Both the position numbers and the translations under genes were made by a program. Of a stretch of 64,000 nucleotides of DNA, positions 1 to 64,000 are shown piece after piece (position 1 is the first letter of the stretch; each line of letters starts with the position of its first letter). Below the pieces are notes generated by a model. That model was not told where the DNA came from. It was given only the letters and a program-made list of their open reading frames with translations, and did no database searches. Source of the stretch: Leifsonia poae (lineage in GTDB: Bacteria > Actinomycetota > Actinomycetes > Actinomycetales > Microbacteriaceae); the NCBI RefSeq assembly GCF_027921845.1, contig NZ_BSEN01000015.1, positions 630,636 through 694,635 of the forward strand. The letters run 5' to 3'.

Positions 1-174
1 ACGAGCGACGATGTCGTGCGCCACACGCTCGTCGGCCGCATCGTCGACGCGTACACGGAGTACGACGCCCAGAAGCAGGCCCTGCACTACGAGCGCGAGC
101 AGGCGGCGGAGTTCGCCAACCGCGCTGAGCGCCGTTCGGCGATCCCGCGCGATCGCACGCCGAAGAGACGATAG
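1..174 (+). CDS. PhoH family protein, C-terminal end (5' truncated by window)
   Basis: The open frame enters from the left edge and stops at 172-174 (TAG), leaving about 57 residues. The tail starts with TSDDVVRHTLVGRIVDAY, which resembles the C-terminus of PhoH-like P-loop ATPases, and ends in a basic stretch. The ATPase domain lies outside the window. The next gene is ybeY, and the order phoH-ybeY-CorC-era is common in Actinobacteria, which supports the call. In that context PhoH-like proteins are thought to act in RNA or ribosome metabolism. Only the tail is visible, so the family call rests largely on context. Confidence 0.7.
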   Translation, partial: TSDDVVRHTLVGRIVDAYTEYDAQKQALHYEREQAAEFANRAERRSAIPRDRTPKRR

Positions 175-198
175 AAAGACGAACAGGGACCGCCAGCG

Positions 199-660
199 AT
201 GAGCATCGAAGTCAACAACGAGTCGACGATCCCGGTGGACGAGGCAGCGTTGCAGCGCCTCGCCACCTACGCCTTCGACATCATGCACGTGCACCCGGAC
301 GCGGAACTCGCGATCGTGCTCGTCGACGAAGCGGCGATGGAGCAGCTGCACGTGCAGTGGATGGACGAGCCGGGGCCGACAGACGTGCTCAGCTTCCCGA
401 TGGACGAGTTGCGTCCCGGCACCGAGGACGAACCGTCGCCGGCAGGTCTGCTCGGCGATGTGGTGCTCTGCCCGCAGGTCGCTCAGGCGCAGGCGGAAAC
501 GGCCGGTCACAGCCTGATGGAGGAGCTACTGCTGCTCACGACGCACGGGATCCTCCACCTCCTCGGTTTCGATCACGCCGAACCCGCCGAGGAACGCGAG
601 ATGTTCGGCATCCAGCGCGACATCCTGATCGGGTTCTCGCGCTACGACCGACAGCGCTAG
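199..660 (+). CDS. ybeY: rRNA maturation endoribonuclease YbeY
   Basis: The 153-residue protein has the normal length for YbeY. It carries the zinc-binding motif [11 protein letters not shown] (His116, His120, His126) that defines this metal-dependent RNase family. YbeY acts in the cytosol on 16S rRNA 3'-end maturation and 70S quality control. The N-terminal half is the usual alpha/beta fold with a [10 protein letters not shown] segment near residue 61, also typical of the family. It starts at ATG 199, 24 nt after the PhoH stop, and is followed after 8 nt by the CorC-like gene, so it sits in a PhoH-ybeY-corC-era operon. Confidence 0.95.
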
Positions 661-668
661 AGGCGCGG

Positions 669-1967
669 ATGCTCACCACCCTCTTCTTCGTCATCGCCTT
701 CGTGCTCGTCGCGTTCGGCGGCCTGATGGCGGCGGTCGACGCGGCGATCTCGGTGCAGTCGCGCGGCGACATCGCCGAACTCGCGGAGACGTCGCGGTCG
801 AAGAAGTCCCTGCTGGCCATAGCGGCCGACCCGGGCGCGCACATCAACGCGATCAACTTCATCCGCATCACGGCGGAGACGACGGCCGCCGTGCTCGTCA
901 CGCTCGCCTTCGAGATGATCTTCGAACAGTGGTGGATCTCACTGATCCTGTCCGCGCTGATCATGACGGGTGTCTCGTTCGTGCTGGTCGGGGCGAGCCC
1001 GCGCAGCGTCGGCCGGGCGAACTCGACGCTGCTGCTGCGGCTGACGGCGCCGCTCATCCGGTTCGTGCGCGTGCTCCTCGGGCCGATCGCCGACGGTCTG
1101 GTCGCCCTCGGAAACCGGGTGACGCCGTCGCGCGCCCGGTCGGCCCCGGTGGCGAGCGAGGAGCAACTGCTCAGCATCGTGGACGAGGCGACCGAGTTCG
1201 ACGTTCTCGAGGAGGACGACCGGGAGCTCATCCACTCGATCTTCGAGTTCAACGACACGGTGGTGCGTGAGGTGATGATCCCGCGCACCGACATGATCAC
1301 CATCGATCGCGGCGCCGGGCTCGGCACGGCGATGGGCCTGTTCCTCAGCAAGGGCGTGTCCCGGATGCCCGTGATCGACGGCGACCCCGACGACGTCGTC
1401 GGCGTGCTGTACCTGAGGGATGTGGCGAAGCTCAGCTTCGAGAGCCCGCTCGGCGCCGACCAGGTGACGATGGGCGACCTGGCTCGGCCGGCCCTGTTCG
1501 TGCCCGAGTCGAAGAAGGCCGATCAGCTGCTGCGGCAGATGCAACTGGAATCGAACCACCTGGCGATGGTCGTGGACGAGTACGGCGGTATCGCCGGCCT
1601 GGTCACGCTCGAGGACCTCATCGAGGAACTGGTCGGCGACATCTCCGACGAATACGACCACGAGGTCGAGCTCGTGCAGCAGGTCGGGCCCGGCCGCTAC
1701 CGGGTCGGCACCCGCCTGCCGATCGACGAGCTCGGCGAACTGTTCGGACTCGAGATCGAGGACGACGACGTCGACAGCGTCGGCGGCCTGGTCTCCAAGG
1801 CGCTCGGCCGCCTCCCCGAGGTCGGATCGACGGCGACGGCGTACGGGCTGCGCTTCACCGTCGATCGCACCGAAGGCCGCCGCAAACATGTCAGCACCGT
1901 GCTCGTCGAGCGCGACACCGCCCTGATCGCGACGCCGGACGCGTCGCTGGAGGAGAAGCACTCGTGA
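669..1967 (+). CDS. Hemolysin/CorC family membrane protein (DUF21, two CBS, CorC_HlyC)
   Basis: The 432-residue protein starts at ATG 669, right after ybeY. The N-terminal 130 residues carry several hydrophobic segments (DUF21-like membrane domain). Next comes a CBS pair: the first begins near [11 protein letters not shown], and the second contains [20 protein letters not shown]-terminal CorC/HlyC transporter-associated domain ends the protein. The family is linked to magnesium/cobalt efflux or membrane transport; the name hemolysin is historical. The gene overlaps the GTG start of era by 4 nt, so translation is probably coupled. Confidence 0.9.
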
Positions 1968-2857
1968 ACGATTTCCATGCGGGATTCGTCTCGTTCGTCG
2001 GCCGCCCGAACGTCGGGAAGTCGACGCTCACGAACGCGCTCGTCGGCGAGAAGGTGGCGATCACCAGCTCGAAGCCGCAGACGACGCGTCGCGCGATCCG
2101 GGGGATCGTCCACCAGAAGGACGGCCAGCTGATCCTGGTCGACACGCCGGGCATCCACCGCCCGCGCACGCTGCTGGGCGAACGCCTGAACTCGCTTGTG
2201 CAGTCGACGCTCGGCGACGTCGATGTGATCGGCTTCTGCGTTCCCGCGGACGAGAAGATCGGCCCGGGGGATCGCTTCATCAATGATCAGCTCGACGAGT
2301 ACCCGCGGGCGAAGAAGGTGGCGATCGTCACGAAGATCGACACGGCGAGCAAGCAGGCCGTGGCCGAACAGCTGCTGGCCGTCTCCGAGCTGCGCGAGTG
2401 GGAGGCGATCATCCCGATCTCGGCGACGAGCAGCATCCAACTCGACACGCTCACGAGCGAGCTGATGCGACTGCTTCCGACCTCGCCGGCTCCGCTGTAC
2501 CCGGCCGATGCTGTGACGGACGAGGGACTCGAGGACCGCATCTCGGAGTACATCCGCGAGGCGGTGCTCGAGGGCGTGGAGGACGAGCTCCCGCACTCGC
2601 TCGCTGTGACGATTGACGACATCATCGAGCGCGACGACAAGGACATCGTCGACATCTACGCCAACCTGTTCGTCGAGCGCGACAGCCAGAAGGCGATCGT
2701 GATCGGCAAGGGCGGCAGCCGCATCCGCGAGGTGGGCGCAACAGCGCGCGTGCCGATCGAGAAGCTGATCGGCAAGCACGTGTTCCTGTCCATCCGGGTG
2801 AAGGTGGCCAAGGACTGGCAGCGCGACCCGAAGCAGCTCGGCCGCCTCGGGTTCTGA
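1964..2857 (+). CDS. era: GTPase Era
   Basis: This 297-residue protein has the standard Era layout. The N-terminal GTPase domain has G1 GRPNVGKST (residues 12-20), G3 DTPG and G4 TKID, and the C-terminal KH domain contains IVIGKGGSRIREVG. Era binds the 3' end of 16S rRNA and assists 30S assembly at the membrane/cytosol interface. The GTG start at 1964 overlaps the stop of the CorC-like gene. Together with ybeY this is a ribosome maturation operon. No hairpin with a T-run is visible after the stop before the kinase gene. Confidence 0.97.
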   Translation: MNDFHAGFVSFVGRPNVGKSTLTNALVGEKVAITSSKPQTTRRAIRGIVHQKDGQLILVDTPGIHRPRTLLGERLNSLVQSTLGDVDVIGFCVPADEKIGPGDRFINDQLDEYPRAKKVAIVTKIDTASKQAVAEQLLAVSELREWEAIIPISATSSIQLDTLTSELMRLLPTSPAPLYPADAVTDEGLEDRISEYIREAVLEGVEDELPHSLAVTIDDIIERDDKDIVDIYANLFVERDSQKAIVIGKGGSRIREVGATARVPIEKLIGKHVFLSIRVKVAKDWQRDPKQLGRLGF

Positions 2858-2946
2858 CCCGGGCGCGGGCGCTGCCGCGTACATCCAGCGGATGAAATCC
2901 GCCCGTGCGCGCGGCGACGGCCTCGTTCGCCCCGTACCGTAGAAGG

Positions 2947-4809
2947 ATGCTGCAGCGCTCCCGACTCGTGGACCGGCTCGTGCCCTTCCGCTGGGTGCTC
3001 GAGCCCGCCCTGGGGCTCCTGCTGTTCGCCGTCTGGATCGCGACCGGTCTCCCGGTCGACGTGGAGTCGGCGCTCGCGCTCGTGTTCGCCTGTGCGGCCG
3101 TCGCGCTGTCACGGGTCATCCCCGCGGTCTCGCTCGGGCTGGTCTGGGCATCGGTACTCCTCGAACTGGCCGCACCCGACTCGCTCGGTGCGCCGTTCCG
3201 GCTCGTCGGCGGCATCGCGGTGCTGCTCGCGATCTTCGGTGTCGCCGCCCATTCGGGCGTGGTGGTCCGTTGGCTCGACTTCGTCTCGGCGGTACTGCTC
3301 GGACCCGCCGTCGCGTACCTCTTCACCGTGCGCGGCGACATCAAGTTCCCGCAGTTCGGCCCGGTGATCGCCGGCTACTACACCAGCCAGGGCGTCGGTC
3401 TGCTGCTGATGAGCCTGATGGTCGTGGTGCTCTTCGTCGCCGGCTGGTTCGTGGGCTACCTCGTCGCGCGGCAGCGCGCGATCGGCACGGACGGCGGACG
3501 CTCGGTGCTGATGTGGCTGGCCTCGTCGGGCGGAACGCCGACACTCGACGCCGACGTCGACCGCGCCGCGCTGGTGCGCCGCCTCACCCGCCCTCAGCTC
3601 GCGTTCGACATCGCCGGCGCGGCCCTGTTCGCGGTGGTCTGCCTCCTGCTCGATACGGTGAACGTGTTCGGATTCGACTCGTCGCCGCGCACCGGCTTCG
3701 TGGTGATGATCGGCTTCGCGGTCGCGGTGGCTGTGCGCCGCATGTCGCCGCCGGTGGCGCTCGCGATCGCCTGGCTGGCCGCCGTGCTGCAGATGATCTC
3801 CGGCCACAACATCCTGTTCAGCGACGTCGGCGTGCTGATCGTGCTGTACTCGACGGCGGCCTACGGAGACCGCGTCGTGCGCTGGTCGGGCCTGATCTCG
3901 GCCGGAGTCGGCGCCGTGGTGGCGGCCCTGTACCTCACGCTGACCGCGGCGGTCAGCCAGAACTACCTCGATCTGCTCTCCGGGGCGATCACCCGGCTCG
4001 CGCTTCAGTTCGTCTTCCTGTTCGTCGTCAGCGCGACCGTGCTGGGCCTGTCCTGGGTGCTCGGGCTGCTCATGCGCACGTGGCGCAACGCCAGGATCTC
4101 GCGCCGCGCGCAGGTCGCCGCCGAGTTCGATCGCGCCCGCGCCGTCGAAGACGTCGTCGTCGAGCAGGAGCGAACGCGCATCGCCCGCGATATGCACGAT
4201 GTGGTCGCGCACTCGCTCGCCGTGGTCATCGCCCAGGCCGACGGGGCGCGCTACGCCCGTCACGCCGATCCGGATGCCGTCGACGAGGCGCTCACGACCA
4301 TCGCGTCGACGGCCCGCTCGGCGCTGGGCGACGTGCGGGTACTGCTCGCCGAACTGCGCCACGCACAGCCGGAGGGCCCGCAGCCGTCGCTCGACGACCT
4401 CGACAAGACCGTCGATCAGGTTCGAGCAGCGGGGCTGGACGTGACGATGGAGCGCAGCGGCGACCTCGAGCGTCTCGGCTCCGCCCAGCAGATCGCCGCC
4501 TACCGCATCGTGCAGGAAGCGTTGACCAACGCGCTCCGGCACGGCAGCACCGCCGACCCGGCGACCGTCGTCCTCGCCTCGATCACGAGCGAGGCCGGCG
4601 TGCAGGGGGTCGGCATCACCGTGAGGAACACCATGAAACCGATCACGCTCGACACCACCGCGACCGGGACGGGAGCCCTGCCCCGCATCGGCCACGGTCT
4701 GCCAGGGATGCGCGAGCGTGCGACGCTCGCCGGTGGCTCGCTCACCGCGGGTCCGACCGGCGACACATTCACCGTCGCCGCGTTCCTGCCGGTGGGAGCC
4801 CCGGCGTGA
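2947..4809 (+). CDS. Sensor histidine kinase, NarL/DesK type, many membrane segments
   Basis: This is a 620-residue kinase if started at ATG 2947. A longer reading from 2905 is open, but a TACCGT box at 2935-2940 sits 6 nt before the ATG, the leaderless spacing seen elsewhere in this window. About 390 residues of hydrophobic segments precede the HisKA_3 dimerisation motif RTRIARDMHDVVAHSL, with phospho-acceptor His417. The HATPase domain follows, with N-box EALTNALRHG and a late GHGLPGMRER G-box. The large membrane part suggests sensing within or at the membrane. It overlaps the response regulator gene by 4 nt, so the two form a two-component system. The signal is unknown. Confidence 0.92.
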   Translation: MLQRSRLVDRLVPFRWVLEPALGLLLFAVWIATGLPVDVESALALVFACAAVALSRVIPAVSLGLVWASVLLELAAPDSLGAPFRLVGGIAVLLAIFGVAAHSGVVVRWLDFVSAVLLGPAVAYLFTVRGDIKFPQFGPVIAGYYTSQGVGLLLMSLMVVVLFVAGWFVGYLVARQRAIGTDGGRSVLMWLASSGGTPTLDADVDRAALVRRLTRPQLAFDIAGAALFAVVCLLLDTVNVFGFDSSPRTGFVVMIGFAVAVAVRRMSPPVALAIAWLAAVLQMISGHNILFSDVGVLIVLYSTAAYGDRVVRWSGLISAGVGAVVAALYLTLTAAVSQNYLDLLSGAITRLALQFVFLFVVSATVLGLSWVLGLLMRTWRNARISRRAQVAAEFDRARAVEDVVVEQERTRIARDMHDVVAHSLAVVIAQADGARYARHADPDAVDEALTTIASTARSALGDVRVLLAELRHAQPEGPQPSLDDLDKTVDQVRAAGLDVTMERSGDLERLGSAQQIAAYRIVQEALTNALRHGSTADPATVVLASITSEAGVQGVGITVRNTMKPITLDTTATGTGALPRIGHGLPGMRERATLAGGSLTAGPTGDTFTVAAFLPVGAPA

Positions 4810-5501
4810 GCGGGATGGGCGCAGGCGCGGGCGAACGCATCCGGGTGCTGCTGGTCGACGACCAGGCGCTGTTCCGCGCGGGCATCCGGATGCTCGTCGG
4901 ATCGCAGCCCGACCTCGAGTTCGTGGGGGAGGCGGCGAACGGCGAGGAGGGCGTACAGGTGGCGCTCGAGACGTCGCCCGACGTGGTGCTGATGGACATC
5001 CGGATGCCCGTGATGGACGGGATCGCTGCGACGTCGGAGATCGTCGGGCGGGCCGTGCGCGATGGTCGCAGGCCGCCGAGGATCGTGGTGCTGACCACGT
5101 TCGACCTCGACGAAGCGGCGGCACGCGCCATCCGGGGAGGGGCGAGCGGCTTCGTGCTCAAGGACGCGGAGCCGGAGTTCCTGCTGGCGGCGATCCGCAC
5201 GGTGCACGCCGGCAATGCGGTGATCGCGGCCGGAGCGACGCGCGAGCTGTTCCAGTACTTCTCCGCCGGCGAGCCCGCCAAGGAGCAGCCGCAGGAGTTC
5301 GGCAACCTCACCTCGCGGGAGCGCGAGATCTTCGTGCTCGCCGCCCGGGGCCTCAGCAACTCGGAGATCGCCTCGACCGAATACCTGAGCGAGGCGACGG
5401 TGAAGACGCACATCAGCCGCATCCTGAGCAAGCTCGGGCTCCGCGACCGGGTGCAGATGGTCGTCTACGCCTTCGAGCACGGGCTCACGGCGGCGGAATA
5501 G
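4806..5501 (+). CDS. Response regulator, NarL/LuxR family
   Basis: The 231-residue regulator has an N-terminal receiver domain, with VLLVDDQALF acidic residues and phospho-acceptor Asp64 in VVLMDIRMP. A C-terminal LuxR-type helix-turn-helix follows (LTSREREIFVLAARGLSNSEIA, with AEATVKTHISRILSKL-like recognition helix). It starts at GTG 4806 inside the kinase stop; ATG 4815 is an alternative. It is the partner of the preceding kinase. The following ABC transporter genes begin 77 nt downstream from their own -10 box, so they are plausible targets, by analogy with kinase/regulator/MacB-type clusters in Gram-positives. Confidence 0.93.
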   Translation: MSGMGAGAGERIRVLLVDDQALFRAGIRMLVGSQPDLEFVGEAANGEEGVQVALETSPDVVLMDIRMPVMDGIAATSEIVGRAVRDGRRPPRIVVLTTFDLDEAAARAIRGGASGFVLKDAEPEFLLAAIRTVHAGNAVIAAGATRELFQYFSAGEPAKEQPQEFGNLTSREREIFVLAARGLSNSEIASTEYLSEATVKTHISRILSKLGLRDRVQMVVYAFEHGLTAAE

Positions 5502-5578
5502 GAATCATCCTCCAGGCTGAGTGACGATCGACCGCTGGCCTGATTCGCGGCCGAGCGCGGATCTCTAGCGTTGTCGAC

Positions 5579-6382
5579 ATGGACAATGTCACCAGCCGGA
5601 CGATCACGACCGCCAACCCGATTCTGAGCCCCGACTCCCGCACCGCCCTGGTGGCGCGCGTGGTGGATGCCACCAAGTCGTACGGCGCCGGCGCCGGACG
5701 GGTCAATGCGCTCGACGGCGTGACCCTGGGGATCCCGGCCGGGCAGTTCACCGCGATCATGGGGCCGAGCGGCTCGGGGAAGTCGACTCTGATGCACGTC
5801 ATGGCAGGACTCGACACGGTCACGACCGGTCAGGTCTGGCTCGGCGACACGGAGATCACCCGCCTGAAGGATGCGGAGCTCACGGTGCTGCGCCGGCGCC
5901 GGGTCGGCTTCGTGTTCCAGTCGTTCAACCTGGTCCCCACGCTCGACGTCCAGGCGAACATCCGGCTGCCGTTCGAACTGGACGGTCGTCGCCCGACCCG
6001 TACGCAGGCGGAGTGGATCGACCACCTCGTCGGCTCGCTCGGCCTCGGCGACCGGCTCACCCATCGTCCGCACGAGCTGTCCGGTGGGCAGCAGCAGCGG
6101 GTCGCCATCGTGCGCGCGCTCGCGACCCGTCCCGATCTGATCTTCGCGGACGAGCCGACCGGCAATCTCGACTCGCGCACGGGGCGCGATGTCCTCGCCC
6201 TGCTCGCCGAGGCGAGCCGGTCGTACGGGCAGAGCATCGCGATGGTGACGCACGATCCGATCGCCGCGAGCTTCGCCGATCGCATCGTCTTCCTGGCGGA
6301 CGGCGTTGTCGTCGCAGAACGGGGGCGGTCGTCCGCCGAAGAGATCTCCACGTTCATGCTGGGCATGGAGCAGCGCGCGTGA
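5579..6382 (+). CDS. ABC transporter ATP-binding protein, MacB/LolD type
   Basis: This 267-residue ATPase has Walker A GPSGSGKST, Q-loop VFQSFNLVP, signature LSGGQQQRVAIVRAL, Walker B LIFADEPTGNLDS and H-loop MVTHD. GNLDS and the following FtsX-type permease place it in the MacB/LolD/FtsE group, which moves lipids, peptides or antibiotics across or out of the membrane by mechanotransmission. A 25-residue low-complexity N-terminus precedes the domain. A TAGCGT -10 box at 5566-5571 lies 7 nt before the ATG, consistent with a leaderless transcript. It overlaps the permease GTG by 4 nt. Confidence 0.93.
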   Translation: MDNVTSRTITTANPILSPDSRTALVARVVDATKSYGAGAGRVNALDGVTLGIPAGQFTAIMGPSGSGKSTLMHVMAGLDTVTTGQVWLGDTEITRLKDAELTVLRRRRVGFVFQSFNLVPTLDVQANIRLPFELDGRRPTRTQAEWIDHLVGSLGLGDRLTHRPHELSGGQQQRVAIVRALATRPDLIFADEPTGNLDSRTGRDVLALLAEASRSYGQSIAMVTHDPIAASFADRIVFLADGVVVAERGRSSAEEISTFMLGMEQRA

Positions 6383-7821
6383 GCCGGCCGTTCTCGGCGT
6401 TCCGCGCCAACGCGCGCGAGCACCGCGCGAGCATCCTGGTCGCCGCATTGAGCTCGGCATTCGGCGTCGCCCTCCTGTCGTCGACGGGAGTGCTGGCGGC
6501 GTACATCGCACAGGACGACGTCGCTGCGCACGGCTCGGTGACGGTAGCGCTCAACGTCGTGGCCGTGATCTTCTTCATCATCGCGGTCTACGTCGGGGCG
6601 ATCGTGACCACCAACACCTTCGCGACGATCATCGCCGGGCGCACACGCACGATCGCCCTGCTGCGACTGATCGGGTCGAGCGCCCAGGCGCAGAGGCGCT
6701 CAGTGGCGGGCGAGGGACTGACCGTCGGGCTGATCGGCTCCCTGCTCGGCGGGGCGATCGCCGCGACGCTCGCCCTGGCGGCCGTGCGGGTGTTCGTCGC
6801 GCTGCGCGTGCTCCCGGACCTGCTCTATCCGGTGATCACGCCGGCGCTGCTCGCGCCGCTGGTGGTCGTCGTGCTCACGACGTGGCTGGCCTCCTGGGTC
6901 GGCGGACGCCGGGTGCTGACCGTGACGCCTGTTCAGGCGCTGGGCGCCGCCGAGGAGCGCCCGCCCGCCGCACTGCGGCGGAGCAGGGGCCGCACTGTCG
7001 TCGCATCCGCCCTGATCCTCGTCGGCGCGGCGCTCCTCGCCTTCGGCCTGCTGCTGGGGCTCGATGTGTTCGCGACACCGGTGCTCCAGCAGTACCACTC
7101 GTACGGAGTGCTGGTCGCCCTGCCCGGCGGCGTGCTCTCGTTCACCGGCATCATCCTCGCCGCGCCCCTCTTCATGCCCTCCATCCTTCGGGGCGTCGGA
7201 CTGCTGTTCGGCCACGGGACGGCGACGAGACTGGCCGCGGCCAACGCGGTGCGCAACCCGGAGCGCAGCTCCCGCACCACGATCGGCTTGGTCATCGGGG
7301 TCACCCTGATCACGATGTTCGTCGTGGCCGCGCAGTCCTATCTGCAGATGATTCAGGAGGCTCAGAGCAACGAGCCGGAGCTGTATGCGGGCGTGACCCC
7401 CGTGGTCACGGTGACGATGATCGTGTTCTCCGTGATGATCGGATTCTCGGCCGTCATCGCGGCGGTCGGCGTGATCAACAACCTCTCGCTGAGCGTGCTG
7501 CAGCGGCGCAGGGAGCTCGGGCTGCTCCGAGCTCTCGGATTCACGGCGCAGCAGGTGAAGCGGATGATCCTCGCCGAGAGCGCTCAGCTCACGGTCTCGG
7601 CGGTGCTGACCGGGCTGGTGCTCGGCACGGTCTACGGCTGGATCGGTGCGCAGTCGCTGCTCGGCAGCATCCCGGGAGGTGGCCTGCTCGTCCCTGCTCT
7701 TCCGTGGCCGTTCCTCGCGCTTGTGGCTGTGGCCGCCGCTGTGCTCGCCGTCGTCGCCTCGATCGCGCCGACGCGCCGGGCGACGGCGCTCTCGCCGGTG
7801 GCCGCGCTGGCCGTCGAGTAG
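6379..7821 (+). CDS. ABC transporter permease, FtsX/MacB_PCD type
   Basis: The 480-residue permease starts at GTG 6379. It contains two FtsX-like units: transmembrane segments around residues 20-75 and 100-180, then a second set after residue 220. The conserved motif LQRRRELGLLRALGFTAQQVKRM is split in the usual way before the last helices. This form works as a dimeric or pseudo-dimeric membrane partner of the ATPase encoded just before. In actinobacteria such pairs beside NarL-type two-component systems are often tied to envelope stress or drug efflux. The substrate cannot be read from sequence. GC-rich self-complementary sequence follows, but no clear T-run terminator. Confidence 0.9.
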   Translation: MSRPFSAFRANAREHRASILVAALSSAFGVALLSSTGVLAAYIAQDDVAAHGSVTVALNVVAVIFFIIAVYVGAIVTTNTFATIIAGRTRTIALLRLIGSSAQAQRRSVAGEGLTVGLIGSLLGGAIAATLALAAVRVFVALRVLPDLLYPVITPALLAPLVVVVLTTWLASWVGGRRVLTVTPVQALGAAEERPPAALRRSRGRTVVASALILVGAALLAFGLLLGLDVFATPVLQQYHSYGVLVALPGGVLSFTGIILAAPLFMPSILRGVGLLFGHGTATRLAAANAVRNPERSSRTTIGLVIGVTLITMFVVAAQSYLQMIQEAQSNEPELYAGVTPVVTVTMIVFSVMIGFSAVIAAVGVINNLSLSVLQRRRELGLLRALGFTAQQVKRMILAESAQLTVSAVLTGLVLGTVYGWIGAQSLLGSIPGGGLLVPALPWPFLALVAVAAAVLAVVASIAPTRRATALSPVAALAVE

Positions 7822-8014
7822 CACCCGGCCCGCCCGGCCACGGGCGCCGGCCGTCCGGTCCAGCGCTCCGACGCTCGCGCATTCTTCCGTGAAGCCCCCT
7901 GGATGCTCGGAGTTTCCTGAGCGCCCCCGTCATCGCAGCTCTGCGCAGGCTGAATACCCGAGAATTGTGCGTCGGCCTGCCGGCACCCTGAAAGGATCCA
8001 CCCTGAACTGGCTC

Positions 8015-9301
8015 ATGTCCCTGCGCATCGATCAGCAGCCGTTTCTGATCGCCGCCGACGTCGTGGCCGCGGCGCTCGCGCTCTACCTCCTGGTGCGCCC
8101 GACGTGGAGGCGCGTGCTCGCCGGCGTGCTCGCGGCCATTGCCGGGGGAGTGCTCGGCTGGTTCGTCACGTGGCTGTTCGGCGACGTGCTCAACCTGTTC
8201 GGCGTTCAGCTGACGACGGTCACGCGGTTCTGGGTCGTCATCGGATGCGCCGGAATCGCGCTGGCACTGGCGAACCTGTTCCGCTCGCGATGGTGGCGGA
8301 AGGTCATCGCCGTGGTGAGCATCCCGGTGTTCCTGATCGTGTCGGCGGCGGCGATCAACGTGGACTTCGGCGCATACCGCACGCTGGACGACGTCGTCGG
8401 TGTCGTGCCGTACCGCGGCCTCGACCTGCATCACGAGCACGGCGAGGTCGTCGCGGTGGGCACCGACTACGGATCGACCTGGACCCCGCCCGCTTCGCTG
8501 CCGGCCACGGGCGAGACGGGAACGGTTCGGATTCCGGCGACGACCTCGGGCTTCCCCGCCCGCACGGCCGTCGTCTATCTGCCGCCCGCAGCGCTGACGG
8601 CCGCGCCGCCGGTTCTGCCCGTGCTGTACGCCTTCGCCGGGCAGCCGGGGGCTCCGGCGGACGTGTTCACCGCCGGCCGGATCGGCGCCGTCATGGACGC
8701 CTACGCGGCGAAGCACGGCGGCCTGGCGCCGATCGTCGTCGCCGCCGACCAGCTCGGCGGCCCCGATCGCAACCCGATGTGCGTCGACTCGTCGACGCTC
8801 GGCCGTTCGGCCACCTACTTGCTGAAGGACGTTCCAACGTGGATCCGGGCCCATCTGCGGGTGAGCAGTGATCCGGCCGCGTGGAGCGTCTTCGGGTACT
8901 CCCAAGGTGCGACCTGCGCGGTGCAGTTCGCCGCCGGGCACCCGGAGCTCTTCGGGTCGGCGCTGGCGTCGTCGAGCGAACTCGGCCCCACCCTCGGCGC
9001 CGGCGGATCGACCGTGGCGACCGGGTTCGCGGGCTCTGTGACGGCGTACCGGGCCGCCCAGCCGAGCGCGCTGCTGCGCGCCAACGCCCCGTACCGTGAC
9101 TCGCTGATCGTGTTCGGCGTCGGGCAGAACGACCTGCGGTACACGGGATACGCGCACACGCTGCGCGCCGACGCCGACCGGGCCGGGATGTCGACCGACC
9201 TGCTCGTCTCGCCCGGTTCGGCGCACGACTGGAACACGGTCCGCTACACACTGGCGCACGGCTTCCCGCTCATCGCCGCACACCTGGGACTCGAAGGATG
9301 A
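8015..9301 (+). CDS. Membrane-anchored esterase (antigen 85/esterase D-like alpha/beta hydrolase)
   Basis: The 428-residue protein has four hydrophobic helices in the first 115 residues. An extracytoplasmic alpha/beta hydrolase of the putative esterase family (PF00756 type) follows. The nucleophile elbow is GYSQG, with a later Asp (GQNDLRYTG) and His (GSAHDWN) that fit the triad. Relatives act on envelope acyl esters or act as acyltransferases; the substrate here is unknown. The start is uncertain. ATG 8015 is used, but the only good Shine-Dalgarno (AAAGGA, 7991-7996) is spaced for the in-frame CTG at 8003. Its TGA stop overlaps the ATG of the MprF-like gene. Confidence 0.82.
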   Translation: MSLRIDQQPFLIAADVVAAALALYLLVRPTWRRVLAGVLAAIAGGVLGWFVTWLFGDVLNLFGVQLTTVTRFWVVIGCAGIALALANLFRSRWWRKVIAVVSIPVFLIVSAAAINVDFGAYRTLDDVVGVVPYRGLDLHHEHGEVVAVGTDYGSTWTPPASLPATGETGTVRIPATTSGFPARTAVVYLPPAALTAAPPVLPVLYAFAGQPGAPADVFTAGRIGAVMDAYAAKHGGLAPIVVAADQLGGPDRNPMCVDSSTLGRSATYLLKDVPTWIRAHLRVSSDPAAWSVFGYSQGATCAVQFAAGHPELFGSALASSSELGPTLGAGGSTVATGFAGSVTAYRAAQPSALLRANAPYRDSLIVFGVGQNDLRYTGYAHTLRADADRAGMSTDLLVSPGSAHDWNTVRYTLAHGFPLIAAHLGLEG

Positions 9302-11790
9302 CCCGGATGTCGTGGGCCGGACGCGCGCGGGCGGTCGTCGCTGCGCGTCCCGTCACCGTGGTCATCACCCTGGTGATCCTCGCCCTCGCTCTCGCGACCG
9401 GACCGATGCACGGACCGCGCCGTCCGCTCGGCGTGTGGCTGGGAACCGGGCCGGGACCGCTCGTCGACGGGCACTGGTGGACGCCGCTCACGTCGGTGCT
9501 CTTCACGAACGACATCGTCGAGCTGATCGTCGCTCTCGTGCTGACGATCGTCCTCGTCGGCGCGGCCGAGCACCTCATGGGCACGTGGCGCACGCTCGTC
9601 GCATTCGTGGCCACCCCGATCGTCGGGATCTCCGCCGGGATCGGGCTGCAGCTGCTCGCCTCGGACACAGGCGAGATGTGGGCGACGAGCGTGCGGCACC
9701 TGGTGGTGCTCGACGTGTTCACCGCGCTGGGCGGCACGATCATGACGGCGAGCGCGTTCGCCGGAGCGCTCTGGCGACGACGCATCCGCGTGCTGACCGT
9801 GCTCGTCGCCGTGGTCTTCCTGCTGTACTCGGGCCTCCCGTCGGATGTCTACCGCTTGGTGGCCGTGTTCGCCGGCCTCGGACTCGGGGTGCTGTTGCGG
9901 CCGACCGCGAAGCGCACCGGATGGGTGCGCAGTTCGCACCACGAGATCCGGGTGCTGCTCGCGTCCGTCGTGGCGGTGACCGCGGTCGGTCCCGTCATCG
10001 GCCTGCTGACACGTTCGCGCTACGGATTGCTGGCGCCGATCGCCCTCCTCTTCACCAGCGAGGCCCCCGACAAGGGGACGCTGCTGGAGCGCTGCCAGGC
10101 GTTCGCCGTGACCCGTCAGTGCGTGCACGACCTGGCGGTCGAGCGGATCAGCGGCGTCGGACCGGTGCTGGTCTCGGTGCTGCCGCTGCTGGTGCTGCTC
10201 GTCGCGGCGTACGGACTGCTGCGGGGGAGCCGCTTCGCGCTCTGGCTGGCGGTCGCGGTGAACGTGCTGCTCGCGGTGCTCTCGGCGTTCTACTTCGGGA
10301 TCCTCCCGCTCGCAGGGGTGACGCCCCGCATCTCGCTGACGCCGCGCTACTGGGAGATCACGGCGATCCTCGCACTGTCATCGCTGCTCCCACTGGCGAT
10401 CGCGGTCGTCCTCGTCGTGCTCCGCAGGCACTTTCCCGTTCGGCCCGCCTCCCGGGCCGTGCAGCGCTACATCCTCATCGTCGTCGCCGCCGGGCTGGCT
10501 CTCTCCTTCTTCTACATCGCCGTCGGGTACCTCCAGAAGGACACCGGTTTCACGCGGCCCCTCGACCTGAGCGATCTCGTGAACGACGTGCTCGAACGCT
10601 TCATCCCCGTGACGTTCCTGCGACGGGAACCCGTGCAGTACCTCCCGACGACGCCGTTCGCCACCTTCGTCTACGACAACGTCGGGACCGTGTTCTGGCT
10701 GGTCGCCGTCCTGGCCGCCATCCCGGTGCTGCGCGGCAGCGGATCACGGCGCGGTGAGACGGATGCCGTGCGTGTGCGCGAGGCGATCGAGCGCGGCGGT
10801 GGCGATGCGATCTCGTTCATGGCCACCTGGCCGGGCAACGACTACTGGTTCGATCCGGTCGACGGGCACGCCATCGCCTACCGCGTGATCGGCCGCGTCG
10901 CGATCACCACCGGCGGCCCGTTCGGCGCTCCGCCCCCGCACGACCGCTCGGTGGACCGCTTCGCGCGATTCTGCGACGACAACGGTTGGACGCCCGTCTT
11001 CTACAGCGTCGACGCCGCCTTCGAGGGGCTCTTCCGCGAGATGGGATGGTCGACCATGGTGGTCGCGGAGGAGGCCGTCATCGACCCGCAGAACTGGTCG
11101 ACCACCGGCAAGAAGTGGCAGGATGTGCGCTCGTCCATCAATCGGGCGGAACGTGCGGGCATCCGGGCCGAGTGGACGACGTTCGCCGCCCTCCCGCTCA
11201 GCCAGGTCGTGCAGCTCTCGGACATCTCGGAGCAGTGGGTGGCCGAGAAGGACCTGCCGGAGATGGGCTTCACCCTCGGCGGCCTGGACGAACTGCGTGA
11301 TCCCGCCGTTCGGCTGATGCTCGCCGTGGACGAGGAGGGACGGATCGAGGGGGTCACCAGCTGGCTGCCCACCTTCCGCGACGGCGTCGTGGTCGGCTGG
11401 ACGCTCGACTTCATGCGTCGTCGGCCCGGCAGCATCAACGGCGTGATGGAGTTCCTGATCGCCGAGGCGGCCATCCGGATGCGCGACGACGGCATCGAGT
11501 TCATGAGCCTGTCGGCGGCGCCCCTCGCGCACACCGCTGTCGAACCGGAGGACGCGGAGCGCAGCGGCATGGACCGCACGCTCGGATTCCTGAGCTCGTC
11601 CTTGGAGCCCGTGTACGGCTTCCGGTCGCTGCTGCGCTTCAAGCGCAAGTTCCAGCCGGCCCAGCGGCCGATGATCATGGCGTACCCCGACCCGGTCGCA
11701 CTGCCGGCGATCGGCGTCGCGCTGATCCGGGCGTACCTGCCGCAGCTGTCGGTGCGGCAAGCGGCGGCCCTGGCACGCGGGCGCGGCTGA
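9298..11790 (+). CDS. Rhomboid-like domain fused to MprF-type aminoacyl-phosphatidylglycerol synthase (DUF2156)
   Basis: This 830-residue protein has three parts. Residues 1-200 form about six membrane helices with rhomboid-like features: HWWTPLTSVLF at 59-69, an acidic residue after the next helix, and GTWRTL. Residues 210-480 are a second membrane block. Residues 490-830 are a cytosolic DUF2156/MprF catalytic domain (two GNAT-like lobes, FMATWPGNDYWFD start, LSAAPLAH near the end). MprF enzymes transfer Lys or Ala from charged tRNA to phosphatidylglycerol, lowering surface charge against cationic peptides. The rhomboid catalytic Ser and His appear to be replaced (LDVFTALGG, AVFAGLGLG), so protease activity is unlikely. 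Translation is coupled to the esterase gene by ATGA overlap. Confidence 0.85.
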   Translation: MTRMSWAGRARAVVAARPVTVVITLVILALALATGPMHGPRRPLGVWLGTGPGPLVDGHWWTPLTSVLFTNDIVELIVALVLTIVLVGAAEHLMGTWRTLVAFVATPIVGISAGIGLQLLASDTGEMWATSVRHLVVLDVFTALGGTIMTASAFAGALWRRRIRVLTVLVAVVFLLYSGLPSDVYRLVAVFAGLGLGVLLRPTAKRTGWVRSSHHEIRVLLASVVAVTAVGPVIGLLTRSRYGLLAPIALLFTSEAPDKGTLLERCQAFAVTRQCVHDLAVERISGVGPVLVSVLPLLVLLVAAYGLLRGSRFALWLAVAVNVLLAVLSAFYFGILPLAGVTPRISLTPRYWEITAILALSSLLPLAIAVVLVVLRRHFPVRPASRAVQRYILIVVAAGLALSFFYIAVGYLQKDTGFTRPLDLSDLVNDVLERFIPVTFLRREPVQYLPTTPFATFVYDNVGTVFWLVAVLAAIPVLRGSGSRRGETDAVRVREAIERGGGDAISFMATWPGNDYWFDPVDGHAIAYRVIGRVAITTGGPFGAPPPHDRSVDRFARFCDDNGWTPVFYSVDAAFEGLFREMGWSTMVVAEEAVIDPQNWSTTGKKWQDVRSSINRAERAGIRAEWTTFAALPLSQVVQLSDISEQWVAEKDLPEMGFTLGGLDELRDPAVRLMLAVDEEGRIEGVTSWLPTFRDGVVVGWTLDFMRRRPGSINGVMEFLIAEAAIRMRDDGIEFMSLSAAPLAHTAVEPEDAERSGMDRTLGFLSSSLEPVYGFRSLLRFKRKFQPAQRPMIMAYPDPVALPAIGVALIRAYLPQLSVRQAAALARGRG

Positions 11791-11801
11791 GCGGTGCGTG
11801 G

Positions 11802-11807
11802 TACTCT
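11802..11807 (+). promoter_or_regulatory. -10 box of the leuA leader transcript
   Basis: TACTCT lies 7 nt before the GTG of the leucine leader peptide. Transcription would therefore begin at or next to that start codon, giving a leaderless first ORF. No clear -35 is visible. Confidence 0.5.
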
Positions 11808-11814
11808 CGTTTCT

Positions 11815-11840
11815 GTGTACGGTCTGCTCCTTCTTAGCTG

Positions 11841-11856
<16 letters not shown>
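11815..11856 (+). CDS. leuL: leuA leader peptide with four consecutive Leu codons
   Basis: A 13-codon ORF, GTG to TAG, reads MYGLLLLSCRDES. Codons 4-7 are CTG CTC CTT CTT, four leucines in a row directly upstream of the leucine biosynthesis gene. The last codons overlap the left arm of a perfect 10-bp hairpin (11841-11850 with 11869-11878). The arrangement is that of a ribosome-sensing attenuator: when charged leucyl-tRNA is scarce the ribosome would stall on the Leu run and alter the downstream fold. Leader-peptide control of leuA is known in Actinobacteria. The peptide is too short to recognise by any other means. Confidence 0.85.
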
Positions 11857-13698
<1,842 letters not shown>

Positions 13699-13717
13699 CA
13701 CGCGTCGGATTTCGCGA

Positions 13718-13765
13718 AGAACTCCGGAACTCGTCGGTCTCAGGGCCTTGGAGTTCCGGAGTTCT
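13718..13765. terminator. Hairpin between convergent leuA and TRIC-channel genes
   Basis: Arms 13718-13732 and 13751-13765 are perfect 15-bp complements (AGAACTCCGGAACTC and its reverse complement) around an 18-nt loop. It lies between convergent genes and could end transcription from both sides. There is no T-run, so Rho-independent function is uncertain. Confidence 0.55.
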
Positions 13766-13854
13766 GCGTTTGCGGGCGGCGTGGCGCTGCGGGCATCCGG
13801 AGTTGCGGGAGTTGCGGGTGCGGACGCGGCGCTGTGCCGCTAGTCGAGCTGGGG

Positions 13855-14610
13855 CTACTCGGGCTTGTCGAGCTTGTAGCGCGGGATCTTGTAGCGCGGG
13901 ATCGAGCCCGTCTCGGTGCGCTCGTCGACGCGCACGGCGCGCCACGAGAGACGCGGCCAGCGCGGCCGGGGGATGCGGCTCAGCTCCCGTTGCTCCGGGA
14001 GGCTCCAGCCGAAACGCACCGCCAGCAACCGGATGATCGTGGTCACGGCGACGCAGACGATCGCGGCCACCGGAATGGGCACGCCGAGGTCGACGAGGAC
14101 GACCAGCACGATCGTGCCGGCGCCCGCGGCGACCGCGTAGAGCGAACCGACGTGCATCAGGGCGATGGGCAGGTTCAGCAGGAGATCCCGCAGGATCGAC
14201 CCTCCGACCGCGGAGACCACGCCCACGAAGATCGCGGGCACCTCCGGAAGCCCGAGCGACAGCGCCTTGGTCGCGCCGATGGCGCCGAACAGCCCGATCG
14301 TGAGCGCGTCGAGGAAGGTGATGATCGGGTCGAGGCGCCGGAACATCCGCACCAGGAGCATCCCGACCAGTGCGGCGACGACCGTGATCGGCAGATACCA
14401 GTTCGACTGCAGGGCGACCGGACGCACCACCAGCAGGATGTCGCGCAGCAGGCCGCCGCCGACACCCGTGGCGACGCCGATGATCGCGACACCGAGCAGG
14501 TCGAGGCGGCGGTCGCGGAAGCCGGACGCGAACATCGCACCCTGCAGGCTGCCGACCCCTACCGCCACCAGATCGACCCAGATGGGGATCGTGAGGGCGG
14601 TGGTGCTCAT
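13855..14610 (-). CDS. Trimeric intracellular cation (TRIC) channel family protein
   Basis: The 251-residue membrane protein has two repeats of about three helices each. Each repeat holds a glycine-rich signature: [16 protein letters not shown] in the first and [16 protein letters not shown] in the second. This duplicated G-x-G-G-x-x-R-D pattern defines the UPF0126/YadS family, now placed with bacterial TRIC cation channels. A basic C-terminal tail of about 45 residues is cytosolic. It faces recO divergently; the 61-bp gap holds both promoters. A physiological role in potassium or glycine handling has been suggested for relatives but cannot be read here. Confidence 0.9.
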
Positions 14611-14671
14611 ACGTCACTTTGTATCATGCGCGGCTGACCCGGACTGTCGGTGTTACGCGGGATACTTGAGT

Positions 14672-15412
14672 GTGCCTGTCTACCGTGATGAAGCCGTCGT
14701 GCTGCGCACCCACAAGCTGGGCGAAGCCGACCGGATCGTCACGATGCTCACCCGCCAGCACGGCAAGGTGCGGGCGGTGGCGAAGGGGGTCCGCCGCACC
14801 GCCTCGAAGTTCGGCTCGCGCCTCGAGCCGTTCATGGTCGCGGATGTGCAGCTCTACGAGGGCCGCAGCCTCGACGTGATCACCCAGGCCGAGTCGCTCG
14901 GCGCCTACGGCGCGCTGATCGCGGGGGACTACGCCAGCTACACGGCGGCGAACGCCATGGTCGAGACGGCCGATCGCGTGACCGAGGCGGAATCGTCGTT
15001 GCAGCAGTACCTGCTGCTCGTCGGAGCGCTCCGCTCGCTCTCACGGCAGGAGCACGGGGCCTCCTTGACCCTCGACTCGTACCTTCTGCGGGCGCTGTCG
15101 CTGGCCGGCTGGGCGCCGAGCTTCCTCGACTGCTCGCGCTGCGGGGCACCCGGTCCGCACCTGTCGCTCGTGGTGCAGCTCGGCGGCGTGGTCTGCACCG
15201 ACTGCGCCCCGCAGGGTGCGCCACGACTCGACACGCAGACGGTGGGGCTGCTCGGCGCGCTGCTCAGCGGCGACTGGGAGGCGGCGGACGAGACCGACGA
15301 CGCTACGCGGTCGAAGGCGAGCGGCGTCGTCGCTGCGTACACGCAGTGGCACCTCGAGCGCGGTCTGCGATCCCTGGCGCACGTGCAGCACGAACGGAAA
15401 GCGAACGGATGA
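14672..15412 (+). CDS. recO: DNA repair protein RecO
   Basis: The 246-residue protein begins [20 protein letters not shown], the conserved RecO OB-fold start. A helical part and a CxxC...CxxC zinc site follow (CSRCGAPG and CTDCAP). RecO loads RecA on SSB-coated gaps with RecR. GTG 14672 is chosen because a GATACT box ends 5-6 nt upstream; TTG 14666 is an in-frame alternative. It overlaps uppS (ATGA), and the recO-uppS pair is typical of actinobacteria. Confidence 0.95.
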
Positions 15413-16218
15413 GCCCCAAGCCCTACACGCACAAAGACGCGGTGGAGTTCCGCCCGCTCGACTGGACGGGTCTGTATCCGCCCGAGCTGCCGATCTCCGC
15501 TGTGCCCGAGCACGTGGCGGTCGTGATGGACGGCAACGGACGCTGGGCGAACGCGCGCGGGCTCACCCGCATCGAAGGGCACCGCGCGGGCGAGGCAGCC
15601 CTGCTCGACGTGGTCGCCGGAGCGGTGCAGATCGGCGTGAAGCACCTGAGCGTGTACGCGTTCTCCACGGAGAACTGGAAGCGGTCGCCCGAAGAGGTGC
15701 GCTTCCTCATGGGCTTCAACCGCGATGTGCTGCACCGGCGCCGCGACCAGCTGAACGAGTGGGGCGTACGCGTGCGCTGGGCCGGTCGCAAGCCGCGGCT
15801 CTGGTCGTCCGTGATCAAGGAACTGCAGTTCGCCGAGAAGCTGACGGCCGGCAACGACGTGCTCACCCTCACGATGTGCGTCAACTACGGCGGTCGCACC
15901 GAGATCGCGGATGCCGTGCGCACGCTCGCGTCCGAGGTGGCCGCCGGTCGCCTGAAGCCGTCCGCAATCACCGAGAAGAGCATCCAGCGCCACCTGTACG
16001 CGCCCGAGCTGCCGGATGTCGACCTGTTCGTGCGCAGTTCGGGGGAGCAGCGCACCAGCAACTTCATGCTCTGGCAGAGCGCCTACGCCGAGATGGTGTT
16101 TCTCGACACGCTGTGGCCGGACTTCTCCCGCGTCGATCTGTGGCGCGCGATCGAGCTGTACGCGGGGCGCAACCGCCGGTTCGGCGGTGCGGTGGACGCG
16201 CCGGGAATGCCCGGCTGA
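15409..16218 (+). CDS. uppS: Polyprenyl diphosphate synthase (cis-prenyltransferase, UppS)
   Basis: This 269-residue enzyme carries all cis-prenyltransferase blocks: [13 protein letters not shown] with the catalytic Asp, GHRAG, the [10 protein letters not shown] segment, and [20 protein letters not shown] near the C-terminus. It extends farnesyl or geranyl diphosphate with isopentenyl units to make the lipid carrier for peptidoglycan and other envelope polymers. The final chain length cannot be judged. ATG 15409 overlaps the recO stop by 4 nt, so it is translated with recO. Confidence 0.95.
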
Positions 16219-16239
16219 CCTTCACCGTTGCAGAACTGC

Positions 16240-16947
16240 GTGAGTGAACCCATCAAGATCGACATCTGGTCCGACATCGCCTGCCCGTGGTGCTACATCG
16301 GCAAGCGCAAATTCGAAGCCGGCAGCGGCCTGTTCGCCGGCACCGGCGACGACCGGGCGGTCGAGGTGGAATACCACTCCTTCGAACTCTCGCCCGACAC
16401 CCCCGTCGACTTCGACGGCAGCGAGATCGACTTCCTCGCCGGCCACAAGGGCATGCAGCCCGCACAGGTCTCGCAGATGCTGGAGCGCGTCACCGGCATC
16501 GCGTCATCGGTGGGTCTCGACTACGACTTCGACGTCCTGAAGCACACGAACACCGTGAAGGCGCACGAACTCCTGCACTTCGCGAAGGCGAACGGAAAGC
16601 AGCTGGAGCTCTCCGAGCGGCTCTTCCGGGCGTACTTCACCGAGGGCCGCCACATCGGGCGCGTCGACGACCTCGTCGACCTCGCCGTCGAGGTCGGGCT
16701 CGACCGTGACGCTGCGCGTGCGGCTCTGAGCTCGGAGGAGTTCCTCTCCGACGTGCGGGCCGACCAGGCATTGGCGCAGGAGTACGGCATCCAGGGCGTT
16801 CCGTTCTTCGTGATCGACGGCCGCTATGGGGTGTCTGGTGCCCAGGACGCGGCGACGTTCGCGCAGGTGCTCGAGCAGGTGTGGTCGGAGCGAGCTGCGG
16901 GCGCCGGAGCCGCCGCGGACGCTTCGGGTGCCGAGGTGACCGCGTGA
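16240..16947 (+). CDS. DsbA family oxidoreductase (FrnE-like)
   Basis: The 235-residue thioredoxin-fold protein opens with IKIDIWSDIACPWCYIGKRK. The CPWC active site and the closing IQGVPFFVIDGRYGVSGAQ block with cis-Pro are typical of the cytosolic FrnE/DsbA-like branch. No signal peptide is present. GTG 16240 is used as start; TTG 16228 is possible. Substrates of these proteins are mostly unknown; some aid oxidative stress tolerance. A small Cys-containing ORF overlaps its stop. Confidence 0.93.
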   Translation: MSEPIKIDIWSDIACPWCYIGKRKFEAGSGLFAGTGDDRAVEVEYHSFELSPDTPVDFDGSEIDFLAGHKGMQPAQVSQMLERVTGIASSVGLDYDFDVLKHTNTVKAHELLHFAKANGKQLELSERLFRAYFTEGRHIGRVDDLVDLAVEVGLDRDAARAALSSEEFLSDVRADQALAQEYGIQGVPFFVIDGRYGVSGAQDAATFAQVLEQVWSERAAGAGAAADASGAEVTA

Positions 16948-17111
16948 CCGCGGCCGAGGTCGCGGGCGCCGGCCTCGCCGCATACCCCGCTGAGGCTCCC
17001 GCGGCGCCTGCCGCTCCCGCGGCTCCTGCGACCTTCTCGCTGATCCCGCTCGGCGACGCGAACGCCGTCGTCTGCGACGGCGACTCCTGCGTCATCCCCG
17101 CCGCCGACTAG
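16944..17111 (+). CDS. Small Ala/Pro-rich ORF ending in a two-cysteine motif
   Basis: A 55-residue ORF starts at GTG 16944, overlapping the stop of the DsbA-like gene by 4 nt. The first 30 residues are almost only Ala and Pro. The end reads LGDANAVVCDGDSCVIPAAD, with cysteines six residues apart. No homolog is recognised. Coupling to a thiol oxidoreductase makes the paired cysteines suggestive of a redox partner or metal ligand, but that is inference. The GCG-rich repeats could also be a chance ORF. Confidence 0.5.
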   Translation: MTAAEVAGAGLAAYPAEAPAAPAAPAAPATFSLIPLGDANAVVCDGDSCVIPAAD

Positions 17112-17132
17112 CCCCGTCGCGTCCCCCTTTCG

Positions 17133-17191
17133 ATGAGGGGTCCAGACACGCCGTTCGATTGTCGATCTCGCGGCGCGTCTGGACCCCTCAT
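17133..17191. repeat. Palindromic repeat, copy 1 (beside DUF559 gene)
   Basis: The 21-nt arms (17133-17153 and 17171-17191) pair except for one A/C position, around a 17-nt loop. The right arm contains the stop codon of the DUF559 gene. Copy 2 at 18094-18146 has the same core (ACACGCCG against CGGCGCGT), the same mismatch and the same loop length. Confidence 0.85.
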
Positions 17192-18033
17192 TTCGGTGTG
17201 AGCGCCTGCCGCACGCGATTCACCGCTTCATGCGCATTGTTGCGGAGGTGGGCGCGGTCGAGGCGGACCAATTGCCACCCGGCGTTCTGCATTCTCCAGT
17301 GGCGGTCCACGTCTGCCGAGTACTGCGCAGGATCCGATCGATGGTGATCTCCGTCGTATTCGACGACGACGCGTGCTCCTGTGTACACGAGATCCCCGAA
17401 GCCGATGAACGAATCCCGGCTATCGAGGATCGCGATGTTGACCCCCGGCTCGGGAAGACGAGCGCGAATGAGGGCAAGTCGCAGCCGCGTCTCCATCGGG
17501 GAGTCGGTGCGTGGGCGGATCAATCGGAGCGCCCGCCGAAGCCGATCCACCCTCGGACGGTCTGTCGCCGCTTCGACTGCCATCCGGAGCGCATCGGGTT
17601 CGGTCAACGGATTCTTCCGACGCAGGAGCGCGTCTCCTGCGCAGACCAGGTCGTCACCCTCGAGCAGGCTGGCGAGCTCGCACCACACCTCCACGGCTTG
17701 CGGCACGCGAAGTCCTGACCGGATTCGCAGCGAATCCTGGTCGATCCGGAGTCTGTGGCCGATGACACCCGCTCCTTTTGGTGCGCGGCGCGGTGCGACC
17801 GTCGAGATATGCAGCTCCGCCTTCCGCTCGATCTCGCGGGGCAGACAGAGACCATAGATCCGAGCAGCTGTGGTGTGGCTGAAGAATCGCTCGACTCCCA
17901 TCCTCGCCTGAGCGGCATGGCAGCGGTCGAAGAGCTCAGCTTCGGCAGAGGCGAGCTCGGCCGCGTCCGGCTCGGTCGAGCCGCGCGAGCTCGATCGTCT
18001 CGTCGAGGGCTGCGGGGATGGTGCGGCTCGCAT
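17188..18033 (-). CDS. DUF559/Vsr-like endonuclease-domain protein with AbiEi-like N-terminus
   Basis: The 281-residue protein starts at ATG 18033, with GGTGGG a few nt upstream; an open extension to 18117 lacks a signal. Residues about 50-120 resemble the AbiEi-type antitoxin module (SHTTAARIYGLCLP...HISTVAPRRAPKGAGVIGHR). The C-terminal part has the PD-(D/E)XK-like core of DUF559/Vsr proteins: ETRLRLALIRARLPEP, then VVVEYDGDHHR, and a closing WQLVRL. Such solitary proteins are frequent in Actinobacteria and their role is not established. Both ends lie against matching palindromic repeats, and the stop codon lies inside one of them. Nuclease activity is inferred, not shown. Confidence 0.85.
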   Translation of the reverse strand: MRAAPSPQPSTRRSSSRGSTEPDAAELASAEAELFDRCHAAQARMGVERFFSHTTAARIYGLCLPREIERKAELHISTVAPRRAPKGAGVIGHRLRIDQDSLRIRSGLRVPQAVEVWCELASLLEGDDLVCAGDALLRRKNPLTEPDALRMAVEAATDRPRVDRLRRALRLIRPRTDSPMETRLRLALIRARLPEPGVNIAILDSRDSFIGFGDLVYTGARVVVEYDGDHHRSDPAQYSADVDRHWRMQNAGWQLVRLDRAHLRNNAHEAVNRVRQALTPK

Positions 18034-18093
18034 CGGCCCACCCTGGCACAGCCCGCGGGTCTTGCCCGAACGTTCTCCACAGTTCGGCGAATC

Positions 18094-18146
18094 AGGGGTC
18101 CTGACACGCCGTCGCATGCGTCGGTACGCGGCGCGTCGGGGCCCCT
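18094..18146. repeat. Palindromic repeat, copy 2 (upstream of DUF559 gene)
   Basis: Arms 18094-18111 and 18129-18146 pair with 15 Watson-Crick pairs, two G/T wobbles and one A/C mismatch, around a 17-nt loop. The core matches copy 1 at 17133-17191. It lies about 60 bp upstream of the DUF559 start codon. Confidence 0.8.
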
Positions 18147-18169
18147 TCTGCGTGCGGGAGGGAGGGGCG

Positions 18170-18700
18170 CTACTCGGGGTCGGTGATGTCGGCGACGGTG
18201 GCGCCGAACGCGGTGACGAGTTCGTCGGCGTCGACGAAGAGGGAGTAGCCGTGCTCGCCGGCGCCCATCGAGACGGTGCGTCCCACGACGGTCTCGTCGA
18301 CGACGACCGGCCAGGCGGTGGTGCTGCCGAACGGCGTGATCGTGCCGCGAACGTAACCGGTGGCCTCGAACGCGACCTGAGCGTCGGGCAGCTGAAGCTT
18401 GTTCACGCCCAGGAGCCCGCGCAGTTTCGGCCACGAGATCTTGCGGCCGCCGGGCACCAGCGCGAAGACGAAGGTCCCGTCGCTGCGCTTGACGACCAGG
18501 GACTTCACGATGTCCGACGGCTGGATCCCGAGGAGCTGCGCGGCCTCGTCGAGGCTCCTGGCCGCCGGTCGTTCGATGACCCGGATGCTCACGCCGCGCG
18601 CCCGCGCATCGGCCTCGACGCGCGCGCGCCCGGTCTCCTGAGCGGTCTCCACAGGAGAGTCGTTGCTCGGAGTCTCCACAGCATCCTGCCCCTCGGTCAT
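18170..18700 (-). CDS. Cys-tRNA(Pro)/aminoacyl-tRNA deacylase, YbaK/EbsC family
   Basis: The 176-residue protein begins with a 25-residue acidic tail-like segment followed by the YbaK fold. SLDEAAQLLGIQPSDIVKSLVVK, the central FVFALVPGGRKISWPKLRGLLG with the conserved Lys region, and GYVRGTITPFGSTTAWPVVVDE are typical. YbaK enzymes clear mischarged tRNA such as Cys-tRNA(Pro) in trans. The start is ATG 18700. It is transcribed divergently from dusB across a 33-bp gap. Confidence 0.92.
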   Translation of the reverse strand: MTEGQDAVETPSNDSPVETAQETGRARVEADARARGVSIRVIERPAARSLDEAAQLLGIQPSDIVKSLVVKRSDGTFVFALVPGGRKISWPKLRGLLGVNKLQLPDAQVAFEATGYVRGTITPFGSTTAWPVVVDETVVGRTVSMGAGEHGYSLFVDADELVTAFGATVADITDPE

Positions 18701-18733
18701 GGCCTACCGCGCTTTCTGGGAGAATTGAGTGAA

Positions 18734-19924
18734 ATGTCTACTACAGCAACGATAAGCCACGCACCCCAGCTGACCATCGGTCCGCTGGCGCTCGACGTGC
18801 CCGTCGTACTGGCGCCGATGGCGGGGATCACCAACACCGCGTTCCGCCGGCTCTGCCGCGAGTTCGGCGCCGGGCTCTACGTGAGCGAGATGATCACCTC
18901 ACGAGCGCTGGTCGAGCGCACTCCCGAATCCCTGCGACTCATCACACATCACGAGTCCGAGACGCCCCGTTCCATCCAGCTCTACGGCGTCGACCCGAAG
19001 ACGGTGTCCGAGGCGGTCACGATGCTCGTCGCGGAGGACCGCGCCGACCACATCGACCTGAACTTCGGATGCCCGGTGCCCAAGGTCACCCGCAAGGGCG
19101 GGGGAGCGGCGCTTCCCTGGAAGCTCGGTCTCTTCCGCGAGATCGTCGAGGGCGCGGTGAAGGCCGCCGGATCCATCCCGCTCACGGTCAAGATGCGCAA
19201 GGGCATCGACAGCGATCACCTCACCTACCTCGAGGCGGCCAAGGCCGCGGAGGGAGCCGGTGTCGCATCGATCGCGCTGCACGCTCGAACGGCGGCGGAG
19301 TTCTACTCCGGGCACGCGGACTGGTCCGCCATCGCGAAGCTCAAGGAGACGATCACGGGCACCCCGGTGCTCGGGAACGGCGACATCTGGTCGGCGGCAG
19401 ACGCACTCCGGATGGTCGATGAGACCGGCTGCGACGGCGTCGTCGTCGGTCGCGGGTGCCTCGGGCGTCCATGGCTGTTCGGCGACCTCGCGGCGGCCTT
19501 CCGGGCACGCGCGGGGGAGATCGATGCCGCTGAGGCGGCGCGCGCCCAGGCGCATCCGAGTCTCGGGCAGGTCGCGGCGACGTTCCGGCGGCACGCGGAA
19601 CTGCTCGTCGAGTTCTTCGAGAGCGAAGAGCGCGGCTGCCGGGACATCCGCAAGCACGTCGCGTGGTACTTCAAGGGCTATCCCGTCGGCGGCGACCTCC
19701 GGGCGAGCCTGGCCACGGTCGACACGCTCGAGCACCTCGACGATCTGCTCGCGACGCTCGACTGGTCGCAGGAGTACCCCGGCGAGGCGGCGGAGGGGCA
19801 GCGCGGTCGCGCCGGATCCCCCAAGCGGCCCGCACTTCCCGACGGATGGCTCGCGAGCCGCGAGCTCGACGGGTACCAGCGCGCAGAGGTCGCCGAGGCG
19901 GAGGTTCACAACAGTGGCGGATGA
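18734..19924 (+). CDS. dusB: tRNA-dihydrouridine synthase
   Basis: The 396-residue flavoenzyme shows APMAGITNTAFRRLCREFGAGLYVSEMI at the N-terminus, the catalytic Cys in HIDLNFGCPVPKVTRKGGG and the FMN-binding LGNGDIWSAADA and VVVGRGCLGRPWLF segments. It reduces uridines in the tRNA D-loop. ATG 18734 follows a GAGAAT box by about 8 nt. It overlaps the GTG of dgt by 11 nt, so the two are translationally coupled. Confidence 0.96.
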   Translation: MSTTATISHAPQLTIGPLALDVPVVLAPMAGITNTAFRRLCREFGAGLYVSEMITSRALVERTPESLRLITHHESETPRSIQLYGVDPKTVSEAVTMLVAEDRADHIDLNFGCPVPKVTRKGGGAALPWKLGLFREIVEGAVKAAGSIPLTVKMRKGIDSDHLTYLEAAKAAEGAGVASIALHARTAAEFYSGHADWSAIAKLKETITGTPVLGNGDIWSAADALRMVDETGCDGVVVGRGCLGRPWLFGDLAAAFRARAGEIDAAEAARAQAHPSLGQVAATFRRHAELLVEFFESEERGCRDIRKHVAWYFKGYPVGGDLRASLATVDTLEHLDDLLATLDWSQEYPGEAAEGQRGRAGSPKRPALPDGWLASRELDGYQRAEVAEAEVHNSGG

Positions 19925-21161
19925 CGGCTACAGCGTTCACGATCGGGAGCGCTGGCTCCCCGAAGAGCACTCGAACCGCCGCAGCGATTTCGCGCGCGAC
20001 CGTGCCCGCCTGCTGCACTCCAGCGCGTTGCGCCGCCTCGCCGCCAAGACGCAGGTGCTCAGCCCGACGGCGGGCCTCGACTTCGCCCGCAATCGGCTGA
20101 CCCACTCGCTCGAGGTCGCACAGGTCGGCCGCGAGCTGGCCACGAGCCTCGGCCTCGATCCTGACATCGTTGACACGGCCTGCCTCGCGCACGACATCGG
20201 GCACCCGCCGTTCGGACACAACGGGGAGCGCGCGCTCAACGGGTGGGCCGACGACATCGGCGGGTTCGAGGGCAACGCGCAGACGCTGCGCCTGCTCGCG
20301 CGGCTCGAGCCCAAGGTGTTCGGGCCCGACGGACGCCCGTACGGACTCAACCTGACCCGGGCCAGCCTCGACGCGAGCTGCAAGTATCCGTGGCCCGCGA
20401 CGACGTCGGTGGCCGATCCGAGCGGCCGCGCGAAGTTCGGCTTCTACACGGACGACCGCGCGGTGTTCGAGTGGCTGCGGGCGGGCGCGCCCGATCGCGT
20501 CCGCTGCATCGAGGCCCAGGTCATGGACCTCTCCGACGACATCGCGTACTCGGTGCACGACTTCGAAGACGCGGTCGTCAACGGCTACATCGACGTGGCC
20601 GCGCTGGGCAGCCGCGTAGACCACGACGACCTCGTGCGCTCGATGTACGAGTGGATCGGGGGCGAGTTCAGCCACGACGAGCTCATCGCGGCGTTCGATC
20701 GCCTCGACAGCCTCGACGTGTGGCTGGACGCCTGGGATGGCAGCCGCCGGTCGCAGGCGCGCCTCAAGAACCTCACGAGTCAGCTCATCGGTCGCTTCGC
20801 GGGGGCGGCGATCCGCGCGACACGCGACGAAGCACCCGGACAGCAGCTGATCCGGTTCGGTGCGAACGTGGTGGTCCCTCCCGGCATCCAGGCGGAGATC
20901 GCCGTACTGAAGGGCATCGTCGCGACCTTCGTGATGTCGAAGAACACCCGGCAGCCCATCTACGTCCAGCAGCGCCAGATCCTGACGACGCTCGCCGACA
21001 TCCTCTATGAACGCGGGCCGGCCGAGCTCGATGCGGGCTTCGCCGAAGACTGGAACTCCGCCGACGATGACACGGCTCGCCGCCGCGTGATCGTCGATCA
21101 GGTGGCCAGTCTCACCGACCAGTCCGCGCTCAGTTGGTACGAGCGTCTGGTTCAGCACTGA
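19914..21161 (+). CDS. dgt: Deoxyguanosinetriphosphate triphosphohydrolase-like protein
   Basis: This 415-residue HD-domain enzyme contains RNRLTHSLEVAQVGRELA and CLAHDIGHPPFGHNGERALN, the metal-binding His and His-Asp of the dNTPase family, plus the later QVMDLSDDIAYSVHDFED. It removes triphosphate from dNTPs and so shapes the pool for replication. GTG 19914 is inside the dusB end. The placement between dusB and dnaG is conserved in many actinobacteria. Confidence 0.95.
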   Translation: MADDGYSVHDRERWLPEEHSNRRSDFARDRARLLHSSALRRLAAKTQVLSPTAGLDFARNRLTHSLEVAQVGRELATSLGLDPDIVDTACLAHDIGHPPFGHNGERALNGWADDIGGFEGNAQTLRLLARLEPKVFGPDGRPYGLNLTRASLDASCKYPWPATTSVADPSGRAKFGFYTDDRAVFEWLRAGAPDRVRCIEAQVMDLSDDIAYSVHDFEDAVVNGYIDVAALGSRVDHDDLVRSMYEWIGGEFSHDELIAAFDRLDSLDVWLDAWDGSRRSQARLKNLTSQLIGRFAGAAIRATRDEAPGQQLIRFGANVVVPPGIQAEIAVLKGIVATFVMSKNTRQPIYVQQRQILTTLADILYERGPAELDAGFAEDWNSADDDTARRRVIVDQVASLTDQSALSWYERLVQH

Positions 21162-21232
21162 GTTCACCCAGCGGGCTTGAAACACCGGGCCCAGTGCAGA
21201 ATGCTGGGAGTCTTGGCGATCGGGAGGAAAGA

Positions 21233-22633
21233 ATGAGCACCCCAGAACCACCGGCGAACGGCGAGGAGCCGACGCCCGCGGAGGCAGCGGCCCCTGTGCG
21301 CCCCAAGCGCACCACGGCACGCCCCGCGGCGAAGATGACCGGAGGCGCCGCCGAGACCACGGCCGGAACGACGACCGGAGACACCGCTGCGGCAGATGCG
21401 CTCGGCACGGATGGCGCATCTCGCGCGGCCCGTGCACCGCGCACCACGCCTGCCCGGAGCCGAGCGACGACAGGCACTGGTGCCGGCACCGGCGCCGGTT
21501 CCGGCGCCGACGCGGCCACGGACGACATGACCAGCGCCGCCGTCCTCTCGAAGGCGGCCAAGGCGGGAGCAGCGAAGGCCGGCGCGGCCAAGGCGAAGAC
21601 CGCTTCTTCGACGACCGGCGCTGCCAAGACGCCCGCCGCAAAGAACGGTGCCCCGACGCCCGGTGCCACTGCGCCCGGTGCCACTGCGACCGGTGTCACT
21701 GCGGCCAGCGCCGCGAAGACCGGCGCAGCCGCGACGAGCCCGGCGAAGCCGGCGACGAAGAAGGTCCCGACGACCAGTGCGCCCGCGGCACGCTCCACCG
21801 CGCGCAAGACCCCCACGCCGAAGAAGCCCAGCGGCACGAGCGCGACGCAAGGCGACGCACCGGAGATCCTCGACGCCGCGCTCGCGGGACATAACGCCTT
21901 CCTCGACGGTGTGACCGAACCGTCCGCCGCCACGACGCCCGCGGATTCCACGGGAGCACCGGCGTCGGCTGCGGGCGCAACACCGCCCGCTACGGCCGCA
22001 GCGGCCGGCCCATCGACCGCCGCCACGCCCGCCACCACGGCCGCGACCACCGCCGCATTCAGCGATGCCCCGACCGAGGTGCTCGTGCCCGCAGCGACAT
22101 CCGCCGCCGCAGGCGCAGGCGCAGTGCCTCCGCCCTCCGGCACAGCTCCAGCGACCGGGGCCGCCGCCGGGACGGTCCCGCCGGCAGGCACGGTGCCGCC
22201 GCCACCCGCAGGAACGGTTCCCCCGGCCGGGACGATCCCGCCGGGCGAAGCCGGCGACGACGCTTACTCCGCCGCGGGCGTCCCCCCGCGCAGCATGAGC
22301 GACTACGCCGAGATCCTCGACGACACCCGGTTCTTCTCGACGCTGTTCGACTTCAGCTTCACGAACTACGTCACGCGCAAGCTCGCAGGTCCCGTCTATG
22401 TGGTCGGCCTGGTCCTGATCGGCCTGAGCACACTGCTGTCGCTCATGTACAGCTTGACGCTCGCGGTCGAGACGCACTCGTTCTTCGGCGCCTTCGTGTT
22501 CCTGTTCGGCTTGATCATCACGATCGTTGGCGCTGTGCTGGCGGTGCTGCTGCTGCGGGTCGGCATCGAAGTGTTCGTGGCGATCATCGAGATCGCGCAG
22601 AACACGCGCGGACGCAAGAGGCAGAAGCAGTAG
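21233..22633 (+). CDS. Long Ala/Thr/Pro-rich protein with C-terminal DUF4282 membrane domain
   Basis: The 466-residue protein starts at ATG 21233 behind a strong GGGAGGAAAG site. Residues 1-345 are low-complexity, rich in Ala, Thr, Pro, Gly and Lys, with histone-H1-like AKxGAAK runs and, near the end, repeats of the type GTVPPAGTVPP. Residues 350-466 hold a DUF4282 domain: YAEILDDTRFFSTLFDFSFT, two membrane helices and a cytosolic RKRQKQ tail. The function of DUF4282 is not known. The long disordered, basic segment next to dnaG suggests a membrane-tethered nucleic-acid or wall-binding region, as inference only. Confidence 0.82.
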   Translation: MSTPEPPANGEEPTPAEAAAPVRPKRTTARPAAKMTGGAAETTAGTTTGDTAAADALGTDGASRAARAPRTTPARSRATTGTGAGTGAGSGADAATDDMTSAAVLSKAAKAGAAKAGAAKAKTASSTTGAAKTPAAKNGAPTPGATAPGATATGVTAASAAKTGAAATSPAKPATKKVPTTSAPAARSTARKTPTPKKPSGTSATQGDAPEILDAALAGHNAFLDGVTEPSAATTPADSTGAPASAAGATPPATAAAAGPSTAATPATTAATTAAFSDAPTEVLVPAATSAAAGAGAVPPPSGTAPATGAAAGTVPPAGTVPPPPAGTVPPAGTIPPGEAGDDAYSAAGVPPRSMSDYAEILDDTRFFSTLFDFSFTNYVTRKLAGPVYVVGLVLIGLSTLLSLMYSLTLAVETHSFFGAFVFLFGLIITIVGAVLAVLLLRVGIEVFVAIIEIAQNTRGRKRQKQ

Positions 22634-22637
22634 CGGG

Positions 22638-22675
22638 GTGAACGCCCGGCGGCCCTCGAGGTCGGCCGGGCTCAC
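22638..22675 (+). terminator. GC-rich hairpin before dnaG
   Basis: GCCCGGC (22644-22650) pairs with GCCGGGC (22665-22671), extended by GTGA/TCAC with a 2-nt bulge. It lies after the DUF4282 stop and ends exactly before the dnaG -10 box. No T-run is present, so it is a weak terminator candidate or a promoter-proximal fold. Confidence 0.35.
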
Positions 22676-22681
22676 TAGAAT
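22676..22681 (+). promoter_or_regulatory. -10 box of dnaG (leaderless)
   Basis: TAGAAT sits 6 nt before the dnaG ATG at 22688, so the transcript should begin at or beside the start codon. It is one of the closest matches to the TAnnnT consensus in this window. Confidence 0.6.
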
Positions 22682-22687
22682 CGATGT

Positions 22688-24550
22688 ATGGCCGGCCGGA
22701 TTCGACAGAGCGACATCGAAGAGGTCAAGGCCCGCACCAACATCGCCGACATCGTCGGCGACCACGTCAGCCTCAAGTCGGCCGGTGTCGGAGCCCTCAA
22801 AGGCCTCTGCCCGTTCCACGACGAGAAGAGCCCGAGCTTCCAGGTGCGTCCGGGCGTCGGCCGCTACCACTGCTTCGGCTGCGGCGAAGGCGGAGACGTC
22901 TACGAGTTCCTCCAGAAGCTCGACCACGTCACCTTCACCGAGGCGGTCGAACGGCTGGCCGCGCGCATCGGCTTCACCCTGCACTACGAGGACGGCGGCG
23001 GCGGACCCTCCGAGCACGGCAACCGCGCCCGCCTCCTGGCCGCCAACAATGCCGCGGAGGAGTTCTTCCGGTCCCGCCTGTCTGCCCCCGATGCCGAGGT
23101 CGGACGCCGGTTCCTCGGCGAACGCGGCTTCGACTCGCACGCCGCCGCACAGTTCGGGGTCGGGTTCGCGCCCAAGAGCTGGGACGAGCTCACCAAGCAT
23201 CTCCGCTCCAAGGGCTTCACGGTCGACGAGCTCACGATGGCCGGCCTGGTCTCGCAGGGCGACCGCGGCGTCTACGACCGGTTCCGCGGGCGGCTCGTCT
23301 GGCCGATCCGCGACCTGACCGGCCAGACGATCGGCTTCGGCGCACGGCGACTGCTCGACGACGACAAAGGCCCCAAATACCTGAACACTCCGGAGACGCC
23401 GGTCTACAAGAAGGCCCAGGTGCTCTACGGGCTCGACCTCGCCAAGCGCGATGTCTCCCGCCTCGACCAGGTCGTAGTGGTCGAGGGCTACACCGACGTC
23501 ATGGCATGCCATCTCGCCGGCATCACGACCGCCGTCGCGACCTGCGGCACGGCCTTCGGCGTCGATCACATCAAGGTCATCCGGCGTGTCATGGGCGACG
23601 ACAACAGCCAGGGCTCCGTGATCTTCACGTTCGACCCGGATGCGGCGGGCCAGAAGGCGGCGACGCGCGCGTTCGGGGAGGAGCAGCGCTTCTCGGCTCA
23701 GACGTACGTCGCGGTGGGCCCGGACGGTCTCGACCCGTGCGACCTGCGGCTCGCGAAGGGCGACGACGCGGTGCGCCGCATGATCGACGCGAAGAAGCCG
23801 ATGTTCGAGTTCATGATCCGTCAGGTGGTCGACCGCTACGACCTCGACACGGTGGAAGGCCGTACGTCGGCCATGCGCGGGGGAGCACCCATCGTGGCGA
23901 CGATCCGCGACCCCGCCTCGCAGAACGGCTATGCCCGCGAACTGGCCCGGCTCTCCGGCGCCGACCTGCAGGACACGCTCCGCGCGGTGCAGGCAGCACG
24001 TCGTGGCGAACGCTCCGCCCAGAACGGTTCGCCGCAGGGGCAGAACGCGACGAGCGGCGCGAACGGCGCGCAGCCGACCGTGCAGGCGGCGGCGGGCCTG
24101 GCCCAGCTGCCGAACGACCCGGTGTCGCGCACAGAGCGCGAGACCCTCATGGTGCTCCTCCAGCTTCCGAACGAGATCGGCGCCGAGCGCGCCGCGCGCG
24201 TCATGCAGGTCCCGTTCACGAATCCGTCCCTCGGGGTGGTGAAGGACGCCATCGCGAGCCAGCTCGCCACGCTCGCCGACCCCGGTTGGGTCGACCGCGT
24301 CGCGGCGGAGGTGCCGGCGCCGTTCGCTCCGCTCGTGAACGAGCTGAGCGTGGCATCCGTGCCGCAGATGGGCGATCTCACCGCCTATGCGCGGTCGGTC
24401 GCCGGCGCGCTGATCGAGCGCGACCTCCTGCGGGAGAAGGCGGAACTGCAGCTGCGGTTGCGCCGCACGGACGACCCGGAGGTCGCGCGGACCCTCGGGC
24501 GCGCGATGATGCAGATTGAGACCGAACGACGCAGGTTGCGCGAAGAATAG
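22688..24550 (+). CDS. dnaG: DNA primase
   Basis: The 620-residue protein has a normal DnaG layout. The N-terminal zinc site is CPFH...CFGC (residues about 40-64), with IADIVGDHVSLKSAG before it. The catalytic core includes FRGRLVWPIRDLTGQTIGFG, and the TOPRIM motif VVVEGYTDVMACH is followed by the DPDAAGQKA acidic pair. The C-terminal DnaB-interaction domain is preceded by a Gln/Asn/Gly-rich linker near residue 450. It makes RNA primers for replication. It probably has its own leaderless promoter. Confidence 0.97.
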   Translation: MAGRIRQSDIEEVKARTNIADIVGDHVSLKSAGVGALKGLCPFHDEKSPSFQVRPGVGRYHCFGCGEGGDVYEFLQKLDHVTFTEAVERLAARIGFTLHYEDGGGGPSEHGNRARLLAANNAAEEFFRSRLSAPDAEVGRRFLGERGFDSHAAAQFGVGFAPKSWDELTKHLRSKGFTVDELTMAGLVSQGDRGVYDRFRGRLVWPIRDLTGQTIGFGARRLLDDDKGPKYLNTPETPVYKKAQVLYGLDLAKRDVSRLDQVVVVEGYTDVMACHLAGITTAVATCGTAFGVDHIKVIRRVMGDDNSQGSVIFTFDPDAAGQKAATRAFGEEQRFSAQTYVAVGPDGLDPCDLRLAKGDDAVRRMIDAKKPMFEFMIRQVVDRYDLDTVEGRTSAMRGGAPIVATIRDPASQNGYARELARLSGADLQDTLRAVQAARRGERSAQNGSPQGQNATSGANGAQPTVQAAAGLAQLPNDPVSRTERETLMVLLQLPNEIGAERAARVMQVPFTNPSLGVVKDAIASQLATLADPGWVDRVAAEVPAPFAPLVNELSVASVPQMGDLTAYARSVAGALIERDLLREKAELQLRLRRTDDPEVARTLGRAMMQIETERRRLREE

Positions 24551-24599
24551 CGCGTTTTGCGCAACGGCGCTGCGCCCTGCGCGAATGTGCGCAGTTAAA

Positions 24600-24628
24600 T
24601 TGCGCGCATGTAAAGATCGCGCTACAAA
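24600..24628 (+). promoter_or_regulatory. Probable promoter of the peptide ABC importer operon
   Basis: TTGCGC (24600-24605) and TACAAA (24623-24628) are spaced by 17 bp in a locally A/T-richer stretch upstream of the binding-protein gene. This leaves a 5' leader of roughly 115 nt. Confidence 0.5.
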
Positions 24629-24681
24629 CTCCATCCGGATGCATGCGTGCGACGCGTTTCGTGTTACGAATATGGCTACGT

Positions 24682-24717
24682 GATTCGGCAGTGAGGCACG
24701 CGTGCGTCTGCCGAATC
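24682..24717 (+). promoter_or_regulatory. Inverted repeat in the leader of the peptide importer operon
   Basis: GATTCGGCAG (24682-24691) and CTGCCGAATC (24708-24717) are perfect 10-bp arms with a 16-nt loop, about 30 nt before the start codon. It could be an mRNA stem or a repressor site; no regulator gene lies beside it. Confidence 0.45.
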
Positions 24718-24749
24718 GGTGACCCCACACCAGGAAGAGGTATTCGGAT

Positions 24750-26384
24750 ATGAGATCCGCTCACATCAGCGGCAAGCGCCTTCTGGCCGTGTCCGCCGCA
24801 CTCGCGGCGACGGCCTTGGTGCTCGCCGGTTGCTCCGGGAACGCCAACAACACCGGCTCCGGCAGCTCCGGCTCGCTGACCGTCGGCACGACCGACAAGA
24901 TCACCTCGATCGACCCCGCCGGCTCGTACGACAACGGCTCCTTCGCCGTGATGAACCAGGTGTACCCGTTCCTCATGAACTCCCCGTACGGCTCCGCCGA
25001 CGTGAAGCCGGACATCGCAGAGTCCGCGGAGTTCACCTCGCCGAACGAGTACACCGTCAAGCTGAAGCCCGGGCTGAAGTTCGCGAACGGTCACGACCTG
25101 ACCTCGTCCGACGTCAAGTTCACGTTCGACCGCCAGAAGAAGATCAACGACCCGAACGGTCCGGCCTACCTGCTGGCGAACATCGACACGGTCGAGGCCA
25201 CGGACCCGACCACGGTCGTCTTCCACCTCAAGGTGCCGAACGACCAGACGTTCGCACAGGTGCTCTCGAGCCCGGCCGGCCCGATCGTCGACGAGCAGGT
25301 CTTCTCGGCCGACAAGGTCACCCCCGACAACACGATCGTCAAGGGCCACGCCTTCGCCGGCCAGTACGACATCACGAGCTACGACTTCAACAACCTGATC
25401 GCCTACAAGGCCTACTCGGGCTACAAGGGTCTGCTCGGCAAGCCGGCGACGGACAAGATCAACGTCAAGTACTACACCGAGGCGTCGAACATGAAGCTCG
25501 ACATCCAGAAGGGCGGCATCGACGTCGCGTTCCGCAGCCTCTCCGCGACCGACATCGCGAGCCTGCGCACGGACAAGAACGTCAAGGTCGTCGACGGCCC
25601 CGGTGGAGAGATCCGCTACATCGTGTTCAACTTCAACACGATGCCGTACGGCGCCAAGACCACGCAGGCCGACCCCAAGAAGGCCCTCGCCGTGCGCCAG
25701 GCAGCTGCTGACCTCGTCGACCGCGCCGCGATCGCCAAGCAGGTCTACAAGGACACCTACACCCCGCTGTACTCGTTCGTCCCGTCCGGTCTGACCGGCG
25801 CGACGACGGTCCTCAAGGACCTGTACGGCGACGGTAACGGCGGCCCCAGCCTCGATAAGGCGAAGGCTGCTCTCCAGGCGGCCGGCGTGAGCACCCCGGT
25901 GGCGCTCAACCTCCAGTACAACACCGATCACTACGGCCCCTCGTCCTCCGACGAGTACGCCCAGGTGAAGGACCAGCTGGAGCAGGGCGGTCTGTTCAAG
26001 GTCAACCTGCAGTCGACCGAGTACGTGCAGTACAGCAAGGACCGTGTCAAGGACACCTACCCGGCCTACCAGCTCGGATGGTTCCCCGACTACTCGGACG
26101 CTGACAACTACCTCACGCCGTTCTTCGCGAAGGACAACTTCCTCGTGAACCACTACGACAACCCCGAGGTGCAGAAGCTCATCGACCAGCAGCTGGGAAC
26201 GACCGACAAGGCCGCTCGCACCAAGCTGATCGAGGAGATCCAGGCGAAGGTCGGAGCCGATCTGTCCACGCTGCCCCTGCTCCAGGGTGCTCAGGTGGCC
26301 ATCACCGGCAAGACCGTGTCGGGCGCTGACAAGACGCTCGACGGCTCGTTCAAGTTCCGGTACGCCGCCCTGTCGAAGGGCTAG
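24750..26384 (+). CDS. Peptide/solute ABC transporter substrate-binding lipoprotein (family 5)
   Basis: The 544-residue protein has a lipoprotein signal peptide ending in LVLAGC (Cys about residue 27) and a Gly/Ser-rich linker. The SBP_bac_5 fold begins with the family pattern SLTVGTTDKITSIDPAGSYD and contains LKPGLKFANGHDLTSSDVKFTFDR. It is tethered outside the membrane and hands oligopeptides or related solutes to the permeases encoded after it. An AGGAAGAGG site lies about 11 nt upstream. A hairpin after the stop would let this gene be expressed more strongly than the membrane genes. Confidence 0.93.
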   Translation: MRSAHISGKRLLAVSAALAATALVLAGCSGNANNTGSGSSGSLTVGTTDKITSIDPAGSYDNGSFAVMNQVYPFLMNSPYGSADVKPDIAESAEFTSPNEYTVKLKPGLKFANGHDLTSSDVKFTFDRQKKINDPNGPAYLLANIDTVEATDPTTVVFHLKVPNDQTFAQVLSSPAGPIVDEQVFSADKVTPDNTIVKGHAFAGQYDITSYDFNNLIAYKAYSGYKGLLGKPATDKINVKYYTEASNMKLDIQKGGIDVAFRSLSATDIASLRTDKNVKVVDGPGGEIRYIVFNFNTMPYGAKTTQADPKKALAVRQAAADLVDRAAIAKQVYKDTYTPLYSFVPSGLTGATTVLKDLYGDGNGGPSLDKAKAALQAAGVSTPVALNLQYNTDHYGPSSSDEYAQVKDQLEQGGLFKVNLQSTEYVQYSKDRVKDTYPAYQLGWFPDYSDADNYLTPFFAKDNFLVNHYDNPEVQKLIDQQLGTTDKAARTKLIEEIQAKVGADLSTLPLLQGAQVAITGKTVSGADKTLDGSFKFRYAALSKG

Positions 26385-26419
26385 GTCGTCGGCGGTTAGA
26401 ATCGCCTGACCGAAAGCTG

Positions 26420-26447
26420 GGGGCGGCTCGCGAAAGCGGGTCGCCCC
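26420..26447 (+). terminator. Hairpin with GAAA tetraloop after the binding-protein gene
   Basis: A 12-bp stem (26420-26431 with 26436-26447, two G/T wobbles) closes a GAAA tetraloop and is followed only by TT. Placed between binding protein and permease, it fits a partial terminator or 3'-end stabiliser that raises the level of the binding protein. Confidence 0.6.
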
Positions 26448-26479
26448 TTCGCACTCCGGCACACTCACGATTGGTAGAA

Positions 26480-27577
26480 ATGACAGCGACTGTCACGGGC
26501 CCCGCCGCGCCGGCGCCGGCAAGCCCCACTGCAACCCCCAAATCTCGTAAGGCGGGAGGTGGGCTCGCACGGTACATCGTCGTACGCGCGCTGCTCATCA
26601 TCCCGACCATCTTCATCCTGGTCACCGTGGTGTTCTTCATCATGCGCGCGACCGGCGACCCGATCACCGCGGCGCTCGGCGGCAAGCTCACGCCCGACCA
26701 GCTGGCCGAGCGCATCCACCAGGCCGGATACGACCGGCCGCTGATCGTCCAGTACTTCGAGTACCTCGGCAACGTCTTCACGGGCAACTTCGGAACGACC
26801 CTCAGCGACAACCAGCCGGTGACGCAGGTGCTGCTCACGTACGGTGCGGCGACCCTCGAGCTGGCGTTCTACGCGCTGATCGTGGCGTTCATCGTCGGCA
26901 TCCCGCTCGGAATGGTCGCGGCCTACTTCCGCGACAAGGGTAAGGATGCGTCTCTGCGCATCTTCGCGATCCTCTGCTACGCAACCCCCGTGTTCTTCGC
27001 CGGCCTGCTGCTGAAGCTCATCTTCTCGATCTGGCTGAACTGGCTCCCTGTAGCCGGACGCGCGTCCACCAGCTCCGAGCTGGAGATGCAGACGCTCCCG
27101 AACAAGACCGGCATCTACCTCATCGACGCCTTCCAGACGGGAGATCCCGCCGTCGTCGGCGACGTGCTGATCCACGCCGTGCTGCCGGCGGTCACCCTCG
27201 GCCTGCTGACGGCCGGCGTCTTCCTCCGCCTCGTGCGCACGAACGTGATCGGCACGCTCTCGACCGACTACGTGGATGCCGCCCGCTCGCGCGGGGTGAG
27301 CGAGTACCGCCTGGTGCGCAAGCACGCCTACAAGCCGGCCCTGATTCCGATCATCACGGTCATCGGCCTGCAGATCGCCATCCTGCTCGGCGGCGCGGTG
27401 CTGACCGAGACGACGTTCGAGTGGAAGGGCCTCGGCTTCCAGCTGGTGCACTACCTGCAGGCGCGCGACTTCGTGGCGGTGCAGGGGATGGTCGCGCTGC
27501 TCGCGGTGATCGTCGCCCTGACCAACTTCATCGTGGACATCATCGCCGCGCTGGTCGACCCGAGAGTGAGGTACTGA
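26480..27577 (+). CDS. Peptide ABC transporter permease, DppB/OppB type
   Basis: The 365-residue permease has a short disordered N-terminus, a helix starting LARYIVVRALLIIPTIFILVTV (DppB-type start), six membrane segments and the inner-membrane EAA-like loop DAARSRGVSEYRLVRKHAY. ATG 26480 is used; an in-frame TTG at 26471 is possible and neither has a strong ribosome site. It forms the channel with the next permease. Confidence 0.93.
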   Translation: MTATVTGPAAPAPASPTATPKSRKAGGGLARYIVVRALLIIPTIFILVTVVFFIMRATGDPITAALGGKLTPDQLAERIHQAGYDRPLIVQYFEYLGNVFTGNFGTTLSDNQPVTQVLLTYGAATLELAFYALIVAFIVGIPLGMVAAYFRDKGKDASLRIFAILCYATPVFFAGLLLKLIFSIWLNWLPVAGRASTSSELEMQTLPNKTGIYLIDAFQTGDPAVVGDVLIHAVLPAVTLGLLTAGVFLRLVRTNVIGTLSTDYVDAARSRGVSEYRLVRKHAYKPALIPIITVIGLQIAILLGGAVLTETTFEWKGLGFQLVHYLQARDFVAVQGMVALLAVIVALTNFIVDIIAALVDPRVRY

Positions 27578-27578
27578 C

Positions 27579-28673
27579 ATGTCGACGGAAACGGTTCAGT
27601 CCGATCTCCCGACCACGCCGCGTCCGCCCAAGCGGAGCATCCTGGACCGCCTGCCGGTCGTCCACCAGCTGCGCCAGAGCGTCGGGCTCCAGCGCGGGAT
27701 GCTCATCGCGGGCCTCGTCATCACGGGCATCTTCATCCTGGTGGCGATCTTCGCACCGCTGATCGCACCGTACGGCTTCGCACAGCTCCGCAATGCGCAG
27801 GGACCGTTCGGCGCGCAGGAGCCGCCGAGCCCCGAGCACATCTGGGGCACCACCGTCGGCGGGTACGACGTCTTCTCTCGCGTGATCTGGGGCGCTCAGA
27901 CCGCCGTGCTCGTGATCATCGTCGCCGTCGTGCTCTCGATCTTCATCGGTATCGCCGTCGGACTCCTCTCCGGCTACTTCGGGGGCTGGCTCGACCGCGT
28001 GCTCGTGGTCATCCTCGACGCGATCTTCGCGTTCCCGTCGCTGCTGCTCGCCATCGTGGTCGCGATCGCGATCAGCGGCGGTCAGTCCAGCCTGTGGGGC
28101 GGCATCATGGCGGCCGCGATCTCGATCACCGTGGTGTTCATCCCGCAGTACTTCCGGGTCATCCGCGCAGAAGCGGTGCGGATCAAGGCCGAGGCGTACG
28201 TCGAGTCGGCGAAGGTCATCGGTGCGAGCAGCTGGCGGATCATGTTCCGCCACGTGCTGCGCAACTCGACCCGCACCCTGCCGCTCATCTTCACACTGAA
28301 CGCCTCGGAGTCGATCCTGACCCTCGCAGGCCTGGGCTTCCTCGGCTTCGGCATCGAGCCGACGGCCGCGGCCGAGTGGGGCTACGACCTCAACAAGTCG
28401 CTCGCCGACGTCACCAGCGGCATCTGGTGGACCGCCTTGTACCCGGGTCTCGCGATCGTGCTCGCCGTGCTCGGCATCACGCTCGTGGGCGAGAGCCTCA
28501 ACGATCTCGCCGACCCGCGCCTGCGCGGACGCCGGGCGGTCGCGAAGGCCTCCGGCCTCGTCGCCGAGACGTCGGTCGTGCCGGGCGGCACGCTCGAGGC
28601 GGGCCCGGGAGGACTCGCCGGTCTCGAAGACGGCGAATCGTTCGACGAACACGGAATCGAGGTCAAGCCATGA
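27579..28673 (+). CDS. Peptide ABC transporter permease, DppC/OppC type
   Basis: This 364-residue permease follows the DppB-type gene by 1 nt. It begins with a cytosolic tail, one helix (MLIAGLVITGIFILVAIFAP), the OppC-type N-terminal domain with HIWGTTVGGYDVFSRVIWG, then five helices and the EAA loop SAKVIGASSWRIMFRHVLRN. The C-terminal tail of about 50 residues is longer than usual. It overlaps the ATPase gene by 4 nt. Confidence 0.93.
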   Translation: MSTETVQSDLPTTPRPPKRSILDRLPVVHQLRQSVGLQRGMLIAGLVITGIFILVAIFAPLIAPYGFAQLRNAQGPFGAQEPPSPEHIWGTTVGGYDVFSRVIWGAQTAVLVIIVAVVLSIFIGIAVGLLSGYFGGWLDRVLVVILDAIFAFPSLLLAIVVAIAISGGQSSLWGGIMAAAISITVVFIPQYFRVIRAEAVRIKAEAYVESAKVIGASSWRIMFRHVLRNSTRTLPLIFTLNASESILTLAGLGFLGFGIEPTAAAEWGYDLNKSLADVTSGIWWTALYPGLAIVLAVLGITLVGESLNDLADPRLRGRRAVAKASGLVAETSVVPGGTLEAGPGGLAGLEDGESFDEHGIEVKP

Positions 28674-30361
28674 GCGACGTCGTACAGATCAACAACCTGG
28701 CAGTCTCGTTCTCGACCGACGCCGGCGCGGTGAAGGCCGTCGACGACGTGACCCTGCGGGTCGCGCCCGGCGAGGTGCTCGCGATCGTGGGGGAGTCCGG
28801 CAGCGGAAAGACCGTGACGGCGAAGACCATCCTGGGACTCCTGCCCGAGACGGCGACGGCCTCCGGCGCGGTGATCCTGCGGAGCAAGGACGGCTCCACC
28901 GAAGCGGATGTCATCAGCCTGAGCAAGCGCGAGCTGCGTGAGGTGCGCGGCAGCGATGTCGCGATGGTCTTCCAGGAACCGTCCACCGCGCTGAACCCCG
29001 TCTACACAGTCGGCTGGCAGATCGCCGAAGGACTCAAGGCGCACGCGAAGCTCTCGAAGAGCGAGGCGCGCGCGCAGGCCATCGAGATCCTCGAGCGGGT
29101 GGGCATCCCGGAGCCGGAGAAGCGGGTCAACTACTACCCCCACCAGTTCTCGGGCGGGCAGAAGCAGCGCATCGTGATCGCGATGGCGCTCGTGCTCAAC
29201 CCCGGGCTGATCGTCGCGGACGAGCCGACGACGGCGCTCGACGTGACGGTGCAGGCGGAGATCCTCGACCTGCTGCGCCGCTGCCGCGATGAGTTCGGCG
29301 CCGCCATCGTGCTGATCACCCACAACATGGGTGTGGTCGCCGACCTGGCCGATCGCGTCGCTGTCATGTACCAGGGCAAGGTGGTCGAAGAGGCCGACGC
29401 GAAGACCCTGTTCGCGAGCCCGCAGGCCGACTACACGCGGCGCCTGCTCGCATCGGTGCCGAAGATCGGCCAGGGGCGCGCATCCACCCAGGATCGCGCG
29501 ACGTCGCGCGGCGCCGAGTGGGAGAGCGCGGCGCCCGTCGTCAAGGCGGAGGGCCTGCGCATCCAGTACCCCGGCCGTCTCGGCCGTCCCGGCTTCGTCG
29601 CGGTCGACGGTGTCGACTTCGAGATCCGCGCCGGCGAGGTGCTCGGTCTGGTCGGTGAGAGCGGTTCGGGCAAGACGACGATCGGTCGCGCCATCGGCGG
29701 GCTCAACCGGGTCACCGGAGGCTCGCTGAAGGTTCTCGGCGTCGAGATGAACGGGGTGCGGGAGCGCCGGTTCAAGCCGGTGCGCGCGGACATCGGGTTC
29801 GTCTTCCAAGACCCAGCGTCGAGCTTCAACCCTCTGCTGACGATCGCGGACTGCGTAGCGGAGCCGCTCGTCGTGCACGGCCGGGCGTCGAGCCCGCAGG
29901 CCGCACGGGGGCGCGTGAACGACCTGCTCGAAGCCGTGCAGCTGCCGCGCAGCTACGGCGACCGGTTCCCGCACGAGCTCAGCGGCGGCCAGCGACAGCG
30001 CGCCAGCCTCGCCCGTGCGCTCGCCCTCGAGCCGACGCTCCTGATCGCCGACGAGCCCACGTCGGCCCTCGACGTCTCGGTACAGGCGCGCGTGCTCGAG
30101 CTCTTCGCCGAGCTGCAGAAGGAGTTCGGCTTCGCCTCCCTCTTCATCAGCCACGATCTGGCGGTCGTCGACATCCTCGCGGACCGGATCGCGGTGCTGC
30201 ACCGCGGCAAGCTGGTCGAGGAAGGGACGGGCGCGCAGGTGCTCGGCAACCCGCAGCAGCCGTACACGCAGCGGTTGCTGGCATCGCTCCCGGTTCCGGA
30301 TCCGGTGGAACAGGCCGACCGGCGGGAGGCCTTGCGCGCGCTGCGGGCGCAGAGCGCTTAG
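28670..30361 (+). CDS. Double ABC ATPase (DppD-DppF fusion) of the peptide importer
   Basis: The 563-residue protein carries two complete nucleotide-binding domains. Domain 1 has GESGSGKT, FSGGQKQRIVIAMAL and ADEPTTALDVT (residues about 40-190). Domain 2 begins near residue 290 with GESGSGKTTIGRAI, LSGGQRQRASLARAL and ADEPTSALDVS. The oligopeptide C-terminal extension follows each (AKTLFASPQADYTRRLLASVP and GNPQQPYTQRLLASLP). Both NBDs needed by the importer are thus on one chain. ATG 28670 is within the permease stop. Confidence 0.94.
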   Translation: MSDVVQINNLAVSFSTDAGAVKAVDDVTLRVAPGEVLAIVGESGSGKTVTAKTILGLLPETATASGAVILRSKDGSTEADVISLSKRELREVRGSDVAMVFQEPSTALNPVYTVGWQIAEGLKAHAKLSKSEARAQAIEILERVGIPEPEKRVNYYPHQFSGGQKQRIVIAMALVLNPGLIVADEPTTALDVTVQAEILDLLRRCRDEFGAAIVLITHNMGVVADLADRVAVMYQGKVVEEADAKTLFASPQADYTRRLLASVPKIGQGRASTQDRATSRGAEWESAAPVVKAEGLRIQYPGRLGRPGFVAVDGVDFEIRAGEVLGLVGESGSGKTTIGRAIGGLNRVTGGSLKVLGVEMNGVRERRFKPVRADIGFVFQDPASSFNPLLTIADCVAEPLVVHGRASSPQAARGRVNDLLEAVQLPRSYGDRFPHELSGGQRQRASLARALALEPTLLIADEPTSALDVSVQARVLELFAELQKEFGFASLFISHDLAVVDILADRIAVLHRGKLVEEGTGAQVLGNPQQPYTQRLLASLPVPDPVEQADRREALRALRAQSA

Positions 30362-30364
30362 GGT
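30359..30364 (+). promoter_or_regulatory. -10 box for the extra ABC ATPase gene
   Basis: TAGGGT, overlapping the stop codon of the double ATPase, lies 6 nt before GTG 30371. It could give the next gene its own leaderless transcript. Confidence 0.45.
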
Positions 30365-30370
30365 CGATAT

Positions 30371-31225
30371 GTGAGTTCCAGCCCCGCCATCGCCGTCAGT
30401 GACCTGTCCGTCGAGTATCCGGCCAAGGGGCCGAGTGCGTCCTGTGTCGCGCTGCGGGGAGTGAGCTTCCGGCTCGAGGTCGGTGAGGTGCTCGGGGTGC
30501 TCGGCGAGACCGGTTCCGGCAAGTCGACGCTGGCGGCGATCCTCGCCGGGCGCGGCCTGCCCGCGCGCTCGTCGGAGCCGGGTCCCCGGGTCAGCGGCGG
30601 CGACGCCACGGTGCTCGGGCACTCGATGCGCAAGGCGCGCAAGCGGGACATCGCCGAGGTGACCTTCCACGTCGGCTATCTGGCCCAGAACGCGTCGAGC
30701 ACGCTGGAGCCGTCGCTGACCGTCGCCGAGAACGTCGCACTTCCGATCTTCGAACGTGACGAGCGCTACAGCCGGCGCACGGCGGGCGCCCGCGCGGCCA
30801 CGATGCTCGACACCGTCCACCTGCCGCTCAGCGTGCTGAGCAAGTACCCGTACGAGCTGAGCTCCGGCCAGCGGCAGCGTGTGGCACTGGCCCGCGCACT
30901 CGTGCTCGGCCCGTCCGTGCTGGTCGCCGACGAGCCGACAGCCGGGATCGACGCGACGGTGCGGGATGCCGTGATCGACCTGCTCGGTCAGCTGAAGGAC
31001 CACGCGGACTTCTCCGCCGTCATCGTCAGCCACGACCTCGCCGTCCTGCGGCGGGCGACCACCAACTCGCTGGTGCTGCAGGGCGGCCGCGTGGTCGGCT
31101 ACGGCCCGATCGAACAGGTGCTCGCCAAGCCGGAGCACCCGTTCGTCGCCGGTCTCGCCACGGCCCTGAAGCCGCCGTCGCGGCGTACGGAGCGCCGCCC
31201 GCAGCGCCCGGCTACCGCCGACTGA
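30371..31225 (+). CDS. Additional single-domain ABC ATPase
   Basis: This 284-residue ATPase has GETGSGKST, LSSGQRQRVALARAL, ADEPTAGIDAT and a SHDLAVLRR H-loop, and ends in a basic tail. It resembles the peptide/phosphonate-type importer ATPases. The preceding gene already supplies two NBDs, so it is surplus. It may be an alternative subunit, serve another permease, or be a relic of a second importer. It starts at GTG 30371, 9 nt after the double ATPase, with a possible own -10 box. Confidence 0.88.
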   Translation: MSSSPAIAVSDLSVEYPAKGPSASCVALRGVSFRLEVGEVLGVLGETGSGKSTLAAILAGRGLPARSSEPGPRVSGGDATVLGHSMRKARKRDIAEVTFHVGYLAQNASSTLEPSLTVAENVALPIFERDERYSRRTAGARAATMLDTVHLPLSVLSKYPYELSSGQRQRVALARALVLGPSVLVADEPTAGIDATVRDAVIDLLGQLKDHADFSAVIVSHDLAVLRRATTNSLVLQGGRVVGYGPIEQVLAKPEHPFVAGLATALKPPSRRTERRPQRPATAD

Positions 31226-31254
31226 CCCAACACTGCTCGATCAAGGAGACCCGC

Positions 31255-32325
31255 ATGTCCGCAGAGCCGACGAACCCCGCCGCCTCCCACTCCGCCTCCG
31301 GCTCGCCCGCTGCCGTCTCGTCCGCCGCGGCTACTCCTTCACAGCACCGCGCCGTACTGGCGGTCGACGTGACCGAGGTACCGGCAGCGGAGCGCCCGCA
31401 GTCGGGTCCCATCGCCGTGCTCCCGCAGCCCGAGCAGCAGTTCGTCGACGCCGTGCGCGCCGGCGGAGGCACGGTCGCCGACCCCTCTCCGGAGACGCGG
31501 GGCGTCGTGTGGCTCTCGTACCGGGAGGCGGCCGGTCTCGCCGACCTGCTCGAGAAGAATCCGCAGATCGGCTGGGTGCAGCTGCCGTACGCCGGCGTCG
31601 ATGCCTTCGCGGACATCCTCGCCGCCGAGGCCCGGCCCGGGCTGCTCTGGACGAGCGCGAAGGGTGCGTACGCCCAGCCGGTGGCCGAGCACGCCCTCGC
31701 ACTCACTCTCGCGCTGCTGCGCGTGCTCCCGAAGCGCGTGGTCGCTCGCACGTGGGCCACCGAGCAGGAGGGGCGCTCGCTCTACGGACTGAAGGTGGTC
31801 ATCATCGGCGCGGGCGGGATCGCCCTGGAGCTCATCCGGCTGCTCGAGCCGTTCGGCTGCGACATCACGATCGTGCGGCGCTCGCCCGACGCGGTGCCGG
31901 GAGCAGCGCGCACGGTGACGGTCGAGGGACTCGGCTCGGTGCTGCCGGAGGCGGACGTCGTCGTGGTGGCGGCTGCCCTCACCGGCGGCACGCGCGGCCT
32001 GCTCGGTCGTGACGAGCTCGCCGCGATGAAGTCGACGGCGTACCTGGTGAACATCGCGCGGGGCGGGCTGGTGGACACGGACGCCCTCGTCGACGCCCTC
32101 GCATCCGGCGAGATCGCCGGAGCCGGCCTCGACGTCACCGACCCGGAGCCCCTGCCCGACGGCCACCCGCTGTGGGACGAGCCGCGCTGCCTGATCACCC
32201 CGCACCAGGCGGACACTCCAGAGATGACGGCGCCGCTGCTGGCCGAGCGGATCCGGCTGAACACCCGTGCGTTCCTCGACGACGGGCGCTTCGTCGGGCT
32301 CGTCGATCCCGCCGCCGGCTACTGA
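31255..32325 (+). CDS. D-isomer specific 2-hydroxyacid dehydrogenase
   Basis: The 356-residue enzyme starts at ATG 31255 behind AAGGAGA. A 30-residue Ala/Ser-rich N-terminus precedes the fold. The NAD site is VVIIGAGGIALELIRLLEPFG; the catalytic Arg lies in VNIARGGLVD, Glu in DVTDPEPLPDGHPLW and His in CLITPHQADTP. It probably reduces a 2-keto acid or oxidises a 2-hydroxyacid with NAD(P). The substrate is not evident; it may belong to the peptide-importer operon or stand alone before tRNA-Asn. Confidence 0.9.
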   Translation: MSAEPTNPAASHSASGSPAAVSSAAATPSQHRAVLAVDVTEVPAAERPQSGPIAVLPQPEQQFVDAVRAGGGTVADPSPETRGVVWLSYREAAGLADLLEKNPQIGWVQLPYAGVDAFADILAAEARPGLLWTSAKGAYAQPVAEHALALTLALLRVLPKRVVARTWATEQEGRSLYGLKVVIIGAGGIALELIRLLEPFGCDITIVRRSPDAVPGAARTVTVEGLGSVLPEADVVVVAAALTGGTRGLLGRDELAAMKSTAYLVNIARGGLVDTDALVDALASGEIAGAGLDVTDPEPLPDGHPLWDEPRCLITPHQADTPEMTAPLLAERIRLNTRAFLDDGRFVGLVDPAAGY

Positions 32326-32408
32326 TTCCGCGGGCGACGCGCGCGAGATTCGGTCTCGATTTGGCGGTGCGCGAAATGTTGATAAAGTAGCTACGCTGAT
32401 TCAAGCAT

Positions 32409-32481
32409 TCCTCGATAGCTCAATTGGCAGAGCAGCCGGCTGTTAACCGGCAGGTTCTTGGTTCGAGTCCAAGTCGGGGAG
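32409..32481 (+). tRNA. tRNA-Asn (GTT)
   Basis: A 73-nt cloverleaf: acceptor TCCTCGA pairs with TCGGGGA, D arm GCTCAATTGGCAGAGC, anticodon loop CTGTTAA with GTT, T arm with GGTTCGAGTCC. CCA is not encoded. A strong terminator follows 6 nt later. Confidence 0.95.
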
Positions 32482-32486
32482 CAACG

Positions 32487-32522
32487 AACCCCCGAACTCC
32501 ATCACGGAGTTCGGGGGTTTTT
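32487..32522 (+). terminator. Rho-independent terminator after tRNA-Asn
   Basis: A perfect 14-bp stem (32487-32500 with 32506-32519) has a 5-nt loop and a run of five T ending at 32522. It is the clearest intrinsic terminator on this strand. Confidence 0.9.
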
Positions 32523-32650
32523 CGCGTCGTTGGGTGCAATATGTCGAGCCCGGCATATGTGAGAGGGCCGGGATTCGATTCCGACCGACGTCACCGGATG
32601 TTCACCTGCGCGCTCTGGTCGCGCGCGTCGCCCGCGCGTACGCTCTCCGC

Positions 32651-32863
32651 ATGACGATCGACAACGGCGATGGCCGGTGGCGCGACGACGAGCGCGCCGG
32701 CGGCGATCCGGATGACGTGCTGCGCGACTTCGAGGACGACGACGCAGAAGACCTTCAGAGCCGAGAAGACGAGGCCTCCGACATCGCACTTGCGGTGCCG
32801 GGCGGGATCATCTTCGACGAGGAGCCCGACGACCGCGGATTCGACGCCGAACACAACCCGTGA
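32651..32863 (+). CDS. Small very acidic hypothetical protein
   Basis: The 70-residue protein is about one third Asp and Glu (for example DVLRDFEDDDAEDLQSREDE) with a short hydrophobic patch ALAVPGGIIFDE. A TACGCT box at 32638-32643 lies 7 nt before the ATG. No family is recognised. Highly acidic small cytosolic proteins of this kind are common in actinobacteria and usually unnamed. Confidence 0.65.
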   Translation: MTIDNGDGRWRDDERAGGDPDDVLRDFEDDDAEDLQSREDEASDIALAVPGGIIFDEEPDDRGFDAEHNP

Positions 32864-32957
32864 GCGCGCCGATGGTCCGCTGCGTACTCCCTCGGGAGTA
32901 CCCGTAAAGCGCCCCACGGCGGATGGAGCATCCAGCACCGCTGGTTAGCATGGTCAG

Positions 32958-34184
32958 ATGCCCTTGAACGCGAACGATGAGACGTGGTTCGCGCGCGCGG
33001 GAAACGGCTGGGAGGGGCGTCGCCGCCCGCCGGGTGCCAGGTGGCTCCCGGTCGTCGTGGCCGCGCTGTTCCAGCTCCCCGGCGTGGTCATCGCCGTGCA
33101 CGATGCCCGGGCCGATCCGCTGACGCTCGCGTTCGTCCTGCTCGCGTTCGCCTCGTCGTTCGTGCTGCTCGCGGCACGTCAGCATCCGGGTCCCGTCGTC
33201 GCCGCCGTCGCCGTGCTCTGCGCTCCGGCGATCGCGATCACCACGGGGCCGCCGTTCACCGCTGTCCCGCTCGCCCTCGCCGTCGTCAGCGCGGTCGTGC
33301 GCGGCGCGCGGGTCTGGGCCTGGTGGACCCTCGCCGGGCTCGCGGTGCTCGGCCCACTCGGCGCGTACCTGCTGGTCGGGCATCCGACCGCCATCATCCG
33401 GCCCTTGATCATCGCGCTCATCCTGTGCCTGCTGGTGGGAGCAGGTGAGGCCATCCGCGGCCGCAGGGAGCGGTATCGCGAGGTCTCCCGAACGCTCACC
33501 GCGCGCCGCGAGGCCGCCGCCGAAGCGGAGCGCCTGCGCATCGCGCGCGAGCTGCACGACGTGCTCGCGCACTCGCTCTCCCAGATCAGCGTGCAGGCGG
33601 GAGTCGGCCTTCACCTCTTCGACACCCGACCGGACAAGGCGAAGGAGAGTCTGGCCGCCATCAAGACCACGAGCAGCCAGGCGCTCGAGGAGGTGCGAGG
33701 CGTCCTCGGCTTCCTCCGCTCCGAGGGCGGACCGGCCGCCCGCACGCCCGAGCCGGACCTGCAGCGCATCCCGGTGCTCGTCGAGACGTACAAGCGCGCC
33801 GGACTCCAGGTGCGGTACGACGAACGTCTCTCGAGCGTTCCCAGCCCGGCCATCCAGCTCGCGATCTACCGGATCGTGCAGGAATCACTGACGAACATCG
33901 GCCGTCACGCACAGGCCAGGACGGTGCGCATCGACCTCACCGAGACCGCCGGCGAGTACGTCGTGAGCGTCACCGACGACGGTCGCGGGCTCCCCGAGAC
34001 CACCCTGCAGGGCGGCAAGGGCATGCTCGGGATGCGCGAGCGTGCCGAGCTGCTCGGCGGGCGCTTCGAGGCGGTCACCGTGCGCGACGACGACGGACAG
34101 CCGCACGGCGTCACGGTCACCGCGCACTTCCCGCACCGCACGGCCGCCGCCACCGGACCGATCAGTACCTGGGGTGTGTCGTGA
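32958..34184 (+). CDS. Sensor histidine kinase, NarL/DesK type
   Basis: The 408-residue kinase has five or six membrane helices in the first 165 residues. The HisKA_3 motif RLRIARELHDVLAHSLSQ follows (phospho-acceptor His200), then HATPase_c with QESLTNIGRHA and GKGMLGMRER. A TAGCAT box at 32946-32951 lies 6 nt before ATG 32958. It overlaps the response regulator gene by 4 nt. The signal is unknown; the membrane part has no extracellular sensor domain, as in stress-sensing intramembrane kinases. Confidence 0.93.
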   Translation: MPLNANDETWFARAGNGWEGRRRPPGARWLPVVVAALFQLPGVVIAVHDARADPLTLAFVLLAFASSFVLLAARQHPGPVVAAVAVLCAPAIAITTGPPFTAVPLALAVVSAVVRGARVWAWWTLAGLAVLGPLGAYLLVGHPTAIIRPLIIALILCLLVGAGEAIRGRRERYREVSRTLTARREAAAEAERLRIARELHDVLAHSLSQISVQAGVGLHLFDTRPDKAKESLAAIKTTSSQALEEVRGVLGFLRSEGGPAARTPEPDLQRIPVLVETYKRAGLQVRYDERLSSVPSPAIQLAIYRIVQESLTNIGRHAQARTVRIDLTETAGEYVVSVTDDGRGLPETTLQGGKGMLGMRERAELLGGRFEAVTVRDDDGQPHGVTVTAHFPHRTAAATGPISTWGVS

Positions 34185-34843
34185 TCCGGGTGCTCCTCGC
34201 CGACGACCAGCATCTGGTGCGTGCAGGGTTCCGCGCGCTGCTCGAAGCCGAGCCCGACATCGACATCGTGGGGGAGGCCTCGACCGGCACCGAGACGGTC
34301 GCCCTCGCGACCGCGACGAAACCGGATGTCGTGCTGATGGACATCCGGATGCCCGACGGAGACGGACTCTGGGCCACGGAGCAGATCGTGCGCGACCCGG
34401 CACTGTCGGGAACGCACATCGTCATCGTGACCACCTTCGAGCTCGACGAGTACGTCGCACAGGCCATCTCGGCCGGCGCGAGCGGGTTCCTCGTGAAGGA
34501 CACCGAGCCCGTCGACCTCATCCGAGCCGTGCGGGTGGCCAGCGCGGGAGACGCTCTGCTCTCGCCGGGCGTCACGCGCCGACTGCTCGAGCGCGTCGCC
34601 GGTGGTCTGAAGCCGGCGCCGGCATCCGACGCCCTCGCCGGGCTGACCGAACGCGAGCGCGAGGTGCTCACGCTGGTCGGCCAGGGACTGACGAACGGGG
34701 AGATCGGCGAACGGCTGTTCCTGAGCCCCCTCACCGCGAAGACCCACGTCTCGCGCATCATGACGAAGCTCGACGCCCGCGATCGCGTGCACCTCGTCGT
34801 GGTCGCCTACGAGACCGGCCTCGTGCAGGCGGGCTGGCAGTAG
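34181..34843 (+). CDS. Response regulator, NarL/LuxR family
   Basis: This 220-residue regulator has a receiver with LLADDQHLVRAG and phospho-acceptor Asp54 in VVLMDIRMP. Lys in GFLVKDTEP and the LuxR helix-turn-helix LTEREREVLTLVGQGLTNGE with TAKTHVSRIMTKL complete it. It starts at GTG 34181 within the kinase stop and is its partner. A GGTCCGC/GCGGACC inverted repeat shortly downstream, before the SHOCT gene, is a candidate target site. Confidence 0.94.
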   Translation: MIRVLLADDQHLVRAGFRALLEAEPDIDIVGEASTGTETVALATATKPDVVLMDIRMPDGDGLWATEQIVRDPALSGTHIVIVTTFELDEYVAQAISAGASGFLVKDTEPVDLIRAVRVASAGDALLSPGVTRRLLERVAGGLKPAPASDALAGLTEREREVLTLVGQGLTNGEIGERLFLSPLTAKTHVSRIMTKLDARDRVHLVVVAYETGLVQAGWQ

Positions 34844-34926
34844 CCGCACTGCTCCCGGCGGAGTACGGCCATTCACTCCGCCGGGCGGATTCGCCGAGCA
34901 GCCGATCCGGCGACGCTTGAGTGGAT

Positions 34927-34947
34927 GGTCCGCGAATCGTGCGGACC
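34927..34947 (+). promoter_or_regulatory. Inverted repeat upstream of the SHOCT peptide
   Basis: GGTCCGC and GCGGACC form perfect 7-bp arms with a 7-nt spacer. The site lies between the response regulator and the SHOCT membrane protein. It could be an operator for the regulator or an mRNA stem. Confidence 0.35.
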
Positions 34948-34962
34948 GCGTTCACCGATTGG

Positions 34963-35307
34963 ATGACCACCATGCTCAGCACACTCGCCGCTGCGAACGT
35001 CGCAGCCCACTGGGGCGGACCCTGGGTGGGACCGTGGGGCGCCGGCTTCGGCTGGCTGTTCCTGCTGATCCCGCTGTTCTGGATCGCCGTCTTCGTGCTC
35101 ATTTTCACCTTCGCCGGGCGTCGCTGGCGCCGTGCGGCTGCTGCCCGCGGCGGATACGGCCCGTACGGCGGCGGATACGGTCCGGGAGCCGCCTCGCGCT
35201 CGGCCGAGAGCACGCTCGCGGAGCGCTTCGCGCAGGGTGACATCGACGAGGTCGAGTACCGCGCCCGGCTCGAGGTCCTTCGCGCCAACCGCGGCGACAG
35301 CGCCTGA
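34963..35307 (+). CDS. Small membrane protein with C-terminal SHOCT domain
   Basis: The protein has 114 residues from ATG 34963; GTG 34921 and ATG 34972 are alternatives, none with a clear ribosome site. A Trp/Gly-rich segment leads into one membrane helix (FGWLFLLIPLFWIAVFVLIFTF). A basic stretch, a Gly/Tyr-rich linker and a SHOCT motif (STLAERFAQGDIDEVEYRARLEVL) follow. SHOCT domains are short oligomerisation or membrane-associated modules, often next to two-component systems, which fits its place between a kinase pair and a kinase-like protein. Confidence 0.8.
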   Translation: MTTMLSTLAAANVAAHWGGPWVGPWGAGFGWLFLLIPLFWIAVFVLIFTFAGRRWRRAAAARGGYGPYGGGYGPGAASRSAESTLAERFAQGDIDEVEYRARLEVLRANRGDSA

Positions 35308-35425
35308 GTCGCAGCTCCGAACGGCGGTCGCGTCATCCGGCGCGGCCGCCGTTCGCCGTGCGCCCGCACGTCTGCCGGGTAAGCTCGTTCGGGCCGTTCC
35401 CCCGTAGCGGCCCGAAGGGACTGTC

Positions 35426-36337
35426 ATGGACGCTCTGTCGTCACCCGACGCACGAGGCCTCGTGATCGCCGCCGGCATCGTCGGCGGCGTGCTCCTCCTG
35501 GCCGTCATCGTGTTGCTGATCCTCTGGCTGCGCGCCGCACGCTTGCTCCGCCGGCAGCGCGACGACCGCAGCGAGTCCGAGTGGGACCGCATCGACCGCG
35601 AACTCGAGCTCGCGGAGCACGCCGGACGCTTCCGCATCATCCGCGAGCTGCAGGACGTCGCCGTGCAGGCGGTCTCCCGGCTGGTCGCACAGGCCGAAGG
35701 CATCCGGTACGCCGCGGCGAGCGACCCGGAGGCGGCCACACGGTCGGCGGGCACGCTCGAGACGCTCGCCCGGGATGCCCTGGCCGATCTGCGCCGCGCG
35801 CAGTCGGTCGTGCGCGAGGGCGAGTCGGCGGCGATGCCGCAGCCCAGCCTGCACTCCGCCCGCGACCTGTTCCGTGTGATGCGGGACGCCGGACTCGATG
35901 TGACCTTCACCGAGACCGGCGAGCGATTCGAACTGCGGCCCGGCGCCGAGCTCGCCGTGTTCCGCATCCTGCAGGGCAGCCTCGAGAACGCGCTCCGGCA
36001 CGGCGGGACCGGCACGGCGGTCGCCGTCGGCTTCGCCTGGACGGACGAGGGCCTGCAGGTGAGCGTCGACGACGACGGCATCCGGTCGGCCGCCCGCCGC
36101 GCCGGCCTCAGCCCCGACGAGGTCGATCAGGCGACGCAGTACACGATCGACGACGACCTGCGGGCGCTCACCGAGCGCTTCGAGGGCGCCGGCCTCACCG
36201 AGATGCGGGAGCGTTCCGCGCTGTTCGGCGGCATCCTGAACGCGCATACGGTGCCCGGAGTGGGGTTCTCGGTGTCGGCGGTCTTCCCGTCGCTGCGCTT
36301 CCACAACGGCGTGCACGGGGTCGACCTGGGTCGCTGA
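35426..36337 (+). CDS. Histidine-kinase-like protein lacking the phospho-acceptor His
   Basis: The 303-residue protein has one N-terminal membrane helix (residues 12-38). The dimerisation motif reads RFRIIRELQDVAVQAVS, where functional HisKA_3 kinases have ELHD. Residue 76 is Gln (codon CAG at 35651). The ATPase domain keeps an Asn box (QGSLENALRHGG), an Asp-Gly box (VSVDDDGI) and a GLTEMRER segment. It therefore probably binds ATP or acts as a structural partner but cannot autophosphorylate at the usual site. It may modulate the neighbouring kinase of the same cluster; that is inference. Confidence 0.85.
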   Translation: MDALSSPDARGLVIAAGIVGGVLLLAVIVLLILWLRAARLLRRQRDDRSESEWDRIDRELELAEHAGRFRIIRELQDVAVQAVSRLVAQAEGIRYAAASDPEAATRSAGTLETLARDALADLRRAQSVVREGESAAMPQPSLHSARDLFRVMRDAGLDVTFTETGERFELRPGAELAVFRILQGSLENALRHGGTGTAVAVGFAWTDEGLQVSVDDDGIRSAARRAGLSPDEVDQATQYTIDDDLRALTERFEGAGLTEMRERSALFGGILNAHTVPGVGFSVSAVFPSLRFHNGVHGVDLGR

Positions 36338-36395
36338 CGCCCGTCGGCCCGCGGCGTCGCCTGGCAGCGCACGGTGCTCGGCGCCGCCGGGCAGC

Positions 36396-37199
36396 TCACG
36401 CCGCGATGCGGTCGGCGAGGATGACCACGGTGGCGTAGTTCATGGTGAAGCTTCCGCCGTGGTCGTCGACGACCCGTGCGAGCCCGTCGAGGAGTTCGGT
36501 GAGGCTCTCGCGGGGGATGCGGTTGTGGCCGCCCATGGTGGGAACCTGATCGAGCCACGCCTCCCCGGTGATCGTGGTCTGCCGATCGAAGCGCAGTCGG
36601 CGCGGCTCCGCGAAGGCAGCGGTGGCCCGGATGCCCGCGATCGCTGCTCCGGTGATGGCGTCGTAACCGTCGAGAGCCGGTGCGGCCCACGGTGTGAACG
36701 GCAGTCCCGTCTCCACGGACCGGTAGACGGCAGCGAACTCCGAGGCGATCTCCGGTTCGGGGTCGGCGACATTCCAGAACAGGGCGAGCCGGCCACCAGT
36801 CGCGAGCACGCTCGCCGCTTTGGCTGCACCGGCCGACGGGTCGATCCAGTGCCAAGTCTGTCCGGCGATCACGGCATCGAAGACGCGTCCGGCAGCATTC
36901 CAGTCCTCGAAACGAGCGACCTCGACCTGGAAGCCGCGCGAGCGCGCGAGCTCAGCCATGCGCGGATCGACCTCGACCCCGACGATGTGCGCCCCCGCCT
37001 CGTCGAACGGCAGCGCAGAGATGCCGGTACCCATTCCGACATCGAGCACGCGGCGGCCCGGCAGGCCGTCCAGCACAGCGTCGGCGACCGCCTGCGGGTA
37101 ATGCGGGCGGGCGCGGTCGTAGCGTGCCGCCTCAGCGCCGAAGGACTCGGCGATCTCGCGGTGTCGGTGCGGTGCGGGATCCGGCGTTAGAGTGACCAT
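36396..37199 (-). CDS. Class I SAM-dependent methyltransferase
   Basis: The 267-residue protein starts FGAEAARYDRARPHYP, the usual lead of UbiE/Methyltransf_11-like enzymes, followed by motif I VLDVGMGTGISALPF and GVEVDPRMAELAR. The substrate is unknown. A TTAGAGT -10 segment inside the divergent intergenic palindrome lies a few nt upstream, so the TetR protein encoded next door probably represses it. Confidence 0.88.
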   Translation of the reverse strand: MVTLTPDPAPHRHREIAESFGAEAARYDRARPHYPQAVADAVLDGLPGRRVLDVGMGTGISALPFDEAGAHIVGVEVDPRMAELARSRGFQVEVARFEDWNAAGRVFDAVIAGQTWHWIDPSAGAAKAASVLATGGRLALFWNVADPEPEIASEFAAVYRSVETGLPFTPWAAPALDGYDAITGAAIAGIRATAAFAEPRRLRFDRQTTITGEAWLDQVPTMGGHNRIPRESLTELLDGLARVVDDHGGSFTMNYATVVILADRIAA

Positions 37200-37200
37200 G

Positions 37201-37231
37201 CGCCCACTCTAAGTGGGCGGTCGCCCATTAA
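37201..37231. promoter_or_regulatory. Operator palindromes between methyltransferase and TetR genes
   Basis: CGCCCACT-CTA-AGTGGGCG (37201-37219) is a perfect 8-bp inverted repeat, followed after GT by CGCCCATT, which forms a second overlapping dyad with AGTGGGCG. It covers the -10 region (TAGAGT on the minus strand) of the methyltransferase gene and precedes the TetR gene, as expected for a TetR autoregulatory site. Confidence 0.75.
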
Positions 37232-37253
37232 TCCAGTAGCCGAGGAGACGTGC

Positions 37254-37853
37254 ATGCCGACCGGAGTCGCTTTGCGGGACGCGCGAGCACAACTGTTCGC
37301 CGCGGCCGAACGCGTCGTCGCGCGGGACGGCGTGAGCGGACTCACCAGTCGCGCGGTGACGGATGAGGCCGGGGTCGCCAAAGGCGTGCTGCATCGCCAT
37401 TTCGCCGACTTCGACGATTTCCTCGCCGAGCTGATCCGCGACCGCATCGCGCTGCTCGATCAGGAGGCCACTCGGCTCGACGCATCCGTCGGGCGGGAGC
37501 GCGTCGTCTCAACCATCGCCGATGCGCTCACCCGGATCTTCACACCGATCGATCTCGGGTTGATCGCCGTCATCGGCTTCCGGGAGGAGTTGCGCGGCCG
37601 GCTGCGCCAGACGACCCCGCGTGGCGTCCCCATCGTCACCGAGGCATCCGCCGTGCTCTCGCGCTACCTGACGGCGGAGCGCCGCCTCGGACGGCTGACC
37701 CCGCAGGCGGACCCCGACGCACTGGCATTCACCCTGATCGGCACAGGGCACCTGCTCTTCGCCGGGGAACTCGGCGGTCTGCCCGATGCCGACGCCGTCG
37801 AAGAAGTGGTCGAGTCGATCATCGTCGGCGCCGAACCCGGCGCGCGCCCCTGA
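37254..37853 (+). CDS. TetR family transcriptional regulator
   Basis: The 199-residue regulator has an N-terminal TetR helix-turn-helix (RAQLFAAAERVVARDGVSGLTSRAVTDEAGVAKGVLHRHFADFDDFLAELI compressed in residues 10-60) and a divergent ligand domain. ATG 37254 follows GAGGAG by 7 nt. The 54-bp divergent region holds a strong inverted repeat. It probably controls itself and the methyltransferase. Confidence 0.92.
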   Translation: MPTGVALRDARAQLFAAAERVVARDGVSGLTSRAVTDEAGVAKGVLHRHFADFDDFLAELIRDRIALLDQEATRLDASVGRERVVSTIADALTRIFTPIDLGLIAVIGFREELRGRLRQTTPRGVPIVTEASAVLSRYLTAERRLGRLTPQADPDALAFTLIGTGHLLFAGELGGLPDADAVEEVVESIIVGAEPGARP

Positions 37854-37882
37854 CCGACTACAGCACTCGGCGGACGCAGCCG

Positions 37883-38449
37883 TCAGTCCTCGAGGTGGTC
37901 GCGTCCAGGAAGCCAGCTCAGCCCGGGTACGCCCCAGCTGTTCTTGCGCGACGCCTTCGCGGCCGCTTTGCCGTACGGATGCGTGAGACGGTCGACGTAG
38001 AGGGTTCCGTCGAGGTGGTCGTACTCGTGCTGGAAGATGCGGGCGAGCCAGCCGTCGGCGTGCACCTCGAACGGCTCGCCGTCGAGATCCACCGCCTGCA
38101 GGATGGCGTTGGCTGAGCGCCGCAGCGGGAACCGCTCACCCGGGAATGACAGGCAGCCCTCCGACTCCTCGTCTTCGTCGAGCTCGTCCGTCGAGGTCGG
38201 GGTGATCCACAGCACCGGATTGATCGCCACGCCGCGATGCGACACGTCGTCATCGTCGGTCCAGCCGTAGACGAAGAGACGAAGCGGCACGCCCACCTGC
38301 GGCCCGGCGAGGCCGACCCCGGGAGCGGCATCCATCGTCTCGAACATGTCGGCGACGAGCGTGCGCAGGCCGTCGTCGAAATCGGTGACGGGGGCTGCGG
38401 GGGAGTGGAGCACGGGATCTCCGGAGATCCGGATGGGGAGGACGGCCAT
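37883..38449 (-). CDS. def: Peptide deformylase
   Basis: The 188-residue enzyme has all three motifs: GVGLAGPQVG (motif 1), EGCLSFPGE with the metal-binding Cys, and QHEYDHLDG with both His ligands and the catalytic Glu. It removes the formyl group from nascent proteins. An acidic insertion (DELDEDEESE) precedes motif 2. It faces the TetR gene convergently, with 29 bp between. Confidence 0.97.
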   Translation of the reverse strand: MAVLPIRISGDPVLHSPAAPVTDFDDGLRTLVADMFETMDAAPGVGLAGPQVGVPLRLFVYGWTDDDDVSHRGVAINPVLWITPTSTDELDEDEESEGCLSFPGERFPLRRSANAILQAVDLDGEPFEVHADGWLARIFQHEYDHLDGTLYVDRLTHPYGKAAAKASRKNSWGVPGLSWLPGRDHLED

Positions 38450-38489
38450 TCAGCAAGAATATCGGCATGAAACTGGGTAGGGTCGTGGG

Positions 38490-39470
38490 GTGGATACGGT
38501 GTTGACGGCGGTGACGGGCGAGGTCGCGCTTCAACCGAGCGCATTCCTCGGAATCCCGATTGCTCTCATCGGCGCCTGCTTCTTGTCGGTCGGCGCCCAA
38601 CTGCAGCATCACGGTGTCGCCAAGGTCGAAGCGATGACCCATGAGGCGTCCTCCGGTCTCGACGTGGCTCAGCTCGGCAGACTGCTCGCACGGCCCTCGT
38701 GGGTCGTCGGCACGCTGATGCTCGGCCTGGCGATCGTGTTCCAGCTCGTCAGCCTGACCCTCGCGCCCATCATCGTGGTGCAGCCGCTGGGGGCGATTGC
38801 TCTCGTCGTCACGGCCATCCTGAACGCGCGCGTCACGCACGTGAAGCTCAACCGGCAGTCGATCATCGCCATCTCGCTCTGCGTCGGCGGCGTCGGTGCG
38901 TTCGCCATCCTGGCCGCCTTCACCGCGAGGGATCTCCCCGTGACGAATCGGGCGCTGATCGAGATCCTGGTGATCCTCGCCATCGTGCTCGTGGCGTTCG
39001 GGGTGTGCTTCTTCTTCCTGCGCTCCCGGTTCAAGGCCCTGATCTACATCGTCGGTGCCGGGGTGCTCTACGGTTTCGTGGCCACCCTCGCGAAGGTCGT
39101 CATCGCACGTATCAGCGACGGTGAGTGGGATGGTCTGCTCGTACTCTGCATCGTCGGACTGCTGATCGCCGCGGCACTCGGCGCGTACTTCGTGCAGAAC
39201 GCGTACTCGTCGGGGCCGCCCGATCTCGTCATCGCCGGTCTCACCGTGATCGACCCGCTGGTCGCGGTGACCATCGGCATCCTGATCCTCGACGAGGCCG
39301 CCCAGGCGCCCTGGTGGGCGATGATCGGCTTCGTCCTCACCGGCGCGGTCGCCATCTACGGGGTCTTCATGCTCGCCAGGCACCACCCGCAATCGCTCGA
39401 GCCGGGCCTGGAAGGCGCGCCGGTCGCGGCCACGCTTTCGGACAGAACGCCGGATTCCGGCTTAGACTAA
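38490..39470 (+). CDS. DMT/NIPA-like membrane transporter
   Basis: The 326-residue protein has about nine membrane helices and the NIPA/DMT pattern SVGAQLQHHGVAKVE at the first helix and SLTLAPIIVVQPLGAIALVV in the third. NIPA relatives carry magnesium; DMT proteins carry diverse solutes, so the substrate is open. A TAGGGT box (38478-38483) lies 6 nt before GTG 38490, suggesting a leaderless transcript. Confidence 0.82.
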   Translation: MDTVLTAVTGEVALQPSAFLGIPIALIGACFLSVGAQLQHHGVAKVEAMTHEASSGLDVAQLGRLLARPSWVVGTLMLGLAIVFQLVSLTLAPIIVVQPLGAIALVVTAILNARVTHVKLNRQSIIAISLCVGGVGAFAILAAFTARDLPVTNRALIEILVILAIVLVAFGVCFFFLRSRFKALIYIVGAGVLYGFVATLAKVVIARISDGEWDGLLVLCIVGLLIAAALGAYFVQNAYSSGPPDLVIAGLTVIDPLVAVTIGILILDEAAQAPWWAMIGFVLTGAVAIYGVFMLARHHPQSLEPGLEGAPVAATLSDRTPDSGLD

Positions 39471-39561
39471 GCGACTGAATCAGCCGGTCGACCCCGATCG
39501 GCGTTAGCGACGACCTTCGCCGGATTCCTGTCCCGGCCCACAAACGTAGGGAACCAACTTC

Positions 39562-40824
39562 GTGCCCGATTCGAGCGGACCGCATAGCTCCACGCCCGCC
39601 CAGCCGGCCGGCGCGGCCAAGAAACCCCTGACCGTGCTGATCGGCGCCGACACGTTCGCGCCCGACGTCAACGGCGCCGCACGCTTCGCCGAGCGCCTCG
39701 CTGCCGGCCTCGTCTCCCGCGGCCACGACGTGCACATCGTCGCCCCCGCCGCCTCGCGCAAGCACGGCACCTGGCAGGAGGAGCACGAGGGCCAGACGAT
39801 GACGGCCCACCGCCTGTACAGCTGGCGCTGGTACCCGCACGACTGGCTGCGATTCGCCATCCCGTGGCGCATCAAGCAGAACAGCGCCAGGATCATCGAC
39901 GAGGTCAAGCCGGATGTCGTCCACTTCCAGTCGCACATCGTCGTCGGTCGCGGACTCTCGGTCGAGGCGAAGAAGCGCGGCATCCGGATCATCGGCACGA
40001 ACCACTTCATGCCGGAGAACATGCTGGAGTTCACGCTCCTGCCGCGCTGGATCCAGGAGTGGGCGATCGGGCTCGCCTGGAAGGCGGCACGACGCACCTT
40101 CGGGCGCGCCGAGGCCGTGACCACGCCGACCCGCAAGGCCGCGGACTTCCTCGAGAAGTTCACCGGTCTGCGCGGCGTGCACGCGATCTCCTGCGGCATC
40201 GACGCCCACAACTACACGCCGGACTTCGGTGAGCGCACCGAGAACCGCATCCTGTTCGTCGGCCGGGTCACGGGCGAGAAGCAGATCGACGTGCTGCTCA
40301 AGGCCGTCGCCGCGCTGCCCGCCTCGCTCGACACGAAGCTGGAGATCGTCGGAGGCGGCGACCAACTGAAGAACCTGCAGAACCTCGCCGAGACGCTGAA
40401 CATCGCCGACCGCGTGACCTTCACCGGCTACGTGACCGACGAGCAGCTCCGCCAGGCGTACACGCGGGCATCCGTGTTCGCGATGCCGTCCATCGCCGAG
40501 CTGCAGTCGATCGCGACCATGGAGGCGATGGCCTCCGCCCTCCCGGTCGTCGCGGCGAACGCGATGGCGCTGCCGCACCTGGTGCGCGACGGCGAGAACG
40601 GCTACCTCTTCGATCCGGGCAATGTCGACGACCTGGCGACGAAGCTCGAGCACGTGCTCACCCTCCCCAAGGAGGAGCTGGATGTGCTCAAGCGCGGGTC
40701 GCTGCGCATCGTCGCGGCACACGACATCCAGACCACGATCTCGACATTCGAAAGCCTGTATCGTGGTGAGCCGGTGGCCGACCCGGTGACGGAAGCGGCC
40801 CCATCGGTGCCGACGTCCGAGTAG
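39562..40824 (+). CDS. Glycosyltransferase family 4
   Basis: The 420-residue protein has a GT-B fold. The N-terminal half begins LTVLIGADTFAPDVNGAARF and the C-terminal half has ILFVGRVTGEKQIDVLLKAV and the nucleotide-sugar E-x7-E motif in IAELQSIATMEAMASALPVV. It resembles PimB/MgtA-like mannosyl or glucosyl transferases of Actinobacteria that act on membrane lipids. The GTG start at 39562 follows a weak AGGGA site. A GCTTAGACTAAGC palindrome at 39460-39472 in the preceding gene's end may include its -10. Confidence 0.9.
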   Translation: MPDSSGPHSSTPAQPAGAAKKPLTVLIGADTFAPDVNGAARFAERLAAGLVSRGHDVHIVAPAASRKHGTWQEEHEGQTMTAHRLYSWRWYPHDWLRFAIPWRIKQNSARIIDEVKPDVVHFQSHIVVGRGLSVEAKKRGIRIIGTNHFMPENMLEFTLLPRWIQEWAIGLAWKAARRTFGRAEAVTTPTRKAADFLEKFTGLRGVHAISCGIDAHNYTPDFGERTENRILFVGRVTGEKQIDVLLKAVAALPASLDTKLEIVGGGDQLKNLQNLAETLNIADRVTFTGYVTDEQLRQAYTRASVFAMPSIAELQSIATMEAMASALPVVAANAMALPHLVRDGENGYLFDPGNVDDLATKLEHVLTLPKEELDVLKRGSLRIVAAHDIQTTISTFESLYRGEPVADPVTEAAPSVPTSE

Positions 40825-40836
40825 ACGCCGGCACAC

Positions 40837-40910
40837 GGGGCGGTAGCTCAGCTGGTTAGAGCATCGGACTCATAATCCGCCGGTCACGGGTTCAAGTCCC
40901 GTCCGCCCTA
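40837..40910 (+). tRNA. tRNA-Met (CAT, elongator)
   Basis: A 74-nt cloverleaf: acceptor GGGGCGG with CCGCCCT (first pair G/T), D arm GCTCAGCTGGTTAGAGC, anticodon loop CTCATAA, T arm ACGGG-TTCAAGT-CCCGT. The pairing at position 1-72 argues against initiator tRNA. The loop context resembles elongator Met rather than tRNA-Ile2. CCA is not encoded. Its last 16 nt plus CGG are repeated at 42289-42307, marking it as an integration site. Confidence 0.92.
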
Positions 40911-40913
40911 CGG
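40895..40913. repeat. Attachment-site direct repeat, left copy (tRNA-Met 3' end)
   Basis: The 19-nt AGTCCCGTCCGCCCTACGG spans the T-arm side of the tRNA 3' end and CGG beyond it. An identical copy lies at 42289-42307. This is the usual mark of site-specific integration at a tRNA. Confidence 0.85.
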
Positions 40914-40934
40914 AGAACATCCCCCGACCAGGCC

Positions 40935-41222
40935 TCACGGTAACGAGACATCCTGCCCTCGCCGTGGTGCGATTGCCGCGGGCTGGATCTCTCCGGGTCG
41001 GTAGCTGCCGAAGGTCCACTCCCGTCCGCCGGGAGCCAGTACTCGCGCCCGGGGTGCACCCCATCCGGTTGCCTCTGGCGCGAATACGCCCTGGCCTCCA
41101 TTGGATATCGCAGCGACATAGAGCTCGTCGACCTCATTCGGTTCGACTCGCCCGCCCACTTCATTCCGGACCACGACGCGGAAACCCAGGATCTGAAGCC
41201 AATCGCTGACCGTGCCATCCAT
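40935..41222 (-). CDS. Hypothetical 95-residue protein with atypical codon use (island)
   Basis: The frame reads MDGTVSDWLQILGFRVVV, then ISNGGQGVFAPEATGWGAP, and ends GQDVSLP. The composition is that of a folded soluble protein. Codons such as ATA, TTA, GTA and CGA recur, unlike the neighbouring genes, so it was probably acquired from elsewhere. It may be the C-terminal fragment of a longer protein, since the frame remains open into the antisense of the lactonase gene. No family is recognised. The 21-bp gap to the divergent gene is tight for two promoters. Confidence 0.6.
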   Translation of the reverse strand: MDGTVSDWLQILGFRVVVRNEVGGRVEPNEVDELYVAAISNGGQGVFAPEATGWGAPRARVLAPGGREWTFGSYRPGEIQPAAIAPRRGQDVSLP

Positions 41223-41243
41223 CGCACCCACTGCCAGGATGAG

Positions 41244-42290
41244 ATGATGACGAGCGCGCTCCTCATCGGCACATACACACAGCAGGTCCCCGACGTCGAC
41301 GGGCGTGCCGACGGCATCGTGAGCGCGGTCTTCGACGGGGAGAAGGTCGCCGGAGCGGAGGTCGCAGCTCGGCTGGCGAACCCGTCGTGGCTCACCGCCA
41401 GTGCCGACGGTTCGCGGGTGTACGCGGTAATGGAGACAGCGCCGGACGGTGGCGTCGCCGCTTTCGCCCGTGATTCCGCAGGCTCGCTCACTCTGCTCGG
41501 CACAGCATCGGCGGCCGGTGCCGAGCCCGACCACCTCGCACTCGACCCGAGCGAACGGTTCCTCGTCGTCGGCACCTACAGCGGTGGCTCGATCTCGGTC
41601 ATCGCGCTCGACGACGACGGCGCGCTCGGCGAGCGGGTCGCCTTCGTACAGCATCACGGCAGCGGCCCGGATGCGGTCCGGCAGGAGAGCCCGCACGTGC
41701 ACCAGGTGATCTTCGACGATGTCACGGGTGACCTCGTCGTGGTCGACTTGGGCCTCGGCCAGGTGCTCTTCTACGGCTTCGATGGCGACGGGCAGCTGGC
41801 CCGGCGCCCAGACGCGACGATCTCGTCCGGAGCCGCGGGACCCCGGCATCTGGCGTTCCACCCCGACGGGCAGCACGCCTTCGTCGTCAACGAGCTCGGC
41901 AACACGGTCGATGTTCTGCGGCGCGACGGCGACCGATTCGAGCGAGCCGGTAGCGCATCCACTCGGCCGGCGGATGCGGTCGGCGTGAGCACGACCGCCG
42001 CCGTGCGGGTGTCACCCACCGGCAGCACCGTGTTCGCCACGAACCGGGGCGACGACACGATCGCTGTGTTCTCGTTCGACCCGGTGGCCGGTCTGACCCT
42101 GGTGGCCAGCGAGCCGTGCCGTGGCAAGGCGCCCCGGGACCTCATCGTGTCTCAGGATGCGCGACGCGTCATCGTCGCCAATCAGGACAGTGACAGCGTG
42201 GCCGTCTTCGCCTTCGACGAGGACGCGCGGTCGCTGGAGTTCCTCTCGCTCGCATCCGTGCCGACGCCTGCCTGCCTCCGGCTCGTGTAG
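41244..42290 (+). CDS. Lactonase/3-carboxymuconate cyclase-like beta-propeller
   Basis: The 348-residue protein begins SALLIGTYTQQ, the PF10282 lactonase start, and shows propeller repeats such as ASADGSRVYAVMET, ALDPSERFLVVGTY, RHLAFHPDGQHAFVVNELGN and SPTGSTVFATNRG. The family includes 6-phosphogluconolactonase and carboxymuconate-type cyclases; the substrate is uncertain. ATG 41244 or 41247 may start it. Codon use is host-like, unlike its island neighbour. The stop codon lies in the right copy of the tRNA-derived repeat. Confidence 0.88.
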   Translation: MMTSALLIGTYTQQVPDVDGRADGIVSAVFDGEKVAGAEVAARLANPSWLTASADGSRVYAVMETAPDGGVAAFARDSAGSLTLLGTASAAGAEPDHLALDPSERFLVVGTYSGGSISVIALDDDGALGERVAFVQHHGSGPDAVRQESPHVHQVIFDDVTGDLVVVDLGLGQVLFYGFDGDGQLARRPDATISSGAAGPRHLAFHPDGQHAFVVNELGNTVDVLRRDGDRFERAGSASTRPADAVGVSTTAAVRVSPTGSTVFATNRGDDTIAVFSFDPVAGLTLVASEPCRGKAPRDLIVSQDARRVIVANQDSDSVAVFAFDEDARSLEFLSLASVPTPACLRLV

Positions 42291-42307
42291 TCCCGTCCGC
42301 CCTACGG
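42289..42307. repeat. Attachment-site direct repeat, right copy
   Basis: It is identical over 19 nt to 40895-40913 and overlaps the stop codon of the lactonase gene. Only the tail of the tRNA is present, not a second tRNA gene. Confidence 0.85.
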
Positions 42308-42376
42308 CTACTTTGTTCGAACGCGCTTCCAGGCACGGGAGGTGCCGTCTGCGGACGTCTTGCTCCGCAAGCTCGG

Positions 42377-42958
42377 CTACGCGCGGAAGATGTGGACGGC
42401 CTCGCGCGCGGCGTAGAAGACGATGACGAGCCCGGCGATCGGATCTGCCCACCACCAGCCGAGGGCGTAGTCGAGCCCGATCCCGATCAGTACGCTCGTC
42501 GCCAGGATCCCGTCGATGAGAGTGACGCGTCCTTCGGTGAGCAGCACCGGGCTGTTCAGGCGCTTGCCCACGACCCATTTGCCCCAGGCGAGCGCGAACA
42601 TGACGACAGCGGTGAGTGCGGTCCACCCGATTCCGCCCATGAGCGGGGTGGCGTGATGGCCGAGCAGCAGCGCGACGACGGCCTGCACGAGAAGGTAGGT
42701 GGCTAGGAGGTTGAACGCCCAGGCGATCAGGCGCAGGGCGACCCGCTGCCGGGTCTCGTCGGTGTCGGTGAGCTCCCAGATCACGACGGTGCTCGCGCCG
42801 ATCTCGATGAGGCTGTCCAGGCCGAACCCGAGGAGCGCTACCGATGACGACTGGTAGGCGAGGATCGCCAGCAGCACCACGCCGACGACGTTCCAGCCGA
42901 GCGTGATGATCTCCAAACCGATCCCGGATCGGCGAAGCTTCAACGCGTGATCGGTCAC
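42377..42958 (-). CDS. Cation diffusion facilitator-like membrane protein
   Basis: The 193-residue protein has five or six helices and the CDF-like stretch LLGFGLDSLIEIGASTVVIWEL, where Asp and Glu are candidate metal ligands. A second GLDYALGWWWADPIAGL segment matches the CDF helix 5 pattern. The cytosolic C-terminal domain of classic CDF proteins is absent, giving a short form. It starts at GTG 42958, about 8 nt after a TATAGC box, so it is probably leaderless. Confidence 0.85.
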   Translation of the reverse strand: MTDHALKLRRSGIGLEIITLGWNVVGVVLLAILAYQSSSVALLGFGLDSLIEIGASTVVIWELTDTDETRQRVALRLIAWAFNLLATYLLVQAVVALLLGHHATPLMGGIGWTALTAVVMFALAWGKWVVGKRLNSPVLLTEGRVTLIDGILATSVLIGIGLDYALGWWWADPIAGLVIVFYAAREAVHIFRA

Positions 42959-43056
42959 CCCATGACGCTATAGGTGCCGAAGGCCGACCGTCCGCCACGC
43001 GAGAGCATGTGCGAGCGGTCGGCCCCGGTGGAGCGACCAGGCAGCGTCAGCCGCTC

Positions 43057-43884
43057 TCAGGCGCGCTCGACGGGGACCTGCAGCTCTGTGACCCAGTCGG
43101 GCTGCGGGATGTGGCCGTTCGCCTTGAGGTAGACCTCGCGGCTGGGGCCGGTCATCCGGTAGCCGTCACCAGTCAACTGATCGACGAGTGCCGACCAGGT
43201 GTCGCCGATGCCGGACATGTCGCCACGGTGGACGATCGTGGCGGCCGTCTCGATCCCGGGGAGTTCGACGACGTGGTAGCCGTCGCCCGGCAGAGGCGTC
43301 GGCTCGGCGTGGTACGAGACGTTCACGGCGAGATCGTCGCCGCCCTCGCCCGGCTCGTACCAGAAGATCGCCGGCTCGACGATCGCGCGCCCGGCGTCGA
43401 CCAGCACGCGGTCGAGCCGCTCGATCAGCGGGCCGACGATGGGGCCGACGTTCTCCGGACCCATCCCCGGAGACACACCTGTGACGGCGTAGACGGTGAC
43501 GGGCTCGACGGTGCGATAGGTGACTGCTTCTGACATGGTTTCCGTTCCTTCCAGTAGTCGGAGACGTCGCCGGATCCGGGCGAGACGCGCGGTGTCGTCG
43601 GCCACGGAGGCCTCGAGTTCGGCGAGCCTCGCCTCGAGGGCGTCCCGGAGCGCAGCGTCGTCGTCCTCGTCGCTTGCGAAGACGGTGGCGATGCGGTCCA
43701 GGCCGACACCCAGCTGGCGGAGCTCGACGATTCTCAGCAGACGACGCAGCTGGGCGTTCGAGTACTGGCGGTACCCGGTGCGCTCGTCGACTCGAGCGGG
43801 CGGCAAGAGCCCGATCGCGTCGTAGTGCCGCAGCATCCGCACGCTGACCCGCCCGAAGGCGGCGAACTCTCCGATGGTGTACAT
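43057..43884 (-). CDS. MerR family regulator with GyrI-like effector domain
   Basis: The protein has 275 residues from ATG 43884 (MYTIGEFAAFGRVSVRMLRHYD). The MerR helix-turn-helix occupies residues 1-70, a coiled coil about 75-120, and a GyrI-like ligand-binding domain follows (VEPVTVYAVTGVSPGM...VELPGIETAATIVHRGDM). Such regulators bind drugs or other small molecules and activate promoters with a long spacer. Exactly such a promoter lies upstream (TTGACT, 19-bp spacer), so autoregulation is likely. No obvious efflux gene is adjacent except the CDF-like one beyond a gap. Confidence 0.9.
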   Translation of the reverse strand: MYTIGEFAAFGRVSVRMLRHYDAIGLLPPARVDERTGYRQYSNAQLRRLLRIVELRQLGVGLDRIATVFASDEDDDAALRDALEARLAELEASVADDTARLARIRRRLRLLEGTETMSEAVTYRTVEPVTVYAVTGVSPGMGPENVGPIVGPLIERLDRVLVDAGRAIVEPAIFWYEPGEGGDDLAVNVSYHAEPTPLPGDGYHVVELPGIETAATIVHRGDMSGIGDTWSALVDQLTGDGYRMTGPSREVYLKANGHIPQPDWVTELQVPVERA

Positions 43885-43894
43885 AGTGGAAGCC

Positions 43895-43925
43895 ACGTTC
43901 GACCATGACACAGTGTGAGAGTCAA
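43895..43925 (-). promoter_or_regulatory. MerR-type promoter/operator
   Basis: On the minus strand TTGACT (43925-43920) and GAACGT (43900-43895) are separated by 19 bp, the long spacing typical of MerR-controlled promoters. An imperfect dyad, TGAC...GTCA, occupies 43906-43924. Confidence 0.55.
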
Positions 43926-44051
43926 ACGAAAGCCGCCGCGATTCGTCGAAGGGTGGCGAACACGCCATTGGCCGGCGTGTTCAGACGCATTCGGCACCCC
44001 TCAACGGATGGGGACGGGGAGGCGCGCGGCGGGCGGTGATAGGCTCGCCGG

Positions 44052-44129
44052 GTGTTCATCCAGCTCTCGCTCTCGCTGCCCTCGGGGCGTCAGGAGGTCG
44101 TCGGCGTGTTCTTCGCCGACGCGAGATAG
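44052..44129 (+). CDS. Possible leader peptide upstream of the FBP gene
   Basis: GTG 44052 lies 6 nt after a TAGGCT box and opens a 25-codon ORF (MFIQLSLSLPSGRQEVVGV...). It precedes about 150 nt of hairpin-rich leader before the FBP/FusB-like gene. Staphylococcal fusB is controlled by a leader peptide, which makes a similar arrangement possible here. The ORF could equally be a chance reading frame. Confidence 0.4.
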   Translation: MFIQLSLSLPSGRQEVVGVFFADAR

Positions 44130-44280
44130 CGACACCGCGTTCGTCCTCCACCTCGCCGGCTCTCGGCGGGGAGCGGCATCCGCCGCTGCTTCGAACCCTG
44201 CGTCCCGGGCTGCGCCCCGGCGACGCCTGCACGGCCGACCCGGCACGCCCATCCGGCCGACGATCCCAAGGTGCACACTC

Positions 44281-44778
44281 ATGATTCCCCTGACCGAACA
44301 GTCCATCCGCTCGTCCTTCGTCAACGCATCCCGCAAGGAGGTCTCCGACCTGGCCCTCCCCGCCGATTTCGCGACCATCGACTGGGACGCCCATGACTAC
44401 CTGGGCTGGCGCGACCGCAAGGTTCCGAGCCGAAGCTATGCCATCGTCGAACTCGACGGCTCGGCCGTCGGCCTCCTGCTGCGTCCCACCGAGGCTCGCG
44501 CCCTCGCGCGCCCGCAGTGCTCGTGGTGCCAAGACGTGAACCTGTCGAACGACGTCGTCTTCTACAGCGCCAAGCGCGCCGGTCAGGCCGGCCGCAACGG
44601 CGACACGGTGGGCACGCTCGTCTGCGCCGACTTCGGATGCTCGGTGAATGTCCGCAAGCGGCCGCCGATGGCGTACATCGGGTTCGATGTCGAGGCGGCG
44701 CGGGAAGAGCGCATGGCGGTGCTCCGGGAGCGCGCACGCAGCTTCGCGCTGTCGGTGCTGCACGGCGTCGGCGCCTAG
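44281..44778 (+). CDS. FBP domain protein (FusB-like treble-clef zinc finger)
   Basis: The 165-residue protein has an N-terminal helical part and a four-cysteine treble clef: CSWCQDV and CADFGCSVNVRK. This matches the FBP C-terminal zinc-finger family that contains FusB/FusC. Those proteins bind elongation factor G and free it from the ribosome, protecting against fusidic acid. Most actinobacterial members have no tested role. AAGGTG lies 7 nt before ATG 44281, and a long leader with a small ORF precedes it. Confidence 0.85.
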   Translation: MIPLTEQSIRSSFVNASRKEVSDLALPADFATIDWDAHDYLGWRDRKVPSRSYAIVELDGSAVGLLLRPTEARALARPQCSWCQDVNLSNDVVFYSAKRAGQAGRNGDTVGTLVCADFGCSVNVRKRPPMAYIGFDVEAAREERMAVLRERARSFALSVLHGVGA

Positions 44779-44839
44779 CGAGTACTCTGGCGCTCGATCG
44801 CACGTTTCGTCTCGAAACCTGTCGGTTCAGGAGGCGCGG

Positions 44840-45901
44840 ATGCGCACGCGATGGAGTCTGCTCGGTGCTGCGGCGATCTCGGTCGCCCTCGTCGTCTCCG
44901 GGTGCTCGGCGCGCGGCGGCGTCGCGGAGAGTCCACGGTCGCTCACGATGGGCTTCACCGAGCAGGACACCACCGGCGATCCCTTGGCGGACTGGTTCGC
45001 GCGCAGTGTGTTCGCGCTGTCGCACGGGCAACTCGCCATCCGGATCGTCCGCGACTGCTGCGGCGACGGACAGGATGCCGAGACGCGCCTGATCCGGGGC
45101 GTTGCTCGCCACGCGTACGACCTCGGCTGGGTACCAACGCGAGCGTTCGAACGTCTCGGCGTTCCGACGGCGCGTGCGCTGACCGCACCGATGCTCGTCG
45201 ACAGCTACCGACTCCAGCAGGCGGTGGTGGACAGCGCCCTGTCCACCACCGTCTTGACAGACGTGCGGCGCCTCGGGGTCGTCGGGCTGGCGCTCGAGCC
45301 CGGCTTTCTGCGCCGGCCGGTCGCGACGGAGACATCGGGGCCGCTCCGCGCACTGAGCGATTGGCAGAGGTCCACGTTCTCGTCGTACGGGTCCTCCGTC
45401 GAGGCGGCGGCGGTCACCGCGTTCGGTGCACGGTCGGTGCAGCTGAGCCCTCCCGAACGCGACACCGCGTTCGCGAATCGCACCCTGCTGGGCTACGCGA
45501 GCTCGATCGTCGACCAGAACCACGATCATGTGCTCGCCCGCCCGTACATCACGCAGAACATGGCGCTGTGGCCGCGGATGACGGCGCTGATCGCGCATCC
45601 GGGCGTTCTCTCGCTGCTGTCGATGCAGCAACGGGCGTGGCTCGACGACGCCGCCGCGGACGCTCGCGGGCGCACGGGCGCTCTGCGGACCCTCGAGCAA
45701 CGGGCGATCCGGGCCGGATGCTCGGCCGGGACCCACTTCGTGACCGCGGACCTGCGCGACCTCGCCGGGCTCTGGCACGCGCTCGGTCCGGTCTACGCCG
45801 TGCTCGGGCGCGACGAGCCGACCCGCCGCGTGATCCTCGCGATCCTTGCCCTCGATTCGGCCACGCCGGGCGACGGCTCCGCCCCACCTGCCTGCGATTG
45901 A
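44840..45901 (+). CDS. Lipoprotein resembling TRAP-type (DctP) solute-binding proteins
   Basis: The 353-residue protein starts at ATG 44840 with an ideal AGGAGG 6 nt upstream. The signal peptide ends in lipobox VVSGC. The mature part opens SLTMGFTEQDTTGDPLADWFARSV and continues with DLGWVPTRAFERLGV and ALTAPMLVDSYRLQQAVV, reminiscent of DctP binding proteins. No TRAP membrane subunits are near, so it is an orphan binding or sensing protein. A methyltransferase gene follows after 13 nt. Confidence 0.75.
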   Translation: MRTRWSLLGAAAISVALVVSGCSARGGVAESPRSLTMGFTEQDTTGDPLADWFARSVFALSHGQLAIRIVRDCCGDGQDAETRLIRGVARHAYDLGWVPTRAFERLGVPTARALTAPMLVDSYRLQQAVVDSALSTTVLTDVRRLGVVGLALEPGFLRRPVATETSGPLRALSDWQRSTFSSYGSSVEAAAVTAFGARSVQLSPPERDTAFANRTLLGYASSIVDQNHDHVLARPYITQNMALWPRMTALIAHPGVLSLLSMQQRAWLDDAAADARGRTGALRTLEQRAIRAGCSAGTHFVTADLRDLAGLWHALGPVYAVLGRDEPTRRVILAILALDSATPGDGSAPPACD

Positions 45902-45914
45902 CCGAGGGAGCACC

Positions 45915-46712
45915 ATGTCCGCTGACCACCTCACCGGCAACTGGGAGCAGGGAGACGCGTACGAACGGTACGTGGGGCGCTGGAGCAGAGCGGTCGCTCC
46001 GGCCTTCCTGCGCTGGCTCGACGCTCCACCCGGGGAACGCTGGCTCGACATCGGATGCGGCACGGGCGCTCTGACCGAGGCGATCGTCGTCGGATGCGAG
46101 CCGTCGTGGGTCGGCGGGGTGGAGCCGTCCGCAGGATTCCTCGACACGGCCAGAGCCCGGCTGGGGACACGCGCTGACCTGCGGCAGGGGAGCGCGGAGG
46201 CGATCCCGTTCGACGACGACACGGCGGATGTGGTCGTCTCCGGGCTCGTGCTGAACTTCGTCCCGGACCCCGCGCGAGCCGTGACGGAGATGGCGCGGGT
46301 GACACGCCCCGGCGGAACGGTCGCCGCATACGTCTGGGACTACGCGGGAGGCATGGAGCTGATGCGCGCGTTCTGGGACGCCGCGGTGGGGCTCGACCCG
46401 ACGGCGCCGGATGAGGGAGCACGCTTCCCGCTGTGCGAGCCGCACGCTCTCGCGCGTGTCTTCACGGAGGCGGGCCTGGTCGCAGCGGAGACGAACGGGG
46501 TCGAGATCCCGACGACGTTCTCGAGCTTCGACGACTATTGGACGCCGTTTCTCGGCGGACAGGGCTCCGCTCCGACGTATGCGATGTCGCTGACCGACCG
46601 CGATCGCGAGCGGCTCCGCGACGCGCTGCGCGAGCGGGTGTCCACCGAGCCGGACGGTTCCATCCGGATGCATGCGCGCGCCTGGGCGGTGCGCGCCTCC
46701 GTGCCCGACTGA
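45915..46712 (+). CDS. Class I SAM-dependent methyltransferase
   Basis: The 265-residue protein starts NWEQGDAYERYVGRWSRAVAP and has motif I WLDIGCGTGALTEAI and the DVVVSGLVLNFVPDP block of Methyltransf_11 enzymes. GAGGGAG precedes ATG 45915. It is likely co-transcribed with the orphan lipoprotein gene. The substrate is not evident. Confidence 0.88.
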   Translation: MSADHLTGNWEQGDAYERYVGRWSRAVAPAFLRWLDAPPGERWLDIGCGTGALTEAIVVGCEPSWVGGVEPSAGFLDTARARLGTRADLRQGSAEAIPFDDDTADVVVSGLVLNFVPDPARAVTEMARVTRPGGTVAAYVWDYAGGMELMRAFWDAAVGLDPTAPDEGARFPLCEPHALARVFTEAGLVAAETNGVEIPTTFSSFDDYWTPFLGGQGSAPTYAMSLTDRDRERLRDALRERVSTEPDGSIRMHARAWAVRASVPD

Positions 46713-46743
46713 GTAATGCGGTGGACGCCGCCCGCGTCGTGGC

Positions 46744-47040
46744 TCAGCGCCCGATGCGAGCAGCCAGCTGCGCGTCCACGTCCTGGAGCGTCTGCGCGGT
46801 GGTGCGGAGAAACTGCGAGAGGTCGTTCAGACCGCCGATGGTGTTCTGCGCCCCCGAGGTGAACCGGGTGTAGGCGTCGGCGAAGGCCCCCGACGACTTG
46901 TCGGTCGTGAACCCGGCCGCCGTGAGCGCGGAGATCTGCGACTGCAGCTTCGCGAGCGTCGAATTGATCTCGTCCCGGCCGGCGATGAGCCGATCCGCGT
47001 TGCCGTTCAGCTCCTGATACGAGACGTTGATGTTTGCCAT
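46744..47040 (-). CDS. WXG100-family (ESAT-6-like) protein, orphan
   Basis: The 98-residue all-helical protein (MANINVSYQELNGNADRL) has two helices around a turn at GFTTDKSSGAF, where classic members have WxG. GGGGGAA lies before the ATG. WXG100 proteins are secreted as dimers by type VII systems. No EccC, EccB or partner gene is nearby, so it may use a distant system. Confidence 0.85.
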   Translation of the reverse strand: MANINVSYQELNGNADRLIAGRDEINSTLAKLQSQISALTAAGFTTDKSSGAFADAYTRFTSGAQNTIGGLNDLSQFLRTTAQTLQDVDAQLAARIGR

Positions 47041-47273
47041 CCTGGTTCCCCCACATGAATCGTCGAGGGCGACCCCCGCCCCCGGATCTGTTGTTACCTG
47101 ACGAAGCCTATTGACGACACGCTCGGGGCGTCGAGGCATATCTCGGTGTATCACTTCGACCCGGTCCGACGCGAGCCCTGACACGCGCGGACACGCGGGG
47201 TCGCCCACACGGCGTACCAGCACCCGCACCGGTGGCGGCACCGGCGCTAGGCTCGCTCCGACGAGAGGATCCC

Positions 47274-47675
47274 ATGACCGCAGCGAACGGCCGACCAGGC
47301 CGCGTGACCTTCATCGCCGTGCTCGTCTGGCTTCAGGCGTTCTTCGACCTGCTCGGCGGGATCGCCCTGCTGGTGCTGCAGAACGACGCGGAGCTGCGCG
47401 CTCAGCTGGGCGGCTCGACGGGGGTGATCGTCACCGGTATCGTGCTGATCGCGCTGGCCCTCATCATCTTCGCCATCGCACGAGGGCTGCTCCGAGGCAG
47501 CCGCACCGCCCGGGCGATCGTCACCGTCGTGCAGCTGCTGAGCATCGCGTCCGTCATCTACGCGGCCGCCGTGTTCCCCGCGCAGTTGCCGAGCGCCGCC
47601 ATCAGCGCGGCAATCTCCCTGATCGTGATCATCATGCTGTGGAGCGGCCGCGCGGGAGACTTCTTCCGCAGCTGA
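47274..47675 (+). CDS. Small four-helix membrane protein
   Basis: The 133-residue protein has four membrane helices (from VTFIAVLVWLQAFFDLLGGI onward) and a basic RGLLRGSRTAR loop. No family name is recognised with certainty; it resembles DUF7144-like actinobacterial membrane proteins. GAGAGGA precedes ATG 47274, and a TAGGCT box lies about 30 nt upstream. Confidence 0.7.
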   Translation: MTAANGRPGRVTFIAVLVWLQAFFDLLGGIALLVLQNDAELRAQLGGSTGVIVTGIVLIALALIIFAIARGLLRGSRTARAIVTVVQLLSIASVIYAAAVFPAQLPSAAISAAISLIVIIMLWSGRAGDFFRS

Positions 47676-47698
47676 CGCAGGCGCTCACGGTCTGGCGC

Positions 47699-48172
47699 TC
47701 ATCCGCCGACCCGCCCCTCCAGGGCATCGAGGATCGCGCGCTGGCCCTTCACGAGCTTCACCCGCGCCTCGTCGATGTCGACCCAGCGCGCGTCGTCGAT
47801 CTCCGGGAACTCCTGCATCGTGCCCGACCTCGGGGGCCACTCGAGCGGAAAGGTGTTGCTCACGATCGTCCCGGGAGCGAAGTCGGTCTCGGCCGCGAAC
47901 ACGACGACGACCTTGCCCGACGATTGCCGGAACTCGCCGAACGGCTCGTACGCAACGTCCGGCGGCGCCGTGCCCACCTCCTCCGTGAACTCCCGGATGG
48001 CCGCAGCCAGCTCGCCGTCGACGTCCGCCGTCTCGACGATTCCCTTCGGGATCGACCAGGCGGCCTCATCCTTGCCGGACCAGAACGGCCCGCCCATGTG
48101 CGCGATCCACACCTCCAGCGCGGGGGAGCGCCGATACAGCAGGATGCCCGCGCTGCGCACGGCCGCCATCAC
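47699..48172 (-). CDS. Nudix hydrolase
   Basis: The 157-residue protein has the Nudix box GIVETADVDGELAAAIREFTEEVG within an alpha/beta/alpha sandwich, preceded by AWSIPKG. The start AVRSAGILLYRRSPALEVWIAHMGG fits the bis(5'-nucleosyl)-tetraphosphatase-like branch common in Actinobacteria. The precise substrate is unknown. GTG 48172 and ATG 48169 are both possible starts. Confidence 0.9.
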   Translation of the reverse strand: MMAAVRSAGILLYRRSPALEVWIAHMGGPFWSGKDEAAWSIPKGIVETADVDGELAAAIREFTEEVGTAPPDVAYEPFGEFRQSSGKVVVVFAAETDFAPGTIVSNTFPLEWPPRSGTMQEFPEIDDARWVDIDEARVKLVKGQRAILDALEGRVGG

Positions 48173-48331
48173 GATACCGTCCTGGTTGTCCGAGCGATCA
48201 TGACCTCACCTTACGACCGCACCGCAGAGCGAGACGGACTCGTTCTTCGCGGATGGGAGCTCGCGTGTCGCACGACGTCACGAGCGCTGCCCGGCAGCGT
48301 CCCGTGACACGCGGACGACTAACGTGGAAGC

Positions 48332-48790
48332 GTGAACTCCGGCGATGCGTGGGTCGAGGGCCCGAACGGCGAACGATTCTGGGGACGGTTCGGCGCGGCC
48401 GGGCTCCTCGTGCATGATCGCCTGCGCGGCATCCTGTTGCAGCACCGCGCGGACTGGAGCCATTTCGGCGGCACCTGGGGGCTGCCCGGCGGCGCACGCC
48501 ACGCGGACGAGTCCGCCGTCGACGGAGCGCTGCGCGAAGCGCACGAGGAGGCGGACGTTCCCGCCGATGCCGTGAACGTGCTCTTCACGAGCGTGCTCGA
48601 CCTCGGGTACTGGTCGTACACCACGGTCGTCGCCGAGGCCGTGCGGCCGTTCGAGCCGCGCATGGCGGACGTCGAGAGCATCGAACTTCGCTGGGTGCCG
48701 GTGGGGTCGGTGACCGAGTTGCCCCTGCATCCGGGATTCGCGCAATCGTGGCCCGAGCTCCGCGCGCGACTCGTGGGCCTCGACGACTGA
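48332..48790 (+). CDS. Nudix hydrolase (second, different subgroup)
   Basis: The 152-residue protein carries the Nudix box GGARHADESAVDGALREAHEEADV after TWGLPG. It is only distantly similar to its divergent Nudix neighbour. A TAACGT box at 48320-48325 lies 6 nt before GTG 48332, so it is probably leaderless. The substrate is not predictable from the motif. Confidence 0.9.
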   Translation: MNSGDAWVEGPNGERFWGRFGAAGLLVHDRLRGILLQHRADWSHFGGTWGLPGGARHADESAVDGALREAHEEADVPADAVNVLFTSVLDLGYWSYTTVVAEAVRPFEPRMADVESIELRWVPVGSVTELPLHPGFAQSWPELRARLVGLDD

Positions 48791-48802
48791 CGGCGCACGG
48801 CG

Positions 48803-48844
48803 GAGCCGGCACGGCAGAGCCGGCACGACAGAGCCGGCACGACA
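48803..48844. repeat. 14-bp tandem repeat, three copies
   Basis: The unit GAGCCGGCACGACA occurs at 48817-48830 and 48831-48844, with a near-identical unit (GAGCCGGCACGGCA) at 48803-48816. A degenerate fourth unit (GAGCCCGTACGG) follows. It sits between convergent genes. Confidence 0.85.
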
Positions 48845-48857
48845 GAGCCCGTACGGC

Positions 48858-49211
48858 TCAGGAGGCGATGCTGCTTCCCCAGCGCTGGGCGGGCCAGAGG
48901 GCGGATCCGGGGACATCCGTGTAGCCGACCGGGAGGCTCAGGAACGGCGCGGCTCCCGGATAGCTGGCGTGCCCGGGGTAGTCGGGCGCGCCGGGATAGC
49001 TCGGAGTGCCGCGGTACGGCGGCGCGTCGCGAACGAGGAGGCGATCGCCGACGACCGTGCCCAGGTACACGCCGTCCTGTGAGACGACCTCGTCGTCGCC
49101 CCACGGGAACCAGCCGATCCACGTACCATCCGGGTTGAACAGGAAACGCCCGTTCGGCTCGGTGCGGAACGCGATCCAGGTGCCCTGGCTGTCGTGCAGA
49201 TAAACGGTCAT
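48858..49211 (-). CDS. Small beta-rich protein (4-fold beta flower-like)
   Basis: The 117-residue protein consists of short Gly-turn strands (LHDSQGTWIAFRTEPNGRF, DGTWIGWFPWGDDEVVSQ, DGVYLGTVVGDRLLVR), a pattern seen in 4-fold beta flower proteins. A Pro/Tyr-rich tail (SYPGAPDYPGHASYPG) follows. The role is unknown. GAGAGGCG precedes the ATG and a near-ideal promoter lies upstream. Confidence 0.75.
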   Translation of the reverse strand: MTVYLHDSQGTWIAFRTEPNGRFLFNPDGTWIGWFPWGDDEVVSQDGVYLGTVVGDRLLVRDAPPYRGTPSYPGAPDYPGHASYPGAAPFLSLPVGYTDVPGSALWPAQRWGSSIAS

Positions 49212-49250
49212 CGTCGATCGCCTCTCGGGTTGGGCTTCGTCGTTGACTGA

Positions 49251-49279
49251 ATTATCCTCATGTTTGCGGTCGCGTGCAA
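49251..49279 (-). promoter_or_regulatory. Near-consensus promoter of the beta-rich protein gene
   Basis: On the minus strand TTGCAC (49279-49274), a 17-bp spacer and GATAAT (49256-49251) are present. The 5' leader would be about 35 nt. Its presence argues that the divergent polymerase gene starts downstream, near 49326. Confidence 0.75.
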
Positions 49280-49325
49280 CGGGGACGCACCCATGAATGT
49301 CGCCGGCAGCACCGAGAATGGAAGG

Positions 49326-51002
49326 GTGCACATCGTTCTCGACTGGTCGCGTTCCGGCGCCGTCCTGGCCGTGCGCATCGATGACGACGGAGCGATGCGG
49401 GGGGAGCGGACCGTCGACCTCGCCGAGCTGCCCGCGTACGTGCGCGACGCCGAGCGCGAGACGCCGCGCTGGGTCTGGAGCGACACACGCGCCTGGTATC
49501 CGTCGCTGCTCGCGGCGGGCATCCGGATCGAGCGCTGCGTCGACCTGCAGCTCAGCCACACCATCCTGCGGTATTCGACGCTCAGCGCCTCGTCCGCCCT
49601 CGCGCGCCGTCCGGCCGACGCCTGGGATGTGCGGCCGGACGTCGCCGATGAGGCGGTCGAGCATGCCACCCTCTTCGACCTCGACCAACCGGATGACCGT
49701 CCGGAGCCGCGCTCACCGCTGCAGGAGTTCGCCGCCCAGAAGGAGGCGATCGACGGCAGTCAGAGCCCGGGCCGTCTCCGGCTGCTGCTCGCCGCGGAGT
49801 CGGCGGGAGCGCTCATCGCCGCGGAGATGCGTCACGCGGGCCTCCCATACAGCACCGAGCGTCACGATCTGCTGCTCACTGGGCTCCTGGGCCCGCGCCC
49901 GCTTACCGGGGGCCGTCCCGCCGTGCTCGAACAACTGACCTCCGAGATCCGAGCGACCCTCGACGCACCCGCGCTGAATCCTGACAGCCCACCCGAGCTG
50001 CTGCGCGCGCTTCAGCGCACCGGTCTCATCGTCACGTCGACGCGCTCGTGGGAACTGCGCAAGCTGGAGCATCCGGTGATCGAGCCGCTGCTGCGCTACA
50101 AGAAGCTCTCCCGGCTGCTGACGGCGAACGGCTGGACCTGGCTCGACGCCTGGATCCGCGACGGTCGCTTCCGGCCGGACTACCTGCCGGGTGGCGTCGT
50201 GACGGGGCGGTGGGCGACCAAAGGGGGCGGAGCGCTGCAGCTCCCGCGCCAGGTGCGAGGGGCGGTGGTCGCGGATCCCGGATGGAAGCTCGTGGTGGCC
50301 GATGCGGCGCAGTTGGAGCCGCGCATCCTCACCGGGCTCTCGGCCGATACGGCCATGGCGGCAGCCGGCCGCGGGAAAGACCTCTACGAGGGCATCGTCG
50401 CGTCCGGCGCGGTCGACGAGCGTGCGCACGCGAAGGTCGCGATGCTCGGCGCGATGTACGGGGCGACGACGGGGGAGAGCGGTCGGCTCATGCCCCGTCT
50501 CACGCGGGCGTTCCCACGCGCCATCCGGCTCGTCGAAGACGCCGCCCGGGCGGGGGAGCGCGGCGAGGTGGTCACATCGAGACTGGGGCGGAGTTCGCCG
50601 CGACCGGGATCGGCGTGGCTGGCCGCGCAGTCGGCCGCCTCGGGCGCCGACTCGACCGATGCGGAGGAGCGACGCGCGCGCAGCCAGGCACGCGACTGGG
50701 GCCGCTTCACCAGGAACTTCGTGGTGCAGGCGAGCGCAGCGGAGTGGGCGCTGTGCTGGATGGCCGAACTGCGCAAGCAGCTGACGTCGATGGCGCCGGA
50801 ACGCCGGCTCGAGGAGGGCCCGCACCTGGTCTACTTCTTGCACGACGAGGTGATCGTGCACACCCCGGAGGGCCTCGCCGATCGCGCAGCGGACGCGGTC
50901 ACAGCAGCAGCGGCCCAGGCCGGCCGATTGCTGTTCGGCGACTTCCCGGTGGAGTTCCCCGTCACCGCGGCGATCGTCGACAACTACGCCGAAGCGAAAT
51001 AG
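49326..51002 (+). CDS. Bifunctional 3'-5' exonuclease/DNA polymerase (family A-like)
   Basis: The protein has 558 residues from GTG 49326. GAGAAT at 49314-49319 ends 6 nt earlier; ATG 49293 and 49260 are in-frame but fall over the divergent promoter. The N-terminal third is a degenerate exonuclease-like domain. The polymerase part keeps motif A DAAQLEPRIL, motif B VAMLGAMYGATTGES and motif C YFLHDEVIVH, and a GRWATKGGGALQLPR segment before them. It is an actinobacterial polymerase I relative of unclear repair role. Confidence 0.88.
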   Translation: MHIVLDWSRSGAVLAVRIDDDGAMRGERTVDLAELPAYVRDAERETPRWVWSDTRAWYPSLLAAGIRIERCVDLQLSHTILRYSTLSASSALARRPADAWDVRPDVADEAVEHATLFDLDQPDDRPEPRSPLQEFAAQKEAIDGSQSPGRLRLLLAAESAGALIAAEMRHAGLPYSTERHDLLLTGLLGPRPLTGGRPAVLEQLTSEIRATLDAPALNPDSPPELLRALQRTGLIVTSTRSWELRKLEHPVIEPLLRYKKLSRLLTANGWTWLDAWIRDGRFRPDYLPGGVVTGRWATKGGGALQLPRQVRGAVVADPGWKLVVADAAQLEPRILTGLSADTAMAAAGRGKDLYEGIVASGAVDERAHAKVAMLGAMYGATTGESGRLMPRLTRAFPRAIRLVEDAARAGERGEVVTSRLGRSSPRPGSAWLAAQSAASGADSTDAEERRARSQARDWGRFTRNFVVQASAAEWALCWMAELRKQLTSMAPERRLEEGPHLVYFLHDEVIVHTPEGLADRAADAVTAAAAQAGRLLFGDFPVEFPVTAAIVDNYAEAK

Positions 51003-51082
51003 ATCGATGCGCACGCACGCTTCGCGGCATAAACCTGTGTCGGAGTTGGTTGTTGCACACCACCTGACCGAGGATGGAGACC

Positions 51083-51931
51083 ATGACCGACACCGCCACC
51101 GCCCCCACTGATCCGCGCGACATCCTGGCCCGCTACCGCCAGCGCCGCGCGCAGGCCGTCACGGCGCCGAAGGGCAACCTCGCGCTCGTCAACACGCAGT
51201 GGATCACGGGCGACCCGGCCGCTCCCGGGCAGCCGATCTGGGGCATCCCCGGCCTCTGGTCGCCGCTGCCGGCCGGCCAGTCCGGGCTCAAGGTCACGGC
51301 GACGCCGGCCGACGACATCGTGGTCGACGGCACGCTGGTCGACGGAGACGCCATCGTGCGGGGCAAGGACGACGCGAACCCCAGCGAGGTCGTCTTCAGT
51401 GACACCGTCACCGGATTCGTGATCGCCAGCGAAGAGGGCGACTACGCATTGCGCGTCTGGGACTCGAATTCGGAGGCGATCCAGGACTTCGGCTCGATCG
51501 ATGCGTTCGACTTCAACCCCGAGTGGATCGTGCAGGCAGCCTTCACGCCGATCGAGGGCGGCAAGACGGTCGGCTTCGAGCACCTGAAAGACGAGGGGAA
51601 GACCCGCGACATGGTCGTCCCTGGCGAGATCACCTTCAGCAAAGACGGCGTCGACTACAACCTCGCCGCCTTCAAGGCGGGCCGGGCGCTGCAGCTCGTC
51701 TTCTCCGACAGCACGAACGGCGACTCCACCTACTCGGTCGGCCGTTTCCTGTTCGTGGCGCCCAATCCCGACGGGACGGTGACGCTCGACTTCAACCTCG
51801 CGGTTCTGCCGCCGTGCGCCTTCAGCTACAACTTCAACTGCCCGCTGCCTCCGGCGCAGAACCGGTTCTCGGTTCCGATCGAGGCGGGCGAGAAGAACGT
51901 GCTGAACAAGGCGGGCGAGCTGCTGCACTGA
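51083..51931 (+). CDS. DUF1684 domain protein
   Basis: The 282-residue protein begins with a short tail, then an N-terminal part with TQWITGDPAAPGQPIWGIPGLWSPLPAG. It ends in the conserved C-terminal signature NLAVLPPCAFSYNFNCPLPP, followed by NRFSVPIEAGEK, typical of DUF1684. The biochemical role is unknown. ATG 51083 follows GGATGGAG; ATG 51074 is an alternative. Confidence 0.88.
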   Translation: MTDTATAPTDPRDILARYRQRRAQAVTAPKGNLALVNTQWITGDPAAPGQPIWGIPGLWSPLPAGQSGLKVTATPADDIVVDGTLVDGDAIVRGKDDANPSEVVFSDTVTGFVIASEEGDYALRVWDSNSEAIQDFGSIDAFDFNPEWIVQAAFTPIEGGKTVGFEHLKDEGKTRDMVVPGEITFSKDGVDYNLAAFKAGRALQLVFSDSTNGDSTYSVGRFLFVAPNPDGTVTLDFNLAVLPPCAFSYNFNCPLPPAQNRFSVPIEAGEKNVLNKAGELLH

Positions 51932-51956
51932 CCCGTCGGGTCAGGACGCCGTCGGG

Positions 51957-52517
51957 TCAGGACGCGGCGGGTTTGCGTCCGCGTCGGGGGCGGTCGGACG
52001 ACCGCTCCTGCAGAAAGATCTCCGGATGCGCGGCGAGGGTCGCGATGACCTCGTCGATCCACTCGATCGCAGCCTTGGCGCCGAGTTCCGCCGCGCGGTT
52101 CGCCGCCAGCTCGGCGCTCGAGTCGGCGTCGTGGGCGAGCTCGCGGATCTTCTCCACGAACGCTGCTCGATAGTCACGGAGCACACCGTCGGGATCGGCA
52201 TCGGCGAGCGAGACGGCCACCAACACCTGGTCCTGCATCTCGTCCCAGTCGGGGCGGGAATCCTTCGGGCCGGTCGTGAGCCACGCGCGCGCCTGTTCCT
52301 CACCCTGCGCAGTGAGGGCATAGAGCGGCAGCCCGTCGTCGGTGGCGCCCGCCGGCTCCACGAGACCCTGATCGATCATCCGGTCGAGGGTGGAGTAGAC
52401 CTGCCCGGCGTTCAGCTGACGACGGTGCACGGCGCGGGCGAGGAACTCGCCCTGCAATTGCGAACCGTACGCCGGCCCAAGGGTGAGGAGAGCGAGAAAA
52501 CCGTTCTGAACGGACAT
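51957..52517 (-). CDS. PadR family transcriptional regulator
   Basis: The protein has 186 residues from ATG 52517. The winged helix is FLALLTLGPAYGSQLQGEFLAR and AGQVYSTLDRMIDQGLVEPAG, with a C-terminal coiled-coil domain and a basic tail. A TAGCAT box lies 7-8 nt upstream. A CATAC-CGA-GTATG palindrome (52515-52527) covers the start codon and the end of the -10, a likely autoregulatory site. Confidence 0.9.
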   Translation of the reverse strand: MSVQNGFLALLTLGPAYGSQLQGEFLARAVHRRQLNAGQVYSTLDRMIDQGLVEPAGATDDGLPLYALTAQGEEQARAWLTTGPKDSRPDWDEMQDQVLVAVSLADADPDGVLRDYRAAFVEKIRELAHDADSSAELAANRAAELGAKAAIEWIDEVIATLAAHPEIFLQERSSDRPRRGRKPAAS

Positions 52518-52531
52518 ACTCGGTATGCTAT
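52515..52531 (-). promoter_or_regulatory. -10 box and palindrome of the PadR gene
   Basis: TAGCAT (52531-52526 on the minus strand) overlaps the palindrome CATACCGAGTATG (52527-52515), which includes the ATG. Protein bound there would block both polymerase and initiation. Confidence 0.6.
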
Positions 52532-52576
52532 TCCTTTTGCCGCACGACCCCGGCACCGAACCGCCGAATCACAATC

Positions 52577-52606
52577 TTGTAACTTCGCCGGGTTGTGCGG
52601 CATAAT
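52577..52606 (+). promoter_or_regulatory. Promoter of the DUF3145 gene
   Basis: TTGTAA (52577-52582), an 18-bp spacer and CATAAT (52601-52606) are visible. The upstream arm of a long imperfect inverted repeat (about 52535-52602) covers part of the spacer. The leader would be about 105 nt. Confidence 0.6.
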
Positions 52607-52719
52607 TCAAGACATCAGCCTCGTGGCTGCCAATTTCATATCGTGCCCGTGCGTACGCACAGCCTGGTTCCGTCGATCGATCGTTGGGGAAGACGTATCG
52701 AACCGAACGGAGGAAAACC

Positions 52720-53223
52720 ATGGCGGCACACGCAGCTAGAGGAGTGCTCTACGTGCACTCCTCACCTGGCGCGCTCTGCCCCCACATCGAGTGGGCGGCG
52801 GGTCGCGCGATCGGTCGCGCCGTGAATTTCACATGGGAGGCGCAACCGGTGCTCAAGGGCGCCCAGCGCACCGAGTTCTACTGGGATGGACCCCAGGGCA
52901 CGGGTGCCGCGATCGCGTCTGCTCTGCGCGGCTGGGAGCACCTGCGCTTCGAGGTGACGGAGGACGCCGGACTCGGAACCGACGGCGGCCGCTGGATGCA
53001 CACGCCCGACCTCGGAATCTTCTTCGCCCAGACCGACACCGCCGGCAACATGGTCATCCCCGAGGACCGCGTGCGGTACGCGATGGAGATCGCCGGCGCC
53101 AACGCGATCGAGCTCCACCGTGAGCTGCGGCTCGCCCTCGGGCAGGCCTGGGACGACGAGCTCGAGGTGTTCCGGCACGCCAGCGACACGACCTCCGTGG
53201 TCTGGCTGCACAAGGTCGGCTGA
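52720..53223 (+). CDS. DUF3145 domain protein
   Basis: The 167-residue protein (AARGVLYVHSSPGALCPHIEWAAGR start) matches the actinobacterial DUF3145 family. Members are almost always next to the fatty-acid synthase operon, as here. The role is unknown. GGAGG lies 8 nt before ATG 52720. A bidirectional terminator separates it from fabF. Confidence 0.93.
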   Translation: MAAHAARGVLYVHSSPGALCPHIEWAAGRAIGRAVNFTWEAQPVLKGAQRTEFYWDGPQGTGAAIASALRGWEHLRFEVTEDAGLGTDGGRWMHTPDLGIFFAQTDTAGNMVIPEDRVRYAMEIAGANAIELHRELRLALGQAWDDELEVFRHASDTTSVVWLHKVG

Positions 53224-53294
53224 CGAACAACGACTCCCGCGGCGGGCCGGCCCAGGCATCACGCGCTGCCGCCCGCACGCGGTGAAAACGAAAA

Positions 53295-53335
53295 GACCCC
53301 GACCGGTGGCTTCCCGGTCGGGGTCTCTTCTCTTT
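53295..53335. terminator. Bidirectional intrinsic terminator between DUF3145 and fabF
   Basis: A 12-bp GC stem (53295-53306 with 53314-53325) is followed by TCTTCTCTTTTT on the plus strand and, read in reverse, by TTTTCGTTTTC. It can serve both convergent transcripts. Confidence 0.9.
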
Positions 53336-53371
53336 TTGCGCGCGAGCGCTGATGTCGGCGCGCGCTCGGGG

Positions 53372-54607
53372 TCAGACGGAACGGATCGCGACGACGGCGT
53401 TGTGGCCGCCGAAGCCGAACGAGTTGCTGATCGCGAGCTGCGGGCCGCTGCCGAGCGGCTGAGCGGTGCCAGAGACGCTGAGCGGGATCGCGGGGTCGAG
53501 CTCGGTGATGTTGATCGTCGGCGGCGCGACCCGGTCGCGCAGCGCGAGGATCGTGAACACGGCCTCCAGGGCACCCGTGCCACCGAGGAGGTGACCGGTC
53601 GACGCCTTGGTCGCGGAGACGGGGATCTCGGCGATCCGCTCGCCGAACACCTCCCGGAGAGCCGTGTACTCGGCGGGGTCTCCCACCGGTGTGCTCGTCG
53701 CGTGAGCGTTGATGTGCGTGACCTCGTCGGCCGTCGCCCCCGCCTGGGCGAGCGCCAGGTTGACCGCGCGGATGGCTCCACGGCCCTGAGGGTCGTTCGC
53801 CGTGATGTGGTACGAATCGGCGGTGACGCCGCCGCCGACGATCTCGGCGTAGATCTTCGCGCCGCGGGCGAGCGCGTGCTCTTCGGTCTCGAGCACGAGG
53901 CTCGCCGCGCCCTCGCCCATGACGAACCCGTCACGGTCGACGCTGTACGGCCGCGATGCGGAGCCAGGGTCGTCGTTCCGCTTCGACAGCGCCTGCATCG
54001 ACGCGAAGGACGCCATAGTGATCGGATGGATCGCCGACTCGGTTCCGCCGGCGATGATCACGTCGGCCAGTCCGGCCTGAAGGTTGTTGTAGGCGTTGAC
54101 CAGCGACTCGGTGCTGGACGCGCACGCGGAGGCGACGGTGTGCGCGAAGGCGCGCGCCTCGAAGTGCATCGAGACCGCAGCAGAAGCGGCGTTCGGCATC
54201 AGCATCGGCACGGTCAGCGGCATCACGCGGCGCGGCCCGCGCTCACGCAGCGTGTCCCAGGCGTCGAGGAGTGTCCACAGTCCGCCGATGCCGGTGGCGT
54301 AGTCGACGCCGAGCCGTTCGGGAGCGACGTCGGGGGAACCCGCGTCGGCCCACGCCTCCATTGCGGAGATGAGTGCGAACTGGCTGGACGGGTCGAGGCG
54401 CTTGGCGACGGGCCGTTCCAGCACTTCCTCCGGACGCACCTTGGCCTCAGCGGCGAAGGTGACGGGCAGGGCGTACTCCGCTACCCAGTCGTGCTCGAGG
54501 GTGCGGGCACCGGACACGCCGGCGAGGAGGGCGTCCCAGGTCTCCGGGACGGTGCCACCGAGCGGCGAGGAGGCGCCGATGCCGGTGACGACGATCTTCT
54601 TGGTCAT
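53372..54607 (-). CDS. fabF: Beta-ketoacyl-ACP synthase II
   Basis: The 411-residue enzyme starts MTKKIVVTGIGASSPLGG. It has the catalytic Cys in VASACASSTESL and both His in NAHATSTPVGD and KASTGHLLGG. It elongates fatty acids by condensing malonyl-ACP with acyl-ACP. GGAGAG precedes ATG 54607. It is the last gene of the fab operon. Confidence 0.96.
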   Translation of the reverse strand: MTKKIVVTGIGASSPLGGTVPETWDALLAGVSGARTLEHDWVAEYALPVTFAAEAKVRPEEVLERPVAKRLDPSSQFALISAMEAWADAGSPDVAPERLGVDYATGIGGLWTLLDAWDTLRERGPRRVMPLTVPMLMPNAASAAVSMHFEARAFAHTVASACASSTESLVNAYNNLQAGLADVIIAGGTESAIHPITMASFASMQALSKRNDDPGSASRPYSVDRDGFVMGEGAASLVLETEEHALARGAKIYAEIVGGGVTADSYHITANDPQGRGAIRAVNLALAQAGATADEVTHINAHATSTPVGDPAEYTALREVFGERIAEIPVSATKASTGHLLGGTGALEAVFTILALRDRVAPPTINITELDPAIPLSVSGTAQPLGSGPQLAISNSFGFGGHNAVVAIRSV

Positions 54608-54723
54608 TGCAACACTCTCCGTTGGTGAGAAACTCGAGACGCCGATGGCGCTCTCGATCACGGGCGGGCCGATCCGGCGGCGCCGGACCGGCCGCGACCG
54701 CGATGGAAGTTCTTCGTGCGGTA

Positions 54724-54972
54724 CTAGGCCTGTGCCTTGACGATGAACTCGACGGCGTCACCGACGGTCTTGAGGTTCTTGACCTCTTCGTCAGGGATCT
54801 TCACGTCGAACTTGTCCTCGGCGTTGACCACAATGGTCATCATCGAGATGGAGTCGATGTCGAGGTCGTCGGTGAACGACTTGTCCAGCTCAACCGTGTC
54901 GGTCGCGATGCCGGTCTCGTCGTTGATGAGCTCGGCCAGGCCGGCAAGAACTTCTTCGGTGGACAATGCCAT
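54724..54972 (-). CDS. acpP: Acyl carrier protein
   Basis: The 82-residue acidic protein has the phosphopantetheine site DIDSISMMTIVV (Ser in DSI, where DSL is more usual) and a typical four-helix ACP pattern. It carries growing acyl chains for FabD, FabH and FabF, encoded around it. AAGGAGAT precedes the ATG. Confidence 0.96.
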   Translation of the reverse strand: MALSTEEVLAGLAELINDETGIATDTVELDKSFTDDLDIDSISMMTIVVNAEDKFDVKIPDEEVKNLKTVGDAVEFIVKAQA

Positions 54973-55016
54973 GGTGTTATCTCCTTGAGGGGGGTGTCGT
55001 TTGACCGTTGTTTAGT

Positions 55017-56021
55017 TTAGGGCAGCACGACGACCTGCGCGCCGAACACCAGCCCGGCGCCGAAGCCGATCTGGAGCGCGAGGCCGCCGCTGAGCTCGGG
55101 ATTCTCCTCGAGCAGGCGGTGCGTGGCGAGCGGGATGGACGCCGCGGACGTGTTTCCGGTGGTCTCGATGTCACGGGCGATCGCGACGGTGTCGGGAAGC
55201 TTGAGCTGCTTCGCGAACTCGTCGACGATGCGCATGTTCGCCTGGTGCGGGATGAACGCTGCGAGCTGGTCGCTCGTGACACCCGCCGCATCCAGGGCCT
55301 GCTTCGCGACCTTGGCCATCTCCCAGACCGCCCAGCGGAAGACCGTCTGGCCCTCCTGCCGGAGCGTCGGCCATTCGGCCGCACCGTCGCGGAAGTCGAC
55401 GAGCGTTCCGTTCATGCCGACCGCGTCGGCCTTGGAGCCGTCGGACCCCCAGATGGTCTTGGAGATGCCGGGGTACTCGCTCGGCCCCACTACGACCGCG
55501 CCTGCACCGTCGCCCAGGAGGAACGAGATGCTGCGGTCGGTGGGGTCGACGACGTCGGAGAGCTTCTCGGCGCCGACGACGAGCACGTAGTGCGCGACGC
55601 CCGTGCGGATGAGCGCGTCGGCCTGGGCGATGCCGTAGGTGTAGCCGGCGCAGGCCGCGTTCATGTCGTAGGCGGCCGCCGGGTTGGCCCCGACGCGGTC
55701 CGCGAGCACGGCGGCGAGCGAGGGCGTCTGGCGGGAGTTGCTGATGGTGGCGACGATGACGGCGTCGATCAGCGCGGGGTCGACCCCGGACTTCGCGATG
55801 GCTTCACGGGATGCGTCGGTGGCCAGGTCGACCGCCAGCACGTCGTGGCTCGCACGGGTGCGGGTGATGATGCCGGTGCGCTGCCGGATCCACTCGTCGG
55901 ACGAGTTGATCGGGCCGATGAGGTCGTCGTTCGGCACGACCACGTCGCCGCGGGCGGCACCGACGGACAGGATGCGCGTGTACTGGGGCCCGTGGGCCTG
56001 CTGCAGGGTGGGGTGGGTCAA
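55017..56021 (-). CDS. fabH: Beta-ketoacyl-ACP synthase III
   Basis: The 334-residue enzyme has the Cys nucleophile in NAACAGYTYG, His in FIPHQANMRI and Asn in GNTSAASIPL. It starts the chain by joining acetyl-CoA or branched acyl-CoA to malonyl-ACP. It starts with TTG 56021, backed by AGGAGA 4 nt upstream and 9 nt from the fabD stop. Confidence 0.96.
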   Translation of the reverse strand: MTHPTLQQAHGPQYTRILSVGAARGDVVVPNDDLIGPINSSDEWIRQRTGIITRTRASHDVLAVDLATDASREAIAKSGVDPALIDAVIVATISNSRQTPSLAAVLADRVGANPAAAYDMNAACAGYTYGIAQADALIRTGVAHYVLVVGAEKLSDVVDPTDRSISFLLGDGAGAVVVGPSEYPGISKTIWGSDGSKADAVGMNGTLVDFRDGAAEWPTLRQEGQTVFRWAVWEMAKVAKQALDAAGVTSDQLAAFIPHQANMRIVDEFAKQLKLPDTVAIARDIETTGNTSAASIPLATHRLLEENPELSGGLALQIGFGAGLVFGAQVVVLP

Positions 56022-56030
56022 CGCGTCTCC

Positions 56031-56951
56031 TTAGGCGGCCTGGTCGATGAGGTCGAATGCGGCGGGCAGGTCGTCCGGCGTCTTGATCGCGACGGACGGT
56101 ACACCCTTCAGGCCGCGCTTCGCGAGACCGACGAGGGCGCCGGCCGGGGCGACCTCGATGATCCCCGTGACGCCGGCCGCCTGGAACGATTCCATGCAGA
56201 GGTCCCAGCGCACCGGCGAGGAGACCTGACCGACCAGCAGGTCGACGAAAGCGGCACCGCTGGTGACGCGCGAACCGTCGTTGTTCGTCCAGATCGGCAG
56301 CGTCGGGTCGGAAGTGGCGAGCGTCGAGGCGAACTCCCGGAGGTGCGCGACGGCGGGCTCCATGTAGCGGGTGTGGAAGGCACCGGCGACCTGAAGCGGG
56401 ATCACCCGGGCGCGCGCCGGCGGGTTCTCGCTCAACTTCGCGAGCCCCTCGAGTGAGCCTGCGACCACGATCTGGCCGCCGCCGTTGTAGTTGGCGGGGG
56501 AGAGCCCGTACTCGTCGAGCTTCGCGAGCAGTTCCGTCTCGTCGGCGCCGTTGACGGCGCTCATCCCGGTCGGGGTCTCGGCGGCAGCGCGTGCCATGGC
56601 CGCACCCCGTTCGCGCACGAACGCGACGGCGTCGTTCTCGCTCAGGATGCCGGCGCCGGCGGCGGCGGTCAGCTCGCCGACCGAGTGCCCGGCGATGCCG
56701 CCGACGCGGTCGCGGCGGCCGTCGGCGAACAGAGCGGACAGGGTGAGGAGCCCGGCCGAGACGATCAGGGGCTGCGCGACGGCGGTGTCCTTGATGGTGT
56801 CGGCGTCACTGGTGGTTCCGTGGGCGATGAGGTCGATGCCGACGGAGTCCGAGATGGCGCCCAGCTGGTCGCGGAACGACGACTCCGTGAGCCAGGGGTC
56901 GAGGAATCCGGGGGTCTGGGAGCCCTGCCCAGGGCACACGATGACAATCAC
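56031..56951 (-). CDS. fabD: Malonyl-CoA:ACP transacylase
   Basis: The 306-residue enzyme shows VCPGQGSQTPGFL, the active-site GHSVGELTAA (Ser in GHSVG) and GAFHTRYM with the catalytic His. It loads malonate on AcpP. It begins with GTG 56951. A TAGAAC segment ends only 2 nt before it. The 108 bp to the regulator gene hold two short palindromes (CCGCTGAGCGG, ATTCCGGAAT) that might bind FasR; this is not demonstrated. Confidence 0.96.
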   Translation of the reverse strand: MIVIVCPGQGSQTPGFLDPWLTESSFRDQLGAISDSVGIDLIAHGTTSDADTIKDTAVAQPLIVSAGLLTLSALFADGRRDRVGGIAGHSVGELTAAAGAGILSENDAVAFVRERGAAMARAAAETPTGMSAVNGADETELLAKLDEYGLSPANYNGGGQIVVAGSLEGLAKLSENPPARARVIPLQVAGAFHTRYMEPAVAHLREFASTLATSDPTLPIWTNNDGSRVTSGAAFVDLLVGQVSSPVRWDLCMESFQAAGVTGIIEVAPAGALVGLAKRGLKGVPSVAIKTPDDLPAAFDLIDQAA

Positions 56952-57059
56952 GAGTTCTAGTCTGCCAATCCTCCGCTGAGCGGATGTGTCGAACGGGTAC
57001 GAAGTATTCCGGAATGCTTGTGCGGATGTCTACTAACCGATGTCCGCTGGGAGACGGCG

Positions 57060-58295
57060 TCAGGGGCGGCGTGGCGCATCCGGCTCGTTGATGGAGCCGA
57101 CGATCAGCGCCGCCTGCAGGATGAGCGCCTCGCGGGCGCCGGTGGCGTCCCAGCCGATCACTTCCGAGACGCGCTTGAGACGGTACCGCACGGTGTTCGG
57201 GTGGACGAACAGCTCCCTGGCGGTCGCCTCGAGGGAGCGGCCGTTGTCGAGGTAGCACCACAGGGTGGTGAGCAGCTCGGTCGAGTGCGCCTGCAACGGG
57301 CGGTAGATGCGGTTGATCAGTGTCGCCCTGGCGAGGCCGTCACCGGCCAGCGCCCGCTCGGGGAGCAGATCGTCGGCGTGCACCGGGCGCGGGCAGTTGC
57401 GCCAGGCCTTCGCCACGGCGAAGCCGGCCAGCGCCGCCTTCGCGCTCTTGGACGCGTCGACCAGGCTCGGCACCTCGTGCCCGAGCACCAGGTGGCCGGC
57501 GCCGAAGCCCGGCTCCAGCTGGGTGGCGATCTCGAGGAAGCTCACGATGGGGGAGGCGCCGACGGTCTCGCCGTACTGTTCCTCCGGCGTGGCGTTGCTC
57601 GGCCATGCCCGGCCGATCACGAGCACGAGCCGGCTGCCCTGCACCCCGATCAGCACATCCGCCGACATGTGCCGCGCCGTGCGGCGCAGCTGGTCGACGT
57701 CGAGCATCTTGGGCGCCGTTCCGACCAGCACGCTGACCTCGCCGTGACCGTGCCATCCGAGCGCCGCGATGCGGCTGGGCAGCTCGTCGTCGTACTCGCC
57801 GGTCAGGATGCTGTCGACCACGAGCGCTTCGAGGCGCGCGTCCCAGAGGCCCCTGGCCTCCGCGGCGCGGGCGTAGACGTCCGCGGCACCGAAGGCGATC
57901 TCCCGCGAGTAGAGCAGGATCGCCTCGCGCAACGGCTCGCTGCCGTGCTTGACGCGGTCCTCCACGACCTCCACCGTCACCTTGATGAGCTGCAGCGTCT
58001 GCTGCAGGCTCACCGAGCGCAGGAGCTCGCGGGGTGCAGCGCCGAACACGTCGGCGGCGATCCACGGCGTCGACCGCGGGTCGTCGAACCACGAGATGAA
58101 CGACGAGATGCCGGCCTGGGCGACCAACCCCACCGCGGACCGCCGCCCAGGGGGCATGTCGCGGTACCACGGCAGGGTGTCTTCGAGTCGCTTGAGCGTA
58201 GCGGTGGCCAGCTCACCCGAGATCTTGCGCAGCCAGGTGAGCGTCTCCGCTTTCGTCATCTCCGCCGGCTTCTTCGGCACAGGTGTCTTCGGCAC
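57060..58295 (-). CDS. fasR: PucR-type transcriptional regulator, probable FasR
   Basis: The protein has 411 residues from GTG 58295; ATG 58259 is possible and would remove 12 residues. The C-terminal PucR helix-turn-helix reads SLEATARELFVHPNTVRYRL. The central part is the GGDEF-like regulator domain seen in the family. In Streptomyces, a PucR-type protein in the same position upstream of fabD-fabH-acpP-fabF activates that operon. The gene order here is the same, so the call rests on family plus position. Confidence 0.88.
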   Translation of the reverse strand: MPKTPVPKKPAEMTKAETLTWLRKISGELATATLKRLEDTLPWYRDMPPGRRSAVGLVAQAGISSFISWFDDPRSTPWIAADVFGAAPRELLRSVSLQQTLQLIKVTVEVVEDRVKHGSEPLREAILLYSREIAFGAADVYARAAEARGLWDARLEALVVDSILTGEYDDELPSRIAALGWHGHGEVSVLVGTAPKMLDVDQLRRTARHMSADVLIGVQGSRLVLVIGRAWPSNATPEEQYGETVGASPIVSFLEIATQLEPGFGAGHLVLGHEVPSLVDASKSAKAALAGFAVAKAWRNCPRPVHADDLLPERALAGDGLARATLINRIYRPLQAHSTELLTTLWCYLDNGRSLEATARELFVHPNTVRYRLKRVSEVIGWDATGAREALILQAALIVGSINEPDAPRRP

Positions 58296-58312
58296 GGTGG
58301 TGCGTTCGCGCG

Positions 58313-61039
58313 TCAGCTCTCGCCGCCGGCGGTTCCGGTGGTGCCCGCGTTCACGTCGTGCAGCAGGTACTTCTCGATCGCCCGGGCGGGGGCATCCGCG
58401 TCGACCTGGCCGCGAGCGGCGAGCAGTTCGAGGGTGCGGACGACCATCGAAGGGCCGTCGATCTTGAAGAACCGGCGCGCAGCGGCGCGAGTGTCCGAGA
58501 AGCCGAAGCCGTCGGCGCCGAGCGTCGCGAACTCGCCGGGCACGAACTGACGGATCTGGTCGGGCACCGCGTGCATGTAGTCCGTCACGGCGACGAACGG
58601 GCCTTCTGCGCCCTCCAGCTTGCGGGTGACGTACGGCACCTGCGTGTCCTGCTGCGGGTAGAGGAAGTTGTGCTCCTCGGCCGCGAGGCCGTCGCGACGC
58701 AGCTCGGACCACGAGGTCACCGACCAGACATCGGCCGAGACACCCCAGTCCTGCGCGAGCAGGTGCTGCGCCTCGAGCGCCCACGGCACGGAGACACCCG
58801 ACGCGAGCAGCTGCGCCTTCGGTCCGACGACGTCGTTCCCGCGGAGCTTGTAGATGCCGCGGACGATCCCGTCGACGTCGACGCCCTCCGGCTCGGCCGG
58901 CTGCACGATCGGCTCGTTGTAGACCGTCAGGTAGTACATGACGTTCGGGTTCGGGTGCGACTCGCCGTACATCCGCTCGAGACCGTTGCGCACGATGTGC
59001 CCGATCTCATAGCCGTAGGCCGGGTCGTACGAGACGACGGCCGGATTCGTCGCCGACAGCACGAGGGAGTGCCCGTCAGCGTGCTGCAGTCCCTCGCCCG
59101 TGAGCGTGGTGCGGCCTGCGGTCGCGCCGATCATGAAGCCGCGGGCCATCTGGTCCCCGGCGGCCCAGATGGCGTCACCGGTGCGCTGGAAGCCGAACAT
59201 CGAGTAGAAGACGTACACAGGGATGAGCGGCTCGCCCTGCGTGGCGTACGACGTGGCGACGTTGGTGAACGCAGCGAGCGCTCCCGCCTCGTTGATGCCG
59301 ACGTGGATGATCTGGCCCTGCGGGCTCTCCTTGTAGGCCAGGAGCAGCTCGCGGTCGACCGACGTGTAGTGCTGGCCGTTCGGGTTGTAGATCTTGGCGT
59401 TCGGGAAGAACGCGTCCATGCCGAACGTGCGCGCCTCATCCGGGATGATCGGCACGATGCGGTGACCGAAGTCCTTCGAGCGCAGCAGGTCCTTGAGCAG
59501 CCGGACGAACGCCATGGTGGTGGCGATCTCCTGCGTGCCCGAGCCCTTCTTGGCGATGGCGTAGGCCGAGTCGTCAGGCAGGTTCAGCTGCGTGTACTTG
59601 GTGCGGCGCTCCGGCACGTAACCGCCGAGGGCGCGACGCCGGTCGTGCAGGTACTGGATGGCCTCGTCGTCCGGACCCGGGTTGTAGTACGGCGGGAGGT
59701 ACGGGTTCTCCTCGAGCTGAGCATCCGATACCGGGATGCGCATCGCGTCGCGGAAGGTCTTGAGGTTGTCTAGCGTCATCTTCTTCATCTGGTGGGTCGC
59801 GTTGCGGCCCTCGAAGCTCGGACCCAGGCCGTAGCCCTTGATGGTCTTGGCGATGATGACGGTGGGCTGGCCCTTGTGCTCGACAGCGGCCTTGAACGCG
59901 GCGTAGACCTTGCGGTAGTCGTGACCGCCGCGCTTGAGGTTCCAGACCTGGTCGTCGGAGTAGTCCTTGACGAGCTCCAGGGTGCGCGGGTCGCGACCGA
60001 AGAAGTTCTCGCGCACGTAGGCGCCGTTCTCCGTCTTGTAGGTCTGGTAGTCGCCGTCCGGCGTCTGGTTCATCAGGTTGACGAGCGCGCCGTCGGCGTC
60101 GCGGGCGAGCAGGTCGTCCCACTCGCGGCCCCAGATGACCTTGATGACGTTCCAGCCGGCGCCGCGGAAGTAGCTCTCCAGCTCCTGGATGATCTTGCCG
60201 TTGCCGCGCACCGGGCCGTCGAGGCGCTGGAGGTTGGCGTTGATGACGAACGTGAGGTTGTCGAGCTTCTCGTTCGCCGCCACCTGCAGCTGACCGCGGC
60301 TCTCGACCTCGTCCATCTCGCCGTCGCCGAGGAAGGCCCAGACGTGCTGGTCGCTCGCGTCTTTGATGCCGCGGTTGGTGAGGTACTGGTTGAGCTGCGC
60401 CTGGTAGATCGCGTTGATCGGGCCGAGACCCATCGACACGGTCGGGAACTGCCAGAACTCCGGCATGAGGCGCGGGTGCGGGTACGACGAGAGACCGCCG
60501 CCCGCGTGCGACTTCTCCTGGCGGAACCCGTCGAGCTGGTCTGCACTGAGGCGACCCTCGAGGAAGGCGCGGGCGTAGGTGCCGGGGGAGGCGTGGCCCT
60601 GGATGAAGATCTGGTCTCCGCCGCCCGGGTGGTCCTGGCCGCGGAAGAAGTGGTTGAAGCCGACCTCGTACAGCGCTGCGCTCGACGCGTAGGTCGAGAT
60701 GTGGCCGCCGACAGCGATGCCGGGGCGCTGAGCACGGTGCACCAGGATGGCCGCGTTCCAGCGGATCCAGGCGCGGTACCGGCGCTCGATGTCCTCGTCG
60801 CCGGGGAACTCCGGCTCGTTCTCGGGCGAGATGGTGTTGATGTAGTCCGTCGTCGGGACCATCGGAACACCGAGGTGCAGTTCTTTGGAGCGCTTGAGCA
60901 GGCTCAGCATGATTTCACGAGCGCGCTCGTGTCCATGGGCCGCAACCAGTGCGTCGAGGGATTCCTGCCATTCGGCGGTCTCCTCCGGGTCCGAATCGAT
61001 GTGATTCACCGAGTACGGGTCCTGGTCGTTTACAGTCAC
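58313..61039 (-). CDS. aceE: Pyruvate dehydrogenase E1 component (homodimeric type)
   Basis: The 908-residue enzyme has the thiamine-diphosphate region [14 protein letters not shown], the [19 protein letters not shown] segment, and the C-terminal PDH-type region ([12 protein letters not shown]-like, then HADGHSLVL). It decarboxylates pyruvate and feeds E2 to give acetyl-CoA. It starts at GTG 61039 after GAGG. It lies upstream of fasR and the fab operon on the same strand, linking acetyl-CoA supply with its use. Confidence 0.96.
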
Positions 61040-61245
61040 CCTCGACCTCTTTCTTGTGTCGGATAGATCGTGTGAGGCGCCGGACGCTGTCGGGTTACGA
61101 CAACCGCGAAGGCACCATCCGCAAGCCTAGCCTCACTGAGACGCAGGTGTTGACAGCCACCTTGGTCTTGCCTCGCGGGAGGTCTAAGCTGTGTCCTCGT
61201 GCGCCGAATCAGGATCGAGCATCCCGGCGCTGAAAGGAACACACC

Positions 61246-61719
61246 ATGGCTCTGGAGAACGACACCCAGGCACCCGACTTCGAGCTCCTCAACCAGTTCG
61301 GCGAGAGCATCCGGCTGAGCGACTACCGCGGAAAGCGCGCCGTCGCGCTCGTCTTCTTCCCGCTCGCGTTCTCGGGAACCTGCACCGGGGAGCTCTGCGC
61401 ACTTCGCGACAACCTCGCTCTGTTCAAGGACCACGCGGTGGAGCTGATCGGCATCTCGGTCGACTCGAAGTTCACCCTGCGCGCGTGGGCGGAGCAGGAG
61501 GGCTACGACTTCACGCTGCTCGCCGATTTCTGGCCGCACGGCCAGATCGCTAAGGAGTACGGCGTGTTCCTGCAGGAGAAGGGCTTCGCGAACCGCGCGA
61601 CGTTCGTCATCGACGAGTCCGGCATCATCAGGGCGTCGTTCATCACCGCTCCCGGCGAGGCCAGGTCGCTCGAGGCGTACCGCGCCGCACTGGAGCTGCT
61701 GCCCGCGCACGTCGGCTGA
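61246..61719 (+). CDS. Peroxiredoxin, AhpE-like
   Basis: The 157-residue protein has the AhpC/TSA fold and the site PLAFSGTCTGELCALRDN with the peroxidatic Cys in SGTC and a second Cys five residues later. The 1-Cys AhpE of Mycobacterium has a similar local sequence but no Cys at the later site. It reduces peroxides with thiol donors. AAAGGA precedes ATG 61246. It is divergent from aceE; the pair is often conserved in Actinobacteria. Confidence 0.9.
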   Translation: MALENDTQAPDFELLNQFGESIRLSDYRGKRAVALVFFPLAFSGTCTGELCALRDNLALFKDHAVELIGISVDSKFTLRAWAEQEGYDFTLLADFWPHGQIAKEYGVFLQEKGFANRATFVIDESGIIRASFITAPGEARSLEAYRAALELLPAHVG

Positions 61720-61774
61720 CCCCGGTAAGCTGGACGGACCGCTTCGGCAGTCTTTCGCCGCTTCCGCGGCATCA

Positions 61775-61850
61775 GGGCCTTTAGCTCAGCTGGTAGAGCG
61801 CCACGTTTACACCGTGGATGTCGTCGGTTCGATCCCGGCAGGGCCCACCA
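61775..61850 (+). tRNA. tRNA-Val (TAC), CCA encoded
   Basis: A 76-nt cloverleaf: GGGCCTT pairs with AGGGCCC, D arm GCTCAGCTGGTAGAGC, anticodon loop TTTACAC with TAC, T arm GTCGG-TTCGATC-CCGGC, then ACCA. The encoded CCA distinguishes it from the other two tRNAs here. Confidence 0.95.
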
Positions 61851-61878
61851 CTACTCCACCTCGCACCGCTTCGGCGCT

Positions 61879-63204
61879 TCACCGCTGGCTCGCCCGGAGC
61901 AGCACACTGCCGACCGCATCCCAGAACGCGACCCGCGCCTTCTCCGTGGCTTGAGCAGCCGCACCCTCCGGCAGTGCGATGGGGAGGCCCGGCGGCACCG
62001 TCATCGCGTGCACCGACCGGGGTGCGCGGATCACCTGATCGCCGACGCGAGCGCCGCGGGCGCGCAGAGCCGCATCCATCCACGCGCACGCGTTCGGCAA
62101 GACCTCGTCGCGACCGGCGCAGGCGAACACGGCTGGACCATCGATGGCCGCCAGCGGGAACACCCGCGACTGATCGATGCGCGAGGCGCTCCTCTGGCAC
62201 AGGGTGCGTTCGCCGTTCTCGGACACCGGGGGCACGGCCGCCCCGCGCATGCACAATGGCGCCGTGGCGCCACCGGCGGCGAACACGCCCTCAATGCGAT
62301 CGTTGAACCTGGTCGCCGCCCAGAGCGCAAGCTGCGCCGACTGCGACGTGCCGTAGGTGAAGATCCGGGTCGAGTCCACCTCCGGCCGACGGTCGAGCCA
62401 GTCCAGCACGGCGGCCACCGTGGTGGCCTCGATCACGTTGGCCGTCTGCACGCCGGTGAAGGCGCGCCGCACCGGGAGCACGAAGACCGCGGCGCCGAAC
62501 TGCGTCAGCAGCGGTGCGATGTAGTCGGACGAGACGCCAACAGCCGGATCGTCGAACACGATGACGACGGGCCCCTGCGGTCGCTCCGCAGAGCGGGCCT
62601 GGAAGTACGCGCCGACCGGGATCACCCCTCCGATCGAGAGCTGCGGCGGATGCTCCTCGCCGGCAGCAGCGGCGGCCCGCTCGATGTCGAGGGATCCGAC
62701 CGTCATCGGGTCGGCGTTCGCGCCCGGCCCGTCGAGCGAGAACGCACGGCTCGCCACGACGCGCCCTCCGTCTCGGGCCTCCAGCACCACCGACACGGTC
62801 GAACGCATCCAGAGCGGCATCAGCTCCGAGGGATCGACAGCCGGACCGCGCAGCGACCAGAACAGCCCAGCGGAGTCCGCTTCGGTGAAGGCGGCCTGCT
62901 GCGGCCGTGCGGTGGCCAGGTCGACCGTGCCCGACGGCGGCACCGTGTACGTCGCGGCCGAATGCCAGCGGCCGAACTCCGACCGCATCGACGCCGAGAG
63001 GCGCAGGCGCCTTCCCGGCTCGACCCCGGTGAGCACCAGGGGAACCGGCCACAGGATGGTCGTGTAGTGGATGAGCGGGGGCGTGACGAAGCGCGGGCCG
63101 GCGCCGGTGCCCGCGCGCGTCGTGCATCCGGCGAGCGCGGCGGCAGCGATCAGGCCGCAGGCGACGAGGAACGCCGCCCGCTGGGTGAGCCGCTGCCATC
63201 GCAT
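61879..63204 (-). CDS. Lipoprotein alpha/beta hydrolase of the BAAT/acyl-CoA thioesterase type
   Basis: The protein has 441 residues from ATG 63204. A signal peptide ends in lipobox ALAGC. The N-terminal beta-sandwich domain (VLTGVEPGRRLRLSASMR, like acyl-CoA thioesterase/BAAT N domains) is followed by a hydrolase domain with GTSQSAQ at the nucleophile, CAGRDEVLPN for the acid and PRSVHAM for His. The substrate is probably an acyl or amide conjugate outside the membrane. An open extension to 63255 lacks a signal. Confidence 0.82.
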   Translation of the reverse strand: MRWQRLTQRAAFLVACGLIAAAALAGCTTRAGTGAGPRFVTPPLIHYTTILWPVPLVLTGVEPGRRLRLSASMRSEFGRWHSAATYTVPPSGTVDLATARPQQAAFTEADSAGLFWSLRGPAVDPSELMPLWMRSTVSVVLEARDGGRVVASRAFSLDGPGANADPMTVGSLDIERAAAAAGEEHPPQLSIGGVIPVGAYFQARSAERPQGPVVIVFDDPAVGVSSDYIAPLLTQFGAAVFVLPVRRAFTGVQTANVIEATTVAAVLDWLDRRPEVDSTRIFTYGTSQSAQLALWAATRFNDRIEGVFAAGGATAPLCMRGAAVPPVSENGERTLCQRSASRIDQSRVFPLAAIDGPAVFACAGRDEVLPNACAWMDAALRARGARVGDQVIRAPRSVHAMTVPPGLPIALPEGAAAQATEKARVAFWDAVGSVLLRASQR

Positions 63205-63429
63205 GGCTTCGCCGTCATCCTCACGGGCCGCCCGACACCGGGTGGACGTTCTCACGGACGGAGATCATGCAGCTCACTCCTCAGCGCACCTGCCGGGAAC
63301 CAGAACTGACGATCAGCGTGCGGCTCTCCCGACACGTGATGATGTCCTCAGTATGACCCCGGGGTGCCCGGCACGAAAGGTGCCGTCGCGGCCTACCGCG
63401 GCCGTCGTCACCAGCGGATAATCGCAGAT

Positions 63430-64000
63430 ATGCCGGGCTCAGCAGCGGTGCTCAATGCGCTGGCGGACGGCCGTACAGCCTTCGCCGAACGCCGGTGGGA
63501 GGACGCGTTCGGTCTTCTCGCCATCGCCGACCAGGAACGCCGTCTCGGTATCGGCGATCTCGAGCGTTACGCGCGGAGCGCCTCGCTGACGGCCCGCGAC
63601 GACGAGGCGTTCGCGCTCTTGGAGCGCGGGTACGTGCAATGCCTCGACGAGGGCGACGAACGGCGCGCGGCGAACTGCGCCTTCTGGATCGGCTTCCGTC
63701 TCTCGTCGCTGGGGGAGCGGCCGCGAGCGGAGGCATGGCTGTGGCGCGCCTCCGACCTCGCCGACCGGCTGGGCGACTGCGCGGTGAGCGGTTACGTGAA
63801 GATCCCGCAGATCCATCGCGAACTGCTGAAGCGCCGGCCCGATGCCGCGCATCTCCTCGCGGTCGAGGCGGCGGCATGCGGCGACCGGTTCGGCGAGGCC
63901 GACCTCTCCGCCCTCGCCCGGCAACTCGACGGCCGCGCGCTGATCGAGCTGGGTCAGGTCGATGCGGGCATCCGGATGCTCGACGAAGCGATGCTCGTGG
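63430..64000 (+). CDS. Helical-repeat (TPR-like) regulator, 3' truncated by window
   Basis: About 190 residues are present. They form paired helices typical of TPR repeats (AFAERRWEDAFGLLAIADQ, FALLERGYVQCLDEGDE, DAGIRMLDEAMLV). The start and repeat order match the N-terminal sensor of LuxR-family actinobacterial regulators, whose DNA-binding domain would lie past the window. A GATAAT box (63417-63422) ends 7 nt before the ATG, so the mRNA is probably leaderless. Confidence 0.7.
   Translation, partial: MPGSAAVLNALADGRTAFAERRWEDAFGLLAIADQERRLGIGDLERYARSASLTARDDEAFALLERGYVQCLDEGDERRAANCAFWIGFRLSSLGERPRAEAWLWRASDLADRLGDCAVSGYVKIPQIHRELLKRRPDAAHLLAVEAAACGDRFGEADLSALARQLDGRALIELGQVDAGIRMLDEAMLV

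Follow-up and report, generated by a model that had tools for sequence, protein, structure and literature searches.

What ties a nuclease gene to the two similar palindromes at its ends? The question is raised by a locus of Leifsonia poae, which we analyzed within a stretch of 64,000 nucleotides (referred to here as the window). A DUF559-type nuclease gene lies there between dsbA (encoding a DSBA protein) and ybaK (encoding a tRNA_edit protein), with palindrome A at its 3′ end and palindrome B at its 5′ end (Table 1). An earlier note, made from the letters alone, had proposed that both palindromes belong to a repeat family tied to the gene, in a layout like that of REP elements and their partner enzyme.

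Two palindromes of one kind at the gene ends

Palindrome A consists of two 21-nt arms (95% complementary) around a 17-nt loop and, as the earlier note had stated, contains the stop codon of the nuclease open reading frame (ORF) (17188-17190). Compared in register, A and B share direct repeats of 22 nt (91% identity) and 20 nt (90% identity), both at a spacing of 958. By our reading, 16 of the 21 arm pairs of B are Watson-Crick pairs, and B scores under the cut-offs of the palindrome finder. Direct reading bore out that the two have the same 17-nt loop length and carry the same A/C mismatch at the identical place, which reads as a G-U pair on the gene strand. Folding of the two strands, compared to 200 shuffles, resulted in z values of -8.3 and -10.9 for A and of -3.7 and -4.1 for B. 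A search of the own genome with A returned B with an E value of 3.2e-5 and other full copies with E values of 1.2e-7, 1.1e-4, and 0.005. We counted seven dispersed copies in this genome (one of them half masked), and by coordinates none of the seven is near any DUF559 match. Their 17-nt loops are of unrelated sequence, and one of them can be read as 17 or 18 nt. A chance pairing of A and B was rejected on the basis of the repeat identity, the E values, the folding z values, and the enrichment of palindromes at gene ends described below.

ATG 18033 is the likelier start codon, because the alignments of most homologues begin no earlier than about residue 50 to 65 of the ORF. The claim that B lies just upstream of the start holds for this codon, B being located about 58 nt upstream of it, and fails for the first ATG (18117), which is overlapped by B. 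No intrinsic terminator with a short-loop G+C hairpin and a T-run was found between positions 16000 and 19000; terminators without a T-run are not excluded by this search. Rfam gave no match among 20 loci. Elsewhere in the window, another strong palindrome (13718-13765; 15-nt arms, 18-nt loop) stands right behind the ORF at 11926-13698 and is perhaps a terminator. A small ORF (16944-17111) overlaps the end of dsbA and terminates in GDANAVVCDGDSCVIPAAD; a sequence resembling the region of this ORF stands before ybaK in loci that lack the nuclease gene.

Table 1. Features of the nuclease locus, in positions of the window
Feature	Position	Strand	Remarks
Palindrome A (3′ palindrome)	17133..17191	.	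Arms 17133-17153 and 17171-17191; 17-nt loop 17154-17170
Nuclease ORF	17188..18117	-	Likelier start ATG 18033 (281 aa)
C-terminal nuclease domain	17191..17508	-	Residues 176-281 from ATG 18033; Vsr/I-Bth0305I-type fold
N-terminal AbiEi-antitoxin-like domain	17515..17940	-	Residues 32-173; 6y8q and PADLOC AbiEi
DnaA-box-like motif TTCTCCACA	18073..18081	+	Between palindrome B and likely start codon
Palindrome B (5′ palindrome)	18091..18149	.	Arms 18091-18111 and 18129-18149; 17-nt loop 18112-18128

A probable nuclease with an AbiEi-like domain

In Pfam, the window protein matched DUF559 with its C-terminal part (23.0 bits; cut-off, 20.6) and MTES_1575 with 29.2 bits, under the cut-off of 38.2. 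An AlphaFold2 model was computed from 90 homologues (taken from 120 readable translations, with the window protein replacing one) and reached a pLDDT of 93.3 and a pTM of 0.87. Residues 178 to 281 of the model matched the catalytic domain of I-Bth0305I (3r3p) with a Z of 10.0 (2.8 Å, 95 residues); the next structural matches of the nuclease domain were 3hrl (Z 9.1) and Vsr (1cw0; Z 8.6, 22% identity), and its profile matches were 3hrl (E 7e-4) and 3r3p (E 0.0034). Residues 32 to 173 matched the AbiEi antitoxin 6y8q (Z 8.3 over 129 residues; chain residues 55 to 195), and the PADLOC AbiEi model matched 48 of the 90 family members, among them the window protein (E 1.4e-4). The tool warns that a Z near 8 can mean a common arrangement; sequence profiles back both domains. 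The fold assignment rests on VIA-align and on the profile matches, since Foldseek by itself gave only a weak match (3r3p, E 0.033) and its top matches were partly spurious (mitoribosomal chains). E181, D214, and D241 are invariant in the 90 proteins, and H231 is kept in at least 90% of them. We tentatively take these four to be the residues of the EDxHD motif, an assignment made without a position-by-position alignment to any known member. Going by the model, the gene product is probably an AbiEi-like domain joined to a Vsr/EDxHD-type nuclease, whose cleavage of DNA is inferred.

No signature of a HuH tyrosine transposase was present in the results of Pfam, NCBIfam, and PADLOC, which gave mainly DUF559, MTES_1575, and AbiEi. 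A toxin gene (AbiEii) was not found beside the focal gene, the only locus considered in this respect. PHROGs matched one of four proteins, to a family of unknown function. Searches with the window protein returned no phage record and only three plasmid records, all larger than 0.7 Mb; the gene is mostly chromosomal.

The orthologous site beside ybaK

The ybaK gene was found in 27 of the 28 genomes of the genus. The nuclease gene adjoins it in 18 of these 27 loci and is absent from 8, and the remaining locus (L067) runs into the end of its contig. On the far side of the nuclease gene, dsbA was found in 17 of the 18 loci; the exception (L056) is truncated where its contig ends. At a finder score of at least 13, both palindromes were detected in 11 of the 18 orthologous loci, one palindrome in 6, and none in 1 (L056); the window locus is counted among the 6 because palindrome B scores below 13. 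In the eight gene-less loci, dsbA and ybaK are separated by 103 to 248 nt without any palindrome of the family; an unrelated 14-nt hairpin lies there in L051, and a weak one lies farther away in L060. For the nine species in which both ends could be read by pattern, the arms agreed at 11.19 of 14 positions within the same gene, compared to 7.80 between species (0 of 10,000 permutations over the nine loci). As far as this comparison reaches, the two palindromes of one orthologue match each other and diverge between species.

Paralogues carry palindromes of their own

Searching the own genome with the window protein resulted in eight genes at an E value of at most 1e-27. A different strong palindrome stands at one or both ends of six of the seven paralogues, while L029 has only a weak one; the paralogue L028 has a copy of its own palindrome at either end, like the focal gene. 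Two genes of this genome that were matched by Pfam only (L037, above the cut-off, and L040, below it) have no palindrome at either locus.

A search of the genus with the window protein produced 108 matches (our sum), spread over 27 of the 28 genomes. At least one palindrome was found in 77 of the 97 genes analyzed: at both ends in 34, at the 5′ end only in 27, and at the 3′ end only in 16. Some of the 20 genes without any are cut by contig ends, and slightly different end zones led to 44 rather than 34 genes with palindromes at both ends. Nine further loci were scanned only; six showed a strong palindrome and three none, with positions unchecked. The 5′ zones (45.0 kb) yielded 60 strong palindromes (score of at least 14) and the 3′ zones (22.1 kb) yielded 61, a total of 121 in 67 kb, compared to just one each in the gene bodies (67.8 kb) and the distal flanks (191 kb). 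Elsewhere, there were 5 in the 64-kb window and 28 in 400 kb of genome G006.

For the 44 genes with two ends to compare, the similarity of the 5′ palindrome was 19.0 to the 3′ palindrome of its own gene and 6.3 to those of other genes. The own 3′ palindrome was the best or tied match in 29 of the 44 (0 of 10,000 permutations). Arms were more often alike at higher protein identity: the fraction of gene pairs whose arms are similar was about 0 below 45% protein identity, 0.27 at 45 to 65%, 0.70 at 65 to 75%, and 0.95 at 75 to 85%, and above 85% it was 8 of 8 (91 genes, 4,095 pairs; Spearman, 0.30; Mantel, 0 of 1,000).

Spacing and a DnaA-box-like motif

Palindromes of the gene family are mostly about 45 to 75 nt long. 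Examples compared by eye have equal or nearly equal total lengths at both gene ends despite differing centers (62/62 at L193, 58/58 at L195, 61/60 at L028, and 70/70 at L173 when trimmed to the homologous outer ends). In G024, one spacer is 17 nt and the other is 18 nt. A search for the window family that tolerated spacers of 3 to 33 nt gave a spacer of 17 or 18 nt from ACACGCCG to CGGCGTGT in 148 of the 150 (75 plus 75) matches listed. The motif [AG][AC]ACGCCG occurs in 19 of 127 palindromes of other paralogues, at 5.5 to 7 nt from the center in 18 of the 19.

A DnaA-box-like motif stands a few nucleotides from the 5′ palindrome of DUF559-type genes. Of 126 genes, 104 have YYVTCCACA in their 5′ zone, compared to a background of 0.07 per zone; of the 122 boxes, 94 are in reverse orientation and 46 are exact TTATCCACA. 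In an unbiased k-mer count, 64 of 77 5′ palindromes had TCCACA at most 60 nt away on the side facing the gene (expected, 1.7), and none of the 65 copies away from 5′ ends had it within that distance. That the motif is a DnaA box is our assumption from its resemblance to the consensus, and a promoter element is not excluded.

The layout in the order and the class

At the level of the order, 62 of 119 genomes had a match at 1e-15, and the 29 loci that were read carried both palindromes in 13 cases, the 5′ one only in 3, the 3′ one only in 3, and none in 10. A profile search of the class found family proteins in 141 of 197 genomes sampled. We read 20 of these loci, which are the best scoring of their genomes and no random sample: both palindromes were present in 10, the 5′ one only in 5, the 3′ one only in 2, and none in 3. 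Four of the 20 are from the same order, three of which (L269, L279, and L292) are genes already read as L244, L251, and L261. By our count, the 16 loci outside the order divide into 9 with both, 4 with the 5′ one only, 2 with the 3′ one only, and 1 with none. Judged from these loci, the palindrome-bracketed layout of the nuclease gene recurs in other orders of the class. The sole match of a contig scan with the window protein, a distant locus in a Chloroflexi MAG (L068), was not used.

Copy number usually follows the cognate gene

Besides those at the genes, genomes contain dispersed cognate palindromes, up to 63 in one genome. A strict pattern of the window family had 5, 11, 14, 0, 16, 17, 10, 19, 47, 2, 24, 26, 26, 28, 8, 11, 50, 23, and 35 matches in the 19 genomes with the gene and 0, 0, 0, 9, 2, 0, 0, 0, and 0 in the 9 genomes without it (Mann-Whitney P = 7.7e-5, relatedness not corrected for); a reversed-pattern control had 0 to 2. 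Copies at the gene are included where they fit the pattern. G002 was scored as having the gene by L164 on another contig, and G027, without any DUF559-type match, as lacking it. Among the genomes with the gene, the zero count belongs to G004 and the count of 2 to G017; the flanking palindromes of both have a changed core. In seven related species, the ACACGCCG family had 16, 10, 26, and 11 copies with the gene, compared to 0, 0, and 0 without it.

A second family, AAACGCC...GGCGTTT, was picked after it had been sighted beside the own nuclease of G006. It had 49, 19, 14, and 3 matches in four genomes whose nucleases form a clade (75 to 84% identical), 33 in G020, which has a sister nuclease (68 to 73%), and 0 to 5 in the other 23 genomes (reversed control, 0 to 2). 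These matches include nested double hits (three in G006, two in G007, and one in G010). High counts in G006 and G007 had been predicted beforehand and were confirmed; those in G023 and G020 were unforeseen. With G020 placed among the gene-less genomes, the Mann-Whitney P value was 0.0015. The nearest nuclease of G020 (L179) has a related but different palindrome despite the 33 matches. Another family of the class, from nucleases flanked by GATCATGG, had 63, 51, 46, 20, 14, 10, and 1 matches in seven genomes and 1 each in two genomes of another genus and in the own genome (control, 0); in a few of the 14 matches of G323, the palindrome does not extend past the pattern.

When dispersed copies share the gap length of the own locus, they are much like that locus, which ranked first of 17 in G001, G002, and G009, second in G005, and third in G000 (n = 3) and G010 (n = 1). 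Copies with the other gap length are unlike it (ranks 5, 5, 15, and 16), and in our reading they represent orphan families. Dispersed copies of the G004 palindrome had been predicted, but none were found by its own pattern, which had two matches in G004, both at the gene, and 0 to 3 in other genomes; G017 and G307 also have few copies. G008 has nine window-family copies without a gene at this locus. For the families of G008 (L124 to L128, L147, and L148) and the 17-nt-gap copies of G009, no matching nuclease was seen among the DUF559-type genes read; they were possibly left over after gene loss. The earlier note had suggested searching the genome and its relatives for the palindrome and for its co-occurrence with DUF559 genes. 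By the counts obtained, copy number usually follows the cognate gene, with G004, G008, G017, G020, and G307 as exceptions.

Dispersed copies at gene 3′ ends

An ORF heuristic placed 44 of 65 copies between convergent genes, 16 between tandem genes, 2 between divergent genes, and 2 inside an ORF, with 1 unclassified; 87% of random positions are in ORFs. The 65 include L131, which stands at the own nuclease gene of G001; by coordinates, the fetched dispersed copies other than L131 are far from DUF559 genes. Comparison across the copies showed that they appear near-fixed in length and mostly at gene 3′ ends. The earlier note had named many loci unrelated to DUF559, with the palindrome as a plain terminator, as an outcome that would refute the association. 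This is literally true of the dispersed copies, but the association is not refuted, because REPs are distributed likewise (PMC3733652). Part of the explanation is probably a terminator role.

In the sister species G021 and G019, all six single copies with both flanks alignable (89 to 97% identical) are shared. A tandem palindrome array at the same site in both has six copies in G021 (L299:9596-10257) and five in G019 (L309:10704-11360), so arrays turn over and single copies stay. When G005 (gene present, 16 copies) was compared to G006 (no gene here, 0 copies), 11 of 15 sites mapped with both flanks and 4 remained unmapped. Of the mapped sites, G006 is cleanly empty at three (L095, L098, and L101), carries the palindrome of its own nuclease family at two (L097 and L100), another hairpin at two (L099 and L102), no palindrome at one (L096), and longer different DNA at three (L093, L103, and L104). 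Empty sites, for which the earlier note had suggested a search, do exist; the target duplications expected with them were not recognized by eye at the three clean ones, with flanks about 85 to 94% identical. The two sites with an exchanged family suggest that the palindrome of the resident nuclease can take over a hairpin site at a gene 3′ end. Independent insertion at favored sites would look identical.

Pairing within the palindromes

In 70 window-family copies, the two arms agreed at 10.31 of 14 positions, compared to 9.93 after right arms were reassigned within genome and gap class (10 of 5,000), and they agree mostly via a common half-site. Loop pairing was above expectation at 8 of 8 positions in 18-nt loops and at 6 of 8 in 17-nt loops (equal or below at 2). 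For 31 of 51 copies of G280, pairing inside the fixed ends was 0.679, compared to 0.576 with the right halves exchanged (0 of 5,000), and several positions showed three or four types of pair. The 31 were hand-picked 55-nt copies in the orientation listed, some near-identical ones being omitted, and the contrast is inflated because at least two subfamilies are among them. Seven of the 14 G323 matches gave 0.737 compared to 0.644 (76 of 5,000). Besides the half-site, selection probably also acts on pairing as a hairpin or cruciform. On the gene-sense strand, 3′ palindromes have 55 G-U and 31 A-C mismatches (P = 0.013), and 5′ palindromes have 39 and 46. This weakly indicates a role of the palindromes at the RNA level.

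A proposed REPtron-like system with a different enzyme

Genome comparison shows the co-occurrence of gene and matching palindromes across the class and a palindrome family that in most cases goes with the resident nuclease. Any action of the enzyme on the palindromes, by binding, cutting, or movement, is inferred from sequence alone. The association with the gene that the earlier note had proposed gained support from bracketing at orthologues and paralogues, from matching ends, and from copy number. On balance, we incline, by a small measure, to regard the unit of palindrome, DnaA-box-like motif, nuclease gene, and palindrome as a REPtron-like system with a non-HuH enzyme. The AbiEi-like, EDxHD/Vsr-like protein would recognize its own palindrome, either as two half-sites at fixed spacing or as an extruded hairpin, and would cut the DNA there. 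Repair from another copy would keep the two ends alike. Through such repair, other hairpin sites at gene 3′ ends might occasionally receive the palindrome or be overwritten by it, in a homing-like conversion. At such sites, copies could persist as bidirectional terminators or 3′-end hairpins, and the gene itself, mostly chromosomal, would be vertically inherited, like RAYT/TnpA-REP genes. Homing-like conversion is favored over simple transposition because of the two exchanged-family sites. The broader proposal is put forward tentatively, with a little less than an even chance in our judgment. It states that a class-wide, vertically inherited AbiEi-like/EDxHD nuclease maintains its own hairpin population by homing-like conversion, with several such pairs per genome and expression tied to replication via a DnaA box, as an independently evolved counterpart of REP/RAYT.

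A system of binding sites without mobilization seems unlikely, although it is the likeliest of the alternatives. The protein would then be a regulator or an architectural or defense protein, the gene-flanking palindromes would be operators for autoregulation, and the dispersed copies would be further sites spread by descent and point mutation. AbiEi antitoxins autoregulate through inverted repeats. The half-site consensus kept largely independently in the two arms (10.31 compared to 9.93), the 17/18-nt spacing of the half-sites, and the stability of the copies between G019 and G021 would all fit this explanation. However, operators alone leave the copy at the stop codon unexplained, and neither the sites occupied by the palindrome of another family nor active-site residues that are invariant across 90 proteins would be expected of them. 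The AbiEi match is, moreover, limited to chain residues 55 to 195, which the DNA-binding part of AbiEi presumably precedes.

Plain transcription terminators, alike through shared ancestry or composition, appear improbable as the explanation. The preponderance of convergent sites (44 of 65, with 16 tandem and 2 divergent), the excess of G-U over A-C mismatches at 3′ but not at 5′ palindromes, and the different hairpins at some orthologous sites (4 of the 11 mapped in G006) are what terminators would show. They do not account for the palindrome upstream of the gene, the matching of the two ends beyond that with other genes, the 17/18-nt loops and shared loop motif, or the absence of the family from most gene-less genomes, and no T-run terminator was found around the focal gene. 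Shared terminators as the whole story were rejected, since copy number follows the gene and the ends match their own gene. An ordinary transposable element, with the palindromes as IS-like ends and the dispersed copies as MITEs moved by the nuclease or an unlinked transposase, is about as improbable: a gene with like ends and dispersed end-like copies, a whole unit of about 1.1 kb present or absent at one site, and clean empty sites speak for it, but no target duplication was recognized at the three empty sites, each of the 18 loci with the orthologous gene has it next to ybaK, the six testable single copies are common to the sister species, and the window protein found no phage record and only three large plasmid records.

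Comparison with known systems

No earlier report of a partnership between nuclease and palindromes was found in the open-access literature searched, and none of the open-access DUF559 papers, judged by title and the start of the abstract, concerns palindromes. The nuclease-palindrome system proposed here would give a class of dispersed palindromic repeats a candidate owner and solitary DUF559-type proteins a testable function. If the nuclease does act on the palindromes, REP-like repeat populations arose at least two times with unrelated enzymes. The near-fixed spacing, cognate specificity, and co-divergence constitute a ready substrate set for biochemistry.

I-Bth0305I and EDxHD homing endonucleases share the fold of the catalytic domain, and the conserved E, D, H, and D may correspond to their motif; the focal gene has no intron or intein context and is intergenic between palindromes. 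The AbiEi antitoxin of type IV toxin-antitoxin systems resembles the N-terminal fold, which is here fused to a nuclease, between dsbA and ybaK and without a toxin gene. E. coli Vsr and the Caulobacter VsrA, a DUF559 Vsr-like protein (PMC12907096), share the Vsr fold and DUF559; the present protein differs by the extra AbiEi-like domain, the palindromes, and neighbors (dsbA and ybaK) other than a methyltransferase. The TIRtron, a tyrosine transposase gene with terminal inverted repeats, is likewise decorated by repeats of its own type, which may form a moderately abundant family and overlap the gene ends (PMC3733652), whereas the nuclease here is of another fold.

The closest parallel is the REPtron, in which a TnpA-REP/RAYT gene is flanked by palindromes that are also dispersed and whose abundance correlates with the gene; this gene is usually a single copy of its type and has not been seen to move (PMC8266576, PMC3733652), and REPs lie mostly between convergent or unidirectional genes (PMC3733652). 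Both systems have an enzyme gene between cognate palindromes and dispersed copies that correlate with the gene and lie mostly between genes in convergent or unidirectional orientation. The REPtron enzyme is a HuH tyrosine transposase, and the one described here is an EDxHD/Vsr-type nuclease with an AbiEi-like domain. REPtron palindromes carry a GTAG (or CGTC) tag at their foot; GTAG was found in the outer 14 nt of only 6 of 155 palindromes here, and the palindrome length of mostly about 45 to 75 nt, together with the DnaA-box-like motif beside the 5′ palindrome, is a further difference. Given the unrelated enzyme and the lack of a GTAG tag, the proposed system would work like a REPtron without being a member of that group.
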